Assembly (NCBI RefSeq): GCF_028747785.1
Contig: NZ_CP118158.1
Span: 2,914,001-2,978,000, forward strand
Reading direction: 5' to 3'
DNA from: Halosimplex aquaticum
Lineage (GTDB): Archaea > Halobacteriota > Halobacteria > Halobacteriales > Haloarculaceae
DNA length: 64,000 bases
The position numbers and the translations under genes are program-made. Shown here piece after piece: positions 1 to 64,000 of the stretch. How positions within the stretch are numbered: position 1 is the first letter of the stretch; every line of letters begins with the position of its first letter. The notes beneath the pieces are model-generated. The model worked only from the letters and a program-made list of their open reading frames with translations, was not told where the DNA came from and ran no database searches.

Positions 1-1
1 T

Positions 2-232
2 GCATCGGATCGCACGATATCCCTCGACGAGGTCGAAGTCGACGACGATGAGGTAGCAGTCACGATCCGGGAAGCCGACGATGCGGACTCCGATCAGTTC
101 ATCATGGGCGCAGACCGGCCCATCTCGTATAGCATCAGTCTGGAGTTCACTCCATCTGTCCCGACAGAAGTTGTACTCGCGCATGTCTCTGACGGAGATC
201 GAACACTCGAAAGGCGGATACTCCGTCGCTAG
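2..232 (+). CDS. Unknown protein, C-terminal fragment
   Basis: An open frame runs in from the left edge and ends at TAG 230-232, giving the last 76 residues of a protein. The fragment is acidic at first, with runs of Asp and Glu, and then beta-like (positions such as RPISYSISLEF). No family is recognised. The acidic composition and the GC-rich third positions fit a haloarchaeal coding frame. It is followed by a hairpin repeat whose T-tracts could end its transcript. A competing frame starting at 81 runs straight through the tRNA gene and is not credible. Confidence 0.5.
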   Translation, partial: ASDRTISLDEVEVDDDEVAVTIREADDADSDQFIMGADRPISYSISLEFTPSVPTEVVLAHVSDGDRTLERRILRR

Positions 233-342
233 AATGGACTTCTCGAAGCAAGCGGAGGTCCACGTGATCGAAATCGTGGATATCGACGAGGCGCACAAGC
301 GCTACGGGTCCACTGAACGGGCTGCGAGCGCGGAATTAGTCT

Positions 343-489
343 CCTGTACTCACATACGGCGAGCGAAGCGAGCCGTTTCACCGGACGCGAACGAAGTGAG
401 CGTCCGGCCTTTTTCGCCCACGTTTTTGCCGGTCGGGTTCCCGCAGGTCGACGCAGGCGACCGAGGAAACCCGGCCGGGAAAAAGGTGG
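343..489 (-). repeat. Three-hairpin intergenic element, copy 1
   Basis: Read on the minus strand it has the full architecture: CCACCTTTTTC, a GC-rich palindrome, GGCAAAAACGTGGGCG followed by AAAAAGG, a second hairpin with a CCGGACGC/GCGTCCGG stem, GTGAAACGG, a third hairpin with CGGC arms, and a tail ending GAGTACAGG. It fills the gap between the 3' end of the leftmost gene and the 3' end of the tRNA. T5 tracts occur on both strands, so it could terminate both transcripts. The tRNA 3' end is only a few bases from the CTTTTTC box. Confidence 0.75.
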
Positions 490-491
490 AC

Positions 492-565
492 GGGCACGGT
501 GGGATTCGAACCCACGACCGTCGGATTAGAAGTCCGACGCTCTATCCGGACTGAGCTACGTGCCC
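492..565 (-). tRNA. tRNA-Arg (anticodon UCU)
   Basis: The 74-nt minus-strand sequence folds into a standard cloverleaf: acceptor stem GGGCACG/CGTGCCC, a D arm with GCTCAG, an anticodon stem GTCGG/CCGAC (continued by an inner A-T pair) with loop CTTCTAA giving anticodon UCU, and a T arm with GGTTCGAATCCC. The CCA end is not encoded. It reads the rare AGA codon (and possibly AGG). There is no intron in the anticodon loop. The 3' end runs straight into the CTTTTTC box of the neighbouring hairpin element, a likely terminator. Confidence 0.97.
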
Positions 566-650
566 TCGTTCTGAATTGTGCGGGCGCGATTAAAAAGCGG
601 CCCGGGTTCTGATTGTCGTGAGTGCTGGCGATTCAGACACCTGCATGGAA

Positions 651-914
651 AACAGCGTGAAAGCCCCGACACGCTGGGCTCGGGCGGCTCGCTGCGCTCC
701 TCACTTCGTTGCGGTGCTTACTTCGCCGGCCTTCGTCCAGCGTGTCGCCCCTTTCATTCCCACCCGCACAGACTGGCTGACCAGCCGACATGGGTGGGAA
801 TGAAAGGGGCGGCCTGCTTCGGGAAGCACGGCGCCGGAAGCACTGCAGCGAACGCAGTGAGCGAAGCGCGCAGCAAGCCGCGCGACCGAAGCAGGCCGGG
901 GCTTTCACGCTGTT
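651..914. repeat. Nested inverted-repeat region
   Basis: Two perfect inverted repeats are nested here. The outer arms at 651-667 and 898-914 are 17 nt (AACAGCGTGAAAGCCCC and its complement). The inner arms at 748-765 and 792-809 are 18 nt (centred on CCCTTTCATTCCCACCC). A further pair (CGACACGCTGG at 667-677 and its complement at 737-747) lies inside the left half. The arms share a GAAAG/CTTTC core with the repeats at 3.4-3.7 kb and 47.7-47.8 kb. No coding frame is convincing between 566 and 1008, so this region appears to be purely intergenic. Confidence 0.8.
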
Positions 915-1008
915 CGCGGTCGATCTATTGCTCACACCCACGATACTCACAGACCCAAAGACTCCAGCCAACCAAGCAAACTTGCCACTCGATATCAAAC
1001 ATACACGT

Positions 1009-1998
1009 ATGCCCCGAATCGGTCTGACGGGGGACGTGATGCTCGGGCGGCTGGTCGACGAGCGCTACCGCCAGCCGGGTCACGACGCGGCCGCGATCTG
1101 GGGGAACCTGCACGACCGGCTCCGAGATCTCGACGGACTGCTCGTCAACCTCGAATGCGCGGTCTCCACGAGAGGGCGACAGTGGACGCGCACCCGCCGG
1201 CCGTTCCACTTCCGGGCGACGCCGGACTGGGCGACAGAGGCACTCGCGACCGCCGGCGTCGACTTCGCATGCCTCGCGAACAACCACCTGCTGGACTACG
1301 AGGAGCCCGCACTGCTCGACACGCTCGACCACCTCGACGCCGTCGACGTCGCCCACGCCGGCGCGGCGAGAACCATCGCGGAGGCCCGCGAACCCGCGCT
1401 GTTCACCGCCGGCGACATCGACGTCGCGGTCGTCGCTGCGACGGACAACACGCCGGAGTACGCGGCCGGGCCGGACAGCCCGGGCGTCTGCCACCTCGAT
1501 TTCGACCCCACCGAGGAGGTGACCCGGACGGCCGTCGAGGGGATGGTCGCCGACGCGCGGGCCCGAAACCCGGATCTGGTCGTCGCATCGGTCCACGGCG
1601 GACCGAACATGGAGACCGCGCCGAGCGACGCCCTCCGCGAGTTCCACCGGTGGCTCGCCGAGCGGGTCGACCTCGTCCACGGCCACAGCGCCCACGTGTT
1701 CCAGGGCGTCGAAGTCGTCGACGGAACGCCAGTGCTCCACGACTGCGGCGACTTCGTCGACGACTACCGGGTGGATCAGGAACTGCGCAACGACCGGGGG
1801 TTCCTGTTCGTCGCCGAGACCGACGAGTCGGGCGTCCGCTCCCTCCGTCTCGAACCGATCGAGATCAGGGACAGAGCGGTCTACGCGGCCGAGCGAGACG
1901 TCGGGGTGTGGTGTCGGGAGACCATGCGGGAACGCTCGGAGCCCTACCGGACGCACTTCCACCGCGACGGCGACGCGCTGGTGCTGAACGTGGCCTGA
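1009..1998 (+). CDS. CapA-like metallophosphatase family protein
   Basis: The 329-residue protein matches the CapA/PGA_cap family related to poly-gamma-glutamate capsule proteins. Visible motifs are GDVML at 8-12, NLE at 47-49, NNH at 91-93, a later SVHGG, and HGHSAHVFQGVE near the C-terminus, all positions that form the metallophosphoesterase-like active site. The start at 1009 is preferred because the protein then begins right before GLTGDVML. The in-frame extension up to 790 runs through an inverted repeat and has no coding character. There is no signal peptide and no capsule cluster nearby, so the substrate is unknown. The next gene, thrC, is 62 nt downstream. Confidence 0.85.
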   Translation: MPRIGLTGDVMLGRLVDERYRQPGHDAAAIWGNLHDRLRDLDGLLVNLECAVSTRGRQWTRTRRPFHFRATPDWATEALATAGVDFACLANNHLLDYEEPALLDTLDHLDAVDVAHAGAARTIAEAREPALFTAGDIDVAVVAATDNTPEYAAGPDSPGVCHLDFDPTEEVTRTAVEGMVADARARNPDLVVASVHGGPNMETAPSDALREFHRWLAERVDLVHGHSAHVFQGVEVVDGTPVLHDCGDFVDDYRVDQELRNDRGFLFVAETDESGVRSLRLEPIEIRDRAVYAAERDVGVWCRETMRERSEPYRTHFHRDGDALVLNVA

Positions 1999-2060
1999 GC
2001 GACGCGGCGGGTGACGCGACAACCGCCCCTCTTTTGGTCGCCGGGCGTCGAGAGCCACCA

Positions 2061-3341
2061 ATGAGCGCGCACCTGGACTTAGAGGAGTCCGAGCCCGACG
2101 TGGCGACCGACGGCGTCTGGCTCACCTGCATCGAGTGCGGCGAGCAGTTCGCCCCCTTCGCGGAGATCCGCTACACCTGCGACCACTGCGACGGCCTGCT
2201 GGAAGTCCGCTACGCCGACCTGCCCACCTGGGAGGACTTCGGCGGCGCGAGCACGCCCGAGAGCGGCCCCTACGGCGTCTGGCGCTACTCGGCCGCGCTG
2301 CCCTTCGAGGAAGGTGTCTCCCTCCCCGAGGGCGGCACGCCGCTGCACTACGTTCCCCGCCTCGAAGAAGAGACCGGGGTAAACACCCTGCGCGTCAAAC
2401 ACGAGGGGATGAACCCGACCGGGTCGTTCAAGGACCGCGGGATGACCGTCGGCGTCCGCGTCGCCCGCGAGGTGGGCGTCGACCGCCTCGCCTGCGCGTC
2501 GACCGGCAACACCTCCGCCGCGCTGGCCGCGTACGGCGCCCGCGCCGGCATGGAGACGCTCGTCCTGCTCCCGGCGGGCAAGGTCGCCGCCGGCAAGGTC
2601 GCCCAGGCGAGCCTCCACGGCGCCCGCATCCTCGAAGTCGACGGCAACTTCGACTCCTGTCTCGACATCGTGCAGGACCTGGCCGCCCGCGGCGAGGCGT
2701 ACCTGCTCAACTCCCTGAACCCCTTCCGCCTCGAAGGCCAGAAGACCATCGGCCTGGAGATCATGGAGCGCTTCCACGCCGACGAGGGCCGCTACCCCGA
2801 CCGGATCGTTCTGCCCGTCGGCAACGCCGGCAACACCGCCGCGCTGTACAAGTGTTTCCGCGAACTCCGGAAAGTCGGCGCTATCGACGACGACGAGGTA
2901 CCCAAGCTCACCGGCGTCCAGGCCGAGAACTCCGCGCCGATGGTCGAGGCCATCGAGGAGGGCAACGACGAGGTCCGCCGCTGGGAGAACGTCGAGACCC
3001 GCGCGACCGCCATCCGCATCGGCAACCCCGTCAACGCCCCCAAGGCCCTGCCGGGCATCCGCGAGACCGGCGGCACCGCCGTCGCCGTCTCCGACGAGGA
3101 GATCACCGACGCGCAGCGCTCGCTCGCCGAGGAAGGCGTCGGCGTCGAGCCCGCCTCCGCTGCCTCTATCGCCGGCCTGCGGAAACTCCGCGAGACCGGC
3201 GAAATCGAGGCCGACGAGGACGTGGTCTGTCTGACCACCGGCCACCTGCTCAAGGACCCCGACGCCGCCTACGAGGCCGGCGGAGAGCCCGAACCCGTCC
3301 CCAACGACACCGAAGCCGTCCTCGACCACCTGGGCGAGTAA
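2061..3341 (+). CDS. thrC: Threonine synthase
   Basis: The 426-residue PLP enzyme converts O-phospho-L-homoserine to threonine. An N-terminal four-cysteine zinc-ribbon-like segment (Cys23, Cys26, Cys40, Cys43) precedes the fold-type II core, as in other archaeal threonine synthases. The PLP lysine is K124 in GSFKDRG, and a glycine-rich phosphate-binding loop (VGNAGNTAALYK) follows about 130 residues later. The start is the first ATG after the upstream gene and begins MSAHLDLEES, matching the acidic N-termini of haloarchaeal proteins. It stands alone, with no other threonine genes in the window. Confidence 0.92.
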   Translation: MSAHLDLEESEPDVATDGVWLTCIECGEQFAPFAEIRYTCDHCDGLLEVRYADLPTWEDFGGASTPESGPYGVWRYSAALPFEEGVSLPEGGTPLHYVPRLEEETGVNTLRVKHEGMNPTGSFKDRGMTVGVRVAREVGVDRLACASTGNTSAALAAYGARAGMETLVLLPAGKVAAGKVAQASLHGARILEVDGNFDSCLDIVQDLAARGEAYLLNSLNPFRLEGQKTIGLEIMERFHADEGRYPDRIVLPVGNAGNTAALYKCFRELRKVGAIDDDEVPKLTGVQAENSAPMVEAIEEGNDEVRRWENVETRATAIRIGNPVNAPKALPGIRETGGTAVAVSDEEITDAQRSLAEEGVGVEPASAASIAGLRKLRETGEIEADEDVVCLTTGHLLKDPDAAYEAGGEPEPVPNDTEAVLDHLGE

Positions 3342-3387
3342 CACCGTTTCGGTTGGCGAGCCGGTTTCGGCCTACCGACCGTTCTTC

Positions 3388-3706
3388 TGGCGCGCGCTGT
3401 CGAGCGTCCCCGAGCACTGCGAGGGGCGCGAGACGGAGCCGTGCGAGGGATGAGGAGCGCAGCGAAGCGAGCACCGCAGTCGGTTGGGGAGGCCTGAGGC
3501 GCGGTGCTGTGCCGTGCTGTTGCGGGGTTCCCTGGCGGACTGAAAGGGCGAGGCGCGCTCCGGGAAGACGGGCGACGTAAGCACCGCAGCGAAGCGAGGA
3601 GCGCAGCGAGCTCGTCGGGCGGCACAGCCGCCCGACTGTCCGAGGGACCTTCGGTCCCTCGCTACCCTCGACCGGAGCGGGCCGAGGGCTTTCATCGCTT
3701 GCTGTC
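3388..3706. repeat. Dispersed repeat, second family, copy A
   Basis: The stretch 3388-3552 is closely similar to 47651-47801. Shared blocks include TGGCGCGCGCTGTC, GCCGTGCGAGGGATGAGGAG and CTGGCGGACTGAAAGGGCGA. After that point this copy carries about 125 bp of extra palindromic sequence, including GGGACCTTCGGTCCC, before the common end GCCGAGGGCTTTCATCGCTT at 3680-3699. The ends carry complementary GAAAG and CTTTC cores. Together with the direct repeat that follows, it occupies the whole gap between thrC and the regulator at 3844; no gene is supported between 3342 and 3843. Confidence 0.7.
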
Positions 3707-3763
3707 AGTAGCTGTCGAGTCGACTGCTAGCGAGTGGGCCGAGGGCTTTCATCGCCTGCTGTC
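3679..3763. repeat. Pair of 28-bp direct repeats
   Basis: A 28-bp sequence beginning GGGCCGAGGGCTTTCATCGC occurs at 3679-3706 and again at 3736-3763 with one mismatch. The first copy is the right end of the dispersed repeat that begins at 3388, so the end of that element has been duplicated with 29 bp between copies. Confidence 0.75.
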
Positions 3764-3843
3764 GCCAGCGGCCGATCTGACACTTGGCAAGTCGGTCGAA
3801 GGTCTACAACAGTCGACCGCAGTTCCGCGCGAAACTCGAACAG

Positions 3844-4233
3844 TTACAGATCTTCCTCGCCGAACTCGTCGATGCGGTCGTGGACGTAGGCGGTCCACTC
3901 CTCTAGCGTATCGTGCATCAACTCGCGGGCCTCGGGCAGAGGCGTCGCGGAGTACTGGTAGACGTGGCCACCGCCGTCCAGCAGCCGCCGCTCGCGCTCG
4001 GCCAGACCCTTGTCACGCAGGGTCGACAGCGAGCGATTGACGTTGCTGCGGTCGCGGTCCAGCTCGTCGGCCAGCTCCTCGACGGTGCTGCCCGGGTGGT
4101 CCTGAAGCGTCAGGAACGTCCGGACCTCGTGTTCCTGGATGTCGAAGACGCAGGCGAGCACATCCGCGAATCCGGGTTCCTCGTCGAGCATCAGTTCGCG
4201 AAATCGCTGGGGCGAAGGGTCCGCCTCGACCAT
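3844..4233 (-). CDS. Winged-helix transcriptional regulator
   Basis: The 129-residue protein has a winged helix in its middle (HEVRTFLTLQDHPGSTVEEL, then DRSNVNRSLSTLRDKGLAERE) followed by a wing and a C-terminal helix. This fits the MarR/TrmB-like HTH regulators common in haloarchaea. Start 4233 (MVEADPSPQRF) is preferred over 4262 because a TATA-like TTTATG lies about 30 nt upstream of it, overlapping the alternative ATG. It stands alone on the minus strand, so its target cannot be inferred. Confidence 0.75.
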   Translation of the reverse strand: MVEADPSPQRFRELMLDEEPGFADVLACVFDIQEHEVRTFLTLQDHPGSTVEELADELDRDRSNVNRSLSTLRDKGLAERERRLLDGGGHVYQYSATPLPEARELMHDTLEEWTAYVHDRIDEFGEEDL

Positions 4234-4307
4234 CGTACCGACGACTACAGTCCCCCGACGCATAAACGGGTGCGGTGCGGTGACCACTGACGCGACCGGA
4301 TCGCAGA

Positions 4308-4541
4308 CTACCGTGCGTACCCCTGCTTCTCCAGACAGGTGCGCATCTCCGACTCGGAGTCGTGTCTGTGCAGGCGGGTCGGCGTGTCGCAGTAGAAGAC
4401 GTCACCGTCCCAGCGGAGGACGACATCGTGTTCGGCGTCGAGGAACTCGGTGCGGACGCGGACCCGCCCCTCGTCGACGATCCGGGCGAGCAACTCGTCG
4501 GCGTCCAGTTCGCCGGCGGCGACGACAGGCGGGTCTGTCAT
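4308..4541 (-). CDS. Small haloarchaeal protein of unknown function
   Basis: The 77-residue acidic protein begins MTDPPVVAAGELDADELL and ends CLEKQGYAR. It contains the segment VVLRWDGDVFYCDTPTRLH, which looks like a small beta sheet, but no known motif. A TATA-like GATTATC box about 28 nt upstream supports the start and a leaderless transcript. It lies head to tail with the regulator at 3844-4233 but has its own promoter. No function is proposed. Confidence 0.65.
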   Translation of the reverse strand: MTDPPVVAAGELDADELLARIVDEGRVRVRTEFLDAEHDVVLRWDGDVFYCDTPTRLHRHDSESEMRTCLEKQGYAR

Positions 4542-4626
4542 CGGACTCGGATCGGCCCGCCGCGATAATCAGTGTTCGTCGCGACCGCGCGGTCGGTACA
4601 CGGCCGCGGGACCGACCGCGGTCCGG

Positions 4627-4905
4627 CTACCAGCTCCGCTTGGGGTGGGGCTGGTTGTCGCCGCGGTCGTCGTAGTACTTGCGGCCGATGAAGGACTCGT
4701 CGACGTTGCTCATCATCGCGGTGAAGACATCGTCCGCCGACTGATAGTCCGTCACGTTCGACCGCGCGAGCACCGTCTCGACCGTCGTCGTGTCGCCCGT
4801 CGGGGCCTCGATCTCCACGTCGCCGAACTCGTCGGCGACCGCCGTCGCGTCCATCGGATAGTCGAACGACTGTCTGAACAACTGCCGCGTCTCTGTGATT
4901 CGCAT
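4627..4905 (-). CDS. Small conserved haloarchaeal protein, DUF5789-like
   Basis: The 92-residue protein begins MRITETRQLFRQSFDYPMDA and contains MMSNVDESFIGRKYYDDRGD near the end. It resembles the DUF5789/DUF2795-type small proteins of haloarchaea, whose role is unknown. Start 4905 is chosen rather than 4920 because the box TTTATAATG (about 4932-4940) is 30 nt upstream and predicts a leaderless transcript starting near 4905. The preceding minus-strand gene is argF, separated by a repeat-filled gap. Confidence 0.7.
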   Translation of the reverse strand: MRITETRQLFRQSFDYPMDATAVADEFGDVEIEAPTGDTTTVETVLARSNVTDYQSADDVFTAMMSNVDESFIGRKYYDDRGDNQPHPKRSW

Positions 4906-5039
4906 CCGTACCACACCCATGTGACTAAGTCATTATAAATCATGAGGGTGAATGTGCGTCAATAATTCTCAGGGGTCGACTCCGCATTCCTGAACGCACG
5001 TCGGGAGAAACGAGTAAAAACTCGTCAATAGTTTCGGAA

Positions 5040-5153
5040 CCATCTTTTTCCAGGTGGGGTGTCCTCGGGCGCTTCGCGCCCTGCGGGCACCCCACCGGCA
5101 AAAACGTGGGTGAAAAAGCCGCTCGCTCCCTGCGGTCGCTCGCGGATCTCAGT
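5040..5153 (+). repeat. Three-hairpin intergenic element, copy 2
   Basis: The element begins CCATCTTTTTC, followed by a palindrome with GGTGGGGTG/CACCCCACC arms and a GGGCGCTTCGCGCCC tip, then GGCAAAAACGTGGGTG, AAAAAG and a second hairpin with CGCTCGC-type arms. The third hairpin is missing because the 165-bp tandem array starts at 5154. On the minus strand, downstream of argF, it gives T5 tracts that could terminate the arginine operon. No gene is seen between 4906 and 5478; that gap holds this element and the array. Confidence 0.75.
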
Positions 5154-5545
5154 CCTGCTCGGCCAGCCACGCCAGCAGCCCCTTCTGGGCGTGCAGGCGA
5201 TTTTCGGCCTGGTCCGGCAGCCACCTTTTTCTCATCGGGTCGCTCACTTCGTTCGCGACCACTCTTCGAAAAACGTGGGCGAAAAAGCGCGCCTCGCTCC
5301 GCTCGGCGCGGGACTATTCCTGCTCGGCCAGCCACGCCAGCAGCCCCTTCTGGGCGTGCAGGCGATTTTCGGCCTGGTCCGGCAGCCACCTTTTTCTCAT
5401 CGGGTCGCTCACTTCGTTCGCGACCACTCTTCGAAAAACGTGGGCGAAAAAGCGCGCCTCGCTCCGCTCGGCGCGGGACTATTCCTGCTCGGCCAGCCAC
5501 GCCAGCAGCCCCTTCTGGGCGTGCAGGCGATTTTCGGCCTGGTCC
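5154..5545. repeat. 165-bp tandem repeat duplicating the argF 3' end
   Basis: Three copies start at 5154, 5319 and 5484. The first two are full 165-bp units and appear identical; the third, inside argF, is 62 bp and ends at 5545. Each unit holds the last 62 bp of argF coding sequence (codons for WDQAENRLHAQ... to the penultimate codon) plus about 103 bp containing a hairpin element (5221-5318 and 5386-5483, copies 3 and 4 of the family). At the outermost junction the frame reads LAEQD-stop, while the live gene ends LAEQE-stop. This suggests an original end was displaced by duplication. Confidence 0.9.
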
Positions 5546-6372
5546 CAGACGATGGCGTTGTCGCTCTCGATGACCGTGTCGGTGACCTCCTCGCCACGGT
5601 GGGCGGGCAGGCAGTGCATCAGCGCGCGGTCGCCGAGCAACTCGGGGGTGATCTGGAACCCGTCGAACGCCGCGAGCTTCTGCTCGCGCTCGTCCTCCTG
5701 GCCCATGCTGACCCAGACGTCCGTGTACACCACGTCGGCGTCCGCGACGGCCGCCTCGGGGTCTGTCGTCACGTCGGGCGCCGGGCCGAGGCCGTCGGCG
5801 CGGTCCAGTACGTCGTCGTCGACGCCGTAGCCCTCGGGCGTCGCGACGGTCAGGTCGAGCCCGCACATCGCCGACCCGAGGACGAACGACTGACAGACGT
5901 TGTTCCCGTCGCCGACCCACGCCACGGAGACGTCGTCGTCGAAGTGCTCCGTGATCGTCAGCAGGTCGGCGAGCGTCTGGCACGGGTGGGCGTCGTCGGT
6001 CAGCGCGTTGATGACCGGCACCTCCGCGTACTCGCCGAGTTCGACCACGTCGTCGTGGTCGAACACCCGCGCCATCACGAAGTCGACGTAGCGGCCCAGC
6101 GCTCGCGCGATGTCTTTCACCGGCTCTCGGCCGTGTAACCCGATGTCGTCCGGGCCGAGAAAGACGGCGTGGCCGCCGAGTTGGGTCATCCCCGTCTCGA
6201 AGGAGACGCGCGTCCGGGTCGAGGGCTTCTCGAAGATCATCCCGAGCGTCTGGCCGCCGAGGAGGTCGCTCGCACCGCTCGCCTCGTAGTCGGCCTTGAT
6301 GGTGGCCGCGCGGTCGAGGACGGTCGCCAGTTCGTCGGTCGTGAGGTCGTCGACGTCGAGGAAGTTGGTCAT
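5479..6372 (-). CDS. argF: Ornithine carbamoyltransferase
   Basis: The 297-residue enzyme transfers a carbamoyl group to ornithine to make citrulline, the step before argininosuccinate synthase. The carbamoyl-phosphate site STRTR is at 51-55, HPCQ at 129-132, and HCLPAHRGEE lies near the C-terminus. It is the last gene of the lysW-argF unit and its ATG overlaps the lysK stop by 4 nt. Its last 62 bp are repeated twice downstream in a tandem array; the active gene is intact, and only the final residue appears to have changed (Glu instead of the Asp encoded at the outer junction). Confidence 0.95.
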   Translation of the reverse strand: MTNFLDVDDLTTDELATVLDRAATIKADYEASGASDLLGGQTLGMIFEKPSTRTRVSFETGMTQLGGHAVFLGPDDIGLHGREPVKDIARALGRYVDFVMARVFDHDDVVELGEYAEVPVINALTDDAHPCQTLADLLTITEHFDDDVSVAWVGDGNNVCQSFVLGSAMCGLDLTVATPEGYGVDDDVLDRADGLGPAPDVTTDPEAAVADADVVYTDVWVSMGQEDEREQKLAAFDGFQITPELLGDRALMHCLPAHRGEEVTDTVIESDNAIVWDQAENRLHAQKGLLAWLAEQE

Positions 6373-7463
6373 AGTAGTTGCTCCGTCGCGTCTTCGAGGA
6401 CGGCCACGGCGCGGTCGTACTCGGCCAGCGAGACGTGCTCGTCCGGTGCGTGGTCGAGGTCCGAATCGCCGGGGCCGTAGGTCACCATCGGACAGTCCCA
6501 CTCCTGTGCGTAGATGTTCATATCACTTGTGCCGGTCTTGCGCAGGAGTCGGGGGTCGCCGCCGGTCTTCCGGACAGCCGCGCGGAAGGCCCGTCCGGCC
6601 GCAGTCCGCGGGTTCTGCATCACCGGCTCGACCGCGTCGTGCCAGTGGACGGTGCCGTTCGTGAGGTGACCGTCGGCCATCTCGTGCACCTCTTCGGTGG
6701 TGTACTCCGGCGGAACGCGCAGCTGCACGTCGACCGTCGCCTCCACGGAGAGCCCGTCGTCGGTGATGCCGCCCTCGAAACTGATGGGCTTGCACGTGAC
6801 TCGCTCGAAGACGGGCACCCACTCGTCGTGGCCGAACTCCTCCTCCACGTCGGACCACCAGCCGATGGCGTCCTGGATGGCGTTGTTCTCCGGGCGCGAG
6901 GAGTGTCCCGACTCCGAGGTCGCGACGTACGTCCCCGCGAGCAAACCGCGATATCCCAGCGTGATGCCGTCCCAGCCCGACGGCTCGCCGTTGACCACGG
7001 CGTCCGGTTCCGCTTCGCGGTCCTCGACGAGGTGGCGAGCGCCCCGGGAGTCGACTTCCTCGCCGACGACGCCGACGAACGAGGCGCCCGTCCGGACGGC
7101 CGCGACGGCCATCGAACACAGCGGCCCCTTCGCGTCGACGCTCCCGCGGCCCCACAGCAGTTCCTCGCCGTCCTCGCCCTCCTCGACTCGGACCGGGATG
7201 TCGCCCGGCACGGTGTCGATGTGCGACGTGAGGAGGACGCCGTCGTCCGCGGGGGCACGGACGTTGCCGACCTCGTCGACCCACACCTCGCGGTCGTGGG
7301 ACTCGAAGAACTCGACGAGGACCTGCGCGGCCGCTTCCTCCTCGCCGGTCACCGACGGGGTGTCGACCACGTCGATCAGGAGTTCGCGGGCTTCCTCGTC
7401 GGCGGGCAGGTCGGGGGCCGGTTCCTCGCCGTCGTCCGCATCGGCTCCCTCGCCCTCACTCAT
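6369..7463 (-). CDS. lysK: [LysW]-ornithine/lysine hydrolase (M20 family)
   Basis: The 364-residue zinc hydrolase releases ornithine (or lysine) from the LysW carrier. Metal ligands are visible as H81 and D83 in SHIDTVPG, D110 in GRGSVDAKG, and an EE pair in GVVGEEVDSRG. C-terminal KTGTSDMNIY and DHAPDEH are typical of the LysK/ArgE branch. It begins 8 nt before the argD stop and ends 4 nt into argF. The first 25 residues are an acidic tail before the domain begins. In this cluster, next to argF, ornithine is the expected product. It is also called argE in haloarchaeal annotations. Confidence 0.9.
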   Translation of the reverse strand: MSEGEGADADDGEEPAPDLPADEEARELLIDVVDTPSVTGEEEAAAQVLVEFFESHDREVWVDEVGNVRAPADDGVLLTSHIDTVPGDIPVRVEEGEDGEELLWGRGSVDAKGPLCSMAVAAVRTGASFVGVVGEEVDSRGARHLVEDREAEPDAVVNGEPSGWDGITLGYRGLLAGTYVATSESGHSSRPENNAIQDAIGWWSDVEEEFGHDEWVPVFERVTCKPISFEGGITDDGLSVEATVDVQLRVPPEYTTEEVHEMADGHLTNGTVHWHDAVEPVMQNPRTAAGRAFRAAVRKTGGDPRLLRKTGTSDMNIYAQEWDCPMVTYGPGDSDLDHAPDEHVSLAEYDRAVAVLEDATEQLL

Positions 7464-8589
7464 CGCCCACGACCTCCGCCATGGCGTCGACGACCCGGTC
7501 GACCTCCTCCTCGCTGACGGTCAGCGGCGGGAGGAACCGGACGACGGTGCGGCCGGCCGGCAGTGCCAGGACGCCGTGGTTCAGCGCGAGCTGCTTCAGC
7601 GCGCGGTTCGCGCCGCGGCCGACCTCGACGCCGACCATCAGCCCCTCGCCGCGCACGTCGCGCACCTCGTCGCCGAGCTCCTCGTCTAGGCGCTCCTGCA
7701 TGTACGCGCCCACGTCGCCGGCGTGGCCCGGCAGGTCCTCCTCGACGATGGTCGAGACGGTCGCCCCCGCCGCCGCGGAGATCACGGGACCGCCCGAGAA
7801 CGTCGAGGCGTGGCTGCCGTAGTTGTCCGCGATCCAGTCGCGACACAGCGTCGCCCCGACCGGGAAGCCGTTGCCGAGACCCTTCGCGGTCGTCAGAATG
7901 TCCGGCGTGACGCCGGACTGCTCACAGGCCCACAGCGTGCCCGTCCTGCCCATGCCGGTCTGGACCTCGTCGAAGATGAGCGCCGCGCCCGCCTCCTCGG
8001 TCACCTCGCGGGCGCGCCGGAGGAACTCCGCGGAGGCGGGGTTGATGCCGCCCTCGCCCTGGACGGGTTCGACGATGACGGCCGCCGTCTCGTCGTCGAC
8101 GGCGTCGGCGAGTTCGTCGCCGTCGTCGTAGGGGACGAACTCCACGTCGCCGATCAGCGGCTCGTAGGGCTTCTTGTACTTGCTCTTCCACGTCGTCGCG
8201 AGCGCGCCCATGGTCCGGCCGTGGAACCCCTTCATCGTCGCGACGATCTTCGAGTTCCCGGTGGCCGAGCGGGCGAACTTCAGCGCCGCCTCGTTGGCCT
8301 CGGTCCCCGAGTTGCAGAGCCACGTCTTGCCGATGGGGTCCGGCGCCGAGTCGGCGAGGCGCTCGTACAGCGCCGTCCGCGCGGCGTTGGGGTACGACGC
8401 CTGGACGTAGGTCAGCTTCTCGAACTGCTCGGTGACGGCGTCGTGGACGGCCTCGTGGCCGTGGCCCAGCGGGACGCAGGCGTAGGAGGCACCCATGTCG
8501 AGGTACTCCGTGCCGTCGTCGCCGTACAGGACTGTGCCGTCGCCCGATTCGATCTGGATGGGTTTCTCCGAAAAGACGAATCCGCTCAT
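7456..8589 (-). CDS. argD: [LysW]-amino acid semialdehyde aminotransferase
   Basis: The 377-residue class III PLP aminotransferase acts on the LysW-bound semialdehyde. Motifs are CNSGTEANEAALK at 92-104, GFHGRTMG at 121-128, FDEVQTGMGRTG at 206-217, and the PLP lysine K236 in TTAKGLGNG. The start MSGFVFSEKP at 8589 overlaps the argB stop as ATGA; the longer open frame up to 8790 lies inside argB and is rejected. It may work on ornithine and lysine intermediates as in other LysW systems; the surrounding genes point to ornithine. Confidence 0.92.
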   Translation of the reverse strand: MSGFVFSEKPIQIESGDGTVLYGDDGTEYLDMGASYACVPLGHGHEAVHDAVTEQFEKLTYVQASYPNAARTALYERLADSAPDPIGKTWLCNSGTEANEAALKFARSATGNSKIVATMKGFHGRTMGALATTWKSKYKKPYEPLIGDVEFVPYDDGDELADAVDDETAAVIVEPVQGEGGINPASAEFLRRAREVTEEAGAALIFDEVQTGMGRTGTLWACEQSGVTPDILTTAKGLGNGFPVGATLCRDWIADNYGSHASTFSGGPVISAAAGATVSTIVEEDLPGHAGDVGAYMQERLDEELGDEVRDVRGEGLMVGVEVGRGANRALKQLALNHGVLALPAGRTVVRFLPPLTVSEEEVDRVVDAMAEVVGDE

Positions 8590-9440
8590 TGTGTCTCCTC
8601 CGTGTCCGCAGTATCTGAAAGTGCCGACGCGTGGACGTGCGTGCCGCCGCCCGAGAGGGCCGAGAGGATCGGATCCTCGGCGTTCGCGTCCGCGACCACC
8701 ACTTCGTCGGCGCCGCCGTCGAGCGCTTCCTCGACGGCCATCACCTTCCGCTCCATGAAGCCCTCGGCGGCGTCCTCCAGGTCCGCCCACTCGGCGGGCG
8801 TCTCGACGGACTCGATGAGGGTGGAGGGGTCGTCGGGGTCCGCGTAGATCCCCTCGACGTCCGTCAGCAGGACGAGCGTCGCCTCCAGCCCACCGGCGAT
8901 GTGGGCCGCCGAGCGGTCGGCGTCCGTGTTGACCGGCACCACTTCGTCGTCGTCCTTGCCGGCCATCGGCGGCGACGCGACGGGCGTGTAGCCGTCGTCG
9001 AAGAGCGTCTCCAGCAGGTCGGCGTTGACCCGCTTGATCGTCCCGGAGTGGTCCCCGCGACGGATCTTGCGCTTGCCGTCTTCCATGACGCGCACCGCGG
9101 ACTTTCGCGGGCCGTAGAGGAGCTTGCCGTCGACGCCCGATAGTCCGACGGCGTCGACGCCCTGGCTCTGGAGCCCCGCGACGAGTTGCGTGTTGAGGTG
9201 GCCGAACACCATCTCGAACACCTCCATGGTCTCCTCGTCGGTGAACCGGCCGACGACGCCGGAGGGGGTTTCGACGTACTCGGGCTCTATCCCCAGGCGT
9301 TCGAGCGTCTCGTCGACGGCCGTGGAGCCGCCGTGAACCACGGCGACGTCCTCTCCGTCTTCACGCAGCGATGCAACGTCCGCCAGTGCGCCCGCGGGGT
9401 CGACCGCGCGAGCGCCGCCGATCTTGACGACTGTAGTCAC
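8586..9440 (-). CDS. argB: [LysW]-glutamate/aminoadipate kinase
   Basis: The 284-residue amino acid kinase phosphorylates the LysW-bound side-chain carboxylate. It begins MTTVVKIGGARAVDP with the nucleotide-binding GG loop, has VVHGGSTAVDETL at 34-46, and a C-terminal VNTDADRSAAHIAGGL typical of the N-acetylglutamate kinase superfamily. An acidic Ala/Ser/Thr tail extends past the fold (SDTADTEETQ). It follows argC by 14 nt and overlaps argD by 4 nt. Specificity for glutamate rather than aminoadipate is inferred from the arginine genes around it. Confidence 0.92.
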   Translation of the reverse strand: MTTVVKIGGARAVDPAGALADVASLREDGEDVAVVHGGSTAVDETLERLGIEPEYVETPSGVVGRFTDEETMEVFEMVFGHLNTQLVAGLQSQGVDAVGLSGVDGKLLYGPRKSAVRVMEDGKRKIRRGDHSGTIKRVNADLLETLFDDGYTPVASPPMAGKDDDEVVPVNTDADRSAAHIAGGLEATLVLLTDVEGIYADPDDPSTLIESVETPAEWADLEDAAEGFMERKVMAVEEALDGGADEVVVADANAEDPILSALSGGGTHVHASALSDTADTEETQ

Positions 9441-9454
9441 GAAAAATCACCTGC

Positions 9455-10495
9455 TCAGGGGGCCCCGACCGGGTGGAGGCCCTGGAACTCCAGGCCCGCC
9501 GTCTCCTCGACGCCGAGCGCGACGTTGGCGGCGTGGACCGCCTGCCCCGCCGAGCCCTTCATCATGTTGTCGATCGCCGAGAAGACGACGAGGCGCTTGT
9601 TTCCGGGGTCGAGTTCGAACCCGACCTCCGCACGATTCGTCCCCGCGACCGCCTTGGGCTCGGGGTAGCGATACACCCCGCCGCCGCCCGCGACGAGTTC
9701 GACGAACGGCTCGTCCTCGTACTCGCCGCGGTACGCCCCCCAGAGGTCGCCCTTCGAGACGGGCTCGCCCGGGAAGACGTGACAGGTCGCGCTCGCGCCG
9801 CGGATCATGTCCACCGCGTGGACGGTGAAGGAGACGTCCAGCCCGAGGAACTGCTCGATCTCGGCCTCGTGGCGGTGCCCCGTCGGCGCGTACGGGCGGA
9901 CGACGCCCGAGCGTTCGGGGTGCGAGGAGGCTTCCCCGCCCCCTGCACCGCCCTCCGAGGAGCCCACCTTCACGTCGACGACGACCTGCTCGTCGCCGGT
10001 GAGGATGCCGTCCTCGACGAGCGGCTTGAGCCCCAGAATGGTCGCCGTCGCGTTACAGCCGCCGGAGGCGATCAGATCCGCGCCCGGCAGTTCGTCGCGG
10101 GTCAGTTCGGGCAGCGCGTACACGGCGTCCTCGAGCAGTTCCGGGCGCGTGTGCCCGTCGTACCACTCGTCGTACTGCGCTTCCGTGTCCAGCCGGAAGT
10201 CCGCCGAGAGGTCGACGACGGTGTCGGCGGCCTCCTGGAACTGGTCGATCTGCTCCATCGAGACGCCGTGGGGCGTCGCCGCGAACAGCACGTCGACGCT
10301 CTCCAGGTCCTCGGGTGAGGAGAAACGCAGGTCCAGGTCGCGGAGGTTCGGGTGGGCGTGGCCCACCGTCTTGTTCTCCTTCGAGCGGCTGGTCGCCTGT
10401 GCGACCTCGAACTCGGGGTGGCCGGCGAGCAGGCGCAGTAGCTCGCCGCCCGTGAAGCCCGAGCCGCCGACGACCGATGCGGTGTATTCACTCAT
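9455..10495 (-). CDS. argC: [LysW]-glutamate/aminoadipate semialdehyde dehydrogenase
   Basis: The 346-residue NADPH-dependent reductase acts on the LysW-bound acyl phosphate. The N-terminal Rossmann loop is VVGGSGFTGGELLRLL and the catalytic cysteine is C147 in SGGCNATA. Downstream segments VKVGSSEGG and HRHEAEIEQ match the ArgC/LysY dimerisation domain. Start 10495 (MSEYTASVVGG) overlaps the argX stop as ATGA; the longer frame to 11011 is an argX shadow. It is central to the LysW-argF unit. Confidence 0.93.
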   Translation of the reverse strand: MSEYTASVVGGSGFTGGELLRLLAGHPEFEVAQATSRSKENKTVGHAHPNLRDLDLRFSSPEDLESVDVLFAATPHGVSMEQIDQFQEAADTVVDLSADFRLDTEAQYDEWYDGHTRPELLEDAVYALPELTRDELPGADLIASGGCNATATILGLKPLVEDGILTGDEQVVVDVKVGSSEGGAGGGEASSHPERSGVVRPYAPTGHRHEAEIEQFLGLDVSFTVHAVDMIRGASATCHVFPGEPVSKGDLWGAYRGEYEDEPFVELVAGGGGVYRYPEPKAVAGTNRAEVGFELDPGNKRLVVFSAIDNMMKGSAGQAVHAANVALGVEETAGLEFQGLHPVGAP

Positions 10496-11394
10496 GTGGC
10501 TGCCTCTGCGGTTTCCTCGTCGGCACCCGCGCGCTCCTCCAGCCAGTCGACGACTTCGGCGGGCACGTCGACGTCGGTGACCTCGTTGAGCGCCTTGAAC
10601 TCGACGGTGTGGTTGACCTCGTGGACGGTGTAGCCCGACGGGTTCCCGTCGTCGTCCACGCCGGTCTCCATGAGGTCGATGCCGAGCAGGCCGCCGCCGA
10701 CCGCGTCGCTCGCGGTCTCGACCAGCTCGCGCATCTCGTCGGTGATCTCGATCTCGGCGGTCTCGGCGCCCTTGGCGGCGTTGGTCAGCCAGTGGTCCGA
10801 CGAGCGGACCATGCCGGCGACCGGCTCGCCGTCGACCGCGACGATGCGGATGTCGCGGCCCGGCTTGTCGACGAACTCCTGGATGTAGAAGACCTTGTGC
10901 TCGTAGTGGCCCAGCGTCTCCTTGTGTTCCAGGATCGCCTCGGCGGCCGACCGGGAGTCGATCTTGGCCATCAGGCGCCCCCACGACCCGATCACGGGCT
11001 TGAGGACGCACGGGTAGCCGAACTCCTCGATGCTCTCGAGGGCGGCGTCTTTCGTGAACGCCACGTCCGTCGTCGGCGTCGGAACGCCGGCCCCCTCCAG
11101 CGCGAGACTGTTTTTCACCTTGTTCGCGCAGACCTCCGCCGTCTCGGCGGCGTTGACGACCGGGATGTCGTAGGCCTCGGCGAACTGGGTGGCGTACAGC
11201 GAGCGGCTCGTCGCCAGACAGCGGTCGACGAGCACGTCGACGTCCTGCATGTCCTCGGGCGCGTCCGAGAGCCCGAAGCGCTGCTTGCGCACGTCGACCT
11301 TGACGACCTCGTGGTCGCGCTCACGCAGCTCGTTCAGCAGGAGCTTCTCGTCCCGGCGGATCCGGGAGTAGAGGATGCCGACGTTCACTCTCAC
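10492..11394 (-). CDS. argX: Glutamate--LysW ligase ArgX (ATP-grasp)
   Basis: The 300-residue ATP-grasp ligase attaches glutamate (or aminoadipate) to the C-terminal Glu of LysW. Recognisable parts are NVGILYSRIRRDEKLL at the start, the ATP-binding LKPVIGSWGRL, QEFVDKPGRDIRI, and a C-terminal HEVNHTVEFKALNEV. The start codon is GTG at 11392-11394, chosen because it forms a GTGA overlap with the lysW stop, the same 4-nt coupling used at three other junctions in the unit. A second GTG two codons on is possible. The position next to lysW supports partnership. Confidence 0.92.
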   Translation of the reverse strand: MRVNVGILYSRIRRDEKLLLNELRERDHEVVKVDVRKQRFGLSDAPEDMQDVDVLVDRCLATSRSLYATQFAEAYDIPVVNAAETAEVCANKVKNSLALEGAGVPTPTTDVAFTKDAALESIEEFGYPCVLKPVIGSWGRLMAKIDSRSAAEAILEHKETLGHYEHKVFYIQEFVDKPGRDIRIVAVDGEPVAGMVRSSDHWLTNAAKGAETAEIEITDEMRELVETASDAVGGGLLGIDLMETGVDDDGNPSGYTVHEVNHTVEFKALNEVTDVDVPAEVVDWLEERAGADEETAEAAT

Positions 11395-11555
11395 TCACCC
11401 CAGTCCTCTTCGAGCTCCGGTGCCGTCTCGAGGACTGGAGGTTCGGTGTCGACGACTTCGAGCTCCGCACCGCAGGTGCCACAGTCGACGATCTCTCCTA
11501 TCTCGATGCCGTCGTGCAGGGTTACCTCCGCCCCGCACTCGACGCATTCTGCCAT
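11391..11555 (-). CDS. lysW: LysW amino-group carrier protein
   Basis: The 54-residue acidic protein carries biosynthetic intermediates on its C-terminal glutamate. It has two CxxC pairs (Cys4/Cys7 in CVEC and Cys25/Cys28 in CGTC) for zinc and ends with the diagnostic EDWGE. Start 11555 lies about 30 nt downstream of a TATA-like CTTTAAGTA box, so the message is probably leaderless. It is the first gene of the unit lysW-argX-argC-argB-argD-lysK-argF. The GTGA overlap with argX indicates translational coupling. It is short enough to be missed by length-limited gene finding. Confidence 0.95.
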   Translation of the reverse strand: MAECVECGAEVTLHDGIEIGEIVDCGTCGAELEVVDTEPPVLETAPELEEDWGE

Positions 11556-11580
11556 CGTACCCGCAACTCGGACTGCTACC

Positions 11581-11590
11581 TACTTAAAGC
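11581..11590 (-). promoter_or_regulatory. TATA-like promoter of the lysW-argF unit
   Basis: The minus-strand box GCTTTAAGTA is centred about 30 nt before the lysW ATG. That spacing predicts a transcript starting at or within a few bases of the start codon. It lies in the 216-bp gap between argH and lysW, separating the arginine genes into two transcription units. Confidence 0.6.
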
Positions 11591-11771
11591 CTTCGAACCT
11601 ATCAGACAAAGAGTAATACGCATACGCCCCGCTAACCGCGTTGCGAGCCGGAATTCGTGGACAGTCCGTTCACTGTATCAGTTTTGTGTTATTTCCCCTC
11701 GCGGGGGTCGTGGGAGCGGCTGCGGTCGGTGGTGCGGGTCGATGTGCGGACGGATCCGGGCGTCCTCGCGG

Positions 11772-13277
11772 TCAGACATAGTCGGCCACCTCCGATTCGA
11801 GTCCGTCGAGCGCGCCGGCCACGGCGTCCCGCCGGTCGGCCACCGCCGATTCGTCGGCGGACAGGCGCCCGCGGGCGCCCTCGATCTGGTCGGCCACCGC
11901 GTCGGGCGCGGGGCCGCCCGCCGAGTCGCGCATCGCCACGCTCTCGACCGGGTCGAGCGTCGCCGCCAGCGTCTCCTCGTCGACGTACGCCGTCAGCGGT
12001 TCGCCCAGGATCTCCTCGGCCGCCGCTTCCAGTTCGGCGATTTCCGGGGCGTCCCGTCCGGGTTCGAGGTCCTCGGCCACCGCGGCCACGACCTCGTGGG
12101 CCGTCCGGAAGGGGACGCCGGCCATCGCCAGGCGGTCGGCGACGCCGGTCGCCGTCGAGAACCCGGCCGCGGCCTCGTCGGCGAGTACGTCCTCGTGCCA
12201 CTCCGCCGTGGTCAGCGCCCCCGTCGCCACCTCCAGCGCGGGCGGCACCGCGTCCACCGCGGTCCAGGCCGGCGGCGTCGCCTCCTGCAGGTCGATGTTG
12301 TACGACCGGGGCAGCCCCTTCAGCGTCGTCAGCAGCCGCTGGAGCGCGCCCTGGGCCTCGCCGGCCGTGGCGCGGACGATCTCCAGCGTGTCGGGGTTCT
12401 TCTTCTGTGGCATGATCGACGACGTCGACGCGTAGTCGTCGCTGATCTCCAGGTAGTCCCGGCCGCTGTAGACGACGAGGTCCTCGGCCATGCCGGACAG
12501 CGTCGTCGCCAGCGTCGTCAGGGCGCTGGTCGTCTCGACGAGGAAGTCGCGCGAGGACGTGGCGTCCATCGAGTTCGCGACCGTGCTATCGAAGCCCAGC
12601 AGTTCCGCGGTGCGCTCGCGGTCCACGTCGAAGGGCGTCCCCGCGAACGCCGCCGCGCCGAGCGGCGACTGGTTCGTCGTGTCCAGCGCGGCGAGCAACC
12701 GCTCGGTGTCGCGCGCCAGCGGCCCCTCGTAGGAGAGGATCCAGTGGGCCACGGTCACCGGCTGGGCGTACTGCAGGTGGGTGAACCCGGGCATCACCGT
12801 CTCGGTGTGGTCGGCGGCGGCGTCGAGCAACTGCTCACGCGCGCCGACCACAGTTTCGAGCGCCTCGAACAGGTCCGAACGCAGGCGATACCGGATACAC
12901 GTCGCCACCTCGTCGTTGCGTGAGCGGGCGGTGTGCATCCGGCCGCCCTCGGGGCCGACGCGCTGGATCACGGCGGTCTCGATGGCCTCGTGCACGTCTT
13001 CGGCGTCGGGCAACTCGCCGTGGCCCGCCGCCTCGACGTCGTCCAGCGCCGCCAGGATCGCGCTCGCGTCCTCGTCGTCGATTATGTCCTGCTCGGCCAG
13101 CATCACGACGTGGGCGCGGTCGACCTGCAGGTCCGCCGCGAAGATCCGCTCGTCGGCGGCCAGCGAGGACATGAACCCGCGCGCCGGTCCGCCGGAGAAG
13201 CGGTCCCGGCGGATCGCGGTCCCGCCGGTCTCTCCGTCGGCCTCGCCCGCCTCAGGGGTGTCCTCGCTGTCGGTCAT
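11772..13277 (-). CDS. argH: Argininosuccinate lyase
   Basis: The 501-residue enzyme splits argininosuccinate into arginine and fumarate, the last step of arginine synthesis. The superfamily signature SSIMPQKKNPD is at 286-296, the active-site histidine is H167 in GFTHLQ, and HTARSRNDEV is at 115-124. An acidic 20-residue N-terminal tail precedes IRRDRFSGG. It starts 1 nt after the argG stop, so both genes must share a transcript. Length is slightly above typical because of the acidic tail and inserts. Confidence 0.95.
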   Translation of the reverse strand: MTDSEDTPEAGEADGETGGTAIRRDRFSGGPARGFMSSLAADERIFAADLQVDRAHVVMLAEQDIIDDEDASAILAALDDVEAAGHGELPDAEDVHEAIETAVIQRVGPEGGRMHTARSRNDEVATCIRYRLRSDLFEALETVVGAREQLLDAAADHTETVMPGFTHLQYAQPVTVAHWILSYEGPLARDTERLLAALDTTNQSPLGAAAFAGTPFDVDRERTAELLGFDSTVANSMDATSSRDFLVETTSALTTLATTLSGMAEDLVVYSGRDYLEISDDYASTSSIMPQKKNPDTLEIVRATAGEAQGALQRLLTTLKGLPRSYNIDLQEATPPAWTAVDAVPPALEVATGALTTAEWHEDVLADEAAAGFSTATGVADRLAMAGVPFRTAHEVVAAVAEDLEPGRDAPEIAELEAAAEEILGEPLTAYVDEETLAATLDPVESVAMRDSAGGPAPDAVADQIEGARGRLSADESAVADRRDAVAGALDGLESEVADYV

Positions 13278-13278
13278 C

Positions 13279-14541
13279 TTATTCGTCCGTGTCTGCGGCG
13301 TCCCCGCCGCCGTCCGTCGCCGCCTCGGCCTGCTTCGCCGCCACGTTCTCGGCGACGCGGTTGGCCAGGCGCGACTGGAAGCCGTGGTACTTCGCGACGC
13401 CCGTGGCGTCGTCCTGTTCGATGTCGTCGGTGACCGCTTCCTCGTTGAACGAGGCCGCCGACTCGCTGTAGACCGCGTACTCGCTGTCGCGGCCGACCGG
13501 GCGGGCCTGCCCGCCGTCGAGCTTGACGGTCACGGTCCCGGTGACCTTCGTCTGGGTCTGCTCGATGAACCCTTCGAGCGCCTTCGTCAGCGGCGCGTCG
13601 ACGAGGCCCTCGTAGCCCTTCTGGGCCCAGCGCTGGTCGACCTGCTGTTTGAACGCGCGCTCTTCCTGCGTCAGGACCAGGCTCTCCAGGGCCTCGTGGG
13701 CGTTCAGCAGCACCGTCGCGGCCGGGTGCTCGTAGTTCTCGCGGACCTTCAGCCCGAGCATGCGGTCCTCCATGATGTCCGAGCGGCCGACGCCGTGCTT
13801 GCCGGCGGTCTCGTTGAGCTGCTCGATGAGTTCGACGGCGCCGATCTCTTCGCCGTCGAGCGCGACCGGGACGCCCTGCTCGAAGGTGAGTTCCAGCGTC
13901 TCCGTCTCGGCGCTGCCGGGCGCGGTGGTCCAGTCGTAGATCTCCTCGCCGGGGACGTAGGCGGGGTCTTCGAGTTCCGAGCCCTCGACCGAGCGGCTCC
14001 AGAGGTTCGTGTCGATGCTCCAGCGGCCGCCGTCGCCGCCCTCGACGGGCAGGCCCTTCTCCGCGGCGTACTCGCTCTCCCACTCGCGGGTGAGGCCGAG
14101 TTCGCGGACCGGCGCGAGCACGTCAAGATCCGAGGCGCGCCAGACGGCCTCGAAGCGGAGCTGGTCGTTGCCCTTCCCCGTGCAGCCGTGGGCGAGGGCG
14201 CTACAGCCCTGTTCCTCGGCGACTTCGAGGATGGCGTTGGCGATGACCGGGCGCGCGAGTGCGGTGCCCAGCGGGTAGCCCTGGTAGGTGCCGTTGGCCT
14301 TGACGGACTGGAGGCAGAGTTCGGCGAACTCCTCCTTGGCGTCGACGACGTAGTGTTCGAGACCGAGTTCCTCGGCGGTCTCCTCGGCTTCGTCGAACTC
14401 CTTGGCGGGCTGGCCGACGTCGACGGTGACGCCGATGACGTCGTCGTAGCCGTACTCTTCCTTGATGAGCGGGACGCAGACTGTCGTGTCGAGCCCGCCG
14501 GAGAAGGCGAGCGCGACGGTGCCGGATGGGTCGGATGTCAT
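13279..14541 (-). CDS. argG: Argininosuccinate synthase
   Basis: The 420-residue enzyme joins citrulline and aspartate using ATP. The PP-loop FSGGLDTT is at 13-20, and GNDQLRFE and the AxxDGG-like GGDGGRWSIDTNLW segment also fit the family. Start 14541 (MTSDPSGTVALAFSGG) is preferred; the open frame continues to 14736, but that extension is Arg/Pro-rich and unlike coding sequence. An acidic C-terminal tail ends DAADTDE. The gene is preceded by a leader ORF, a hairpin and a promoter (14614-14810) that may control the argGH unit. Confidence 0.95.
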   Translation of the reverse strand: MTSDPSGTVALAFSGGLDTTVCVPLIKEEYGYDDVIGVTVDVGQPAKEFDEAEETAEELGLEHYVVDAKEEFAELCLQSVKANGTYQGYPLGTALARPVIANAILEVAEEQGCSALAHGCTGKGNDQLRFEAVWRASDLDVLAPVRELGLTREWESEYAAEKGLPVEGGDGGRWSIDTNLWSRSVEGSELEDPAYVPGEEIYDWTTAPGSAETETLELTFEQGVPVALDGEEIGAVELIEQLNETAGKHGVGRSDIMEDRMLGLKVRENYEHPAATVLLNAHEALESLVLTQEERAFKQQVDQRWAQKGYEGLVDAPLTKALEGFIEQTQTKVTGTVTVKLDGGQARPVGRDSEYAVYSESAASFNEEAVTDDIEQDDATGVAKYHGFQSRLANRVAENVAAKQAEAATDGGGDAADTDE

Positions 14542-14613
14542 GTGTTGTGTGGTGACTGTCGGGTGAGATGTCCGCCCGGAACCCGACGGTGGCGGGAGTC
14601 GGAAACGAGACGT

Positions 14614-14664
14614 GGCGACGATGGGAGTAGTAATTTCGGGCCTAACGGCCCGGTCGTCGTCGCC
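14614..14664 (-). promoter_or_regulatory. Candidate attenuator structures before argG
   Basis: On the minus strand a 6-bp hairpin CGGGCC-GTTA-GGCCCG occupies 14637-14652 and carries the leader ORF stop codon at its loop. The Arg-codon segment GGCGACGA (14664-14657) is perfectly complementary to TCGTCGCC at 14621-14614, which would enclose the hairpin. A ribosome on the Arg codons would block that long pairing, while one at the stop would open the hairpin. There is no U-run directly after the hairpin. Complementarity is easy to find in GC-rich DNA, so this is only a candidate. Confidence 0.35.
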
Positions 14665-14776
14665 GCGGTCGTCGGGCGTCGACGCCGGTCGGCGCCGCGC
14701 TCCGACGCGCGAAAAGTCGGTCGGCGGACCCGCCACTCGACGCGGCCTGCGTGCCGGGAGCGCGGGTCGTAGCCAT
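14642..14776 (-). CDS. Arg-rich leader ORF before argG
   Basis: A 44-residue ORF begins with ATG at 14776 and ends at TAG 14642-14644. Its last eleven codons hold seven arginines (ARRPRRRRPGR), four in a row, mostly CGA. A TATA-like box CTTTTAGTAG is centred about 30 nt upstream of the ATG, so by the usual haloarchaeal spacing the mRNA would begin at this start codon. The ORF is in a different frame from argG and stops about 100 nt before it. It matches no protein family. It may be a regulatory leader peptide, or chance reading of GC-rich leader DNA. Confidence 0.4.
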   Translation of the reverse strand: MATTRAPGTQAASSGGSADRLFARRSAAPTGVDARRPRRRRPGR

Positions 14777-14800
14777 GTACCTGCTACTACCGAGAACTCG

Positions 14801-14810
14801 CTACTAAAAG
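14801..14810 (-). promoter_or_regulatory. TATA-like promoter of the argG leader
   Basis: The minus-strand box CTTTTAGTAG lies in an AT-richer island and is centred about 30 nt before the ATG of the leader ORF, far upstream (about 265 nt) of the argG start. No equally good box was seen closer to argG, implying a long transcribed leader, unusual for a haloarchaeal gene. Confidence 0.5.
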
Positions 14811-14910
14811 GTTGCGAACCGCCGCCGAGCGGCCCGTTATCGTCTGTTAGCCGTTCACACGGCCGGGCAGAAATTGCCGGTCCTCTCCGTCGGCGGCACC
14901 CGGCGGCCGA

Positions 14911-15996
14911 TCAGATCCACTCGAACAGGGGGACGGCCGACCGGGCCGCCCCGTCGTCGACGCTCCCGTCGCCGCTCCGGTCGGTGTCGCCGGTATCAGC
15001 GCCGTTCGACCCGGCCGCACCGTCGCTGCCGCCATCAGCGTTGCCGGCACCAGCGCCGCTGGTAGCGTTCCCAGCAGCGTCACCGCCGCTGGTAGCGTTC
15101 TCGGCGCCGGCGCCGGCGCCGCCGGAGCCGGCCTCGCCGCTACCGCCGCCGGTCTCGTTGCCGGGACCGGGGTCCGCGGACGGACCGGCCTCGCCGCCGG
15201 AGCCGGCGTCGTTCGGGCCGACATCGGTCGGCGGACCGGATTCGTTCTGTGCTCCGTCGTTCGGGCCGGCCGCGCTGGGCGGTCCGGTTTCGGTTCCGGG
15301 GCCGGCGTCGGCCGGCGGACCGGCGTTACCGTTTCCCGGGGCGTCCGACGCGTTCGCGCCGGTTCGGTTCCCGGCGAACGCCGGTGGACCGGCGGCGGCC
15401 GGGCCGCCCATCCCCCCGCCGGCGTTCTTGCCCGCGATAGATCGCGCGACCGCGGCGACCTCCGGCCCGGTCATCTCGCTTGCCTTCGTCCGGAGCCGGT
15501 CGATCGCGGTCGCGTTGACGCCCTTCGCCTCCAGCGCCTCGGCGGGCAGCCCGCGGGCGACCTGCTCGGTCTGGTTCAGCCGGCGCTCGATCGCCCGCTG
15601 CTCGGCGTGGAGCTTCGCCAGACGGGCGCGGTACTGCCCCTCGCTCACCGTCCCGTTCTCGTGGGCCCGCTCCAGTTCCGACAGTTGCGATTCGAGTTCG
15701 GCGAGCCGCTCGTCCAGGTCGCCGACCTCCGCGGCGACGACGCCGGCGGCCGACCGGTTCGACCCCGCGGCGGCGATCCGCTGGCCGAACGCCCGGGCGT
15801 CGACTTCGCTCGACACCTCGGCCTGCTGGACGCCGACGACGCCCGCGAACTGCTCGCCGGGCGCAACCGTCTCGTTCCCATCGGTCGCCGCCTGTTGGGC
15901 TCCCGCTTCCGAGCCCGCCAGCGCAGCGACCGGAACGGCGCCGACCGCTCCGAGGACGAGTAGTAGCGCCGCGGCGACGGGTGATGCTTCGACCAT
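14911..15996 (-). CDS. Secreted coiled-coil protein, DUF7096-like
   Basis: The 361-residue protein begins MVEASPVAAALLLVLGAVGA, a Sec signal peptide. A domain with GVVGVQQAEV follows, then a coiled coil (LDERLAELESQLSELERAHE and LAKLHAEQRAIERRL), and a long low-complexity tail of Gly, Pro, Ala and Asn ending VPLFEWI. The layout resembles haloarchaeal DUF7096 proteins of unknown role. Start 15996 is chosen because the ATATATAT box near 16028 is about 32 nt upstream; the earlier ATG at 16026 lies inside that box. It follows the winged-helix gene at 16150, and a related pairing occurs near 50-52.6 kb. Confidence 0.7.
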   Translation of the reverse strand: MVEASPVAAALLLVLGAVGAVPVAALAGSEAGAQQAATDGNETVAPGEQFAGVVGVQQAEVSSEVDARAFGQRIAAAGSNRSAAGVVAAEVGDLDERLAELESQLSELERAHENGTVSEGQYRARLAKLHAEQRAIERRLNQTEQVARGLPAEALEAKGVNATAIDRLRTKASEMTGPEVAAVARSIAGKNAGGGMGGPAAAGPPAFAGNRTGANASDAPGNGNAGPPADAGPGTETGPPSAAGPNDGAQNESGPPTDVGPNDAGSGGEAGPSADPGPGNETGGGSGEAGSGGAGAGAENATSGGDAAGNATSGAGAGNADGGSDGAAGSNGADTGDTDRSGDGSVDDGAARSAVPLFEWI

Positions 15997-16149
15997 CTCA
16001 CTCCCATCATAGTCTCCTGTCTCCATATATATCCCCGATCCCCAACCCGATTCAACCCGGATTAAGGCCGTTTTCGACGGCAAACACAGGGCCGCTGTCT
16101 CGCGATAATCGAGGTCTAGCCGTCGAGCGGCGGAATGAACGGCCGAAAG

Positions 16150-17268
16150 CTACAAGTCGCTCTCCTCGGGGAGAGTGACGACGTTCTCGCGGCCGATGCG
16201 GAACGTCTCGACGGCGTCGTCCTCGCGGAGGTTGCCGACGACCTGGCTGGTCTTGGCGTCGGTCCAGTCGAGCTCGCCGGCGATCCGCTGCTGTTTGACA
16301 CGGCCGCCGTTCTCCTCCAGCAGGCGAAGCACCCGTTCCTCGTTGCTCAGCAGTTCCTCCGGCGGTTCGTCGGGGGCGGTGTCCGTGTCCGCGGCGTCGG
16401 TCGCACCGTCCGCTGCCGCCGAGCCGGTCGCCGCGCCGCCGGCCGCTGCCCCGCCGGACCTGCGCTCGTCGGCGTCTTCACCGCCACTCCGCGAGCGGTA
16501 GAGCCACCCGCCGGCCGCCAGCGCGACAAGCAGGAACGCGGCGACCGCGAGCAGCGTGGTGGAGAGCCCGCCCGCGGGCGCGGCGACGACGCGCGGTTCG
16601 TCCGGCCCGAAGTCAGCGGGTCCGCGCCAGGTGACCGTTGTCTCGCCGCTCTCGTCGGGCTGGGGGGTCACCGACTGGCGCTCGTACTCCTCCGGCCAGG
16701 CCAGCGTGAGCGACGATTCACCGTCGAGGAAAAAGCCCGACAGCGAGTCGCCGATCCGCAGGCGGTCGCCGTCGGCCGCCGCGAAGTTCGTCCACCGGAA
16801 GCGGTAGGTAAGTACGCCGTACTCCTGTGGGAGCTGCTCCGTCGTCGCGGTGACGGTGACGTTCTCCAGGGCCATCTCGCGGCCGGTCCGGTTCTCGGCG
16901 CTCGCGACGGTCCGCTCCATCCCGGTCGCGAACTGGCTGGTGAAGGCGGTGGCGTTCTCCTCGACGTCGGCCTGGACCGACTCGAAGGCGGCGGTCTCGT
17001 TCTCGTCGGTCAGCCTGACCCGGAACGCGACGGTCCACTGGGCGGTGCCGTCCTCGCCGACGTCGGCCCGGAGCAGCACCACGTCCGGGTCGACCGCAGA
17101 CTGGAACGCCGGGACCTGCTGCTGGGCGGCGACGCCACCGTCGACCGCGAACGCCCGCTCGTCCCCCGATCCCGGGCCGCTCGCGGCCCCGATGGCGGGA
17201 CCGATGGCCGACAGACACAACAGTGCGGCCGCGACCCAGGCGGCGACTTGCCGCGACGCGTCTCTCAT
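16150..17268 (-). CDS. Membrane-anchored winged-helix protein, DUF7345/DUF7343-like
   Basis: The 372-residue protein has a signal peptide (about 1-27), a beta-rich exported domain with the segment YRFRWTNFAAADGDRLRIGD, a single transmembrane helix near 233-257, a low-complexity Ala/Gly/Asp linker, and a cytoplasmic winged helix at about 302-372 (SNEERVLRLLEENGGRVKQQ then DAKTSQVVGNL). The layout suggests an outside sensor linked to an inside DNA-binding domain. A clear paralogue lies at 49798-51138. The ligand and target genes are unknown. Confidence 0.78.
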   Translation of the reverse strand: MRDASRQVAAWVAAALLCLSAIGPAIGAASGPGSGDERAFAVDGGVAAQQQVPAFQSAVDPDVVLLRADVGEDGTAQWTVAFRVRLTDENETAAFESVQADVEENATAFTSQFATGMERTVASAENRTGREMALENVTVTATTEQLPQEYGVLTYRFRWTNFAAADGDRLRIGDSLSGFFLDGESSLTLAWPEEYERQSVTPQPDESGETTVTWRGPADFGPDEPRVVAAPAGGLSTTLLAVAAFLLVALAAGGWLYRSRSGGEDADERRSGGAAAGGAATGSAAADGATDAADTDTAPDEPPEELLSNEERVLRLLEENGGRVKQQRIAGELDWTDAKTSQVVGNLREDDAVETFRIGRENVVTLPEESDL

Positions 17269-17382
17269 CGTCACTCGGGTTGGTCTGTACCCCGAAAGGC
17301 TTTGTGACGTGGACCGGGTTCGCCACGCGGCCACAAGCCGACGCCCGCAAGGCATTTGCGAGCGGCCGTCGAGCGCTCGGTC

Positions 17383-17565
17383 ATGGGCTCCCGGGCAGAC
17401 ATCGAGGTCGAGACGCTGCTGAAGGTCGTCCTCGTGCTCGTGATCGTCTGGATCGCGATCGAGATCCTCGACGCCGCGATCTCGATGGTCCTCGGTCCGC
17501 TGAAACCAGTCTTCGGGCTGGTTATCGTCGTCCTCATCGTCCTCTGGCTGCTCGACCGCATCTGA
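17383..17565 (+). CDS. Small membrane protein of unknown function
   Basis: The 60-residue protein begins MGSRADIEVETLLKVV and consists almost entirely of hydrophobic helices ending LIVLWLLDRI, so two membrane segments are likely. The start at 17383 is the ATG closest to the hydrophobic core; an upstream in-frame ATG at 17356 is possible but adds an unlikely Arg-rich stretch. Such proteins are conserved in haloarchaea without a known role. It is divergent from the gene ending at 17268. Confidence 0.6.
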   Translation: MGSRADIEVETLLKVVLVLVIVWIAIEILDAAISMVLGPLKPVFGLVIVVLIVLWLLDRI

Positions 17566-17629
17566 TCCGTCGGATCGACGCGGACTGTCGTTCGACGGTC
17601 TTTTCGCCGGCGATCCCCTCCTCACACCC

Positions 17630-18139
17630 GTGTACAGCCTGAACGTCCCCGTCCCCAGCACGGTCGCGGCCCTCGCCGGCGACCTGGGGACGCGCCTCGG
17701 CACCGCCGACGTCCGCCCGCGCGGCGAGCACACGCTCGTCTGCAAGCGTCTCGGGACCGGCGACGCCGCCACGTACCACGAGATCGAGGCCCGCGCCCGC
17801 GAGACCCTCGCCGGCGAACCCCCCTTCGAGGTCCGCGTCGGCGGCGTCGACGTGTTCACCGACGTCCCCAGAGGCGAGGGCCCCGTCGTCTACCTCACCG
17901 TCGAGAGCCCCGGCCTCGAAGCCCTCCACCGCCGGCTCTGCGAGGTGTTCGACCCGGTCGAGGAGATCGAGGGCGAAGAGTACGTCCCCCACATCACCGT
18001 CGCGCGCGGCGGATCCGTCAAACGCGCCGCGGACCTCCGGGACGCTCCGTTCGACCCCGTCGAGTGGGTCGTCGAACGCCTGGAGTTCTGGGACGCCGAA
18101 CGCGGCCAGTCGGTCAGTTCGCTCTCGCTGCCCGCCTGA
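17630..18139 (+). CDS. 2H phosphoesterase (2'-5' RNA ligase-like) protein
   Basis: The 169-residue protein starts with GTG and fits the LigT/2'-5' RNA ligase fold, which acts on 2'-5' or cyclic phosphodiester bonds in RNA. The second signature PHITVARG (His121, Thr123) is clear. The first is HTLV at 34-37, one residue tighter than the usual HxT, so activity should not be assumed. The tandem half-repeats of the fold are visible as two alpha/beta halves. It lies 64 nt after a small membrane protein with no obvious link. Confidence 0.7.
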   Translation: MYSLNVPVPSTVAALAGDLGTRLGTADVRPRGEHTLVCKRLGTGDAATYHEIEARARETLAGEPPFEVRVGGVDVFTDVPRGEGPVVYLTVESPGLEALHRRLCEVFDPVEEIEGEEYVPHITVARGGSVKRAADLRDAPFDPVEWVVERLEFWDAERGQSVSSLSLPA

Positions 18140-18143
18140 TCCC

Positions 18144-18533
18144 TCACCGATCCGCTCCGTGGATCCAGACGCCGACCGCGATCAGGACGGCGCCGACGAG
18201 GAACCACCCCCACAGCCCCGCGACGGTCTCGGTCAGTGACGCCGTGCTCCCGCGGGCGACGCTCCAGTAGATCTGCACCAGCGCGACGCCGATCCCGAGC
18301 AGACCGGTCCCGTAGGCGCCGGCCGCGAGCGTCGCCCGCGTCGTGTCCCGCGTGTAGAGGAACGCGCTCAGCGCCGCGGCGGCGACGAGCGGGGCCAGGC
18401 CCAGGTTCGCCTCCAGCTCGACCACCAGCCAGAACAGGGCGGGGACGGCGACGGCCACCGCTCCCCGTCGGCGCTCGCTGCCCGCCACCCAGTCGACGGC
18501 CCGGTTCGTCGCGGCCCGCGACCGGGCGCTCAT
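18144..18533 (-). CDS. Small multi-spanning membrane protein
   Basis: The 129-residue protein begins MSARSRAATNRAVDWVAG and has four predicted membrane helices, with segments such as AVAVPALFWLVVELEANLG and GWFLVGAVLIAVGVWIHGAD. The longer frame up to 18605 adds an Arg-rich N-terminus with no support. It converges with the phosphoesterase gene, 4 nt apart. No family is recognised. Confidence 0.6.
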   Translation of the reverse strand: MSARSRAATNRAVDWVAGSERRRGAVAVAVPALFWLVVELEANLGLAPLVAAAALSAFLYTRDTTRATLAAGAYGTGLLGIGVALVQIYWSVARGSTASLTETVAGLWGWFLVGAVLIAVGVWIHGADR

Positions 18534-18675
18534 CTGCTCTGCTCCTCGTGTCCAGTCACGAACGGACTTCGCCCCGCGGGGGCTAAACGTGCGGGGGTGG
18601 TTCACCGCGTTCGGCCCCGCGCCCCTTCATCCGCGTCGGGACAACAGTTTAGCCGCTGTCGGCAGATGTGAAACC

Positions 18676-21015
18676 ATGACCGACGACGCGCCGACCGACC
18701 CGCCGGACGGCGGACCGGACGAATCCAGTCACCTCGTCGGCGAGGGCGTCGCCCGCCGCGAGGACGCCGCCCTGCTCACCGGCGACGCCACCTTCACCGA
18801 CGACGTCGACGCGGCGGACCTGGCGTATCTCACCTTCGTCAGGAGCGAGGAGGCCCACGCCGAGATCGAGTCCGTCGACGCGACCGCCGCGGCGTCGATA
18901 GACGGCGTGCTGGCGGTCTACACGTGGGACGATATCGCCGCCTCGGACGTTCCGGGGGTGCTCCCCATCTCCACCCACGGGCTCGACTGCGACCCGCCCG
19001 GCCACCCGGTGCTCGCCCGCGACCGGGTCCGCTACCAGGGGCAGCCTATCGCGGCCGTCGTCGCCGAGGACCGCTACCGCGCCCGCGACGCCGCCGACGC
19101 GGTCGAAGTAGTCTCCGACCCGCTCCCGGCGGTTGTCGACCAGCGAGAGGCACAGGAACCCGACGCGCCGACCGTCTACGAGGACGCGCCCGACAACGTC
19201 GCGGCGGTCTCCGAACTCGGGAACGCCGACGCGACCGACGAGGCAGTCGCCGCGGCCGACCGCGTCGTCGAGGTCGACCTGACGAACAACCGGCTCATCC
19301 CGAACGCGCTGGAGCCGCGGGCGGCCGTCGCCCGCTGGGACGCCGGCGACGAGCGCCTGACCGTCGAGATGACGAGCCAGTCGCCACACGGCCACCGCGG
19401 GAAGCTCTCGACCACGCTCGGACTGCCCGAGAGCGACATCCGCGTCGTCGCGCCCTCTGTCGGCGGCGGCTTCGGTCACAAGGGCCACCACCACCCCGGC
19501 GAGGCCGCGGCCGCCTTCGCCGCGATGGACCTCGACAGACCCGTGAAGTGGACCGCGACCCGCAGCGAGAACTACTTCGCGGGCGCCCACGGCCGCGACC
19601 ACCGGACGCGGGCCGAACTCGCCGTCGACGACGACGGGACCATCCGGGGGCTGCGCGTCGAGACCGACGCCGACGTCGGCGGCTACGGCCTCGGCGGCAG
19701 CCTCTCGATGCCCGGCTGGTACGGCTCCCTGCTCTCCAGCCAGTACGACGTCCCCGCGATCCACTGCGAGACCCGCGCCGTCTTCACGAACACGACGCCG
19801 ATCCACTCCTACCGCGGCGCGGGCCGTCCGGAGGCCAACTACGTCGCCGAGCGCCTCGTCGGCGCCGCCGCGCGGGAACTGGACTTCGACCCCGCCGAAC
19901 TGCGCCGGACGAACCAGATCACCGACTTCCCGCACGAGACGGCGGTGGGGGCTACCTACGACAGCGGCGACTACGAACTCGGTCTCGACGAGGCGCTCGA
20001 CGCGGCGGGCTGGGACGACCTTCGGGACCGCCCGAATCGCGACGACGAGGGCCGCTACCTCGGGGTCGGGCTGGCCTGCTACGTCGAGTCGACCGGCGGC
20101 GGTCACGAGAGCGGCGTCGTGCGCGCCCACCCCGACGGCACGGTCACGGTCTACGCCGGCACCCACTCCCACGGCCAGGGCCACGGCACCACCTACGCCC
20201 AGATCGTCGCCGACGAACTCGGGATCGACTACGACGACATCGACGTGAACGAGGGCGACTCGGACGCGACGCCGACCGGGACCGGGACGTTCGGCAGTCG
20301 CTCCACCATCACCGGCGGCAACGCCGTCGCCGAGAGCGCCCGCGCCGTCCGGGAGAAGGCCCGAAAATTCGCCGCGAACCTGCTCGACGCCCCCGAGGAT
20401 GCGATCGAGTACGAAGCCGGCGAGTTCGCCGCGCCCGAGCACACCGACGACACCTGTTCCTTCGCGGACGTCGCCGAGGCGGCCTACGGCTGGGGCGTCC
20501 CCGAGGGAATGGACCCGGGCCTCGAAGCGACGACGTTCTTCGAACAGGAGGACACGGCCTACACCTTCGGGACCCACGTCGTCGCCGTCGCCGTCGACCC
20601 GGAGACGGGCGCCGTCGACATCGAGCGCTACGTCGCGCTTGACGACTGCGGCGAGCGGGTCAACCCGACCATCGTCGAGGGACAGGTCGAAGGCGGCGTC
20701 GCCCAGGGCATCGGCCAGGCGCGCTACGAGGCGGCCGTCTACGCCGACGACGGGACCCTCCAGACCGACTCGATGCTCGACTACGCCGTCCCGCGGTCGT
20801 TCCACGTGCCCGATATCCAGACCGAGGCCACCGTCACGCCGAGCCCGACGAACGACCTCGGCGTGAAGGGCATCGGCGAAGCCGGGACCATCGCCGCGCC
20901 GCCCGCCGTCGTCAACGCGGTCTGCGACGCGCTCGAACCCCTGGGGATCGCCCACGTCGACATGCCGCTGACCGAGGAGCGCGTTTGGTCGGCGATCCGG
21001 GACGCCAAAGAGTGA
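18676..21015 (+). CDS. Molybdopterin-dependent hydroxylase large subunit, CoxL-like
   Basis: The 779-residue protein belongs to the xanthine dehydrogenase/CO dehydrogenase large-subunit family that binds the molybdenum cofactor. An a/b hammerhead domain occupies the first 150 residues. Cofactor segments include GGGFGHKGHHHPGE, SYRGAGRPEANY, and the catalytic glutamate in GVKGIGEAGTIAAPP near the end. The SYRGAGR loop is the form-II type, not the AYxCSFR loop of true CO dehydrogenase. No FAD or 2Fe-2S subunit gene is next to it, so partners must be encoded elsewhere or the substrate chemistry differs. Substrate unknown. Confidence 0.88.
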   Translation: MTDDAPTDPPDGGPDESSHLVGEGVARREDAALLTGDATFTDDVDAADLAYLTFVRSEEAHAEIESVDATAAASIDGVLAVYTWDDIAASDVPGVLPISTHGLDCDPPGHPVLARDRVRYQGQPIAAVVAEDRYRARDAADAVEVVSDPLPAVVDQREAQEPDAPTVYEDAPDNVAAVSELGNADATDEAVAAADRVVEVDLTNNRLIPNALEPRAAVARWDAGDERLTVEMTSQSPHGHRGKLSTTLGLPESDIRVVAPSVGGGFGHKGHHHPGEAAAAFAAMDLDRPVKWTATRSENYFAGAHGRDHRTRAELAVDDDGTIRGLRVETDADVGGYGLGGSLSMPGWYGSLLSSQYDVPAIHCETRAVFTNTTPIHSYRGAGRPEANYVAERLVGAAARELDFDPAELRRTNQITDFPHETAVGATYDSGDYELGLDEALDAAGWDDLRDRPNRDDEGRYLGVGLACYVESTGGGHESGVVRAHPDGTVTVYAGTHSHGQGHGTTYAQIVADELGIDYDDIDVNEGDSDATPTGTGTFGSRSTITGGNAVAESARAVREKARKFAANLLDAPEDAIEYEAGEFAAPEHTDDTCSFADVAEAAYGWGVPEGMDPGLEATTFFEQEDTAYTFGTHVVAVAVDPETGAVDIERYVALDDCGERVNPTIVEGQVEGGVAQGIGQARYEAAVYADDGTLQTDSMLDYAVPRSFHVPDIQTEATVTPSPTNDLGVKGIGEAGTIAAPPAVVNAVCDALEPLGIAHVDMPLTEERVWSAIRDAKE

Positions 21016-21045
21016 GAGTGCGGCTCTGTCATCAGGACCGGCCGG

Positions 21046-22353
21046 TCACCGGGACAGCCGGGGAACTCTCGCGTCAGCGGTGACGCGGCGACACCGGTCG
21101 AGCACGCGGCGACAGCCGTCAGCGGCAGTCGAAATCGCTCCAGTGGCGGCGGCGGCGGCGGCGGTGCGACCCAGGCAGCTAGCGCGGTCCGCGGCGGCGC
21201 GACCGGCGCTGGCGGACCGCGACGCGATCCCGCTCAGTTTCCGGCGCCACCGCGACGGCGAGAGGAGGCTCGTCGTCGTGATCGCGAACGCCGCGGCGAG
21301 CGTCGAGACAGTCGCGAGCGACCGCAGGCGGGACGCCGGCGGGACGGTCCCCGCGGCGGTCGTCCACGATTCGTCGGCGCTCGGCGTGGCGTAGGGGTCG
21401 GGGTCCCGCAGGTCGGTGAGGACCCGCTGTGCGATGACCTCCGCGCCGTTGTCGAACCGCGGTTCCGGCGGCGGGTCGGCGACGGCGTCCAGCACGTCTA
21501 TCTGGTCCGGCGCGACCGCGAATCCGGTGACGTCGAACCGCTCCAGCCAGTCGGCGACGGCCTCCTGCTCGTCGGTCGCCGGGTGGACGACGCAGGGCGT
21601 CCCCGCGACGGCCGCGTCCATGATCGTCGAGTACCCCGAACACACGACGACGTCGGCCCCCCGGATGTACGGCAACAGCGACGCGACCGGGTCCCAGTCC
21701 TCGTCGGCCACGTCCAGCACGTCGTACCCCTGTCGGCGGAGGTGGTCGGCGATGCGCGACAGCGACGAGTAGTGACTCGGGACGACCACCACGTCGGCCT
21801 CGTCCCGCACCGGCGGGTCGCCGTCGAGCGCGACCGGCGGGATCCGCGTCGCCCGCTCGGGGTCGGCCTCCGACCCCGGCCAGACGACGGGGTAGAAGAA
21901 CTCCCGGGCGGCCGAGAGCTGGAACAGCGTGTGGAACCGGGCGCCGGCGCGCTCGACGGCGTCGTCGTACAGCCCCGGCATGTCGTGTTTCAGCACGTAG
22001 AGGGGCACGTCGCAGCGGGTGGCCGCCATCGCAGCGAACATGTCGTCCGTGACCAGCGCGTCGGGTTCGGTCGCGGAGAGCCACGCCTGGTAGTCGGCGA
22101 TCCGGCCGAGGCTCGCCGGCAGGCTCCGGGTCGCGGCCCGCCACAGCGACCCGTCCTGATAGGTGTCGATGTAGTCGACGGTCGTCGGTTCGAACTCGTC
22201 GTAGCCGTTGAGCGCGACGAACTCCCGGCCGGCGCCTCCGCCCGCCATCCGCACCGAGCCGCCGGCGGACTCGATCGCCTCGGCGACGGCCAACATCCGC
22301 GTCGCGTGCCCCGCTCCCTCGGGGTAGTGCGCCACGGCTACTGTCGGTGGCAT
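21046..22353 (-). CDS. Glycosyltransferase, GT28/UGT-like
   Basis: The 435-residue protein has the two-domain GT-B layout. The N-terminus VAVAHYPEGAGHATRMLAVA carries the GxGHxxR acceptor-side motif. The C-terminal half has VVCSGYSTIMDAAVAGTPCVVH, the donor-binding motif of MurG/UGT-type enzymes. The last 90 residues include a possible membrane helix (LATVSTLAAAFAITTTSLL) and an Arg-rich tail, unusual for the family and perhaps for membrane attachment. It stands next to no other sugar gene, so donor and acceptor are unknown. It converges with the CoxL-like gene. Confidence 0.78.
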   Translation of the reverse strand: MPPTVAVAHYPEGAGHATRMLAVAEAIESAGGSVRMAGGGAGREFVALNGYDEFEPTTVDYIDTYQDGSLWRAATRSLPASLGRIADYQAWLSATEPDALVTDDMFAAMAATRCDVPLYVLKHDMPGLYDDAVERAGARFHTLFQLSAAREFFYPVVWPGSEADPERATRIPPVALDGDPPVRDEADVVVVPSHYSSLSRIADHLRRQGYDVLDVADEDWDPVASLLPYIRGADVVVCSGYSTIMDAAVAGTPCVVHPATDEQEAVADWLERFDVTGFAVAPDQIDVLDAVADPPPEPRFDNGAEVIAQRVLTDLRDPDPYATPSADESWTTAAGTVPPASRLRSLATVSTLAAAFAITTTSLLSPSRWRRKLSGIASRSASAGRAAADRASCLGRTAAAAAATGAISTAADGCRRVLDRCRRVTADARVPRLSR

Positions 22354-22447
22354 TGCATCTCTACCCGAGCGTCGCGGGATCCCGGTATATGTCTTGTGTA
22401 CGTCACGTGCCCCCGGAGCCGGAGGCTTCCGCGCCCGTCATACCGGG

Positions 22448-23104
22448 CTAGCACACCGGCTTCGGGTCGACGCCCATCGCTTCGAGCGCGCGGACGTACT
22501 CGTCGTAGGCCGCGTCGATCACTCGGACGGCGCCGCGCTCGGCGCGCTCCCAGTCGTCGTCCCCCTCGCAGACCGAATCGAGCAGGTCGATCCCTTCCTG
22601 GAGCCGCTCCCGTGCGTCCGACCGCAGGTCTCTGGCGAGGTCCGCTCGCTCCTCGTCGGCCTCGTTGACGAAGAAGCTGACCGCCTGGAGGCGCGTCCGC
22701 TCGGCGACGAGCGGGCGGCCGACGAACGCGGCGGCCAGCCGCTCGACGGTTCCCTCGGTCTCGGCCAGCGCGTCGTGGAGCGGGTCGTCCGCGGCGTCGA
22801 GCGCGTCGGCCGCGTCGGCGTCGTCGTTCGGCAGCGCGGCCAGCGAGCCGACGACGCGGTCGAAGTGGTCGGTCTCGCGCTCGGCGGCAGTGTCGAAGGC
22901 CGACGCGGCGTCGCCGACCGCTTCCGTCGCCCACCGCTCGAACGTCTCGCGGCCGCTGGCCGCCGACTCGGCGACGACGCGGAGGACGGGGGCGCGTTCC
23001 AGATCGGCGTCCGTCGCGGCGATCAGGTACTTGTCCGACCCGAGCCGGTCGAGTTCCGTCGCCCGCGCCTCTCGCACCGCCTCGACGAGTTCCTGGCCGT
23101 TCAT
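22448..23104 (-). CDS. All-helical acidic protein, possibly ferritin-like
   Basis: The 218-residue protein begins MNGQELVEAVREARATELDR and is predicted all-helical. Repeated E-x-x-H-like spacings (AERETDHFDRVV) recall rubrerythrin/ferritin-like helices, but a full diiron site is not clear. It ends MGVDPKPVC. A TATA-like ATATACC box about 30 nt upstream supports the start. Related haloarchaeal proteins have been given various labels; no function is asserted. Confidence 0.5.
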   Translation of the reverse strand: MNGQELVEAVREARATELDRLGSDKYLIAATDADLERAPVLRVVAESAASGRETFERWATEAVGDAASAFDTAAERETDHFDRVVGSLAALPNDDADAADALDAADDPLHDALAETEGTVERLAAAFVGRPLVAERTRLQAVSFFVNEADEERADLARDLRSDARERLQEGIDLLDSVCEGDDDWERAERGAVRVIDAAYDEYVRALEAMGVDPKPVC

Positions 23105-23189
23105 GGCCCGTCGTTGGAGCGCCGCGCAGGTATATGTACGGCCGGAGCGGTCCGCCCGCGTCGCCGCCTCCAGATCGGTCGAGTTCGAT

Positions 23190-24617
23190 CTACTCGCTCT
23201 CGCCGTCGCCGCCGACGGACTGGCCGACGCGGAAGCGGTTCTCCGGGTCGTACCGCGCTTTCACCTCGCGGAGGCGCTCGTAGTTGGGCCCGGTACCGGC
23301 GCGGACGATGTCCTCGCCCTCCTCGCCCAGGCCGGCGAAGTTCACGTACATCCCGCCCGTGGAGAACCGCCCCAGGTCGCTCCAGGCGTCGCGCGCCCAC
23401 GACAGGTTCGCCGCGTTCGCCGTCGGGTCGTCCCAGCTCGCTTCGACGCTCACCATGTAGGCGGCGTCGCGTCCCGCGAAGGCGGTCGCCGAGGTCGGCA
23501 CGCGCCCCATCGCCCCGCCGAGGTGCCACACGGTCACGCTGGAGCGCGACGACGGGGCCTCGGCCGCGTGTGATCGGATCGCCTCGACGCACTCGTCGGT
23601 GAGGTCGTTTAGCAGGTGGGACTTCCAGTAGTAGCGGCGGCCGTGCGGGTAGGCGTTCCCCAGGTCGTGCAGGTCGCGGAACGTCGTCACCTCGCTGTAG
23701 TCGGCCAGCGGGTCGCCGATGTCTCGGAGCGGGCGGAGCGCGCGCTCGCCCTCCTCGACCGGGCCGGCGTAACACGCCGCGATGCCCACCGCGGGTTCGC
23801 CGCGCGCGCTCTCCGGTACGGCGTCGTCCGGGGCGGCCGTGCAGAACGCCATCGACGTCGCCTCGTCCGGCGCGCCGCCGGCCCACTCGCGGTAGGCGCG
23901 GAGCGCGTCGGCCACGTCGTCGTAGAAGACCGTGACCGTGGCGACGTCCGGGCCGACGGGGTAGAGTTCGAACTCGAAGGAGGTGACGACGCCGACGGTC
24001 CAGCCGCCGCCGCGGAGCGCCCAGAAGAGGTCCTCGTTGCGCGACTCGCTGGCGGTCAGGCACTCGCCGCCGGCGGTGACGACGTCGGCGGACCGCAGCG
24101 CGTCGATGCCGAGGCCGTGTTTCCGCCGGAGCCACCCGACGCCGCCGCCGAGGGTCGACCCCGCGACGCCGACGTCCGCGGAGGTCCCGGTCGGCGCGGC
24201 GAGACCGAACGCCTGCGTCTCGCGCAGGAGGTCGCCGAGCCGCGCGCCGGGACCGACCCGTGCGCGCCGCGCTTCGGGGTCGACCCTGACGTCGTCCATC
24301 GGCGAGAGGTCGATCACGACGCCGTCGTCGACCACGCCGTTCCCGGCGACGTGGTGGCCGCCGCCGCGGACGCCAACGGGCAGGTCGTCCTCCCGCGCGA
24401 GGTCGACCGCGGCCACGACGTCCGTGACGCCCCGACAGCGCACGATCGCGCTGGGATAGCGGTTGACGAGCCCGTTCCAGACCTGCCTCGCGCTGTCGTA
24501 GCCGTCGTCGCTCGGCGTGAGGACCGTGCCGGCGAGGCGGCGACGCAGCGCCGCTTCCGCATCGGTCGAGAGCGGCCGGGCCGGGGCCGTTCGCTCGCTG
24601 TCGGAGTTCCTCCACAT
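23190..24617 (-). CDS. FAD-binding oxidoreductase with BBE domain
   Basis: The 475-residue flavoprotein belongs to the berberine-bridge/vanillyl-alcohol oxidase group. The FAD site is visible as VGVRGGGHHVAGNG, then GVAGSTLGGGVGWL, and the C-terminal BBE domain has YVNFAGLGEE and NYERLREVKARYDPENRF. The histidine in GGGHH is the position that usually carries covalent FAD; the second anchoring cysteine of bicovalent members is not evident. Start 24617 (MWRNSDSERT) is supported by a TATA-like box about 28 nt upstream. Substrate unknown. It is divergent from the ZIP transporter. Confidence 0.82.
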   Translation of the reverse strand: MWRNSDSERTAPARPLSTDAEAALRRRLAGTVLTPSDDGYDSARQVWNGLVNRYPSAIVRCRGVTDVVAAVDLAREDDLPVGVRGGGHHVAGNGVVDDGVVIDLSPMDDVRVDPEARRARVGPGARLGDLLRETQAFGLAAPTGTSADVGVAGSTLGGGVGWLRRKHGLGIDALRSADVVTAGGECLTASESRNEDLFWALRGGGWTVGVVTSFEFELYPVGPDVATVTVFYDDVADALRAYREWAGGAPDEATSMAFCTAAPDDAVPESARGEPAVGIAACYAGPVEEGERALRPLRDIGDPLADYSEVTTFRDLHDLGNAYPHGRRYYWKSHLLNDLTDECVEAIRSHAAEAPSSRSSVTVWHLGGAMGRVPTSATAFAGRDAAYMVSVEASWDDPTANAANLSWARDAWSDLGRFSTGGMYVNFAGLGEEGEDIVRAGTGPNYERLREVKARYDPENRFRVGQSVGGDGESE

Positions 24618-24759
24618 GTCGCCTCGTTGGGGCCGAACGCGGTTGAACGCTTGCCCCGGGGATGGAATCGGACGCCGCTCCGAACGGCCGACCGCGGACG
24701 GTTCGCCGGCGAACCGGCGGCGACCTTTATATGCACGCCCGCCGTCGCCGCGACACAGC

Positions 24760-25632
24760 ATGCAGGGAGTCGTCGAGACGTTGGTCGAGGCGCTGGGCGC
24801 GCAGTCGCTTTTGGTCCAGGCGCTGGTCGGCGGGCTGGTCATCGCCGGGCTCAACCTGTTGGGCGCGTCGCTGATATTCGTCTGGCGCGACCCCTCTCAG
24901 CGGGGGCTCGACGGCGCGCTCGGGTTCGCCGCGGGGGTCATGCTCGCCGCGAGTTTCACCAGCCTCATCCTCCCCGGTATCGAGGCGACACCGGGCGGGA
25001 ATCCGCTCCCCGTGCTCGGGGGCGTCCTGCTCGGCGCGCTCGCGCTCGACCGCGCTGACGTGCTCGTCCCCCACGCCCACTACCTGCTGACCGGACAGAA
25101 ACGGGAGGACGCGGCCAAGCCCGGCGAAGACCTGTCCGTCGAAGACGACCGCCTGGCGTCGGTCGTCCTGTTCATCCTCGCGATCACGCTCCACAACATG
25201 CCCGAGGGGCTGGCCGTCGGCGTCGGCTTCGGATCGGCCGCGGCGCCGGTGGCGCCCGGCGCCGCGGAGACCTCCTCCATCGGAGACGCCGTCGCGCTCA
25301 TGCTCGCCATCGGGATCCAGAACATCCCCGAGGGGCTCGCGGTGTCGGTCGCCGCCGTCAACGCCGGCCTCGACCGCCGCTTCTACGCGATGGTCACGGG
25401 GATCCGCTCGGGGCTGGTCGAGATCCCGCTCGTCCTGCTGGGCGCGCTCGCCGTCTCGCTCGCGGCCCCGATCCTCCCCTACGCGATGGGCTTCGCCGCC
25501 GGCGCGATGCTGTTCGTCATCAGCGACGAGATCGTGCCCGAGACCCACCTCCACGGCAACGAGCGGATCGCGACGCTCGGCACCATCGTCGGCGTCGTCG
25601 TCATGCTCTACCTCGACATCTCGCTGGCGTAA
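24760..25632 (+). CDS. ZIP family metal transporter
   Basis: The 290-residue membrane protein imports divalent metals such as zinc. Two signature helices carry LHNMPEGLAVG and QNIPEGLAVS, the histidine/asparagine/glutamate metal path of the family. A cytoplasmic loop between helices 3 and 4 is hydrophilic (GQKREDAAKPGEDLSVEDD). The box CCTTTATATG centred about 31 nt before the ATG predicts a leaderless message. Metal specificity cannot be read from the sequence. Confidence 0.9.
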   Translation: MQGVVETLVEALGAQSLLVQALVGGLVIAGLNLLGASLIFVWRDPSQRGLDGALGFAAGVMLAASFTSLILPGIEATPGGNPLPVLGGVLLGALALDRADVLVPHAHYLLTGQKREDAAKPGEDLSVEDDRLASVVLFILAITLHNMPEGLAVGVGFGSAAAPVAPGAAETSSIGDAVALMLAIGIQNIPEGLAVSVAAVNAGLDRRFYAMVTGIRSGLVEIPLVLLGALAVSLAAPILPYAMGFAAGAMLFVISDEIVPETHLHGNERIATLGTIVGVVVMLYLDISLA

Positions 25633-25678
25633 CGCCCGTCGGAGCGGCCCCAGGGGGCCCGCGCTGACCGTCTCTCGG

Positions 25679-26905
25679 TCAGGACCCGTATTCGAGCGCG
25701 ACGACGCGCCCGTCGCCGTAGCGGACGAGCAGTTCCTCGCCCGGTGCAGCGGTGAGGTTCGCGGGCGTGACGCCGGTCCAGATCGGCACGTCGCGCTCGT
25801 AGGTCGCCCGCTCGCCGCCGGTCGCCGGGTCGAGAACCGCCACCCGCCCGCCGTTTGTCACCGCGACGAGCGACCGCTCGCCGTCGCCGTCCAGGTCCGC
25901 GAGGACGGCCGGCGGCGTGACCGACCCGTCGGCGGTCGAGAGCCGCGCCCGCCACTCCTCGGTCCCGTCGGTGGCGTCCAGCGCCCGCAGGAGGCTCCCG
26001 GCTTCGCCGACGTACGCTTCCGGCGTGCCGTCGCCGTCGCCGTCAGCGAGCGCGCCTATCGTCGGCGACCCCGCGGCCGAGCGGTTCCACTCGCGGGCGC
26101 CGGTCGGGCCGTCGAGCGCGACGACGCCGTCGTTCCCGGCGACGACGACCCTGACCTCGCCGCCGACGGTCGCGGCCGCGACGTCGTTCGCGCCGACGCC
26201 GCGGCGCCACAGCACGGTCCCCTCGGCGTCGTAGGCCACGGTCTCCTCCCTGCCGGCGACGACGACCTCCGGAGTCCCGTCGCCGTCGAGGTCGGTCACG
26301 ACCGGCGACGCGTAGACGAGACTGGAGACGTTGCCGCGCCAGCGGACGGTCCCGTCCGCGGTCGCGACGACCACGTCGCCGGAGACGTCGCTGGCGACGA
26401 TCTCCGGGCTCCCGTCGCCCAGCACGTCGGCGACGGTCGGTCGCGCGTAGCCGTAGGCGCGCGTCGGGATCCGGAACAGCTCCCGGCCGTCGTTCGCCGC
26501 GAACGCGACGGTCGCGTTCTCGGTCGTCCCCGCGACGACCTCCGGCTGCCCGTCGCCGTTCAGGTCGGCGACCGCGGGCTTCGTCAGCGCGTGGCTGAAA
26601 CAGCGCTCCGGCGGGACGCCCGCCCACCACCGGACGCTCCCGTCGTCGGCGTCGAGCCTGTTGAGCGAGCATGAGCGGCGGGTGAGGTCCTCCTGGCCCT
26701 GGAGCCCGGTGACCGGCGCGACGACGACGCTGTCGGCGGCGCCGACGCCGTGGTGGTTGAAGTCGTTGGCCCGCGCGGTGTCGCTGACCCACAGTTCCGT
26801 CAGCGCGGCACCGCCCCCGCCGGGAAGGGTCCAGAACGCGGCGGCGCCGACGCCGGCGAAGGCGACGAGGAGGAGGGCCAGCGCGGCGACCGTGCGGGTT
26901 CGCAT
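25679..26905 (-). CDS. Exported beta-propeller protein (PQQ/FG-GAP type)
   Basis: The 408-residue protein has an N-terminal membrane helix or signal (VAALALLLVAFAGVGAAAF) followed by repeated blades such as VADLNGDGQPEVVAG and VTDLDGDGTPEVVVAG. The DxNGDG loops match calcium-binding FG-GAP repeats, and intervening DGTVRW/EGTVLWR segments resemble PQQ-type blades. It is probably a cell-surface binding or scaffold protein without catalytic residues. It is divergent from the membrane protein at 27010. Confidence 0.75.
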   Translation of the reverse strand: MRTRTVAALALLLVAFAGVGAAAFWTLPGGGGAALTELWVSDTARANDFNHHGVGAADSVVVAPVTGLQGQEDLTRRSCSLNRLDADDGSVRWWAGVPPERCFSHALTKPAVADLNGDGQPEVVAGTTENATVAFAANDGRELFRIPTRAYGYARPTVADVLGDGSPEIVASDVSGDVVVATADGTVRWRGNVSSLVYASPVVTDLDGDGTPEVVVAGREETVAYDAEGTVLWRRGVGANDVAAATVGGEVRVVVAGNDGVVALDGPTGAREWNRSAAGSPTIGALADGDGDGTPEAYVGEAGSLLRALDATDGTEEWRARLSTADGSVTPPAVLADLDGDGERSLVAVTNGGRVAVLDPATGGERATYERDVPIWTGVTPANLTAAPGEELLVRYGDGRVVALEYGS

Positions 26906-27009
26906 CGTCTCCGAGTCGCCGTCGGCCGGCCAAAGCCCTTCCGACGCGGCCGCGGGATTCGAGCGCCGTACCAGAGCCCCTTTGGCCGCGCTCGGCCGAA
27001 CCTCCCGAT

Positions 27010-28494
27010 ATGTCTCGACGCCGGGGGCAAGTTGGCGCTCGCCGAGCGGCGCGGCCTGCGGTCGTCGCCGCAGTCGCGACGCTCGCGTTCGCCGCCGCCG
27101 CGGGCGTCGCGAACGCCCACGAACTCACCGCCCGCGAGTTCACGGCCCCGGTCCCCCTGCCGCTGGTCTTCGCCGGCGCCGGCGCGACGGTCGCGCTGAC
27201 GGCGCTCTGGCTCGGGGTCGCCGACCGGGCACCCTCCGACGGGTCGGCGCCGGCCAGCGACGAGTCCTCCCCGTCACGCGATTCGAGTCCCCCGTCCGCG
27301 GTCACGCTCCCGTCGCCGCTCGTCCGCCCCGTCGCCCTCGTGGCTCGCGTCGGTTTCCTGGCGCTGTTTCTCGCCGCGCTCGGCCACGGCCTGGTCGGTC
27401 GGCAGGTCGCCGCGGAGAACCTCGCGACGCTCGTCCTCTGGCCGCTCCTCCTCAAGGGCGTCGGCCTGGTCGCCGTCGTCGCCGGGTCGCCGTGGCGCGT
27501 GCTCTCGCCGTGGGAGACGCTCTACGACGCCCTCGTCGCGCTCGAAGGGCGAGAGATCGCCGTTCTGGGCGACTACCCCGACCGACTGGGGGCCTGGCCG
27601 GCGGTCGCGGGCTTCGTCATCGGCGTCGGCGTGCTGGAGAACCTGACCGTCGCGACGCGCTCGCCCGGGACGACCGTCGTCGTCGCCGCGGGCTACGCCG
27701 CGCTGATGCTCGCGGGCGCGGCGGCGTTCGGCCGGGAGTGGTTCGCCCGCGCCGACGCGCTCGCGGTCCTGTTCGCCCTCCTCGGCCGTGTCGCGCCGCT
27801 CTCGGTCCGGCGGACCGACGACGGCGACTTCGCCGTCACCCTCCGGGCGCCCTGGGAGGAGGTCAGCGCGCCCCTCGCGTCCGCGTCGCTCGTCGCCTTC
27901 GTCGTCGCGGCGGTGTACACGGTCAGCTTCGACGGGTTCACCGCGACGCGAGCCTACCGCGGCCTCCTCGCGCCGGCCCGCGACGCCCTCGGCGTCGGCG
28001 TCGCGAGCGTCGCCCTCTACGCGCTGGGACTCGTCGCCTTCCTCCTGAGTTTCACGCTCGCGGCGGCGCTGGCGGAGCGACTCGGTACCGGTCCCGCGTC
28101 CGGTACGTCGCCGCGCTCGGGGTGGCTCGACGCCGCGGTCGGCTTCGGCGGGACCGTCGTCCCCATCGCGGCGGCCTACGAGGTGGCCCACAACTACCCG
28201 TTCGTGACCGCGAACCTCGGCGGGACCGTCGCCGTCGTCCGCGACCTCGCGCTCGGGACCGAGGGCGACCCCGTCCGGCTGTTGGCCGGGCTGTCGGTCG
28301 AACTGTTCTGGGGGTCGCAGGTCGCGCTCGTCGTCGCCGGCCACCTCGTCGCGGTCGTCGCCGCTCATCGGGTGGCGACCGAGCGCTACGGCACCGGTTC
28401 GGCCGCCCGGCGGGGACACGCCCCGTTCGTCGTCGTCATGGTCGGGTACACGGTGCTCTCGCTGTGGATCGTCTCCCGGCCGCTCGCGGGGTGA
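27010..28494 (+). CDS. Large multi-spanning membrane protein
   Basis: The 494-residue protein begins with an Arg-rich segment and a hydrophobic stretch containing VANAHELTAREF, then about ten more hydrophobic helices. A Ser/Pro/Asp loop separates helices 2 and 3. The segment GSPWRVLSPWETLYDAL after helix 4, and histidines near the helices, recall an actinobacterial membrane family of uncertain function. A role in respiration or transport is possible but unproven. The next two genes encode a small membrane protein and a helix-turn-helix protein. Confidence 0.6.
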   Translation: MSRRRGQVGARRAARPAVVAAVATLAFAAAAGVANAHELTAREFTAPVPLPLVFAGAGATVALTALWLGVADRAPSDGSAPASDESSPSRDSSPPSAVTLPSPLVRPVALVARVGFLALFLAALGHGLVGRQVAAENLATLVLWPLLLKGVGLVAVVAGSPWRVLSPWETLYDALVALEGREIAVLGDYPDRLGAWPAVAGFVIGVGVLENLTVATRSPGTTVVVAAGYAALMLAGAAAFGREWFARADALAVLFALLGRVAPLSVRRTDDGDFAVTLRAPWEEVSAPLASASLVAFVVAAVYTVSFDGFTATRAYRGLLAPARDALGVGVASVALYALGLVAFLLSFTLAAALAERLGTGPASGTSPRSGWLDAAVGFGGTVVPIAAAYEVAHNYPFVTANLGGTVAVVRDLALGTEGDPVRLLAGLSVELFWGSQVALVVAGHLVAVVAAHRVATERYGTGSAARRGHAPFVVVMVGYTVLSLWIVSRPLAG

Positions 28495-28568
28495 ATCGAT
28501 GTATCCGTTCGGAGGGTGAATCGACCGAGAAGCGACCGACTTAGGTACGGACGGCGACTAGCAGTGGT

Positions 28569-28907
28569 GTGACACCGCTCCGCCCGGTCGCCCACGCGCC
28601 GCCTTCCCCGGACCCGATGCTCCTCGGCGTCCACCTGCTCGCGGGCGTCGGCTCGGGCCTCCTGCTCGCGCTCGGCGTCGTGGCGCTCGGCCAGCGCGGC
28701 TCGCGCTCGTACCTGCTGGTCGTGCTCGCGCTCGGGGCGCTGGTCGCCCGGACCGTCGTCTCCGGGCTCGCGATGTTCGGCCCGCTCGACCCCGGAGTCC
28801 ACCACTTCGCCGAGCACGCGCTCGACGCCATGCTCGCCACCTTCCTGCTCGGCGCCATCTACTACGCGCGGACGACCGGTCCGGTCGCGCCGGGTGATCC
28901 GCGATGA
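28569..28907 (+). CDS. Small membrane protein coupled to an HTH gene
   Basis: The 112-residue protein has three predicted helices (for example LLAGVGSGLLLALGVVALG). The GTG at 28569 is chosen because a TATA-like CTTAGGTA box lies about 28 nt upstream; an internal ATG at 28617 would give a 96-residue form. Its stop overlaps the next start as ATGA, so it is translationally coupled to the winged-helix protein. The pair looks like a membrane protein with its regulator. Confidence 0.6.
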   Translation: MTPLRPVAHAPPSPDPMLLGVHLLAGVGSGLLLALGVVALGQRGSRSYLLVVLALGALVARTVVSGLAMFGPLDPGVHHFAEHALDAMLATFLLGAIYYARTTGPVAPGDPR

Positions 28908-29413
28908 CCGGAACCGACACGCGCGCCCGGATCGCCGCCCACGTCGCCGAGAATCCGGGCGTGTACTTCAGCGAACTCGTCCGGCAACTCGACCTCGCGC
29001 CGGGGCAGGTCCAGTACCACCTGCGCCGGCTGGACGACGTCGTCGCGGCCGACCTCTACGGCCGGACGCACTACTACCCGCCCGACTGCGACGACTTCGA
29101 GCGGCGCGCGCTCGCCGCGCTACGTCGGGAGACGGCCGCGGACGTCGTCGTGACGCTCCTCCGTCGAGGCCCGAGCGCTCCGGCGGAGGTCGCCGGGGAG
29201 ATCGACGTGGCCCGGAGCACGCTGGAGTGGCACCTCGACCGGCTGACCGACCTCGACCTCGTCGCCAAGCGCCGCGACGAGCGCGGCCGCGTGACGCTCG
29301 TGCTCGAACGGCCCGAGGAGACGGCGCGACTGCTGCGCACGGTCGAGCCGTCGCTGCCGGACCGGCTCGTCGACCGCTTCACGCGCCTGCTCGACCGCCT
29401 GCTGGCGGAGTGA
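28904..29413 (+). CDS. Two winged-helix domain transcriptional regulator
   Basis: The 169-residue protein contains two successive winged helices. The first is at about 8-60 (NPGVYFSELVRQLDLAPGQ then YHLRRLDDV), the second at about 70-125 (VVVTLLRRGPSAPAEVAGEI then STLEWHLDRL). This tandem layout is common among haloarchaeal regulators. It overlaps the membrane-protein gene upstream by 4 nt. The likely regulated genes are its neighbours, but no operator is visible. Confidence 0.72.
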   Translation: MTGTDTRARIAAHVAENPGVYFSELVRQLDLAPGQVQYHLRRLDDVVAADLYGRTHYYPPDCDDFERRALAALRRETAADVVVTLLRRGPSAPAEVAGEIDVARSTLEWHLDRLTDLDLVAKRRDERGRVTLVLERPEETARLLRTVEPSLPDRLVDRFTRLLDRLLAE

Positions 29414-29526
29414 GTCGACGCCGATCCGGAGCGGTCATCCCTGCGTCGTCCGGTGGCACAGCGTCCCGGTCGGCTTTCGACGTACCGACCAGAACCCCCT
29501 TGTCGCCGCGGTGGCTAGAGCCGTCG

Positions 29527-30837
29527 ATGCCACCCAGTCGCTCCCGCGGCGTCTCCCGCCGGGAGTTCGTCAAGGCGGCCGTCGCCATCGGCGGCGCGTC
29601 CGCGCTGTCGGCCTGCCTCGGCCGGGAGAACCCCGACCTCCCGCAGGGCCCCGACGACCTCTCGGCCCTGCCCCGGCGCCAGCACGCCTGGAACGCCGCC
29701 CTCTCGACCGACGACCACGGCAACCACCTCCAGCCGCGCCACCACCTCCTCCTCTACCTCGACTACACGGGCGACGGAGCGCCCTCCGACGCCGACCGCG
29801 AGACGGTCGAGACCGCGCTGCGGTCCCTGGAGCGGTCGTACCCGCGGCGCCACGAGGGCGAGGTCGGCCTGCTGTTCACCGTCGGCTACGCGCCGGCGTA
29901 CTTCGAGCGGTTCGACGCCGCGCTGCCCGACGGCGTCGACCTGCCCGCGCCGGAACCGCTCGCGCCCTTCGAGGACCCCGCGCCCGACGAACCCGACGCC
30001 GTCGTCCACCTCGCCAGCGACTACGGATCGGTCGTCCTCGCCGCCGAGGAGGCGCTCCTCGGCGAGCAGTCGACGCTCAACGGCCGCGAGATGGACGCCA
30101 CGGTCGAGGGGGTCTTCGAGCGGGCGTCGCTCGCCGAGGACGGCCCGAACCGCCGGACGGGATTCATCGGCGCGGGCCTCCCCGCCGACAACCAGGACGT
30201 CAACGGGATCCCCGACTCCGAACCCGTCCCGGACGACAGCCCGCTCTACATGGGGTTCAAGTCCGGCTTCGAGGGCAACCAGGCCAGCGAGGACCGCGTG
30301 ACAATCGGGTCGGGACCGTTCGCCGGCGGGACCACCCAGCACGTCTCGCAGATCCACCTCAACCTCGGCCAGTGGTACGAGCAGGACAGCCGCGAGCAGC
30401 GCGAGGCGACGATGTTCTGCCCGGCCCACGCCGACGAGGACCGCATCGAGGGCGTCGGCGACAACCTCGGCACCGACACCGGCGTCGAGGCCTGCGCCGA
30501 GGACCTGGACAGCGACGCGCGGGAGAAGGGCGTCGTCGGCCACTCCCAGAAGACCGCGACCGTCCGCGAGGACGGCTCGCCGATCATCCTGCGGCGGGAC
30601 TTCGACTCGACCGACGGCGGGCAGGCCGGCGTCCACTTCCTCTCGCTGCAGTCGTCCATCGCGGACTTCGTCCGGACGCGCGAGGCGATGAACGGGAGCG
30701 ACCTGGCCGAGGACACCGCCGTCCGCCAGCGCTCGAACAACGGCATCCTCCAGTACATGTCCGTCCGCCGCCGCGGGAACTACCTGCTCCCGCCGCGCGA
30801 GAACCGGGCGCTCCCCTCCCCACGGCCGTCCGAGTGA
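29527..30837 (+). CDS. Tat-exported lipoprotein, DyP peroxidase-like (DUF7405-like)
   Basis: The 436-residue protein begins with a twin-arginine signal (SRREFVKAA at 10-18) and a lipobox ending at C30 (SALSACLG), so it should be folded in the cytoplasm, exported and lipid-anchored. The body resembles Dyp-type peroxidase folds: GFKSGFEGNQASEDR occupies the place of the usual GxxDG loop, with a downstream GGTTQHVSQIHLNLGQW and GVHFLSLQSS. The exact GxxDG motif is not present, so haem chemistry is uncertain. It sits just upstream of the Tp34-like lipoprotein, consistent with a surface metal or redox module. Confidence 0.68.
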   Translation: MPPSRSRGVSRREFVKAAVAIGGASALSACLGRENPDLPQGPDDLSALPRRQHAWNAALSTDDHGNHLQPRHHLLLYLDYTGDGAPSDADRETVETALRSLERSYPRRHEGEVGLLFTVGYAPAYFERFDAALPDGVDLPAPEPLAPFEDPAPDEPDAVVHLASDYGSVVLAAEEALLGEQSTLNGREMDATVEGVFERASLAEDGPNRRTGFIGAGLPADNQDVNGIPDSEPVPDDSPLYMGFKSGFEGNQASEDRVTIGSGPFAGGTTQHVSQIHLNLGQWYEQDSREQREATMFCPAHADEDRIEGVGDNLGTDTGVEACAEDLDSDAREKGVVGHSQKTATVREDGSPIILRRDFDSTDGGQAGVHFLSLQSSIADFVRTREAMNGSDLAEDTAVRQRSNNGILQYMSVRRRGNYLLPPRENRALPSPRPSE

Positions 30838-30938
30838 TCGCGCAACTTCCCGTGGTCACCGCTCGCCCCCGCGCCGTCCCCCGCTCTTTCGAGAGGCCTA
30901 CCAGAAGCCGCTTTTAGGTACGTCCGCTAGGGCCGAAC

Positions 30939-32129
30939 ATGTACAGACGACGGTTTCTCGCGGCGGGCGTGGCGGCCGCGTCCGTGGGTGCGGCGGGGTG
31001 TCGGTCCATGTTCCAGACGCGCTCGGCCCGCGCGCCCCCGCTGGTCGAGGACCGGCCGGACGCCGTCTACGTCCCCACGCACGTCGAGGGGATGGAGATG
31101 GTCGGGACGGCCGACGCGGGCGACTACAAGGTGGCGCTCACCTACAGCTATCCCCATCGCTTCTGGCGCGCCGAGGGCGACCAGCCCACGAAAGTCGAGA
31201 TCCAGGGCAGCGACACGGTCCACCTCATGACGATGGTGTGGGACGCCGAAACGGGGACCGTCGTCCCGAACGGTTCCATTACCACGACGATCACGAAAGA
31301 CGGCGAGACGCTCGTCAGCGGGAAGCCGCTCTGGCTGATGCTCTCGCAGAACATGGGCGTCCACGCCGGCGACAACATCGAACTCGACGGCGACGGCACC
31401 TACGAGGTCGAGATCGCCGTCAGTCCGTTCTCGGTCCGCCGGACCGGCGCGTTCCGCGACCGCTTCGGCGAACTCGGGACCGCCTCGTTCACGATGGACT
31501 TCGCCCAGTCGACGCTCGAAGCGGTCCGATTCGAGCGACTACAGGACAGACAGGGCGAGCGCGGCGCCCTCGACCCGATGGAGATGGACATGATCCCCGT
31601 CGGCCAGGCGCCGGCGACCGAGGACCTGCCGGGGACGGTCCTCGGCGAGGCGAAAAGCGGCGACGCCATCTTCGTCGCCACGCGCCTCGAATCGCCGCCC
31701 GCCGGGTTCGTCGAGTCCGACGACGAGGGAGCGGACAGCGCCACCGGCACAGACAGCGACGCCGGAACAGCCACCGCAACCGGAACGGCCGCCGAAACCG
31801 GAACGGCGACCGACTCGGCAGGGGGCGACTCCGCGACCGGGACGGGGTCCTACCTCGCCGTCTCGATGCGGACGCCGTACAACCGCTATCCGATCCCCGA
31901 GACCTCGGTGTCCGCGACGGTCGATCGCGGCGGCGAGACCGTCTTCGAGGGCGGCCTCGTCCAGGCGTTCGACCCCGACCTCGGCTGCCACTACGGCGCC
32001 GTCGCCGACGTCCGGTCCGGCGACGAACTGACGCTCTCGGTCGGCGCACCGCCGCAGATATCCCGACACGAAGGCTACGAGACGGCGTTCGTCGACTTCT
32101 CCGAGACGACGATCACGGCCGGCGAATAG
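30939..32129 (+). CDS. Lipoprotein with Tp34/P19-like metal-binding domain
   Basis: The 396-residue protein has an RRRFLAAG signal and a lipobox cysteine C21 (GAAGCRS). The first 200 residues resemble the Tp34/P19 iron-transport fold: HVEGMEMVGTADAGDYKV, YSYPHRFWR, and MLSQNMGVHAGDNI include the Met and His residues used for metal binding in that family. A Thr/Ala/Gly/Ser-rich linker precedes a second beta domain. A CTTTTAGG box about 26 nt upstream implies a leaderless message. With the DyP-like neighbour, a role in iron handling is inferred. Confidence 0.7.
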   Translation: MYRRRFLAAGVAAASVGAAGCRSMFQTRSARAPPLVEDRPDAVYVPTHVEGMEMVGTADAGDYKVALTYSYPHRFWRAEGDQPTKVEIQGSDTVHLMTMVWDAETGTVVPNGSITTTITKDGETLVSGKPLWLMLSQNMGVHAGDNIELDGDGTYEVEIAVSPFSVRRTGAFRDRFGELGTASFTMDFAQSTLEAVRFERLQDRQGERGALDPMEMDMIPVGQAPATEDLPGTVLGEAKSGDAIFVATRLESPPAGFVESDDEGADSATGTDSDAGTATATGTAAETGTATDSAGGDSATGTGSYLAVSMRTPYNRYPIPETSVSATVDRGGETVFEGGLVQAFDPDLGCHYGAVADVRSGDELTLSVGAPPQISRHEGYETAFVDFSETTITAGE

Positions 32130-32177
32130 CGCCACCGCTCGGGCGATGCGTCCGGCAATGGGGGAAAGAACTGGTCG

Positions 32178-32396
32178 CTACGATCCGCGCTCGAACGCGT
32201 ACTGGACGTCGAAGTACGTGTCGCAGGCCGGGCAGCAGGTCGGCGACTCCCCGTCGGCGTCGGCCGCGTCGTCGACGACTGCGCTCTCCCGGGGTAGCGG
32301 CACACCGGTCGGGTGCCCGCAGTCCGGACAGGAGACCATTTCGCTGGTGATCGTGCGAGCACCGTCCTCCCGGGAACCGCGTTCGAGTACGGACAT
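32178..32396 (-). CDS. Small zinc-ribbon protein
   Basis: The 72-residue protein contains SCPDCGHPTG and TCCPACDTYF, two CxxC pairs about 30 residues apart, sufficient for one zinc site. A TATA-like GTTATC box about 30 nt upstream supports start 32396; a shorter form could begin at MVSCPDC. It converges with the lipoprotein gene. It is one of several tiny zinc-ribbon proteins in this window; function unknown. Confidence 0.65.
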   Translation of the reverse strand: MSVLERGSREDGARTITSEMVSCPDCGHPTGVPLPRESAVVDDAADADGESPTCCPACDTYFDVQYAFERGS

Positions 32397-32589
32397 CCTG
32401 ACATCTGCTTCGACACCGGTCCCGATAACCCTCCTTCCAAAACATTTGGGGAGCCGATCCGCACGGGCGGTCGCCGCTCGCGGTTCGGGACGCCGTCCGA
32501 AACCCCTGGGCCCGCTCGCTCAGGTCGCCTTCCCCGTAGGCTTTTGTCGGATCGGGGGATACCGCGGGACGAGTGAGCGACCACCTGGC

Positions 32590-33270
32590 ATGACGCGACC
32601 CGACCGCGACGACGGCGAGGTCAAGGAACTCGTTCGACGGCACTGGAACGGCCGAGCGCCGACGTTCGACGACGAGCGTCACCACGGCGTCCACACCGCG
32701 GCCCAGCGCGAGCGCTGGCTGTCTGTCCTCCGCGGGTGGACGGGCGAGCGACCGCGTCGCGCGCTCGACGTCGGCTGCGGGACGGGCGTCGTCTCGCTGT
32801 TGTTGGCGGCGCTGGGCCACGACGTCACGGGCGTCGACTTCGCGCCGGCGATGCTCGAACGGGCGCGGGCGAAGGCCGAGCGGGCGGACGCCTCGGTCGC
32901 GTTCGCTCGCGGCGACGCGGAGCGGCTCCCCGTTCGCGACGGCGCCGTCGACCTCATCGCCGCGCGCCACCTCGTCTGGACGCTTCCGGACCCCGAGGGG
33001 GCGATCCGTGAGTGGCGGCGAGTCGTCGAACCCGGTGGACGGATTCTCCTGATAGAGGGCTTCTGGGACCACGACGAGCCGTGGGACGAGTACGAGGAGG
33101 TCCACGGGGACCTGCCGATGTACGACGGGCGACCGCCCGGGGCGATGCGCGACACCCTCGAATCCTGTGGCCTCCGGTCCGTCGAGTACGAACCGCTCGC
33201 GGATCCGGTGCTGTGGGGGCGCGAACCCCGCCACGAGTATTATCGCGCGACCGGGACGGTCCCCGAGTGA
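32590..33270 (+). CDS. SAM-dependent methyltransferase
   Basis: The 226-residue class I methyltransferase has motif I ALDVGCGTGVVSLLL, the acidic VTGVDFAPAMLERA, a RGDAERLP segment and VVEPGGRILLIEG. The pattern is that of the UbiE/COQ5-like group acting on small molecules. An N-terminal HWNGRAPTFDDERHHGVH resembles that found in ubiquinone-type and other small-molecule enzymes. No pathway partners lie next to it; the substrate is not known. Confidence 0.82.
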   Translation: MTRPDRDDGEVKELVRRHWNGRAPTFDDERHHGVHTAAQRERWLSVLRGWTGERPRRALDVGCGTGVVSLLLAALGHDVTGVDFAPAMLERARAKAERADASVAFARGDAERLPVRDGAVDLIAARHLVWTLPDPEGAIREWRRVVEPGGRILLIEGFWDHDEPWDEYEEVHGDLPMYDGRPPGAMRDTLESCGLRSVEYEPLADPVLWGREPRHEYYRATGTVPE

Positions 33271-33354
33271 ATCGCCGAGCCCGCCGCGCCTGAGTACCCG
33301 GCAACGGTTCGGAAGATACTGTTTTGGCATCCCACACCACACTTCCGGATCGGG

Positions 33355-33642
33355 ATGGAACGAGGCACCGACTGGGAGCGAGCGGCCGTCCGCGAGCGCT
33401 GGGCGGAGGTAGCGCGGCGAGAACGCGCCGCGAGACGGCTGCGGACCGGTGCGGTGCTCCTCCTCGGCGGGCTGGTCGTCACGCTCACGGCGGTGCCCGG
33501 GGAGGCCTGCGTGGAACAGGGCGCCTGGCCCCACGGCTGTACCGCGGTCGTGCCGGCGGCGACGCGGGCGCTCTTGCTCGCGGTCGGTCCGGCGGCGGTG
33601 CTCGCGGGGCTGTGGGTCTGCTGGCGGACGCTCTCGGAGTAG
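33355..33642 (+). CDS. Small membrane protein of unknown function
   Basis: The 95-residue protein has a basic, acidic-mixed N-terminal helix (RERWAEVARRERAARRLR) and two hydrophobic helices separated by a short outer loop with two cysteines (GEACVEQGAWPHGCT) that could form a disulfide. A TATA-like box about 33 nt upstream supports the start. No family is recognised. Confidence 0.6.
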   Translation: MERGTDWERAAVRERWAEVARRERAARRLRTGAVLLLGGLVVTLTAVPGEACVEQGAWPHGCTAVVPAATRALLLAVGPAAVLAGLWVCWRTLSE

Positions 33643-33684
33643 GCGGCCGGAGCGGTAGACGGTCGGGGGCCCGCCGCGACGGCG

Positions 33685-35151
33685 TCACTCGCCCCCGATC
33701 AGGGGACGGTCACGCGTTGCGCGCAGGTGGTCGACGCCGCCGACGAGCACGAGGACGAGACCGAGGACCGACACGGCGAGGTGGGTCTCGCGGAACCAGA
33801 AGGGCACCTGCGCGACGCTCCCCTGGATGCCGGCCACCGCGAGCGAAAGGAGGGGGATCCCGCCGCCGGTGGGGCCGCCGAGGGAGCCGGACCCGTTCAT
33901 CCGCGGGAGCGGCGTCTTCGTCGGCCCCACGGTGCCGTTCCCGTCGGAGGGCGTCTCGTTGCCGTCGTCGTAGCTCCCCGCGAACTCGCCGTAGGGCAGG
34001 CGGTCGGCCTCGTAGGGGATGCCGGGTCCGCTGGTGACGTCATCGTCTGTCGCGACACTCCAGACGACTTTGCCCTCAGGGTTCACTTCGATGACGCGCT
34101 TGCCCAGTGAATCGGTAATTAGCGTGTTGCCGTTGGGAAGGCGGTCAGCGTCTCTGGGCCAATGGAGGCCGTCGACGATCCACGCCGGTTCCCAGCTCCC
34201 GTTCTCGGTCCGGTGGAGCTCGACGACGCGGTCGTTCTCGCTGTCGGCCACCAGCACCGCTCCGTTGCCGAGCCACTGCGGGTTGTGCTGTTCCTTGATC
34301 ACCGACGGGTCGCCACAGCGCACGTCGCCGTCGCCGTCGGCGTCGTACAGGCGGGTATCTGTGAGGCAGTTGGCGTCGCTCGTCCCGGTGTCCTCGTTGA
34401 CGACCTCGACGACGCCCTCGCCGCGCTCGACGACGAGGATCTGGTTCGCGTTGCGCACCGAGACGAGGAAGCGGCCGTCGCCGATGGTGTCGACGTCGTT
34501 GATGTGCAGCCAGTCCCGGCTGGTCGGGTCCTCCGGCGCCTCGTAGAACGAGCTCGCGTGCCACTCCCAGACGACGGTGCCGTTCTCCACGATAGCGATG
34601 CGCTCCTCGTCCATGTCCGTGAAGACGATGCCGCCGTTGCCCGTCGGGTCGGCGGCGTGGACCTCGCGGTTCGTGATCTCGCGGACCGGGAAGCTGTACT
34701 CCGAGCGGATCTCGCCGCTCCCGGGCTCGATGATCCGGTAGCCCGTCCGGGCGCACGGCGCCGGGATGTCGCCGCACTCCTCGGAGCTCTCGTTGGCGAA
34801 GGCCGCGAGGACGGTCCCGTTGTCGAGTCGCGTCACCTCGAAGTAGCCGTCCGCCTGGGTGTTGCGCCACTCGACGCTCCCGCCGTCGTAGCCGAGGACG
34901 CTCCCGTGCGTCACCCAGCCGCCCTGGACGCCGACGAGCGTCCGCGGCGACTCGGGGAGGGGCGCCTCCGTCGGCGTCTCGCCGTCCGAGCCGTCCGGCG
35001 TCGCGGTGCCGTCCGCGGGCGTCGGCGTCGGTGTCGATGCGTCGACGCCGCCGACTGAACGGTCGGGGGCTGTCGCGGCGCCGACGGCCATCGTCGCGAC
35101 GACGAGGCCGACGCCGAGCAGGACCAGGGCACTACCGCGCGAAACGTCCAT
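33685..35151 (-). CDS. Arylsulfotransferase-like membrane-anchored beta-propeller
   Basis: The 488-residue protein has an N-terminal membrane helix, a Thr/Pro linker, a six-bladed propeller, and one or two C-terminal helices. Segments WLHINDVDTIGDGRFLVSVR, IKEQHNPQWLGNGAVLVADS and DADRLPNGNTLITDS match the ASST/arylsulfotransferase family, including the conserved histidines (HIND, EQHNP) near the active site. Members transfer sulfate between phenolic compounds, but many archaeal copies are uncharacterised. A sulfatase gene lies about 2.2 kb away, which may indicate shared sulfate-ester metabolism. Confidence 0.78.
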   Translation of the reverse strand: MDVSRGSALVLLGVGLVVATMAVGAATAPDRSVGGVDASTPTPTPADGTATPDGSDGETPTEAPLPESPRTLVGVQGGWVTHGSVLGYDGGSVEWRNTQADGYFEVTRLDNGTVLAAFANESSEECGDIPAPCARTGYRIIEPGSGEIRSEYSFPVREITNREVHAADPTGNGGIVFTDMDEERIAIVENGTVVWEWHASSFYEAPEDPTSRDWLHINDVDTIGDGRFLVSVRNANQILVVERGEGVVEVVNEDTGTSDANCLTDTRLYDADGDGDVRCGDPSVIKEQHNPQWLGNGAVLVADSENDRVVELHRTENGSWEPAWIVDGLHWPRDADRLPNGNTLITDSLGKRVIEVNPEGKVVWSVATDDDVTSGPGIPYEADRLPYGEFAGSYDDGNETPSDGNGTVGPTKTPLPRMNGSGSLGGPTGGGIPLLSLAVAGIQGSVAQVPFWFRETHLAVSVLGLVLVLVGGVDHLRATRDRPLIGGE

Positions 35152-35289
35152 CGTGGCAGGTGTGTCCGCCGCGTCGGCGAATAAGCCTTCGGGTCGTGGG
35201 TTCGCGGGCGCGGATCGATGGGGTGAGCGCGCCGACGCCGTCGCGATTCGCTGGACGATAAGGTGTCAACGGATCGGCTCCCGCGCGGC

Positions 35290-35580
35290 TCACTCGTAGG
35301 GCCAGTTGGGGTCGCGGGGCTCGTCGGGGTCGCGCGTGTTGGGCGCCGCGCCCTCGACGCAGGCGCCGTGTTCGCGGAAGTTGGCGCGGGCGTCGCTGAG
35401 CGCGACGCTGTTGGCCTCGCTGACGTGGTCGGCGTCGCCGAACTGCACCGGGTCGTCGAGCCAGTCGCAGACCGGGCAGTGGTCGTAGGAGCCGGGCCGA
35501 CCTGGCGGGAGCGTCCGATACCCGCAACAGGGGCAGAATCCCAGCTCCCGCGCCGCCGGGTTACCGGGTGAGTCAGCCAT
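35290..35580 (-). CDS. CPCC-type cysteine-rich protein
   Basis: The 96-residue protein contains FCPCCGYRTLP and DHCPVCDWLDDPVQ, the signature of the Cys_rich_CPCC family, followed by ANSVALSDARANFREHGAC and a terminal RDPNWPYE. The cysteines should bind zinc. The family is widespread in bacteria and archaea and has no established role. It lies between the arylsulfotransferase-like and TSP3 genes on the same strand. Confidence 0.85.
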   Translation of the reverse strand: MADSPGNPAARELGFCPCCGYRTLPPGRPGSYDHCPVCDWLDDPVQFGDADHVSEANSVALSDARANFREHGACVEGAAPNTRDPDEPRDPNWPYE

Positions 35581-35677
35581 GCCCGACCGTACGGTCGCTC
35601 GACCGATAGCTGTGACGCCCGCCGGACTCGCGGACCGCTCGACGGGGCCGAGATCGGGCGACCGCGCGACCGTCGGG

Positions 35678-37225
35678 TCACCAGGTCTCGCGGGCTTTCA
35701 GGAGGCCGTCGCGTTCGAGTTCGGCCGCGAGGCCCTCGGGGAGGAACTGGGAGTCGCCGGGGGTGTCGTAGCTGAGCCAGCCGTCGCAGGTGTGGTAGGC
35801 GGCGGCCTCGCCGTCGAACTCCTCGGGACACTGGTTGCGCTCGTCCAGGCGGCCGGCGACGTTGTGCAGGAGTTCGTGGACGGCGACGAACGTGCGGTAG
35901 CTCGTCCCGTTGAACTCGGTGTGGTACTGCGTCGCGACGAGCGAGAAGGTCCCCGGCGTGGCGCCCCGACCGGCGAACTCGGCGTCCACGTCGGCCAGCA
36001 CCAGGCGGTGGTACACGCCGCTCCGGTTGCCCATCGCGTCGCCGTCGTATCGCTGCTTGAGGTCGTAGTAGTCGCGGTCGTCCGAGACGGTGATCGACTC
36101 GTTCAGCGCGTCCTGTTCGACGTGGACCGCGATGCCCGTCGAGCCGTCGGGGTTGCCGACGGGCATCGACGCCCAGGCGTCCTCGAGGGCGGCGAGTTCG
36201 TCCTCCTCGAACGCCTCGGCGTTCTCGCTCACCGAGACCTGCACGTAGAGGTCCGCGCGCGTCGGGTCGGCGTCGGGGAGGGGTGCGCCCGCGTCCGTGA
36301 CGCCAGCGACCTCGGCGCCGTCCGAGAGCGTGTCGCGGTCGGTGTCGACCTGGGTCAGGTTCGTGCCCGCGTCGACCTCCGCTCCGTCCGCTAGACCGTC
36401 GCCGTCGGTGTCGGCGGTCAGCGGGTCCGCGCCGTACTCGAACTCGCGGCCGTCGGGCAGGTCGTCGCCGTCGGTGTCGGCCGCGGTGGCGTTCGTCCCG
36501 CGTTCGAGTTCGTCGGCGTCGGCCAGCCCGTCGATGTCGCTGTCCGCGAGGGTTGCGTTCGTGCCGAGTTCGAGTTCGCGACCGTCCGAGAGGCCGTCGC
36601 CGTCGGTGTCGGCGACCGTCGGATCGGTCTCGCTGTCGACCTCGGTTCCGTCCGGGCTCCCGTCGCCGTCGGTGTCGGCCGCGGTGGCGTTCGTCCCCAG
36701 GTCTGACTCGCGGCCGTCGTCGAGGCCGTCGCCGTCAGTGTCGGCCGTGGTCGGGTCGGTTCCGCCCTCCGCCTCGCGACCGTCGGAGAGACCGTCGCCG
36801 TCGGTGTCCGTGGCGGCCGGGTCGGTCCCGAGTTCGCGCTCCCGACCGTCGGGCAGGCCGTCGCCGTCGGTGTCTGCGGCGGCCGGATCTGTCCCGAGTT
36901 CGAGTTCGCGACCGTCCGAGAGGCCGTCCTCGTCGGTGTCGGCGACGGTCGGATCGGTGCCGTACTCGTCGCGCTCGGCGGCGTCGTCGAGGCCGTCCCC
37001 GTCGCTGTCGGGGTCCGGTGTCGCCGTGGGCGTGGCCGTCGGTGTGCCCGTCGCGGTAGTCGCGGCCGGCGTGTCGGGGGCCGATAACTCGGCGTCGGCG
37101 GGCGACTCCGTGGGGGTACCGTCGACGGCGGGACCGCCGCCGAGGGGCACCGATCCGGTGAGAACTAGTGCGACTGCCGCGCCGACGACGAGGACGGCGA
37201 CCAGTGCGAACGGGGACCGTCGCAT
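35678..37225 (-). CDS. Secreted TSP3-repeat protein with HELLH metalloprotease-like domain
   Basis: The 515-residue protein has a signal or membrane helix (ALVAVLVVGAAVALVL), a Thr/Pro linker, then eleven 22-residue calcium-binding thrombospondin type 3 repeats (about 71-315) built on DTDGDGLxDG and often ending GTDP or GTNAT. The C-terminal domain carries HELLH at 450-454 with a candidate third ligand His479, as in zinc metalloproteases. Start 37225 is supported by a TATA-like TATATGG box 29 nt upstream. It is probably an exported, calcium-stabilised enzyme; the proteolytic role is inferred. Confidence 0.78.
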   Translation of the reverse strand: MRRSPFALVAVLVVGAAVALVLTGSVPLGGGPAVDGTPTESPADAELSAPDTPAATTATGTPTATPTATPDPDSDGDGLDDAAERDEYGTDPTVADTDEDGLSDGRELELGTDPAAADTDGDGLPDGRERELGTDPAATDTDGDGLSDGREAEGGTDPTTADTDGDGLDDGRESDLGTNATAADTDGDGSPDGTEVDSETDPTVADTDGDGLSDGRELELGTNATLADSDIDGLADADELERGTNATAADTDGDDLPDGREFEYGADPLTADTDGDGLADGAEVDAGTNLTQVDTDRDTLSDGAEVAGVTDAGAPLPDADPTRADLYVQVSVSENAEAFEEDELAALEDAWASMPVGNPDGSTGIAVHVEQDALNESITVSDDRDYYDLKQRYDGDAMGNRSGVYHRLVLADVDAEFAGRGATPGTFSLVATQYHTEFNGTSYRTFVAVHELLHNVAGRLDERNQCPEEFDGEAAAYHTCDGWLSYDTPGDSQFLPEGLAAELERDGLLKARETW

Positions 37226-37359
37226 CGTCGGACAATTCGGATTGGTCGCCATATACTTGTCGGCGACGTAGGCGGACCCCAGCCGGGAGCGGGCGGGACC
37301 ACGAGAACCGCTGAACATCCCGCAAGTACCTTTAGGGCCGCGGCAGGCGGCGATCCGGT

Positions 37360-39021
37360 ATGCCCGGCGCCGACCGGCCGAACGTCGTCTGGATCGCGAT
37401 GGAAGACACGACGCCGCGCCTGGGGTGTTACGGCGACGACCTCGCGCGGACGCCCAACATCGACGGCCTCGCGGCGGACGGCCGGCGCTACCCGAACGCG
37501 TTCTCGACGGCCCCGGTCTGCGCGCCGAGTCGCGCGGCGGTGATGACCGGCTGTCACCAGAACGCCATCGGCGCCCACCACATGCGGACGACCCACACCA
37601 ACGACGACGCCCCCGAACTCCCGACGCCCTACGAGGCCGTGCCGCCCCACTACGTCACCGCCGTCCCCGAGTACTTCCGGCAGGCCGGCTACTACTGCAC
37701 GCTCGACTCGAAGGCCGACTACCAGTTCGGGACCCCCTTCACCGTGTGGGACCACCACGGCGACGGCGCCGGCTGGTGGGACGACGCCCGCGATTCCGAC
37801 CAGCCCTTCTTCGCGATGTTCACGAACGGTGTCACCCACGAGAGCGGCCAGTGGGACCCCACAGAACCGGGCACCGACGACCAGTTCGGCGGGGCCGTCG
37901 CCGACCCGGACACCGACCCCGACGCCGTCGAGGTCCCGCCGTACCTCCCCGACACCGACGAGACCCGCATGGCCATCGCCCGGCAGTACGACAACGTCGC
38001 TCGCTCCGACCAGTGGGTCGGAGAGCTCCTCGAACGGCTCGACGCGGACGGCCTGACCGAGGACACCGTCGTCGTCCTCTGGAGCGACCACGGCGAGGGG
38101 CTCCCCCGGAGCAAACGCTGGCCCTACGACGGGGGGATCCACGTCCCCCTGATCGTCCGCTGGCCCGGCGAAGTCGACGGCGGCGGCGTCGACGAGCGCC
38201 TCGTGAGCATGATGGACCTCGGCCCGACAACGATGGATGCCTGCGGGCTCGACGTGCCGCAGTACGTGGGCGGCCGGCGCTTCCTCGGCCCCGACGCCGA
38301 CGAGCGCGAGTACGTCTTCGCCACGCGCGACCGGTACGACGAGGCCTACGACATGGTCCGGGCCGTCCGCGACCACCGGTTCAAGTACGTCCGCCACTAC
38401 CGTCCGGGGACGCCCTACCGGCAGTGGATCCCCTTCCGGAATCGCCACCCGGTGATGCGCCAGATCCTGGAACGCGCCCGGGAGGGCGACCTGGAGGGCG
38501 CCGAGCAGTGGTTCGACGCCCGCCGACCCGCGGAGGAACTCTACGACCTCCGCGCGGACCCTTACGAGGTCGTCAATCTGGCCGACGACCCGGAGTACGC
38601 GGACACGCTCCAGCGGTTCCGCGACGCGCTCGACGAGTGGCGCGAGCGCGTCGACGACACCGGCGACGTCGCCGAGGAACGGATGGTCTGGGAGCAGTAC
38701 CAGGGAGACGAGCAGCCCGAGACCGCCGCGCCGCGGTTCGTCGTCAACAGCCCCGATCACGACGAGCGAACGGCCAGGACCGACGGGCTGAACCTGGAGG
38801 GGCCGGCCACGGTGTCGTTCTACTGCGCCACGCAGGGGGCCTCGATCGGCTACGCGTTCTCGGAGGACCTGGTCAGGGACGACGGGAGCGAACCGCAGTG
38901 GCGGCTCTACACCGGCCCGGTCGAGTTGCCCGCGGGCGAGACCGTCGTGCGCGCGAAGGCGATCCGCTACGGGTTCGCCGAGAGCGACGAGCAGGTCGGG
39001 ACGTTCGTCGTCTCTGAGTGA
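37360..39021 (+). CDS. Sulfatase (type I, alkaline phosphatase superfamily)
   Basis: The 553-residue enzyme begins RPNVVWIAMEDTTPRLGCYG, with the metal-binding ED/T residues. The activation site is C54-A-P-S-R58, where the cysteine becomes formylglycine. SDHGEGLPRSKRWPYDGG supplies further metal ligands and the conserved lysine. A C-terminal domain of about 110 residues (EGPATVSFYCATQG onward) looks like a carbohydrate-associated beta domain. There is no signal peptide, so it acts in the cytoplasm or is exported otherwise. A TATA-like CCTTTAGG box about 27 nt upstream supports the start. Substrate unknown; no anaerobic or FGE-type maturase is in the window. Confidence 0.9.
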   Translation: MPGADRPNVVWIAMEDTTPRLGCYGDDLARTPNIDGLAADGRRYPNAFSTAPVCAPSRAAVMTGCHQNAIGAHHMRTTHTNDDAPELPTPYEAVPPHYVTAVPEYFRQAGYYCTLDSKADYQFGTPFTVWDHHGDGAGWWDDARDSDQPFFAMFTNGVTHESGQWDPTEPGTDDQFGGAVADPDTDPDAVEVPPYLPDTDETRMAIARQYDNVARSDQWVGELLERLDADGLTEDTVVVLWSDHGEGLPRSKRWPYDGGIHVPLIVRWPGEVDGGGVDERLVSMMDLGPTTMDACGLDVPQYVGGRRFLGPDADEREYVFATRDRYDEAYDMVRAVRDHRFKYVRHYRPGTPYRQWIPFRNRHPVMRQILERAREGDLEGAEQWFDARRPAEELYDLRADPYEVVNLADDPEYADTLQRFRDALDEWRERVDDTGDVAEERMVWEQYQGDEQPETAAPRFVVNSPDHDERTARTDGLNLEGPATVSFYCATQGASIGYAFSEDLVRDDGSEPQWRLYTGPVELPAGETVVRAKAIRYGFAESDEQVGTFVVSE

Positions 39022-39093
39022 CCGTTCTCGGGGCCGGCCGTCAGAAAAGCTATCCGTCCGGGCGGTCAACGCTGTACCGATCGGACGAACAGC

Positions 39094-40143
39094 ATGACAG
39101 ACGACACGGACCGGCCGACGGCGGACGGGCGCGCGGGGGAGACCGAATCCGTCGGCGACCTGGTCGAGAAGATTCGCTCGCTGGACGACGAGGAAGACCG
39201 CAGTCAGGGGATCCTGCTGGATCAGCTCTCGGAGGTCGAGGACCGCCTGCTCGCGTTCGGGCGGGCGCTGGGGGGCGACCCGGAGACGGTCGCGGACCTG
39301 CCGTTCACCGAGGAGGCGGGCACCGACCAGATGCCCGAGCCGCTCTACGTCCGCCACGACACGGAGATGCTCAACCAGGTGACCGGCTGGCTGCTCCAGG
39401 AACAGCACATCGGGCTGGTCAGTCACTACGGCACCGGCAAGACGGCCTTCCGCGAGATCGTCCGCCGCGATCTGAGCGAACACGACGACTTCGTCGTCGC
39501 CATCCTCGACAACCCGCGGGAGACCACGCCCCGGAAGCTCTACGCGACGATCCAGACGACCGCCGAGGCGGCGGGCTACGAGATCGAGGACCGGGACTAC
39601 TGGCAGACCCGCGACGGCGTGCCGTGGGCGACCGAGGACGCGAAAGAAGCGGCCCGGGAACTCGTCGAGGAGGTCCGCGCCGACGGCAAGACCATCCTGC
39701 TTCTGGTCGACGAGATCGAGGTGCTGCCCGCCGAGATCCTCTCGACGCTGCAGGTCGCGGGCGACATGGGCGTCCGCCTGTTCCTGATGGGCACGCCCGA
39801 GGGCAAAGAGCGCGTCGCCGACCTGCGCGGGACGCTCGACTCCCGGCTGCGCTACTACGAGGGGATCGAGCCGTTCGGCCCCGAGGACGTCGCCGAGTAC
39901 ATCGCCCGCTCGTTCGCGTATTTCCGCGGCGAGCCCTACGAGGACCAGCGGCCCGAACTGTTCACGGAGGCCGCCATCCGCGACATCACGGAGCGCAGCG
40001 AGGGCATCCCGCGCGAGGTCCGCATCGAGTGCCGCGAGCTGTTCACCCGCGCCGCCTTCGTCTGGTACCGCACCGGCCAGGAGATCGACCGCATCCAGAT
40101 CACGCCCGAACTGCGCCACCGCCGGTTCGGGATGGGCCGGTAA
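39094..40143 (+). CDS. AAA+ ATPase, Orc1/Cdc6-like
   Basis: The 349-residue protein has Walker A in SHYGTGKTAF, Walker B in ILLLVDEIEVLP, sensor-1-like LFLMGTPEG and a lid helix region (EGIPREVRIECRELFTR). The arrangement resembles ORC1-like AAA ATPases, but the C-terminal winged-helix DNA-binding domain of real replication initiators is not evident. An acidic 30-residue N-terminal tail precedes the domain. There is no replication origin signature (origin recognition boxes, AT-rich unwinding element) nearby. A role in DNA or protein remodelling is possible. Confidence 0.72.
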   Translation: MTDDTDRPTADGRAGETESVGDLVEKIRSLDDEEDRSQGILLDQLSEVEDRLLAFGRALGGDPETVADLPFTEEAGTDQMPEPLYVRHDTEMLNQVTGWLLQEQHIGLVSHYGTGKTAFREIVRRDLSEHDDFVVAILDNPRETTPRKLYATIQTTAEAAGYEIEDRDYWQTRDGVPWATEDAKEAARELVEEVRADGKTILLLVDEIEVLPAEILSTLQVAGDMGVRLFLMGTPEGKERVADLRGTLDSRLRYYEGIEPFGPEDVAEYIARSFAYFRGEPYEDQRPELFTEAAIRDITERSEGIPREVRIECRELFTRAAFVWYRTGQEIDRIQITPELRHRRFGMGR

Positions 40144-40177
40144 CGCGGGACCGGACACCGTTTCTCGGTGCCCCGAC

Positions 40178-41092
40178 TCACCTGACGAACCCGCGATACC
40201 TGGCGAGTTCGGCGGCCAGCTCCCGGCTTTCGAGCACCGCGAACCCGGCGACGATGACGAGAAAGCCAAGCAGCGTCGCCGGCTGGATCCGCTCGGCGAG
40301 GAACAGCCAACCGACGACGAGTGCGACGACGGGCGTGAGGTACGTCACGAGGTTGGCCTTCACCGCGCCCACTTCCTCCATGAGCGTGAGGAACAGCACG
40401 AACCCGATCGCGCCGGGGAACACGCCCAGGTAGCCCACCACGGCGATCGCCAGCGGCGTCACGCGGACGGCCGCCGGCGACTCGCCGAGCGCGAGGGCGA
40501 ACGCGAGCTGGATCGTCGCCCCGACGACCATCGCCCAGCCGGTCAGCGCGGGGATCGGCATCTCGGGTCGGCTCCGCCTGACGAGCACGGAGCCGAGGGC
40601 GACGACGCTGACGCCGACGAACACCAGCAGCTTCCCGACGAGGGCCGGATCGAGGAGCGCCGACGGGTCGGGCCGGACGATGATCGCGACGCCGAGGAAC
40701 CCGAGCAGTATCCCGAGGTAGTCGCGACCGACGAGCCGTTCGGCCGGGAGGAGCGCCCAGGCGAGCACGCCGGTGACGATCGGCGAGAGGCTGAAGATGA
40801 TGGCGGCCACGCCGCTCGGGATGAACTGCTGGCCGACGAACCCGAACCCCACCCCGCCCATCAGGAACGCGCCCCCGGTCAGCACGGCTGTCCAGTCGCC
40901 CCGGGTCCGTGGGGTCCGGTACGCCGCGGTGAGACCGACGTACCCCAGCAGGAGCGCCGCGGCGAGGTAGTTTCGGATCGCGACGAACAGCAGCGGCGGG
41001 ACGAAGTCGAGCCCGGTCTTGACCGCCGGGAACGCGGTCCCGTAGACCACGGTGACGACGGCGAACAGCGCCAGCGTTCGCGACCGGGACAT
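40178..41092 (-). CDS. EamA/DMT family transporter
   Basis: The 304-residue protein has ten predicted helices arranged as two EamA repeats of five (first ending near VAIIVRPDP, the second near VIVAGFAVLE). Family features are FSLSPIVTGVLAWALLPAERL and TYLTPVVALVVGWLFLAERI, the paired PVxAxxxGxxxLxE motifs. Such proteins export metabolites or amino acids. Start 41092 (MSRSRTLALF) has an AT-rich ACTTAACA box about 31 nt upstream; the longer form to 41140 is not needed. Confidence 0.88.
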   Translation of the reverse strand: MSRSRTLALFAVVTVVYGTAFPAVKTGLDFVPPLLFVAIRNYLAAALLLGYVGLTAAYRTPRTRGDWTAVLTGGAFLMGGVGFGFVGQQFIPSGVAAIIFSLSPIVTGVLAWALLPAERLVGRDYLGILLGFLGVAIIVRPDPSALLDPALVGKLLVFVGVSVVALGSVLVRRSRPEMPIPALTGWAMVVGATIQLAFALALGESPAAVRVTPLAIAVVGYLGVFPGAIGFVLFLTLMEEVGAVKANLVTYLTPVVALVVGWLFLAERIQPATLLGFLVIVAGFAVLESRELAAELARYRGFVR

Positions 41093-41186
41093 ACCGCTCG
41101 ACCAGTTCTCACACGCTGTTAAGTAACGGGGAGATACCACCGAGGCCGACGGCCGTTGGCCGCGGCTTACGGCAGTCGCCGCGCGA

Positions 41187-41351
41187 CTACGACGGGTGCT
41201 GGTGTTTGATCTGTTCGGCGCGGACGCTCGGGACTTCCGATAGACACTCCCGGCACTTCCACGTCGGGTAGACGTCGCCCTGCTCCTTGACGAGGTCCTG
41301 TTTGTACCGCAGCGTCGCCCCGCACTGACAGGTGTAACTGGCGGGAGACAT
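41187..41351 (-). CDS. Small zinc-finger-like protein
   Basis: The 54-residue protein begins MSPASYTCQCGATLRYK, with CxC, and has WKCRECLSEVP, with CxxC, enough for one zinc site. It ends EQIKHQHPS. The box ATACTTTTTG about 31 nt upstream supports the start at 41351. The longer open frame from 41567 passes through a hairpin element and is rejected. Function unknown. Confidence 0.68.
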   Translation of the reverse strand: MSPASYTCQCGATLRYKQDLVKEQGDVYPTWKCRECLSEVPSVRAEQIKHQHPS

Positions 41352-41482
41352 ACGAGAGCGAACGCGGCGAGCGCGCAAAAAGTATCGGGCAGGTCCGAAC
41401 GGAATTCGGGAACCGTCGACGGACGGAGGAGGTGTCGGGAGCCGTCGGCGGTTCGCGGAGGCGGTACAGCGGTCGACGGGTA

Positions 41483-41614
41483 AGCATCCGCGCGCCGAAG
41501 GCGCGCGGTTCACGCGAGCGCCAGCGGCGCTCGCGCTTTTCCCCAAGTTTTTGCTGAGGGGGTTCACCGTAGCGGTCCGCAGGGCCGCGAGGAAACCCCC
41601 TCAGCAAAAAGTGG
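41483..41614 (-). repeat. Three-hairpin intergenic element, copy 5
   Basis: On the minus strand the element begins CCACTTTTTGC 3 nt after the thermosome stop. A long palindrome with GCTGAGGGGGTT/AACCCCCTCAGC arms follows, then AGCAAAAACTTGGGG, AAAAG, hairpin 2 (CGCGAGCG/CGCTCGCG), GTGAACCG, hairpin 3 (GCGCGC-CTTCG-GCGCGC) and GGATGCT. Its first box would give a U5 tract right behind the chaperonin message, so it may be that gene's terminator. All three hairpins are present. Confidence 0.78.
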
Positions 41615-41617
41615 CTT

Positions 41618-43285
41618 CTACATCATGCCGCCCATGCCGCCGCCCATGCCGCCCATGCCGCCGGCGCCGCCGGGACCGCCGGCGCCCTCTTCCTCGCCGC
41701 CCGAGGTCGAGAGGTCGCCGGCAGCGATGATGTCGTCGATCTTCATGACGAGGTTCGCGGCCTCGGAGGCCGAGGAGACGGCCTGCTCCTTGGCGTGGGC
41801 CGGCTCGACGACGCCGGCCTCGAAGGTGTCGACCACGTCGCCGGAGTAGACGTTCAGGCCGGCGTGTTCGTCGCCGTCCTCGTGGGCGGCGCGCAGGTCG
41901 ACGAGGGTGTCGATGGAGTCGAGGCCGGCGTTCTCGGCGAGCACGCGCGGGACGAGCTCCAGGGAGTCGGCGAAGGCCTCGACGGCGAGCTGCTCGCGGC
42001 CCTCGACGGAGTCGGCGTAGTCGCGGACGCGGCCGGCGAGTTCGACCTCGGTGGCGCCGCCGCCCGCGAGGACGCGGCCGTCGGCGACGGTCGAGGCGAC
42101 GACGTCGAGCGCGTCGTTGATGCCGCGCTCGAGCTCGTCGACGACGTGGTCGGTCGAGCCGCGCAGGATGAGGGTCGCGCCGTGGCCGCTGCCCTCGACG
42201 TAGAACATGTCGTCGTCCTCGTCGCGGCGGACGGAGCCGCTGGCGACGTCGTCGGAGGAGACGGAGTCGATGTCGGAGACGATGTTGGTCTCGAGGACCT
42301 CGGAGACGAACTCGATGTCGGACTTCTTGACGCGGCGGACGGCGAGGATGCCCTCCTTGGCGAGGTAGTGCTGGGCCATGTCGTCGATTCCCTTCTGGCA
42401 GAAGACGACGTTGGCGCCGGCGTCGGCGATGGTCTGGACCATCTCCTGGAGGCGCTGTTCCTCCTGCTCGATGAAGTCCTGGAGCTGGTCGGGGCTATCG
42501 AGGTTGAGCTGGGCGTCCGTCTCGGTCTCCTCGACCTCGATGGGGGTGTCCAGCAGGAGGACCTCGGCGTCCTCGACGGTCGAGGGCATGTCGCTGTGGA
42601 CGGCGTCCTTGTCGATGGTGCCGCCGGTCAGCAGCTCGGAGTCGGAGACCGAGCGGCCGGTCTGGGTCTGGATGTTGAGGAACTGCAGGTCGGGGACGTG
42701 GCTGCCGTCGTCGGCCTCCACGGTGACCGCCTGGATCGCGTCGACGACGAGGCCGACGAGGACGTCCTTGTTGAGCTCGGCGCCCTTGCCGGTCATGGAC
42801 GTCTCGGCGACCTTCTCGAGGATCTCCTCGTCGCTGGGGTCGACGGACGTGGCGATCTCGCCGATCTCCTCTTTGGCCCGCTTGCTCGCGAGGTTGAACC
42901 CGCGGATGATCGACGTGGGGTGGATGTCCTGCTCGAGGAGGTCCTCGGCGTTCTTCAGGAGTTCGCCCGCGATAGCGACGGCCGTGGTCGTCCCGTCGCC
43001 GGCCTCGTCCTCCTGGGCCTCGGCGACCTCGACGATCATCTCGGCCGTCGGGTTGTCGATGTCCATCTCGGTGAGGATGGTCACGCCGTCGTTCGTGACG
43101 GTTACGTCGCCGAGCGAGTCGACGAGCATCTTGTCCATCCCCTTCGGGCCGAGCGTCGAGCGGACCGACTCCGCGACCGCTCGGGCCGCCGAGATGTTGT
43201 GGCTCTGCGCGTCCTTGTCCTTCATCCGCTGGGAGTCCTCGCCCAGAATGATCATGGGCTGACCCTGCATTCGCTGTTGACTCAT
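41618..43285 (-). CDS. Thermosome subunit (group II chaperonin)
   Basis: The 555-residue ATPase folds proteins in a double-ring complex. It begins MSQQRMQGQPMIILGEDSQR and carries NDGVTILTEMDIDNPTAEM and DEAGDGTTTAVAIAG, the nucleotide-binding and catalytic Asp region. The C-terminus ends in a Gly/Met tail (GGMGGMGGGMGGMM) typical of chaperonins. A strong TATA box (CTTTTATATAG) lies close upstream, consistent with heat-regulated thermosome promoters. Whether it is the alpha or beta type cannot be settled here. A hairpin element follows directly. Confidence 0.96.
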   Translation of the reverse strand: MSQQRMQGQPMIILGEDSQRMKDKDAQSHNISAARAVAESVRSTLGPKGMDKMLVDSLGDVTVTNDGVTILTEMDIDNPTAEMIVEVAEAQEDEAGDGTTTAVAIAGELLKNAEDLLEQDIHPTSIIRGFNLASKRAKEEIGEIATSVDPSDEEILEKVAETSMTGKGAELNKDVLVGLVVDAIQAVTVEADDGSHVPDLQFLNIQTQTGRSVSDSELLTGGTIDKDAVHSDMPSTVEDAEVLLLDTPIEVEETETDAQLNLDSPDQLQDFIEQEEQRLQEMVQTIADAGANVVFCQKGIDDMAQHYLAKEGILAVRRVKKSDIEFVSEVLETNIVSDIDSVSSDDVASGSVRRDEDDDMFYVEGSGHGATLILRGSTDHVVDELERGINDALDVVASTVADGRVLAGGGATEVELAGRVRDYADSVEGREQLAVEAFADSLELVPRVLAENAGLDSIDTLVDLRAAHEDGDEHAGLNVYSGDVVDTFEAGVVEPAHAKEQAVSSASEAANLVMKIDDIIAAGDLSTSGGEEEGAGGPGGAGGMGGMGGGMGGMM

Positions 43286-43309
43286 ATTCGTACGGAAGTA
43301 TGAATGTGC

Positions 43310-43320
43310 TTCTATATAAA
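43310..43320 (-). promoter_or_regulatory. TATA box of the thermosome gene
   Basis: The minus-strand sequence TTTTATATAGA is the strongest TATA box in the window, centred about 30 nt before the chaperonin ATG at 43285. The expected transcript would start within a few bases of the ATG. Known haloarchaeal thermosome genes are heat-inducible; no specific heat-shock operator can be assigned from sequence alone. Confidence 0.75.
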
Positions 43321-43512
43321 AGTGGGTGTTCGAGGCCGACGGGGGCGTCTGCCGTAGCTGCCGTGTATTCCCGGATAACCGGCATATCGCGTCCGCTACC
43401 CGGTTCGAGTGTGCTACCTGTTACCAACGTGTGCGGCTGGTTGTCACTGGGGTTTATACGTGCCTGCCGGATGTGAGGAGCGGTTCGGCGGACGATCGCG
43501 GTCCGCCGGTGG

Positions 43513-43905
43513 TCAGTTCGCGGGTTCCTTCCAGTGGACGATGACCACGCCGACGACGAACGCGTCCGTGGTCGTGGCGTCGCGCTCGATCTTGATCGTG
43601 TTGGCGCCTTCGGTGAGGTCGATCCCCGAGAGGGTGTCCATCCAGTGCTGCCAGCCCTCGCTGGGCGGGATGTCGAAGCCCGACAGCGAGGCGCCGTTGA
43701 CCAGTATCTCGTGGCCGTACTCCTCGACGTCGTAGGCCTGCAGTTCGAGGTAGGCGTCGGTGGCGTCGTCCGTCGGGACGGTGAACTCTCTCTCGTCGGT
43801 CTCGTCGCCGACGAACTCCGCCCACGGGACGGCGAGGCTCTCCTCGTTCTGCCCGAGGTGTTGCTGGAACGGGACGAGCGCGTAATTGGGACGGCGGTCT
43901 CCCAT
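43513..43905 (-). CDS. Haloarchaeal beta-sandwich protein, DUF7383-like
   Basis: The 130-residue protein begins MGDRRPNYALVPFQQHLGQN and contains VPTDDATDAYLELQAYDVEE and NTIKIERDATTTDAFVVGVVIVHWK, which read as a jelly-roll-like beta sandwich. It lacks a signal peptide. The box CATATAAGCC about 29 nt upstream supports start 43905. It resembles small conserved haloarchaeal proteins of unknown role. It is divergent from the gene at 44031. Confidence 0.65.
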   Translation of the reverse strand: MGDRRPNYALVPFQQHLGQNEESLAVPWAEFVGDETDEREFTVPTDDATDAYLELQAYDVEEYGHEILVNGASLSGFDIPPSEGWQHWMDTLSGIDLTEGANTIKIERDATTTDAFVVGVVIVHWKEPAN

Positions 43906-44030
43906 ACCGATCCGTGGGTTGCAACTGGCTTATATGTCAGGTCGACCGTCTCGTCCCCCGTCGGACGCTGACCGGTGAACCGAACGTGTTCGTCCACAGG
44001 TCGAGGAACGCGGGGGACGTACGATCGGTC

Positions 44031-45410
44031 ATGAGCGCGATTCCGGGGGAGGTCGACACCGACCAGCAGCCGCCGATGACGGTCCCGCTCCGGCACTTTC
44101 TGGTCGGGCTGGGCCTGCTCGTCACTGGCGGGGCGACGGGCGTGCTCGACGCGGTCGGCGCCCTGTCGGGGCTGTCCGTGCTCGCGCACGTCCACCTCCT
44201 GGTCGCCGGGTGGGTCTGCGTGACGATCATGGGCGCGATGACCCAGTTCGTCCCGGTGTGGTCGAACGCCCCGCTGCACTCCCGACGCCTGGCGACCGCG
44301 CAGTTGTGGCTCGTGACCGCCGGCGTCGGCGGAATGGCCGCGACGTTCGCGACCGGAACGCTCCCGTGGGTCCACGCCTTCGGCGGCCTCGCACTGCTCG
44401 GGTTCTGGACGTTCGCCTACAACCTCGGTCGCACGCTCCTGCGCGCGCGGCCCTGGGACGTGACCGAGCGCCACTTCGCGCTCGCGCTGGGGTTTTTCGT
44501 CGCCGTGCCGGCGATGGGGTTCGCGCTCGCGATGAACTACGCCGTCCCCTTCCTCGCGGGGTCGCCCGTCGCCCCGCCGCGACTGGCCGCCGCCCACGTG
44601 ACGCTCGCCGTCTTCGGCGCCGTGCTCACGACGGTCCTGGGCGCGCTCTACCAGCTCGCCACGATGTTCACCCAGACCGAGCTACACGGCGTCGACCGGC
44701 ACCTCGGCCGCGTCGAGGAAGTCGGCTACCCCGTCGGCGTCGTCGCGCTCGCCGCCGGCCGACTCCTGGGCTCGGCCCCCGTCGCCCGCGTCGGCGGCCT
44801 CCTCGTCGCCGTCGCGCTCCTGGGGTTCAGCGCCGTTCTCGCCCGCCGACTGGTCGAGACGCAGGTCGCGTGGACGCCGATGCTCTCGCGCTACGCGGTC
44901 GTCGCCGCCGCGATGGCCGCGTGGGCGGTCCTCGCGGCCCGCGTGTGGTTCGTCGATCCCCTCGCTCCGACGGCGCGGTTCGGCGGCGGCCCGCCGCACC
45001 TGCTCGTCTTCGGCGTCGTCGGGTTCGTCGTCCTCGGAACCCTCTACCACGTCGTCCCGTTCATCGTCTGGGTCCACCGCTACAGCGACCTGCTGGGGTA
45101 CGAGCAGGTCCCGATGATCGACGACCTCTACGACGACCGCGTCGCCGCCGCCGACTTCGCCTGCGTCCTCGCCGGTGCCGTCGGCCTCGCCCTCGCCGAT
45201 GCGCTCGGACTCTCGGCCGCGGTCACCGCCGGCGCGGGCGCCCTCGCGACCGTCGGATTCGCGCTCTTCGCCGGCAACATGCTTCTGGTCGTCCGCGAGC
45301 ACAGCCCGCACTCGCTCCGGGGCGTGCTCGTCACCCGGCTCGCCGACGACGGAGCGGCGGCCGAGAGCCCTGGCGAGGACGTGCCGGCCGCCGAAGACGC
45401 CGTTCGATGA
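44031..45410 (+). CDS. Multi-spanning membrane protein, haem-copper oxidase subunit I-like
   Basis: The 459-residue protein has about twelve helices. Histidine-bearing segments LAHVHLLVAGWVCVTIMGAM, LGALYQLATMFTQTELHG and TLYHVVPFIVWVHRY recall cytochrome oxidase subunit I or NnrS-type haem proteins, but the full set of six haem and copper ligands is not obvious. It has no oxidase partner genes nearby. It could bind haem or sense nitric oxide; function is not settled. The C-terminal 40 residues are an acidic, cytoplasmic-type tail. Confidence 0.62.
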   Translation: MSAIPGEVDTDQQPPMTVPLRHFLVGLGLLVTGGATGVLDAVGALSGLSVLAHVHLLVAGWVCVTIMGAMTQFVPVWSNAPLHSRRLATAQLWLVTAGVGGMAATFATGTLPWVHAFGGLALLGFWTFAYNLGRTLLRARPWDVTERHFALALGFFVAVPAMGFALAMNYAVPFLAGSPVAPPRLAAAHVTLAVFGAVLTTVLGALYQLATMFTQTELHGVDRHLGRVEEVGYPVGVVALAAGRLLGSAPVARVGGLLVAVALLGFSAVLARRLVETQVAWTPMLSRYAVVAAAMAAWAVLAARVWFVDPLAPTARFGGGPPHLLVFGVVGFVVLGTLYHVVPFIVWVHRYSDLLGYEQVPMIDDLYDDRVAAADFACVLAGAVGLALADALGLSAAVTAGAGALATVGFALFAGNMLLVVREHSPHSLRGVLVTRLADDGAAAESPGEDVPAAEDAVR

Positions 45411-45498
45411 CGAGACGCTGGAGCCACCGCCGCGATAGCGCTCTCGGCGGCGCCCCCAGCGAACGCTTATGCCGTTCTGTCCCCTCCGCTCAGAAAAG

Positions 45499-45687
45499 AT
45501 GGGCATCTTCAACAGGCTCGGTCGGGAGGTCGAGCAGTTCAAGCAGACGGCCGTGGAGTCGGCCGAGGAGCGCTACGACTACCGGTGCGAGGAGTGCGAC
45601 GCGCGGTTCACGACGAACCACGACTACTGCCCCGACTGCGGCGCCGAGGCCGTCGTCGAGACGGCGGAGACAGAGAACGAGGAATAA
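45499..45687 (+). CDS. Small zinc-ribbon protein
   Basis: The 62-residue protein begins MGIFNRLGREVEQFKQTAVE, an amphipathic helix, then YRCEECDARFTTNHDYCPDCGAE with two CxxC pairs, and an acidic tail. The CTTATG box about 31 nt upstream supports start 45499 over the in-frame ATG at 45469. It is a typical haloarchaeal zinc-ribbon protein with no assigned role. It converges with the prenyl synthase. Confidence 0.75.
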   Translation: MGIFNRLGREVEQFKQTAVESAEERYDYRCEECDARFTTNHDYCPDCGAEAVVETAETENEE

Positions 45688-45720
45688 CGGGCCCAACGAC
45701 CGGGAGAATCCGACCTCCGG

Positions 45721-46563
45721 TCACCGCTCGCGGACGACGACGAACTCCGCGAGGTCGCGCAGGTAGTCCATCGCCTTCGAGTCGTCGGCGTCGACGGCCG
45801 CGAGCGCGTCCAGCGCGACCTGGGACTGCTCGCGGGCGCGCTCGTTGGCCTCCTCGGGCGTCAGGTCGGCGACCTGGACGAGCGACGGGCGCTCCATCGC
45901 GGCGTCGTGGCCGGTGGGCTTGCCCAGCTCGTCGGCGTCGGCCGTCGTGTCGAGCACGTCGTCGCGCATCTGGAAGGCGACGCCGACCCGCTCGGCGTAC
46001 TTGCCGAAGTTCTCGACGGTGTAGGCGTCGGCCTCCGCCGCGATGGCGCCCAGTTCCGCCGCGGCGCGGAACAGCGCGCCGGTCTTCCGCCGCGCGAGCT
46101 CCATGTACTCGTCCTCGCTGGCGGGCTGAGCGACCAGTTCCGTCGCCTCGCCCTCGCCGAGTTCGACCATCGACTCCGAGACGGCCTGCATCGCGCGCTC
46201 GTTGGCCGAGAAGAGGGCGAAGGCCTCGCCGAGCAGGCCGTCGCTGGCGATGATCGCCGGGCCGTGACCGTACTCGGCCCAGGCGCTCGGCGTCCCGCGG
46301 CGGAGCTCCGAGCGGTCGATGATGTCGTCGACGACCAGCGACGCGCTGTGGACGAGTTCGATCCCAACCGCGAACTCGACCGCCGTGTCGACGTCGCCGC
46401 CCAGCGCCTCGCAGACCAGCACCGTCACCGTCGGTCGCACCCGCTTGCCGCCCGACAGCACGACGTGGCGTACCTCCTCGCCGAGTTCGTCGGGCTCGAC
46501 GCCGTCGAGGACCTCCTCCAGCCGCTCTTCGACCCGTCCCCGACGACTCTCCAGGTACTCCAT
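45721..46563 (-). CDS. Polyprenyl (geranylgeranyl-type) diphosphate synthase
   Basis: The 280-residue enzyme condenses isopentenyl diphosphate units to make the C20 (or longer) chain used for archaeal lipids and quinones. The first Asp-rich motif is DDIID at 79-83 and the second is RDDVLD further on; GGKRVRPTVTVL and KTGALF also fit. The start MEYLESRRGR at 46563 is used because a TATA-like GTACAAG box lies about 29 nt upstream, between the gene and the hairpin element. Chain length cannot be read reliably from the residues before the first motif. Confidence 0.9.
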   Translation of the reverse strand: MEYLESRRGRVEERLEEVLDGVEPDELGEEVRHVVLSGGKRVRPTVTVLVCEALGGDVDTAVEFAVGIELVHSASLVVDDIIDRSELRRGTPSAWAEYGHGPAIIASDGLLGEAFALFSANERAMQAVSESMVELGEGEATELVAQPASEDEYMELARRKTGALFRAAAELGAIAAEADAYTVENFGKYAERVGVAFQMRDDVLDTTADADELGKPTGHDAAMERPSLVQVADLTPEEANERAREQSQVALDALAAVDADDSKAMDYLRDLAEFVVVRER

Positions 46564-46603
46564 CGCCCGACGGTTAGGAACAGTCCCGCTTGTACCTGAC
46601 GAA

Positions 46604-46744
46604 CCATCTTTTTCCCGAGGGGGTTTCCTCGGCGCGCTGCGCGCGCCTGCGGGGAACCCCCTCGGCAAAAACATGGGTGAAAAAGGCCGAACCCTCGCTT
46701 CGCTCGGGTTCGGTGAACCGCACTCACTCCGTTCGCGCGGACGT
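46604..46744 (+). repeat. Three-hairpin intergenic element, copy 6
   Basis: The element begins CCATCTTTTTC, then GAGGGGGTTTCC/GGGGAACCCCCTC arms around GCGCGCTGCGCGCGCC, GGCAAAAACATGGGTG, AAAAAGG, hairpin 2 (CCGAACCC/GGGTTCGG), GTGAACCG, a weaker hairpin 3 and GTTCAG. It exactly fills the gap between the HAD hydrolase stop and the GGPP synthase promoter. On the minus strand it presents T-tracts downstream of the hydrolase gene. Confidence 0.78.
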
Positions 46745-47404
46745 TCAGACCGCGCAGATGTCGTGGAGGTCGTCCAACGAGTCCAGATCCCAGGTGGGCC
46801 ACACGTTGAGGTCCCAGTCGTGGCGGTGGGGCCGGCGGATGAACGCCGAGTCGATGCCGGCGTTCTCGGCGGCCTCGATGTCCGACTCGTTGTCGCCGAC
46901 GTACAGCGCCGACTCCGCGTCCAGATCAGACAGTGCCCGCTCGATGTAGTGCGGATGGGGCTTGCGGAGCGTCAGGCTCTCGATGGTCGCCTCGCGGCCG
47001 TAGGCCGTCTCGAACAGTCCGTCGATCTCGAAGTGCTCCAGCAGGAAGTCGACCGTCTCCTGCTGGTTCGAGCTGACGATCCCCGTCGCCACGTCTAGGT
47101 CTTCCAGCGTGTGGACGTCGTCGTAGGGCGTCTTCCGGCCCGCGCGCGCCTCTTCCTGCTGGGCGCCCGAGACGGTGCTGTCGCGAGCGCGCCAGAACTG
47201 GTCCGGTTCGAAGCCGTACACGTCGCTGACGGCCTGGACCTGCTCGGGGGTCGCGCCGATGGTCATGTCCTCGACGTGATCGGGATCGGGGTCGGTCACG
47301 CCGAACTGCGCAAACGTCTCTTCGGTAGCCTCGCGGAGAACGTCGAAATGCGTCCGGCCGACGAGGACACCGTCGTTGTCGAACACGACGGTATCGTAAG
47401 TCAT
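46745..47404 (-). CDS. HAD-family hydrolase
   Basis: The 219-residue protein starts MTYDTVVFDNDGVLVGR, where DNDGV is the HAD motif I nucleophile region (DxDx[TV]). Motif II lies in GIVSSNQQ, the conserved lysine in RKPHPHYIERAL and motif IV in YVGDNESDIEAA. It belongs to the phosphoglycolate phosphatase-like group. Start 47404 sits about 27 nt below the TATA-like CTTATC box; 47413 is an alternative ATG three codons earlier. Substrate unknown. Confidence 0.85.
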   Translation of the reverse strand: MTYDTVVFDNDGVLVGRTHFDVLREATEETFAQFGVTDPDPDHVEDMTIGATPEQVQAVSDVYGFEPDQFWRARDSTVSGAQQEEARAGRKTPYDDVHTLEDLDVATGIVSSNQQETVDFLLEHFEIDGLFETAYGREATIESLTLRKPHPHYIERALSDLDAESALYVGDNESDIEAAENAGIDSAFIRRPHRHDWDLNVWPTWDLDSLDDLHDICAV

Positions 47405-47440
47405 ACCCGCCATTGTGAACGCGCCGTGATAAGTCTTACA

Positions 47441-47630
47441 CCATCTTTTTCGCTCGGGGGGTCGCCGCAGGCGACCCCCGCCCCCGTCTGCTCACGGCGC
47501 TTCGCGCCGTTCGCATGGTCCGAGGGACCTTCGGCCCCTCGCTAAGCCAAAAACATGGGTGAAAAAGGCCGCTCGCGCCGTCGGCGCGAGCGGTGAACCG
47601 GCGCTTCGGCGCCGGATGCTCAGTACAGCC
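47441..47630 (+). repeat. Three-hairpin intergenic element, copy 7
   Basis: This is the longest copy. CCATCTTTTTC is followed by a composite palindromic region (GGGGGTCGCCGCAGGCGACCC, then GGCGCTTCGCGCC, then GGGACCTTCGGCCCC), GCCAAAAACATGGGTG, AAAAAGG, hairpin 2 (CCGCTCGCGCC/GGCGCGAGCGG), GTGAACCG, hairpin 3 (GGCGCTTCGGCGCC) and GGATGCTCAGTACAG. Its left end lies just behind the HAD gene promoter; its right end is followed by a copy of the second repeat family. Confidence 0.78.
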
Positions 47631-47650
47631 CATAAAGCGACCAATCGCGG

Positions 47651-47830
47651 TGGCGCGCGCTGTCAAGCGTGCCCGAGCAGTGCGAGGGCCGCGAGTCGAA
47701 GCCGTGCGAGGGATGAGGAGCGCAGCGAAGCGAGTACCGCAATCGGCTGGGGAGGCGTGAGGCGCGATGCAGTCGCTGTCCTGGCGGACTGAAAGGGCGA
47801 GCGCGCCGAGGGCTTTCATCGCTTGTTGTC
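47651..47830. repeat. Dispersed repeat, second family, copy B
   Basis: This is the shorter relative of the repeat at 3388-3706. Shared blocks are TGGCGCGCGCTGTC, GCCGTGCGAGGGATGAGGAG, CTGGCGGACTGAAAGGGCGA and GCCGAGGGCTTTCATCGCTT. Here the last two blocks are only a few bases apart, so the GAAAG and CTTTC cores form one compact inverted pair. With copy 7 of the hairpin element it accounts for most of 47405-47955; no gene is supported in that gap. Confidence 0.7.
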
Positions 47831-47955
47831 CCCAGGGGTTGTCTACAATCAACTTCTCTTCACCTCGGATCAACCAGAAACACCCGCTTAACGTGCAGGA
47901 CGAGATGAACGGAAGACTCGACTTGCGAAGTACGAAACAAACGGAACTAGCCGTG

Positions 47956-48909
47956 CTATCCACCGAACTCCTCGGTCAGCGCCGGTACGACCTCGAACAG
48001 GTCGTCGACGATGCCGTAGTCGGCGATGTCGAAGATGGGCGCGTTGGGGTCCTTGTTGATCGCGATGATCGTGTCGGCTCCCTTCATCCCGGCGACGTGC
48101 TGGACCGCACCGGAGATGCCGATTGCGAGGTACACGTCGGGGGTCACGACCTTCCCGCTCTGGCCGACCTGCCGGTTCTTCGGGAGCCAGCCGTTGTCGA
48201 CGACGGGACGCGACGCCGAGACCGTGGCGTCCATCGCCTCCGCGAGGTCGAAGATGATGTCGAGGTTGTCCTCCTCCTCGATACCGCGGCCGACGGAGAC
48301 GAGCACGTCGGCCTCCGAGATGTCCACGTCGCCACCGGCCGCTTCTTCGAAGCCCGTCACGGTCGAGCGGACGGCACTCTCGTCGATACTCACGTCGAAG
48401 GGCTCGACGACGGCGTCGCCGCCGCTGGGCGCGCCGGGCCACTCGGCCGGCCGGACCGTCACCGCCGCGGGTCGGCTCTCGACCTCGATGGTCGTCTCGA
48501 CCTTCGACCCGTACATCTCGCGGGTGACCTCGAGCGCCCCGTCGACGGCCAGATCGACGGCGTCGGTCACCAGCGGGTAGCCCAGGCGCTCGGCGACCGC
48601 CGGCGCGTAGTCCAGCCCGTTGACCGTGTGCGGGAGGAGCAAGTACGCCGGGTCGAGGTCCGTCGCCAGCGCCTCGACGGCCTGGACGTACACGTCGTGG
48701 TTGAACTCCTCGCCGTGGTCGACGGTGTGGACGACGTCGACGCCCTCGCGGTTCAGGTCCTCGCCGAAGCGCTCGACGTCGCCGCTCACGACCGCGACGT
48801 GCAGTTCCGACCCGACCGCGTCTGCGAGTTCGCGACCGGCCGTGATCAGTTGGTGGCTCACGTCGCGTAGCTCCCCGCGGCGGTGCTCCGCGACGGCGAG
48901 GACCGTCAT
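47956..48909 (-). CDS. etfA: Electron transfer flavoprotein alpha subunit
   Basis: The 317-residue FAD-binding subunit carries electrons from acyl-CoA and other dehydrogenases toward the quinone pool. The FAD-binding C-terminal domain shows GQSGKVVTPDVYLAIGISGA, followed by QHVAGMKGADTIIAINKD and NAPIFDIADYGIVDDL. It overlaps the etfB stop by 4 nt (ATGA), forming a two-gene operon with etfB first. No ETF-quinone oxidoreductase (fixC/X type) lies alongside. Confidence 0.95.
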   Translation of the reverse strand: MTVLAVAEHRRGELRDVSHQLITAGRELADAVGSELHVAVVSGDVERFGEDLNREGVDVVHTVDHGEEFNHDVYVQAVEALATDLDPAYLLLPHTVNGLDYAPAVAERLGYPLVTDAVDLAVDGALEVTREMYGSKVETTIEVESRPAAVTVRPAEWPGAPSGGDAVVEPFDVSIDESAVRSTVTGFEEAAGGDVDISEADVLVSVGRGIEEEDNLDIIFDLAEAMDATVSASRPVVDNGWLPKNRQVGQSGKVVTPDVYLAIGISGAVQHVAGMKGADTIIAINKDPNAPIFDIADYGIVDDLFEVVPALTEEFGG

Positions 48910-49697
48910 TGGCCCACCCCCTGGTCGCGGAGCACGCCGGCCAGTTCACCCGCCGTCTCGTCGGAGTCCCCCTCGAAGATAGTCGCCTCGCCCTCGCTCT
49001 CGGGCTCGTAGGTCGCCGTCCACCGGAGCGGGGTCTCAAGTGCTCCCTCGTCGAGCCCGAGATCACCGAGGGACTTCACCTCCAGCGGCTTGTTCTGCGC
49101 CTGGCGGATCCCCCGCAGGCTGGCGTAGCGGGGCTCGTTGATACCCGTCTGGATTGTCAGTACGGCCGGCAACTCGACGTCGGTCAGCTCGTCGACGCCG
49201 CCCTCCAGTTCGCGGTGGACGGAAGCCACGCCCTCGCCCGCGTCGAGGTCGAGCTGATTGACGACCGCGGCCCACTCCATGTCGAGTTTCTCCGCGAGCG
49301 TGACGCCCGTGGCCGCGAAGCTGTCGTCGCCGCTCTGGACGCCCGAGAGGATCAGATCGGGATCTTCCTCGCGGGCGACCGCCGCCAGTAAGTCGGCTTT
49401 GGTCTCCGCGTCGAGCAGGTCCCGCTCGGCGACGGCGTCGTCCCAGACGCGTACGGCGCGGTCCGCGCCCTTCGCCAGCGCCTTCCTGATGGCTTCGTCG
49501 GAGCGTTCGGGGCCGACGGTGACGGTCACGACTTCCACCTCCTCGCCCGCCTCGGCGATCTGGACGGCCTCCTCGACGGCGTAGTCGTCCCACTCGTTGA
49601 GTTCGTAGGTCAGATAGCGCTCGTCGACGCCGAGTCCGTCTATCTCGAACTCGTCGTCGACGACCGCCACGTCCGTGACTGTGACGAGGACTTTCAT
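48906..49697 (-). CDS. etfB: Electron transfer flavoprotein beta subunit
   Basis: The 263-residue subunit pairs with EtfA. It begins MKVLVTVTDVAVVDDEFEID and contains YELNEWDDYAVEEAVQI, DLILSGVQSGDDSFAATGV and the signature-like VELPAVLTIQTGINEPRYAS. A GTTTAAC box centred about 27 nt before the ATG indicates a leaderless transcript. It is transcribed with etfA through a 4-nt overlap. Confidence 0.95.
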   Translation of the reverse strand: MKVLVTVTDVAVVDDEFEIDGLGVDERYLTYELNEWDDYAVEEAVQIAEAGEEVEVVTVTVGPERSDEAIRKALAKGADRAVRVWDDAVAERDLLDAETKADLLAAVAREEDPDLILSGVQSGDDSFAATGVTLAEKLDMEWAAVVNQLDLDAGEGVASVHRELEGGVDELTDVELPAVLTIQTGINEPRYASLRGIRQAQNKPLEVKSLGDLGLDEGALETPLRWTATYEPESEGEATIFEGDSDETAGELAGVLRDQGVGQ

Positions 49698-49797
49698 GCA
49701 TCGAACCTTGGCCCGGTCGGCGGTTAAACGTTTCCGAGGATCAGCCCGTTGTTCGGCGTTTTCGCCGTCGAAATCCCCGCTCCGGCCAGTCCGCAGT

Positions 49798-51138
49798 TCA
49801 CTCGGAGTCGAGGTCGGCGACATCCTCGTCGGGGAACGAGATGAGGTTCTCCCGGCCGATCCGGAGCTTGTCGATCCGGCCGTCGTCGTCCATCGCGGAG
49901 AGCAACTGCGACACCTTCGCGTTCGACCAGCCCGTCTCCTGCACGATGGCGGCCTGTTTCATCCGCCCGCCGTTCCGCTCGATGAGCCGCTCGACGCGCT
50001 CTTCGTCGCTGAGTAACTCCTCGTCGATCTCGTCGTCCTCGGCCGGCTCGTCCGCGTCGTCTGCGGCCGCGCCGGCAGCCGCACCGGCGGCGCCGTCGTC
50101 GGCTCCGCTTCCGTTCTCGGCCGGGGCGCTGCTCCCGCTGGCCGCGTCCACCTCGACGCCGGTGTCGGGGCCAGAGTCGGCTCCGGAGTCGGTCTCGGCG
50201 CTCGACCCGCCGTCGTTCCCACCGGATCCGACGAGCGCGCCGAGTCCGTCGAATCCGTCGTCCTCGCCGCGCATGTAGGCCGCGAGCATCGCGGCGCTCG
50301 CGGCCGCGAGCACGATCAGCACGGCCATGGGGAGCGCGCCCGGCAGCAAGTCCTTGCCCGGGCCGTCCGGTGACGTCCCGGGCCCGGTGCCTGGGCCACC
50401 GTCAGTTGGCGACGCCGTTCCGTTCGGCCTCGCGTCGGTCGGAGTTCGCGTCGCCGTCGGCGCGTCGCCAGAGTAGACGATCCACGGCCCGCGATCGCCG
50501 AAGTTCTGCGGTCCGATCCACCGCGCGACGCCGTTCGAGAGGCTCGACGGGGCGGAACTCGACCCCGTCGGTGCGCTGCTGACGCCGTACCCCTCCGGCG
50601 GAACGATGACGAGCGTCTCCCCCGCCTTGAGCTGGGGGAGCGACAGGCCCGAACTCGTGTTGAACACGTCGTCGACGGCGAGGCGGTCGCCGCTCGTCCG
50701 GCCGAAGTTCGTCCACGTGAACGTGATCCACAGTGCGCCGGTCTCGTTGTGCAGCGCGTGGTGGCGCTCGACGTTCCTGATCTCCATCGAGCGGCCGGTC
50801 GCCTCGCTCGCGTTCGCGGCTGCCTCCCTGAAGGCGTCGATCCCGAGCGGTGACTCGCTCTCGTTGAACTTCTCGACCAGCTCGCGGAAGCCCTGCTCGT
50901 CGCCCTCGCGGACGGGGACCGCGGTCTTCACTCGCCATCGCGCGTCGCCGTTCGCAGCCAAGTCGACTCGCATCTCCAACTCGCCCGGATCGAGCGAGCT
51001 GTTGTGCGGGAGCGCGTTCGCGTCGGCGACCGCGCCGCCGTCCGAGCCCGCCGACACCCCGGCGAGAGCGGCCGCTGGTGCGACCCCCGCCAGGAGGAGG
51101 AGGGCTGTGACGACTGCGACGAACGACCGCGGGGACAT
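49798..51138 (-). CDS. Membrane-anchored winged-helix protein, DUF7345/DUF7343-like (paralogue)
   Basis: The 446-residue protein repeats the layout of the gene at 16150: a signal peptide (MSPRSFVAVVTALLLLAGVA), an exported beta-rich domain with ITFTWTNFGRTSGDRLAVDD, a transmembrane helix (GALPMAVLIVLAAASAAML), a long Ser/Gly/Asp/Ala linker, and a C-terminal winged helix at about 373-446 (SDEERVERLIERNGGRMKQA then NAKVSQLLSAM). It is divergent from the coiled-coil gene at 51283, with a shared 144-bp spacer. A transmembrane sensor-regulator role is inferred. Confidence 0.76.
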   Translation of the reverse strand: MSPRSFVAVVTALLLLAGVAPAAALAGVSAGSDGGAVADANALPHNSSLDPGELEMRVDLAANGDARWRVKTAVPVREGDEQGFRELVEKFNESESPLGIDAFREAAANASEATGRSMEIRNVERHHALHNETGALWITFTWTNFGRTSGDRLAVDDVFNTSSGLSLPQLKAGETLVIVPPEGYGVSSAPTGSSSAPSSLSNGVARWIGPQNFGDRGPWIVYSGDAPTATRTPTDARPNGTASPTDGGPGTGPGTSPDGPGKDLLPGALPMAVLIVLAAASAAMLAAYMRGEDDGFDGLGALVGSGGNDGGSSAETDSGADSGPDTGVEVDAASGSSAPAENGSGADDGAAGAAAGAAADDADEPAEDDEIDEELLSDEERVERLIERNGGRMKQAAIVQETGWSNAKVSQLLSAMDDDGRIDKLRIGRENLISFPDEDVADLDSE

Positions 51139-51282
51139 ATTCCATCCATCCCTGGCCTGGGGGAAAACGCTTTCCATTAAAACGTCTCCGAGGCTTTTGA
51201 AACGTCTGCGCACCTCTCGCTCTCTCGCGCGCTCGTTAAGAGTAGATGGGTTTTTGTAATCGCGGACGAAAGAGACGTGACG

Positions 51283-52617
51283 ATGCCACGGAACCGTCCT
51301 GTCCTCCTCGCGCTTCTCGCTGCAGCCCTCGTGTTGGCGCCGATTACCCACGTCGGCGCCGCCTCGACGATGCCGCCTCCGTCCACGGGTTCGGCCGCGC
51401 CGTCCGTCGGAACGACTGCTTACCCGTCCCCGGATCTCGCGACTGCCCTCTCGTCCACGGTCGACAACGAGAGCCCGCCCGCAACGACCGAGAGCGCCAT
51501 CGTGGGTGCCAGTCTCCGGGGGAACACGTCGAACTACCTCGAAATCCGGGAGGAGGCGGCCGAACGGACAGCCCAGGACCGCGCTTCGCTGAACATCGCC
51601 GGCGCGGTTCAACAGGACGTTACCGCCCTCAGGAGCGAGTACGCGTCGCTTACGTTCGAGCAGCGGTACGAGAACACCACCGGTCGCGAGGCGCGGATGA
51701 ACGTGCTCCGGTCGGAAGTCGACCGGCTCGAACGGCGCGTCCAGCAGCTCGAACTGCGCCGCAACCAGGCTATCGACGAGTACAACAGCGGCGAGATGGA
51801 GACCGCGGCGTTCTATCGAGAACTGGTAGCGATCGACACGGCGGCGCGCGCGATCGAGTCGCAGTTCGCCAGGGTCAGAAAGGCCGCCGGGCTGGGGCTG
51901 CCATCGGATCTCAAGACGAAGATGTACAACCTCGAGGGGGACCTGCTCACGCTGCACGGTCCGGTCCGCCAGCAGATGGCGCAGGCGATGACTGGGGACC
52001 GGGGTCCAGTGCCCGTCTACGCGGTCACGTCCCAAACCGGGATCGTGCTGGCGTCGACTCAGGGGTCGCAGTACTACCGCGAGGCGTACATCGGTGACAA
52101 CCGCGACAAGATCGGTCCCGACCGCTTCGTCACGGAGAGCACTCCGAACGGCGTCAGGGCCGCGGTCAGTCGGATGACCGAACTCTACCCCTGGGTCAGT
52201 AACAACGCCCGCGAGGGTCCAGACGTCGAGACGATCGGGAACACCTCGATCTACTACGTCAAAGTCGGCCACCCCCACGGCTCGCTCGACACGTACCTCG
52301 ACGGACGCACGGAGTCCGTCTTCCGCGAGTTCCAGACCAAGCGACTCAGTGCGCTTCCCACGCGGACGACTACCAACGCCAGCGACGGGGTCGCCCTCCG
52401 CGTCAACCGCACCCACGCCACCGGGCCCATGCACCTCACCGTCACCGACAACGAGACCGGCGAACCGCTCGACGCGACTGTCACGATCAACGGCAACGAG
52501 GTCGGTTCGACCGGCGACGACGGCCGTCTCTGGACGCTGACACCGCACCAGGCCGTCCGGATCAAGATCACCACCCCGGACGGCCGGACCGTCGCCGAGC
52601 GATTCTTCGCCGACTGA
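51283..52617 (+). CDS. Secreted coiled-coil protein, DUF7094-like
   Basis: The 444-residue protein has a signal peptide (PVLLALLAAALVLAPITHVG), a coiled-coil region (VLRSEVDRLERRVQQLELRR), a sensor-like domain, and a C-terminal beta domain with VTDNETGEPLDATVTINGNE, as in Ig-like carboxypeptidase-regulatory folds. Start 51283 lies about 27 nt below a TTTTTGTAA box. It is divergent from the membrane winged-helix protein and partly matches the coiled-coil gene at 14911 (both have an ERRLNQ/ERRVQQ-type segment and Asn/Glu-rich exported parts). Confidence 0.68.
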   Translation: MPRNRPVLLALLAAALVLAPITHVGAASTMPPPSTGSAAPSVGTTAYPSPDLATALSSTVDNESPPATTESAIVGASLRGNTSNYLEIREEAAERTAQDRASLNIAGAVQQDVTALRSEYASLTFEQRYENTTGREARMNVLRSEVDRLERRVQQLELRRNQAIDEYNSGEMETAAFYRELVAIDTAARAIESQFARVRKAAGLGLPSDLKTKMYNLEGDLLTLHGPVRQQMAQAMTGDRGPVPVYAVTSQTGIVLASTQGSQYYREAYIGDNRDKIGPDRFVTESTPNGVRAAVSRMTELYPWVSNNAREGPDVETIGNTSIYYVKVGHPHGSLDTYLDGRTESVFREFQTKRLSALPTRTTTNASDGVALRVNRTHATGPMHLTVTDNETGEPLDATVTINGNEVGSTGDDGRLWTLTPHQAVRIKITTPDGRTVAERFFAD

Positions 52618-52699
52618 CCGGGGCGGTTCTCGGCGCCGCGCCGCTGGCGAGGACACCCGGCCACCGAACTCCGTAGAGATCGCGGTCGCGTATTTGACC

Positions 52700-52759
52700 C
52701 TCTCGTTCACTGTGCTCTCGTTCACTGTGCTCTCGTTCACTGTACTCTCGTTCACTGTA
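52700..52759. repeat. Four tandem 15-bp repeats
   Basis: The unit CTCTCGTTCACTGTG (or ending TGTA) occurs four times in a row, with a degenerate fifth copy (CTCTCGCCACTGTG) to about 52774. It lies between two convergent gene ends. The length is a multiple of three, but no genuine coding frame uses it. It may be a recent slippage product. Confidence 0.9.
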
Positions 52760-52863
52760 CTCTCGCCACTGTGCGCTCTTCAGCGGAGAATCAGCGCCAG
52801 AAACGCTCGCTACGGACGCTCGTAGGTCGTTTCGGTCCGTCGTTACGTCGTGCCCTTCGGTCG

Positions 52864-53481
52864 CTACTCCGGGACCTCTGCGACGGTCGTGATGGCGACT
52901 TCGGGGCTGTACGAGGGCCCCATCGTTACGTGGCGGAACTGCTCGAAACCTGCCTCGCGGAACATGCGGTCGGCCTCGCGCTCGCCGTAGAAGAGCATGA
53001 ACGCGTCGGCGAGCTTCTGGAAGACGGTGTTGGAGGGGTAGTTGGGGCCGACGATGAGGACCTGGCCGCCGGGTTTCGCGATGCGGCGACACTCGGCGAG
53101 GGCCGCGACCGGGTCGGGCCAGTACTCGATCGAGCCCGAGGACCACACCACGTCGAAGGTGTCGTCCTTGAACGGGAGCCGCTCGGCGTCACCGCGGTAG
53201 AACGGGACGGCGCCGCGCTTGCCGAACTTCGCCCACGCCTTCTCCAGCTGGTGGACGCTCTGGTCGAGACCGTGGACGTTCTCGGTGCGTTCGAGCAGGC
53301 CCTCGGTGGCGAACCCGGTGCCGCAGCCCACGTCGAGCACCCGGTCGCCCTCCTCGATGTCCAAGAGGTCGAGCGCCTCCGTCCGCATCTCTTCCGTCCA
53401 GATGAACGGGTTGATCTGGTCGTACACCTTCGAGAGATACTTGTAGAACAGGCGGGCCCGCGTCTTGTCTTGGACGGCCAT
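52864..53481 (-). CDS. SAM methyltransferase, quinone-type
   Basis: The 205-residue enzyme begins MAVQDKTRARLFYKYLSKVY and has VLDVGCGTGFATEGLL, RGDAERLPFKDDTFDVVW and AKPGGQVLIVGPNYPSNTVF. The layout resembles MPBQ/APG1-type and menaquinone methyltransferases. Start 53481 is chosen over 53508 because homologous proteins begin at this point and a TATA-like GAATTATG box is about 27 nt upstream of it, overlapping the alternative ATG. Quinone methylation is a reasonable but unproven role. Confidence 0.72.
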   Translation of the reverse strand: MAVQDKTRARLFYKYLSKVYDQINPFIWTEEMRTEALDLLDIEEGDRVLDVGCGTGFATEGLLERTENVHGLDQSVHQLEKAWAKFGKRGAVPFYRGDAERLPFKDDTFDVVWSSGSIEYWPDPVAALAECRRIAKPGGQVLIVGPNYPSNTVFQKLADAFMLFYGEREADRMFREAGFEQFRHVTMGPSYSPEVAITTVAEVPE

Positions 53482-53687
53482 TGCCGGCCGTTCGTCCCAG
53501 TCGGGCATAATTCCCCTGTTTTCCGACGCTTCGGCGTCGAGCGAACGGCTGGGGGCGGACGGCGGAAGAGAAGCGACGGCCGGGCCGGGGCCGACGAGCG
53601 GGGCTCACTTTCCGTCACCGGGGTCGCGCGTAGCGACGGCGGACGAGCGCGCTCGCGGCGCGTTCGGCCGGCCCACTTCGCAACTAC

Positions 53688-53697
53688 CAAATAGGCC
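53688..53697 (+). promoter_or_regulatory. TATA-like promoter of the ATP synthase operon
   Basis: The sequence CCAAATAGGC about 31 nt before the atpH ATG is the only AT-rich box in the short gap before the operon. It would give an almost leaderless transcript for atpH-atpI and probably the genes beyond. Confidence 0.5.
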
Positions 53698-53724
53698 CTG
53701 AACGGATCTCTCCACGATTAGCAA

Positions 53725-54057
53725 ATGCCAAGGCCAGAGGTTCTCGACCGAGTCAAAGACGCCGAACAGGAGGCGGACGAGATCGTCGCCGAGGCCGAGG
53801 AGGACGCCGAGGAGACGATCGCGGCGGCTCGCGACGAGGCCGACGAGATCCGCGAACAGGCGCGCGAAGACGCCGACGCCGAGGCCGAGGAGCGCCTCGA
53901 AGCGGCGCGCGAAGAGATCGAGGCCGAGCGCGAACGCATCCTCGAAGGGGGAGCCGAGGAGCGTGAGGACCTCGAGGCGCGCGCACAGGAACGAACCGAC
54001 GAGGTAGTCGACTACGTGGTGACACAGTTCGAGGAGGCGGTGCATGCTCAGACCTAA
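53725..54057 (+). CDS. atpH: A-type ATP synthase subunit H
   Basis: The 110-residue protein is one long charged coiled coil (EAEEDAEETIAAARDEADEI and so on), as expected for the peripheral-stalk H subunit that pairs with subunit E. It starts MPRPEVLDRVKDAEQEAD. The atpI start lies 14 nt inside its end, so the two are translationally coupled. First gene of the operon. Confidence 0.88.
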   Translation: MPRPEVLDRVKDAEQEADEIVAEAEEDAEETIAAARDEADEIREQAREDADAEAEERLEAAREEIEAERERILEGGAEEREDLEARAQERTDEVVDYVVTQFEEAVHAQT

Positions 54058-56281
54058 GCGAATGAGCAAGGTGTCCGTGACGGGCGCGAAGTCCGTTATG
54101 GACGACGTCATCGAGGCCGCCTACGACCTGCGCGTGTTGCACCTCAACGACTACGACGGCCACTGGCCGGGCTTCGACAACGGCAACCCGATGGAAGGGG
54201 GCGACGACGCCTCCGAGAAGCTCGTGACCGTCCGATCGCTCAAGAGCATCCTCGGGGTCGAGCCCGAGGACGCCGGTCCGAGCCGGATCGTCACCGACGA
54301 CACCCTCGAGACGGAACTCGAGGAGATCCGGACCGAAGTCAACGAGCTCGACGACCGACGGACCGAGATCGAGGACGAACTCCGCTCGATCGAGGAGCGC
54401 ATCGACGCGCTGGAACCGTTCGCGACGCTCGGCATCGACCTCGACCTGCTCTACGGGTACGACTCGCTGGCGGTCCAGGTCGGCGAGGGCGACCCCGAAA
54501 CGGTCGAACTCGCGCTCGCGAACCTCGACGCCGCGACGCAGGTGTTCGCCGAGGACGGCGTCGTCGCCGCGTTCGCGCACACCGACGAGGACACGCTCCA
54601 GAGCGCGCTCGTCGAGGCCGACTTCTCCGTCCTCGAAGTCCCGGACGGCGAGGGCGACCCCGCGGAGTACCTCGAGGAACTGCGCCACGAGAAACAGTCC
54701 CTGGAGTCGAACCGCTCGACCGTCGAGGGGCAGCTCGAGGACCTGCGCTACGACGTCGCCGGCTTCCTGCTGGCGGCCGAGGAGAAACTCAACATCCGCG
54801 CCCAGAAGGCCGAGGCGCCGCTCGCCTTCGCGACGACCGACAACGCGTTCGTCGCCGAGGGGTGGCTCCCGACCGGGGAAGTCGAGACGTTCGAGCGCGC
54901 GGTCGAGGAGTCCGTCGACGGCCACGTCCACATCGAGGAGCTCGAAACGGCCGCCTACGACCGCCACGGTCACGGCCACACGGAGGCGGAGGCTCCCGAG
55001 ACCGAGACCGCCGGCGGCATCGAACCCGAGCAGGCGGCCGACGGCGAGGCAGACGACGGCGCGGCCGACGCCGAGGAAGCGCCCGCGCCCCAGGAGGCGC
55101 GGACCGACGGCGGGACCGTCTCGATGAACGAGCACGACGACCCGCCGGTCGTCCAGGACAACCCCTCGGTCATCCGGCCGTTCGAACTGCTCACCAGGGC
55201 GGTCGGGCGTCCGAACTACTCCGAGTTCGACCCGACCATCATCCTCTTCCTGACGTTCCCGCTGATGTTCGGCTTCATCATCGGGGACACCGGCTACGGG
55301 CTGATCTACACCGCTATCGGCTACTACATCTACAAGAACTTCGACTCCGACGCCTTCGAGAACCTCGGCGTCATCACCATCGCGGCCGGGATCTCGACGA
55401 CGGTGTTCGGCATCCTCTACGGCGAGATATTCGGGCTGCACCTGGTCGCCGAGCACCTCTGGCACGGCGTGTTCCACATGGACCACGCGCCCATCCAGAA
55501 GGGCCTCTCGCCCGCGTCGAGCTACTGGGCCCGCGCCTGGTTCGTCGTGAGCGTGCTGTTCGGCATCCTGCACCTGAACACGGCGTACACCCTCAACTTC
55601 ATCGAGAACTACTCGCTGCACGGCGCCAAGGAAGCGGTCTTCGAGAGCGGCTCGTGGATCCTGGCGCTGAACGGCCTCTGGCTGTTCATCTTCAGCGACT
55701 GGTTCGAGGGCCCCAAGCCGAACTTCATCTATCAGGTGTTCAACGAGGGCGAGGGCGCCGCGTTCGAACTCGGCTTCGCCGGGTTCCCGACGGAGGTCGG
55801 GATGGTCGGTGCCGCGATGGTGCTGGCCGGGATGGCGCTGCTGGCCTTCGGGCCCGCCGCCCACGAACTCATCGAGATCCACGTCGTGCTGGCCCACGCG
55901 CTCTCGTACCTGCGGATCGCCGCGGTCCTGCTCGCCAAGGCGGGGATGGCCTTCGCGGTCAATCTCCTGTTCTTCGGCGCCTACGAGACCCACGGCGAGT
56001 ACCACTACATGCTCGCCCACGGGCCGGAGTACGTCCTCGAACACCACGAGGAGGCGTCGATCATCTTCGGCGGGATGGCTCACGGCAGTCCGGCGATGCT
56101 GGTGTTCGGCATCCTCGTGCTCATCGTCGGCCACCTCGTCGTGCTCATCCTCGGGGTCACCTCCTCGGGCATCCAGTCCATCCGCCTGGAGTTCTTCGAG
56201 TTCTTCGAGAAGTTCTACGACGGCGACGGCAAGACCTACTCGCCGTTCGGCCGCGAGCGCGTGTTCACTCGCGACCAGTAA
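54044..56281 (+). CDS. atpI: A-type ATP synthase subunit I (a subunit)
   Basis: The 745-residue protein has a cytoplasmic half of about 380 residues with coiled-coil segments (ELDDRRTEIEDELRSIEERI) and a membrane half with about seven helices. The latter includes FGFIIGDTGYGLIYTAIGYY and LAHALSYLRIAAVLLAKAGM, where an arginine in SYLRIA is the conserved residue facing the rotor. An acidic Ala/Glu insert of about 40 residues lies just before the membrane part. Start 54044 matches haloarchaeal relatives (MLRPKRMSKVSVTG); the ATG at 54062 is an alternative. Confidence 0.93.
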   Translation: MLRPKRMSKVSVTGAKSVMDDVIEAAYDLRVLHLNDYDGHWPGFDNGNPMEGGDDASEKLVTVRSLKSILGVEPEDAGPSRIVTDDTLETELEEIRTEVNELDDRRTEIEDELRSIEERIDALEPFATLGIDLDLLYGYDSLAVQVGEGDPETVELALANLDAATQVFAEDGVVAAFAHTDEDTLQSALVEADFSVLEVPDGEGDPAEYLEELRHEKQSLESNRSTVEGQLEDLRYDVAGFLLAAEEKLNIRAQKAEAPLAFATTDNAFVAEGWLPTGEVETFERAVEESVDGHVHIEELETAAYDRHGHGHTEAEAPETETAGGIEPEQAADGEADDGAADAEEAPAPQEARTDGGTVSMNEHDDPPVVQDNPSVIRPFELLTRAVGRPNYSEFDPTIILFLTFPLMFGFIIGDTGYGLIYTAIGYYIYKNFDSDAFENLGVITIAAGISTTVFGILYGEIFGLHLVAEHLWHGVFHMDHAPIQKGLSPASSYWARAWFVVSVLFGILHLNTAYTLNFIENYSLHGAKEAVFESGSWILALNGLWLFIFSDWFEGPKPNFIYQVFNEGEGAAFELGFAGFPTEVGMVGAAMVLAGMALLAFGPAAHELIEIHVVLAHALSYLRIAAVLLAKAGMAFAVNLLFFGAYETHGEYHYMLAHGPEYVLEHHEEASIIFGGMAHGSPAMLVFGILVLIVGHLVVLILGVTSSGIQSIRLEFFEFFEKFYDGDGKTYSPFGRERVFTRDQ

Positions 56282-56396
56282 CGCGCGCCGACTCTCCCGT
56301 TTCGCCGCGGTTTCTGCCACGTTCGTTGGGGCCGGATCCCCGCTCGTCAGCGGTGAGAATTGTCTGGACTCGGAATGTCTATCGACGTATTTGAGA

Positions 56397-56407
56397 ACCT
56401 TTATGAA
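56397..56407 (+). promoter_or_regulatory. Possible internal promoter before atpK
   Basis: In the 183-bp gap between atpI and atpK there are AT-rich boxes, ACCTTTATGAA near 56397-56407 and GAGTATACAA near 56417-56426. The second is about 44 nt and the first about 63 nt before the atpK ATG. This is the widest gap in the operon and is much less GC-rich than its surroundings. A separate promoter would fit the high copy number of the rotor subunit. Confidence 0.4.
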
Positions 56408-56464
56408 CTGGATAGAGTATACAACACCTGTACGGAAACCAAATCCGCGAGTTCGATCACAACT

Positions 56465-56719
56465 ATGATGGACACCACCATTCAGATGGCGGAAGTTGCA
56501 CTGCAGCAGGGCGGTCCGGCACTTAACAACCAGGGCGCAGCGGCCATCGCGGTCGGTCTCGGGGCTCTCGCGACGGGCTACGCACAGCGCGGCATCGGGT
56601 CCGCCGCCGTCGGCGCCGTCGCGGAGGACGATGACATGTTCGTTCCGGCGCTGATCTTCACAGCGCTGCCGGAGACACTGATCATCATCGCCTTCGTGAC
56701 GATCTTCATCGCGAACTAA
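56465..56719 (+). CDS. atpK: A-type ATP synthase subunit K (c-ring proteolipid)
   Basis: The 84-residue protein has two transmembrane helices. The first includes GAAAIAVGLGALATGYAQRG and the second contains LPETLIIIAFVTIFI, where the glutamate is the ion-binding residue of the c ring. The loop IGSAAVGAVAEDDD faces the cytoplasm. The start codon is ATG 56465 or 56468 (MM pair). It has its own possible promoter and the widest upstream gap in the operon. Confidence 0.93.
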   Translation: MMDTTIQMAEVALQQGGPALNNQGAAAIAVGLGALATGYAQRGIGSAAVGAVAEDDDMFVPALIFTALPETLIIIAFVTIFIAN

Positions 56720-56742
56720 CACTCCTCCCCCTTTCACTACAC

Positions 56743-57324
56743 ATGAGCCTCGATACTGTCGTAGAGGACATTCGAGACGAGGCCCGCGCGCGTGCGGACG
56801 AGATTCGGGCCGACGCCGAGGCACAGGCGGAGGAGATCACCGAGGAGGCCGAGGCCGAGGCCGAAGCGATCCGCGAGGAGCGCCAGCGGGAGGTCGAGGC
56901 CACCATCGAGCAGGAGCGCGAACAGAAGCTCTCGAGCGCGAAACTCGAAGCCAAGCAGGCGCGGCTGGAAGCGCGCCGCGACGTCCTCCAGGACGTCCGC
57001 GACGCCGTCGAGGACGAGCTCGCCTCCCTCGAAGGAGAGCGCCGCGAGGACCTGACCCGCACGCTGCTCGAGGCGGCGAGCACCGAGTTCGACGAGGACG
57101 ACGACGTGAGCGTCTACGGTCGCGCCGACGACGCGGCGCTGCTGGAGGACCTCGCCGAGGAGTTCGGCTACGAGCACGCCGGCGAGCGCGACTGCCTCGG
57201 CGGCGTCGTCGTCGAGAGCGAGACCTCCCGCGTCCGGGTCAACAACACGTTCGACTCGCTGCTCGAAGACGTCTGGGAGGACAACCTCCGGGAGATCAGC
57301 GACCGGCTGTTCGAAGCACAATGA
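56743..57324 (+). CDS. atpE: A-type ATP synthase subunit E
   Basis: The 193-residue peripheral-stalk protein has a long N-terminal helix rich in Glu and Arg (ARADEIRADAEAQAEEITEE) and a compact C-terminal domain with GGVVVESETSRVRVNNTFDS. It overlaps atpC by 4 nt (ATGA). The C-terminal motif is characteristic of the V/A-type E subunit that binds the catalytic head. Confidence 0.94.
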   Translation: MSLDTVVEDIRDEARARADEIRADAEAQAEEITEEAEAEAEAIREERQREVEATIEQEREQKLSSAKLEAKQARLEARRDVLQDVRDAVEDELASLEGERREDLTRTLLEAASTEFDEDDDVSVYGRADDAALLEDLAEEFGYEHAGERDCLGGVVVESETSRVRVNNTFDSLLEDVWEDNLREISDRLFEAQ

Positions 57325-58379
57325 GTGCCTCCGAATACGAGACCAGCAACTACGAGTACGTCAACGCCCGGGTCCGGTCCCGGCGGGCGTCGCTGTTCGA
57401 CGACGACGACTACCGGAAGCTGGTCCGGATGGGGCCCGGCGAGATCGCCCGGTTCATGGAGGAGTCGGAGTACGAGGAGGAGATGAACCGCCTCGGCTCG
57501 CGACACTCCGGCGTCGACCTCATCGAGTACGCCCTGAACCAGAACCTGGCGAACCACTTCGAGGACCTGCTCCGCTGGTGCGAGGGGCGGCTGTACGACT
57601 ACGTCGCCCGCTACCTGCGGAAGTTCGACGCCTGGAACGTCAAGACGGTCCTCCGCGGCGTCTACTCGGACGCCAGTGCCGGGGACGTCGAGGACGACCT
57701 CATCCGCGCCGGGGAGTTCTCCGAGCCGCTGCTCGAATCGCTCGTCGCGGCCGAATCCGTCGAGGACGTCGTCGCCGCGCTCGACGGGACGATATTCGGC
57801 GAGCCGCTCGTCGCCGCGATGGAGGACTACGAGGAGACGGACCTGCTCGTCCCGCTCGAGAACGCGGTCGACCGGACGTTCTACGAGATGCTCATCGAGG
57901 GGCTGCCGTCGAACCCCAACCGGCCGACCGAGCTGTACGTCGAGTTCCTGCGGGCGGAGATCGACTTCCGGAACCTCCGGAACGCGCTCCGGCTGGCCCG
58001 GACGGACACCGACATGGACCCGGCGGAGTACTTCATCGAGGGCGGGCGGCTGTTCGACGCCGCCGAGCTCCGACAGCTGGTCGACGACGAGGCGCTGCTC
58101 GTCGAGCGGATCCGCGAGAGCACCTACGGCGACGACCTCTCGGACGCGCTGCGCGTCCTCGACGAGGCGGCGAGCCTCATCGAGTTCGAGCACGCGCTCG
58201 ACGCGGCGCTGCTGGAGTACGCCGACACCCTTTCAAATCGCTATCCCCTATCCGTGTGTCCGGTGCTCTCGTTCGTCCTCGCGAAGGAGCGCGAGGTCGA
58301 CAACGTCAGGGCGATCGCCCGCGGCCGCGAAGCGGGCCTGAGCCCGGACCAGATCGAAGAGGAGCTGGTGACAATATGA
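57321..58379 (+). CDS. atpC: A-type ATP synthase subunit C
   Basis: The 352-residue protein is the C/d-type central-stalk cap linking the rotor to the c ring. It is all helical and contains NYEYVNARVRSRRASLFDDD and ELYVEFLRAEIDFRNLRNAL. It overlaps both neighbours by 4 nt (ATGA at each end). No sign of truncation. Confidence 0.92.
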   Translation: MSASEYETSNYEYVNARVRSRRASLFDDDDYRKLVRMGPGEIARFMEESEYEEEMNRLGSRHSGVDLIEYALNQNLANHFEDLLRWCEGRLYDYVARYLRKFDAWNVKTVLRGVYSDASAGDVEDDLIRAGEFSEPLLESLVAAESVEDVVAALDGTIFGEPLVAAMEDYEETDLLVPLENAVDRTFYEMLIEGLPSNPNRPTELYVEFLRAEIDFRNLRNALRLARTDTDMDPAEYFIEGGRLFDAAELRQLVDDEALLVERIRESTYGDDLSDALRVLDEAASLIEFEHALDAALLEYADTLSNRYPLSVCPVLSFVLAKEREVDNVRAIARGREAGLSPDQIEEELVTI

Positions 58380-58699
58380 GCCAGGAGATCGGCGTCGTCG
58401 GGAGCCCCGACTTCACGACGGGTTTCCGACTGGCGGGCGTCCGGCGGTTCGCCGACGTCCGCGACGACGACCCAGACGAACAGTTCGACGAGGCGGTCCG
58501 GGAGATGCTGGACGACGACGACGTGGGCATCCTCGTGATGCACGACGACGACCTGGAGCGACTCTCCCGCGGCGTTCGGTCCGACGTCGAGACGAGCGTG
58601 GAGCCGGTGCTGGTCACCCTCGGTGGCGGCGCGGGCTCCAGCGGACTCCGCGAGCAGATCAAACGCGCCATCGGCATCGACCTGATGGAGGAAGACTAA
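58376..58699 (+). CDS. atpF: A-type ATP synthase subunit F
   Basis: The 107-residue central-stalk protein has the Rossmann-like F-subunit fold, with [20 protein letters not shown] at the N-terminus and [17 protein letters not shown] in the middle. It overlaps atpC by 4 nt and is 1 nt before atpA. Confidence 0.93.
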
Positions 58700-58700
58700 C

Positions 58701-60479
58701 ATGAGCCAAGCAACAGACACGACCGTTCGCGAGGACGGCGTCATCGAGAGCGTGTCGGGACCGGTCGTCACGGCCAAGAACCTCGACGCGAAGATGAACG
58801 ACGTCGTCTACGTCGGCGAAGAGGGACTGATGGGCGAGGTGATCGAGATCGAGGGGCAGATTACGACCATTCAGGTCTACGAGGAGACGTCCGCGGTCGC
58901 CCCGGGCGAACCCGTCGAAGGGACGGGGTCGCCGCTGTCGGTCGACCTCGGTCCTGGCATGCTGGACTCCATCTACGACGGCGTCCAGCGCCCGCTGGAC
59001 GTCCTCGAAGAGAAGATGGGGTCGGCGTTCCTCGACCGCGGCGTCGACGCCCCCGGTATCGACCTGGAGAAGACCTGGGAGTTCACCCCCGAAGTCGAGG
59101 AGGGCGACGAGGTCGGTCGCGGCGACATCGTCGGGAGCGTCCCCGAGACGCCCAGTATCGACCACAAGGTGATGGTGCCGCCGCACGCCCTCGACGAGGG
59201 CGAGACGGCCGAGGTCGTCTCGGTCGAGTCCGGCAACTTCACCGTCGAGGACACGGTCGTCGAACTCGACGACGGGACGGAGGTCCAGATGCGCCAGGAG
59301 TGGCCGGTCCGCGAGGCCCGACCCACGCTGGACAAGCAGACCCCGACCGAGCCGCTGACGTCCGGTCAGCGCATCCTCGACGGCCTGTTCCCGCTCGCGA
59401 AGGGCGGGACCGCGGCCATCCCGGGTCCGTTCGGCTCCGGGAAGACCGTCACCCAGCAGAGCCTCGCCAAGTTCGCCGACGCCGACATCGTCGTCTACAT
59501 CGGCTGCGGCGAGCGCGGCAACGAGATGACCGAGGTCATCGACGACTTCCCGGAGCTGCCCGACCCGCAGACCGGGAACGCGCTGATGGCCCGGACGTGC
59601 CTCATCGCGAACACGTCGAACATGCCCGTCGCGGCCCGTGAGTCCTGCGTCTACACGGGGATCACCATCGCGGAGCACTACCGCGACATGGGCTACGACG
59701 TGGCGCTGATGGCCGACTCCACCTCGCGGTGGGCCGAGGCCATGCGCGAGATCTCCTCGCGACTGGAGGAGATGCCCGGTGAGGAAGGCTACCCGGCCTA
59801 CCTGGCCGCCCGCCTCTCGCAGTTCTACGAGCGGGCCGGCTACTTCGACAACATCAACGGCACCGAGGGCTCCATCTCGGCCATCGGCGCCGTCTCGCCG
59901 CCCGGCGGCGACTTCTCGGAGCCGGTCACCCAGAACACGCTGCGCATCGTCAAGACGTTCTGGGCGCTGGACTCCGACCTCGCCGAGAAGCGCCACTTCC
60001 CGGCGATCAACTGGAACGACTCCTACTCGCTGTACCGCGACCAGCTCGACCCGTGGTTCGAGGACAACGTCGCCGACGACTGGCCCGAACAGCGCCAGTG
60101 GGCGATCGACGTCCTCGACGAGGACGGCGAACTGCAGGAGGTCGTCCAGCTCGTCGGCAAGGACGCCCTGCCGGAAGACCAGCAGCTGACGCTGGAGGTC
60201 GCCCGGTACATCAAGGAGGCGTGGCTGCAGCAGAACGCGCTGCACGACGTCGACCGCTACTGTCCGCCGGAGAAGACCTACCGGATCCTCGGCGCGATCC
60301 GGACGTTCAACGACGAGGCCGAGCAGGCCCTCGAAGCGGGCGTCCCGATCGACGAGATCACGGGCATCGACGCCGTTCCGCGGCTCAACCGGATCGGCAC
60401 GACGCCCGACGACGAGGTCGACGAGTTCGTCGACGACCTCGAAGACGACATCGCCGAGCAACTGCGCTCCCTGTACTAA
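58701..60479 (+). CDS. atpA: A-type ATP synthase catalytic subunit A
   Basis: The 592-residue catalytic subunit has the P-loop GPFGSGKTV, the A-type non-homologous region before it ([20 protein letters not shown]), and the [10 protein letters not shown] catalytic segment. There is no intein, unlike some archaeal atpA genes. It begins 1 nt after atpF and is followed at 2 nt by atpB. Confidence 0.97.
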
Positions 60480-60481
60480 CA

Positions 60482-61894
60482 ATGAAAGAATACCAGACAA
60501 TCACGGAAATCAGCGGTCCGCTGGTTCACGTCGAGACGGACGAGCCCATCGGCTACGACGAGATCGTCGAGATCGAGACCGGCGACGGCCAGACCCGCCG
60601 CGGCCAGGTGCTGGACTCCTCGTCCGACCACGTCGCGATCCAGGTCTTCGAGGGCACCGAGGGGATCGACATGAACTCCTCGGTCCGCTTCCTCGGCGAG
60701 ACGATGAAGATGCCCGTCACCGAGGACCTGCTCGGGCGGGTCCTGGACGGTTCGGGCAACCCGATCGACGGCGGCCCGGACATCGTCCCGGACGAACGGC
60801 GCGACATCGTCGGCGCCGCGATCAACCCCTACTCCCGGGAGTACCCCGAGGACTTCATCCAGACCGGCGTCTCCGCCATCGACGGCATGAACACGCTGGT
60901 CCGCGGCCAGAAGCTCCCGATTTTCTCGGGCTCGGGGCTGCCGCACAACGACCTGGCGCTGCAGATCGCCCGCCAGGCCTCCGTCCCGGAGGAAGAAGGC
61001 GACGACGGCGACGGCGACACCGAGTTCGCAGTGATCTTCGGCGCGATGGGGATCACGGCCGAGGAGGCCAACGAGTTCATGGACGACTTCGAGCGCACCG
61101 GCGCGCTCGAACGCTCCGTCGTCTTCATGAACCTCGCGGACGACCCCGCCGTCGAGCGGACGGTCACGCCGCGACTGGCCCTGACCACCGCCGAGTACCT
61201 CGCCTTCGACAAGGGGTACCACGTGCTGGTCATCCTGACGGACATGACCAATTACTGTGAGGCGCTGCGCGAGATCGGTGCGGCGCGCGAAGAGGTCCCG
61301 GGCCGCCGTGGCTACCCGGGGTACATGTACACCGACCTCGCTCAGCTGTACGAGCGGGCCGGCCGCATCAAGGGCGAGGAGGGGTCGATCACGCAGATCC
61401 CCATCCTCACGATGCCGTCCGACGACATCACCCACCCGATCCCGGACCTGACCGGGTACATCACGGAGGGGCAGATCCTCGTCGACCGCGACCTCAACAG
61501 CCAGGGCATCCAGCCGCCGATCGACCCGCTGCCGTCGCTGTCCCGGCTGATGGACGACGGTATCGGCGAGGGGCTGACCCGCGGGGACCACGGCGGCGTC
61601 TCCGACCAGCTCTACGCCGCGTACGCGGAGGGTGAGGACCTGCGCGACCTCGTGAACATCGTCGGTCGCGAGGCGCTCTCCGAGCGTGACAACAAGTACC
61701 TCGACTTCGCCGAGGAGTTCGAGGAGCAGTTCGTCGAGCAGGGGTACGACACCGACCGCGACATCGACGAGACGCTCGACATCGGCTGGGACCTGCTCTC
61801 GATGCTCCCCAAAGAGGAGCTCAACCGCATCGACGAGGAGAACATCGAGGAGTACTACCGCGAGGACGTCGAAGCCGAAGTCGCCGCGGACTGA
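60482..61894 (+). CDS. atpB: A-type ATP synthase subunit B
   Basis: The 470-residue regulatory subunit matches the catalytic one in fold, but the P-loop position reads [12 protein letters not shown], which lacks the GKT lysine, as expected. [16 protein letters not shown] and [20 protein letters not shown] are typical. It is the last recognised ATP synthase gene in the window; the usual next gene, atpD, does not follow. Confidence 0.97.
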
Positions 61895-62037
61895 CGCCGT
61901 AGTTTTTCTTTCAGTTTCGCTGTCCGGCCAGCGCTACTCTCGCGGGACCGCTCGTCGGCCGCCGCTCGGGCAGGCGACTCGCGATACCGGGCCGCTCCGG
62001 AGTAACGTTCTTTGGATGCGCTCGGGTAGATGGGCGC

Positions 62038-64000
62038 ATGACGAACGAGAGTGGGGACCGGCCCGGTGCGCGCGTCCTCTATGTCGACGGCGCCGCGGAG
62101 CGGGCGACGCCGGTCGTCGACGCGCTCCGGGAGGCCGGGTTCACCGCCGAGCGCGCCCCGAGCGCGGAGGCAGCGCGCGACGCGCTCGCGACGGACCCGC
62201 CGGCGTGCGTGGTCAGCGAGCAGGATCTGCCCGACGGATCGGGACTGCAACTGCTCGGCGAGGTGCGCGAGCAGTGGGAGGCGCTGCCCTTTCTCATCTT
62301 CACCGCCGTCGGCGACGAACACCTGGCGAGCGCCGCCATCTCGGCGGGCGTGACCGACTACGTGCCCCGGGACCCGCCCGAGAAACAGCGGGGGGCGCTC
62401 GTCGACGCCGTCGAGGCGGCGCTGGCCGACGCCGACCGCCGCTTCGCCGACGTGACCGAGGCGCTCAAGGACCGGTCGATGGACGAGGCGCCGGTCGGCA
62501 TCACCATCGCCGACGGGAACCGACGGGACACGCCGCTCATCTACGTCAACGAGGCCTTCGAGGAACTCACCGGCTACGACGAGGCGCAGGTGCTGGGCCG
62601 CAACTGTAACCTCCTCCAGGGGCCCGACTCCGCCGACGAGTCGGTCGCCGAGATGGCGGAGGCCATCGACGCCGGCGAACCTGTCAGGGTCGAACTGCGC
62701 AACTACACTCGCGACGGCGAGGAGTTCTGGAACCGGGTCGACATCGCACCGGTCGAGAACGACGCCGGCGAGGTGACCCACTACGTCGGGTTCCAGACGG
62801 ACGTGACCGAGCGCGTCGAGGCCGAGCGCGAGGCCAGGCGCCAGGCCGAGAAAGCCAGGGCCGAACGCGAGACGGTCGAGGCGCTGCTCGACAGGCTGGA
62901 CGGGCTGGTGACCGACGTGACCAGCGGCCTGCTCGGCGCGGAGACGCGCGCGGCGGCGGAAGCGGCGGTGACCGAGCGCCTGGTCGCGACCGACGAGTAC
63001 GCGGTGGCGTGGATCGGCGAGGCCGAACCCGGCACGGACACCATCACGCCGGACACGTGGGCCGGCGACGCGGAGCCGCCGGCGCTCGAACTGGCGGCCG
63101 ACGCCGAGGACCCCGTCGCTCGCGCCGTGCGGACGGGCGAGCGGCAGTTCGTCGGCGCCGACGGCGTTCCCGAGGTGTACGCCGACAAGCTCCCCGACGG
63201 CGCGGGCGGACTGGCGGCGCTCCCGCTCCGGTACGGCGACGTGAGTTACGGCGTCCTCGCGGTCGTGCTCCGGGCGGACGCGTCGCTCTCGGAGCCCGAG
63301 GAGCGGGTCCTGTCGGCGGTCGCCCAGTCGACGGCCATGGCGCTGCACGACCTGACCTCCCAGCGGCTGCTCGGCTCGGACGACGTGACCGAACTGACGT
63401 TCTCGCTGTCGGGCGCGGACCCGTTTTTCGTCGATCTCTCGGCGGAACTCGACGCCGAGTTCGTCCACGCGGGAACGGTCACGCGCGAGGAGGGGCCGAC
63501 GACGCTCTTCTTCGAGACGGACGCCGACCCCGACGCCGTGGTCGAGGCGGCCGCGTCCCGCGAGGACGTCCTCGGGTGCACGGCCGTGACCAGCGGTGAC
63601 GGCCGCTCGGTCGTCGAGTTCACCGTCGCGGAGTCGCCCCTCGTCCAGTTGCTACTCGACCGCGGCGGCCGCATCGCGGCGGCGTCGGCCTCCGACGGGG
63701 CGGGCGAACTGACCGTCGAGAGCCCGCCCGAGGCCCAGCCGCGACAGGTCGTCGAGGCCGTCGAGGACGGCGTGGCCGGCGCCGACCTGACGGCGTACCG
63801 CGAACACGAGCGGCCGGCCGGCACCCGCACGGACGTCAGGGCGCGCATCGACGACCGGCTGACCGACCGCCAGTCGACGGCGCTCCGGACGGCCATCGTC
63901 GGCGGGTTCTTCGAGTGGCCGCGCGAGACCAACGGCGAGGATCTGGCCGCCTCGATGGACATCGGCCGCTCGACCTTCCACCAGCACCTCCGCGCCGTCC
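62038..64000 (+). CDS. Bat-like regulator with LOV-type PAS, GAF and HTH_10 domains (3' partial)
   Basis: The 654 visible residues begin MTNESGDRPGARVLYVDG. A receiver-like domain (about 11-130) has Glu61 where the phosphorylated Asp normally sits (CVVSEQDLPDG). The PAS domain (about 150-265) contains the LOV signature GRNCNLLQG with Cys190, plus ELRNYTRDGEEFWNRVDIAP, so it may bind flavin and sense blue light. A GAF domain and the bacterioopsin-activator domain follow, and the final HTH_10 (LTDRQSTALRTAIVGGFFEW to FHQHLRAV) is cut by the window edge. A TATA-like GTTCTTTGG box about 27 nt upstream supports the start. Confidence 0.88.
   Translation, partial: MTNESGDRPGARVLYVDGAAERATPVVDALREAGFTAERAPSAEAARDALATDPPACVVSEQDLPDGSGLQLLGEVREQWEALPFLIFTAVGDEHLASAAISAGVTDYVPRDPPEKQRGALVDAVEAALADADRRFADVTEALKDRSMDEAPVGITIADGNRRDTPLIYVNEAFEELTGYDEAQVLGRNCNLLQGPDSADESVAEMAEAIDAGEPVRVELRNYTRDGEEFWNRVDIAPVENDAGEVTHYVGFQTDVTERVEAEREARRQAEKARAERETVEALLDRLDGLVTDVTSGLLGAETRAAAEAAVTERLVATDEYAVAWIGEAEPGTDTITPDTWAGDAEPPALELAADAEDPVARAVRTGERQFVGADGVPEVYADKLPDGAGGLAALPLRYGDVSYGVLAVVLRADASLSEPEERVLSAVAQSTAMALHDLTSQRLLGSDDVTELTFSLSGADPFFVDLSAELDAEFVHAGTVTREEGPTTLFFETDADPDAVVEAAASREDVLGCTAVTSGDGRSVVEFTVAESPLVQLLLDRGGRIAAASASDGAGELTVESPPEAQPRQVVEAVEDGVAGADLTAYREHERPAGTRTDVRARIDDRLTDRQSTALRTAIVGGFFEWPRETNGEDLAASMDIGRSTFHQHLRAV

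Follow-up and report, generated by a model that had tools for sequence, protein, structure and literature searches.

Does the arginine operon of Halosimplex carry a leader that reads the supply of its own end product? The question is raised by the region ahead of argG in the window, that is, the whole stretch of 64,000 nt analysed here, which comes from a haloarchaeal genome of 5.16 Mb and for which the initial annotation proposed a possible arginine attenuator. The arg locus lies entirely on the minus strand of the window. Its first gene, argG (13279–14541, minus strand; argininosuccinate synthase, 420 aa; PF00764 and PF20979), is followed by argH (11772–13277, minus strand; argininosuccinate lyase; PF00206 and PF14698) and by lysW/argW, argX, argC, argB, argD, argE and argF (5479–11555, minus strand; NCBIfam TIGR01206, TIGR02144, TIGR01850, NF010661, TIGR00707, NF003367 and TIGR00658). 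With nine genes in one direction and argG at their head, argGH-lysW-XCBDEF apparently forms an operon. Rfam covariance models for T-boxes, riboswitches and other families gave no credible match between positions 14400 and 15000 of the window. As argued below, the operon is probably controlled by a cis-acting, amino-acid-specific leader-peptide switch that works by ribosome-mediated attenuation.

The anatomy on which the annotated attenuator was based was verified in full. The TATA box of the promoter, here called P1, is TTTTAGTA (14802–14809, minus strand), and its centre lies 29.5 nt before an ATG at position 14776, in agreement with the TATA-like box annotated about 30 nt upstream of that codon. 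The transcript start is predicted at the ATG or within ~4 nt of it. The ATG opens an upstream open reading frame (uORF; 14642–14776, minus strand) that has homologues in other Halobacteria and comprises 44 codons, 11 of them Arg codons including six CGA. Base for base, the sequence agrees with the annotated 44-codon ORF carrying seven Arg among its last 11 residues: the leader peptide, MATTRAPGTQAASSGGSADRLFARRSAAPTGVDARRPRRRRPGR (44 aa), closes with RRPRRRRPGR, encoded at 14645–14674 on the minus strand. The stop codon, TAG (14644–14642), does lie inside the hairpin CGGGCC-GTTA-GGCCCG (14637–14652, minus strand), where it overlaps the loop and the 3′ arm. The distance from the TATA box to argG, given as about 265 nt, measures ~264 nt when taken to the argG ATG at 14541. 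An untranslated spacer of 100 nt (14542–14641, minus strand) separates the uORF stop from that ATG; it holds no second promoter in the genus, as no TATA-like box is found 27–40 nt ahead of the argG ATG in Halosimplex.

The same promoter arrangement recurs among relatives. Upstream regions of argG were collected from 56 named contigs and further whole genomes, and 135 of them, from families across the class, were retained after removal of near-duplicates. When a promoter matrix (PWM) trained without regard to Arg content was applied to this set, a strong TATA box was found in 112 of the 135 regions, and an ATG followed 30–36 nt past the start of the box in 89% of these 112, as compared with 5.8% after shuffling. 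Such spacing is that of leaderless genes, and the uORF is apparently leaderless itself; most of the trpC control genes have a box at an equal leaderless distance from their own ATG. In relatives the uORF has a median length of 30 codons (range 21–53 aa), and its end lies about 117 nt before argG. The bodies of the peptides diverge strongly between families, both in sequence and in length, and the conserved part is the Arg run.

The initial annotation had suggested that argG upstream regions of many Halobacteria be compared for a conserved Arg-rich ORF and hairpin, and the outcome of this comparison was strongly positive for both elements. An ATG-initiated uORF was scored as Arg-rich if it contained at least four Arg codons per 12 near its end. 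Such uORFs were present in 119 of the 132 non-redundant regions that make up the core Halobacteria set (90%) and in 7.4% of dinucleotide shuffles, with the reservation that argG upstream sequences share ancestry and the counts are therefore non-independent events. Upstream regions of trpC, hisG and pheA, used as controls, contained one in 2 cases out of 48 (4.2%). On the strength of these two comparisons, the occurrence of an Arg-rich uORF ahead of argG by chance is excluded. On average the last 12 uORF codons include 5.0 Arg codons, against 1.4 in shuffles. In relatives these codons cluster four to seven codons ahead of the stop (61–78% per position) and peak at −21 to −12 relative to its first base; a few uORFs among the 135 regions are shifted or unusual.

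The manner in which the run varies is also informative. For the final 48 nt of the uORF, 100 cases were compared by reading frame: the Arg codons fell in the frame of the uORF in 85 and in another frame in 7, and 8 were ties. Where Arg codons differ by a single base, the change is synonymous in a proportion of 0.55, the neutral expectation being 0.41. Taken at the level of sequence comparison, these patterns argue that the run is under selection as codons. Codon choice is peculiar as well: CGA accounts for 377 of the 785 Arg codons of the uORFs, and CGA and CGG together for 580, whereas of the 229 Arg codons within codons 1–100 of argG, 157 are CGC and only 15 CGA. The window shows the same bias: 6 of the 11 uORF Arg codons are CGA, but in its arg genes CGA makes up 4%. 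CGA and CGG are seldom used by arg genes; rare codons in the run would suit a device that monitors tRNA charging, but they might also have been favoured because they prevent unwanted pairing.

The hairpin is likewise a regular feature of these leaders. With uORFs picked by promoter and ATG only, a Watson–Crick stem of at least 5 bp spans the uORF stop in 83% of cases, as compared with 4.8% of shuffles, and a clear hairpin is absent from 4 of the 135 regions. In the commonest geometry, counted from the first base of the stop, the 5′ arm extends from −7 to −3 and the 3′ arm from +2 to +6; the loop measures 3–8 nt. Compensatory changes occur in the arms, GC being replaced by CG at pair 3 in 8 of 127 sequences and CG by TA at pair 4 in 13 of 127. 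Owing to the differences in loop length, a first alignment could not be used for pair counting, and covariation was scored on an alignment restricted to equal loops; for its 32 sequences, which are related and offer few pairs, the score exceeded those of all 500 shuffles and of all slid versions. The placement of the stop within the hairpin and the fixed geometry fit a scheme in which the position of the ribosome would decide whether the hairpin folds in the cell.

Alternatively, the conserved element could be one of DNA rather than of RNA: the palindrome CGGGCC-N4-GGCCCG, located past the promoter, might be an operator bound by a repressor, and the Arg ORF a by-product of a CGA/CGG-rich site. 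The near-invariance of the palindrome core, which reads GGGCC/GGCCC in 75 of 131 hairpins, and the ease with which Arg codons arise in high-GC DNA would be accounted for in this way. The variable loop, however, would shift the phasing of the half-sites, and the Arg run lies outside the palindrome, holds the frame of the uORF and varies synonymously. Conservation of the positions of ATG and stop, together with the Phe and Trp runs at pheS and TrpRS described below, further speaks against an operator, which we consider very unlikely.

Directly 3′ of the hairpin, the leader continues with 17 nt devoid of G (14620–14636, minus strand), rich in pyrimidines and A, and unstructured. This tract is kept in relatives with little variation in length (median 17 nt, interquartile range 16–18, over 131 hairpins; median 2 at random downstream positions), and argG begins about 75–160 nt further on. 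A tract of about 17 nt appears to match the RNA held within RNA polymerase as a hairpin emerges, and our guess is that it serves as a pause or termination element inside the enzyme. The U-tract or T run that follows bacterial terminator hairpins is not present, and its place is taken by A, C and U without G. Neither arm of the hairpin is enriched for an alternative partner (3′ arm, 15% versus 14% in shuffled sequences; 5′ arm, 41% versus 56%). A classical arrangement of mutually exclusive antiterminator and terminator was rejected for this reason, and it is possible that a single hairpin stands in for the pair. The complementarity over 8 nt that had been reported between the Arg run and the sequence just past the hairpin does exist, between GGCGACGA (14664–14657) and TCGTCGCC (14614–14621, minus strand), but it is weak in relatives, where a complement of at least 7 nt is found in 43% of cases versus 19% of shuffles, and its role is doubtful.

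From these elements a mode of action may be proposed. If Arg-tRNA were scarce, the first ribosome would stall on the Arg codons located 12–21 nt before the stop. Stalled with its A site on an Arg codon between −12 and −18, this ribosome would reach approximately to the stop and mask the 5′ arm, from −7 to −3; the hairpin would then remain unfolded and RNA polymerase would read on into argGH and the remainder of the operon. If arginine were ample, the ribosome would get to the stop and be released, and the hairpin could fold while the G-free tract fills the polymerase. The folded hairpin would in turn lead to pausing and termination, either directly or via FttA/aCPSF1, a termination factor of archaea, acting on the untranslated spacer. 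With folding prevented in starvation and permitted in plenty, the proposed response has the right sign for a biosynthetic operon.

Is termination at such a hairpin plausible in Halobacteria? In a reporter system of Haloferax volcanii, a T stretch proved to be a strong terminator, with 95% termination, while a hairpin motif derived from a coding region and lacking a T stretch gave 59% termination in vivo (PMC7237163); a hairpin without a U-tract can therefore work in this group. Furthermore, FttA is regarded as the likely archaeal polarity factor (review PMC12548453). Against attenuation it must be counted that the tract is not a T stretch, that the arms have no conserved alternative partner and that a second promoter precedes argG in many genomes, as must the four regions in which no clear hairpin is seen, the few shifted or unusual uORFs and the shared ancestry of the sequences.

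The uORF might also sense arginine and act on translation, without any premature termination, by altering the RNA structure around the argG start or the supply of ribosomes to it, or through reinitiation. A leaderless uORF followed by an untranslated 5′ region in which there is no T-stretch terminator would be compatible with an output of this type, as would the weak complementarity of the Arg run to downstream sequence. However, the uORF stop lies ~80–155 nt from argG, and translational coupling in H. volcanii fades over 30–40 nt (review PMC12548453), which makes coupling less likely. Moreover, hairpin and tract are fixed, whereas the stretch that separates the hairpin from argG can be anything between 78 and 150 nt long, and the arms showed no conserved pairing with the spacer downstream. 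A translational output is thus, in our opinion, unlikely. The variant with reinitiation at argG was rejected, the spacing being in excess of the range published for H. volcanii (PMC12548453).

Attenuation is the preferred reading. When 16 whole genomes were searched with a covariance model combining Arg run, hairpin and tract, the argG leader was recovered in 11. The model's only other match, located within a CDS resembling a DHH/RecJ-type protein, was judged to be due to chance. The leader is absent from two deep families within the class (f5 and f11), and no comparable Arg leader was found in 15 readable argG upstream regions of non-halobacterial relatives from the same phylum. A second TATA box, 27–40 nt before the argG ATG, occurs in 60 of the 132 genomes (~45%; control windows, 4.8%), and the leader consequently cannot govern all argG transcription there; judging from the box, argG can also come from its own leaderless transcript in these genomes. 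Holders of the second promoter are the Natrialbaceae and most Haloferacaceae, with named loci from Halorubrum, Halogeometricum and Halolamina among others, and the hairpin lies 142 nt from argG in genomes that have this promoter, compared with 96 nt in those that do not. In the Natrialbaceae and Haloferacaceae the second leaderless promoter has the form GAATTTAAGTCC before argG; blocks reading GGTTAGC..CGCTCTA or TATAGGCATCTCT are conserved ahead of it and look like a regulator site. Halosimplex, Halobacterium, Natronomonas, Halorhabdus and Halorientalis lack the second promoter, and the uORF leader should therefore be part of every argG message in these genera.

A separate argG promoter in ~45% of genomes, combined with a conserved ORF that has a promoter of its own, might equally be expected if the uORF were a stand-alone leaderless gene ending at a terminator and encoding a small trans-acting protein rich in Arg, its proximity to argG being incidental or historical. 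However, outside the Arg run the peptides differ greatly, with sizes from 21 to 53 aa, the uORF always stands in front of argG, and no further copy was revealed by a model of its 3′ part. The residue of the run also fits the downstream gene in three unrelated cases. A protein acting in trans is accordingly highly improbable.

The two further cases of such a fit concern aminoacyl-tRNA synthetase genes. By dRNA-Seq, short uORFs were found in long 5′-UTRs of H. volcanii, including those of pheS (26 aa) and of tryptophan-tRNA ligase (23 aa) (Babski et al. 2016, PMC4983044, Table 2); these are the same two genes at which we find matched Phe and Trp runs in relatives. Attenuation and arginine are not discussed by Babski et al. 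(PMC4983044), and argG is not among the uORFs of low isoelectric point that they list. All uORFs in their Table 2 have low isoelectric points, a property read there as a sign of real genes, and a basic, Arg-rich leader could therefore have been overlooked. We inspected the regions upstream of pheS and TrpRS in 16 haloarchaeal genomes. A uORF of 26–29 aa ending in GFGFFFA or similar, with the overall form MASEP...GFGFFFAx, precedes pheS in 12 of the 16, whereas uORFs with a Phe run occur in 0.3% of shuffles, in 1 of 48 control regions and in 3 of the 132 argG regions. This Phe-rich leader apparently corresponds to the one known from bacterial pheST. Upstream of one TrpRS paralogue, a uORF containing WRW or WRWR (once WRWH) was present at all six loci inspected. 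At four loci read in detail, the TrpRS uORF has a conserved AGCGGACAGT-like stretch. The source genome of the window possesses all three leaders, with pheS near 2.492 Mb and TrpRS near 2.579 Mb. Matched leader peptides were not found before trpC, hisG and pheA (48 loci). Each time, the residue of the run is the amino acid of the downstream gene (Arg, Phe, Trp), which argues for a codon-based sensor and against a GC-rich by-product; we regard this as the strongest argument.

The matched runs bear equally on the possibility that arginine is sensed by the nascent peptide in the ribosome, with stalling at the stop at high arginine as in fungi, rather than through uncharged tRNA. A uORF end of RRPGR or RRPGL, conserved before the stop in many families, might be taken as the signature of such a peptide. 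In several other families, however, the end is RRAL, RPAR or RPGSL, the peptide upstream is not conserved, and tRNA charging is favoured both by the bias towards rare codons and by the Phe and Trp runs at the matching genes. Sensing by the nascent peptide thus appears extremely unlikely.

Taken together, the conserved anatomy and the matched leaders of pheS and TrpRS support the attenuator proposed initially, a role to which anatomy and evolution both point. We further consider it marginally probable that ribosomal attenuation specific to single amino acids is general and ancestral in haloarchaea, with leaderless uORFs carrying Arg, Phe or Trp runs in control of three targets (the arginine operon, PheRS and a TrpRS) and with a one-hairpin terminator and G-free tract in the place of antiterminator and U-tract. 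If true, this general system would be the first of its kind in Archaea and would imply that transcription and translation are tightly coupled on leaderless mRNAs. Should the argG switch work as proposed, archaea would regulate genes via the position of the ribosome on nascent RNA, from leaderless mRNAs and by coupled transcription and translation, and the origin of the mechanism would be either independent or very old. The argG leader, with its Arg codons swapped for Phe or Trp codons, would also be a clean reporter of archaeal coupling and termination in tractable haloarchaea.

How does this leader compare with known systems? Full-text searches of open-access literature found no report of an archaeal attenuator for arginine or any other amino acid, and as far as could be found a leader-peptide switch of the bacterial kind is undescribed in archaea. 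In fungi, the arginine attenuator peptide encoded by the arg-2/CPA1 uORF also links arginine to a uORF ahead of an arginine-biosynthesis gene. The fungal peptide, however, combines a conserved body with a small number of Arg codons and stalls when arginine is high, whereas the argG leader has a variable body and a conserved Arg run; a conserved peptide body of the fungal type was not found, only the Arg run being conserved between families. Leader-peptide attenuation is textbook knowledge in bacteria, and the argG leader shares with the bacterial attenuators (trp, his, leu and the Phe-rich leader of pheST) a short uORF in cis, a run of cognate codons, a matching gene downstream and the use of rare codons. 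In E. coli trpL, the stop codon lies within the first hairpin, as it does in the argG leader. The argG leader differs from these systems in being archaeal, in its leaderless uORF without a ribosome-binding site, in its one hairpin without a conserved antiterminator partner, in the 17-nt G-free tract that replaces the U-tract and in the second argG promoter of ~45% of genomes. Another parallel is offered by E. coli tnaC, which is Rho-dependent and in which the position of the ribosome at the end of the leader peptide decides whether the termination factor gains access to an untranslated spacer. tnaC, a catabolic system, is switched on by free Trp acting through the nascent chain, whereas the argG leader precedes a biosynthetic operon and would rely on a codon run. 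Rho is absent from archaea, where FttA is its likely counterpart (PMC12548453).
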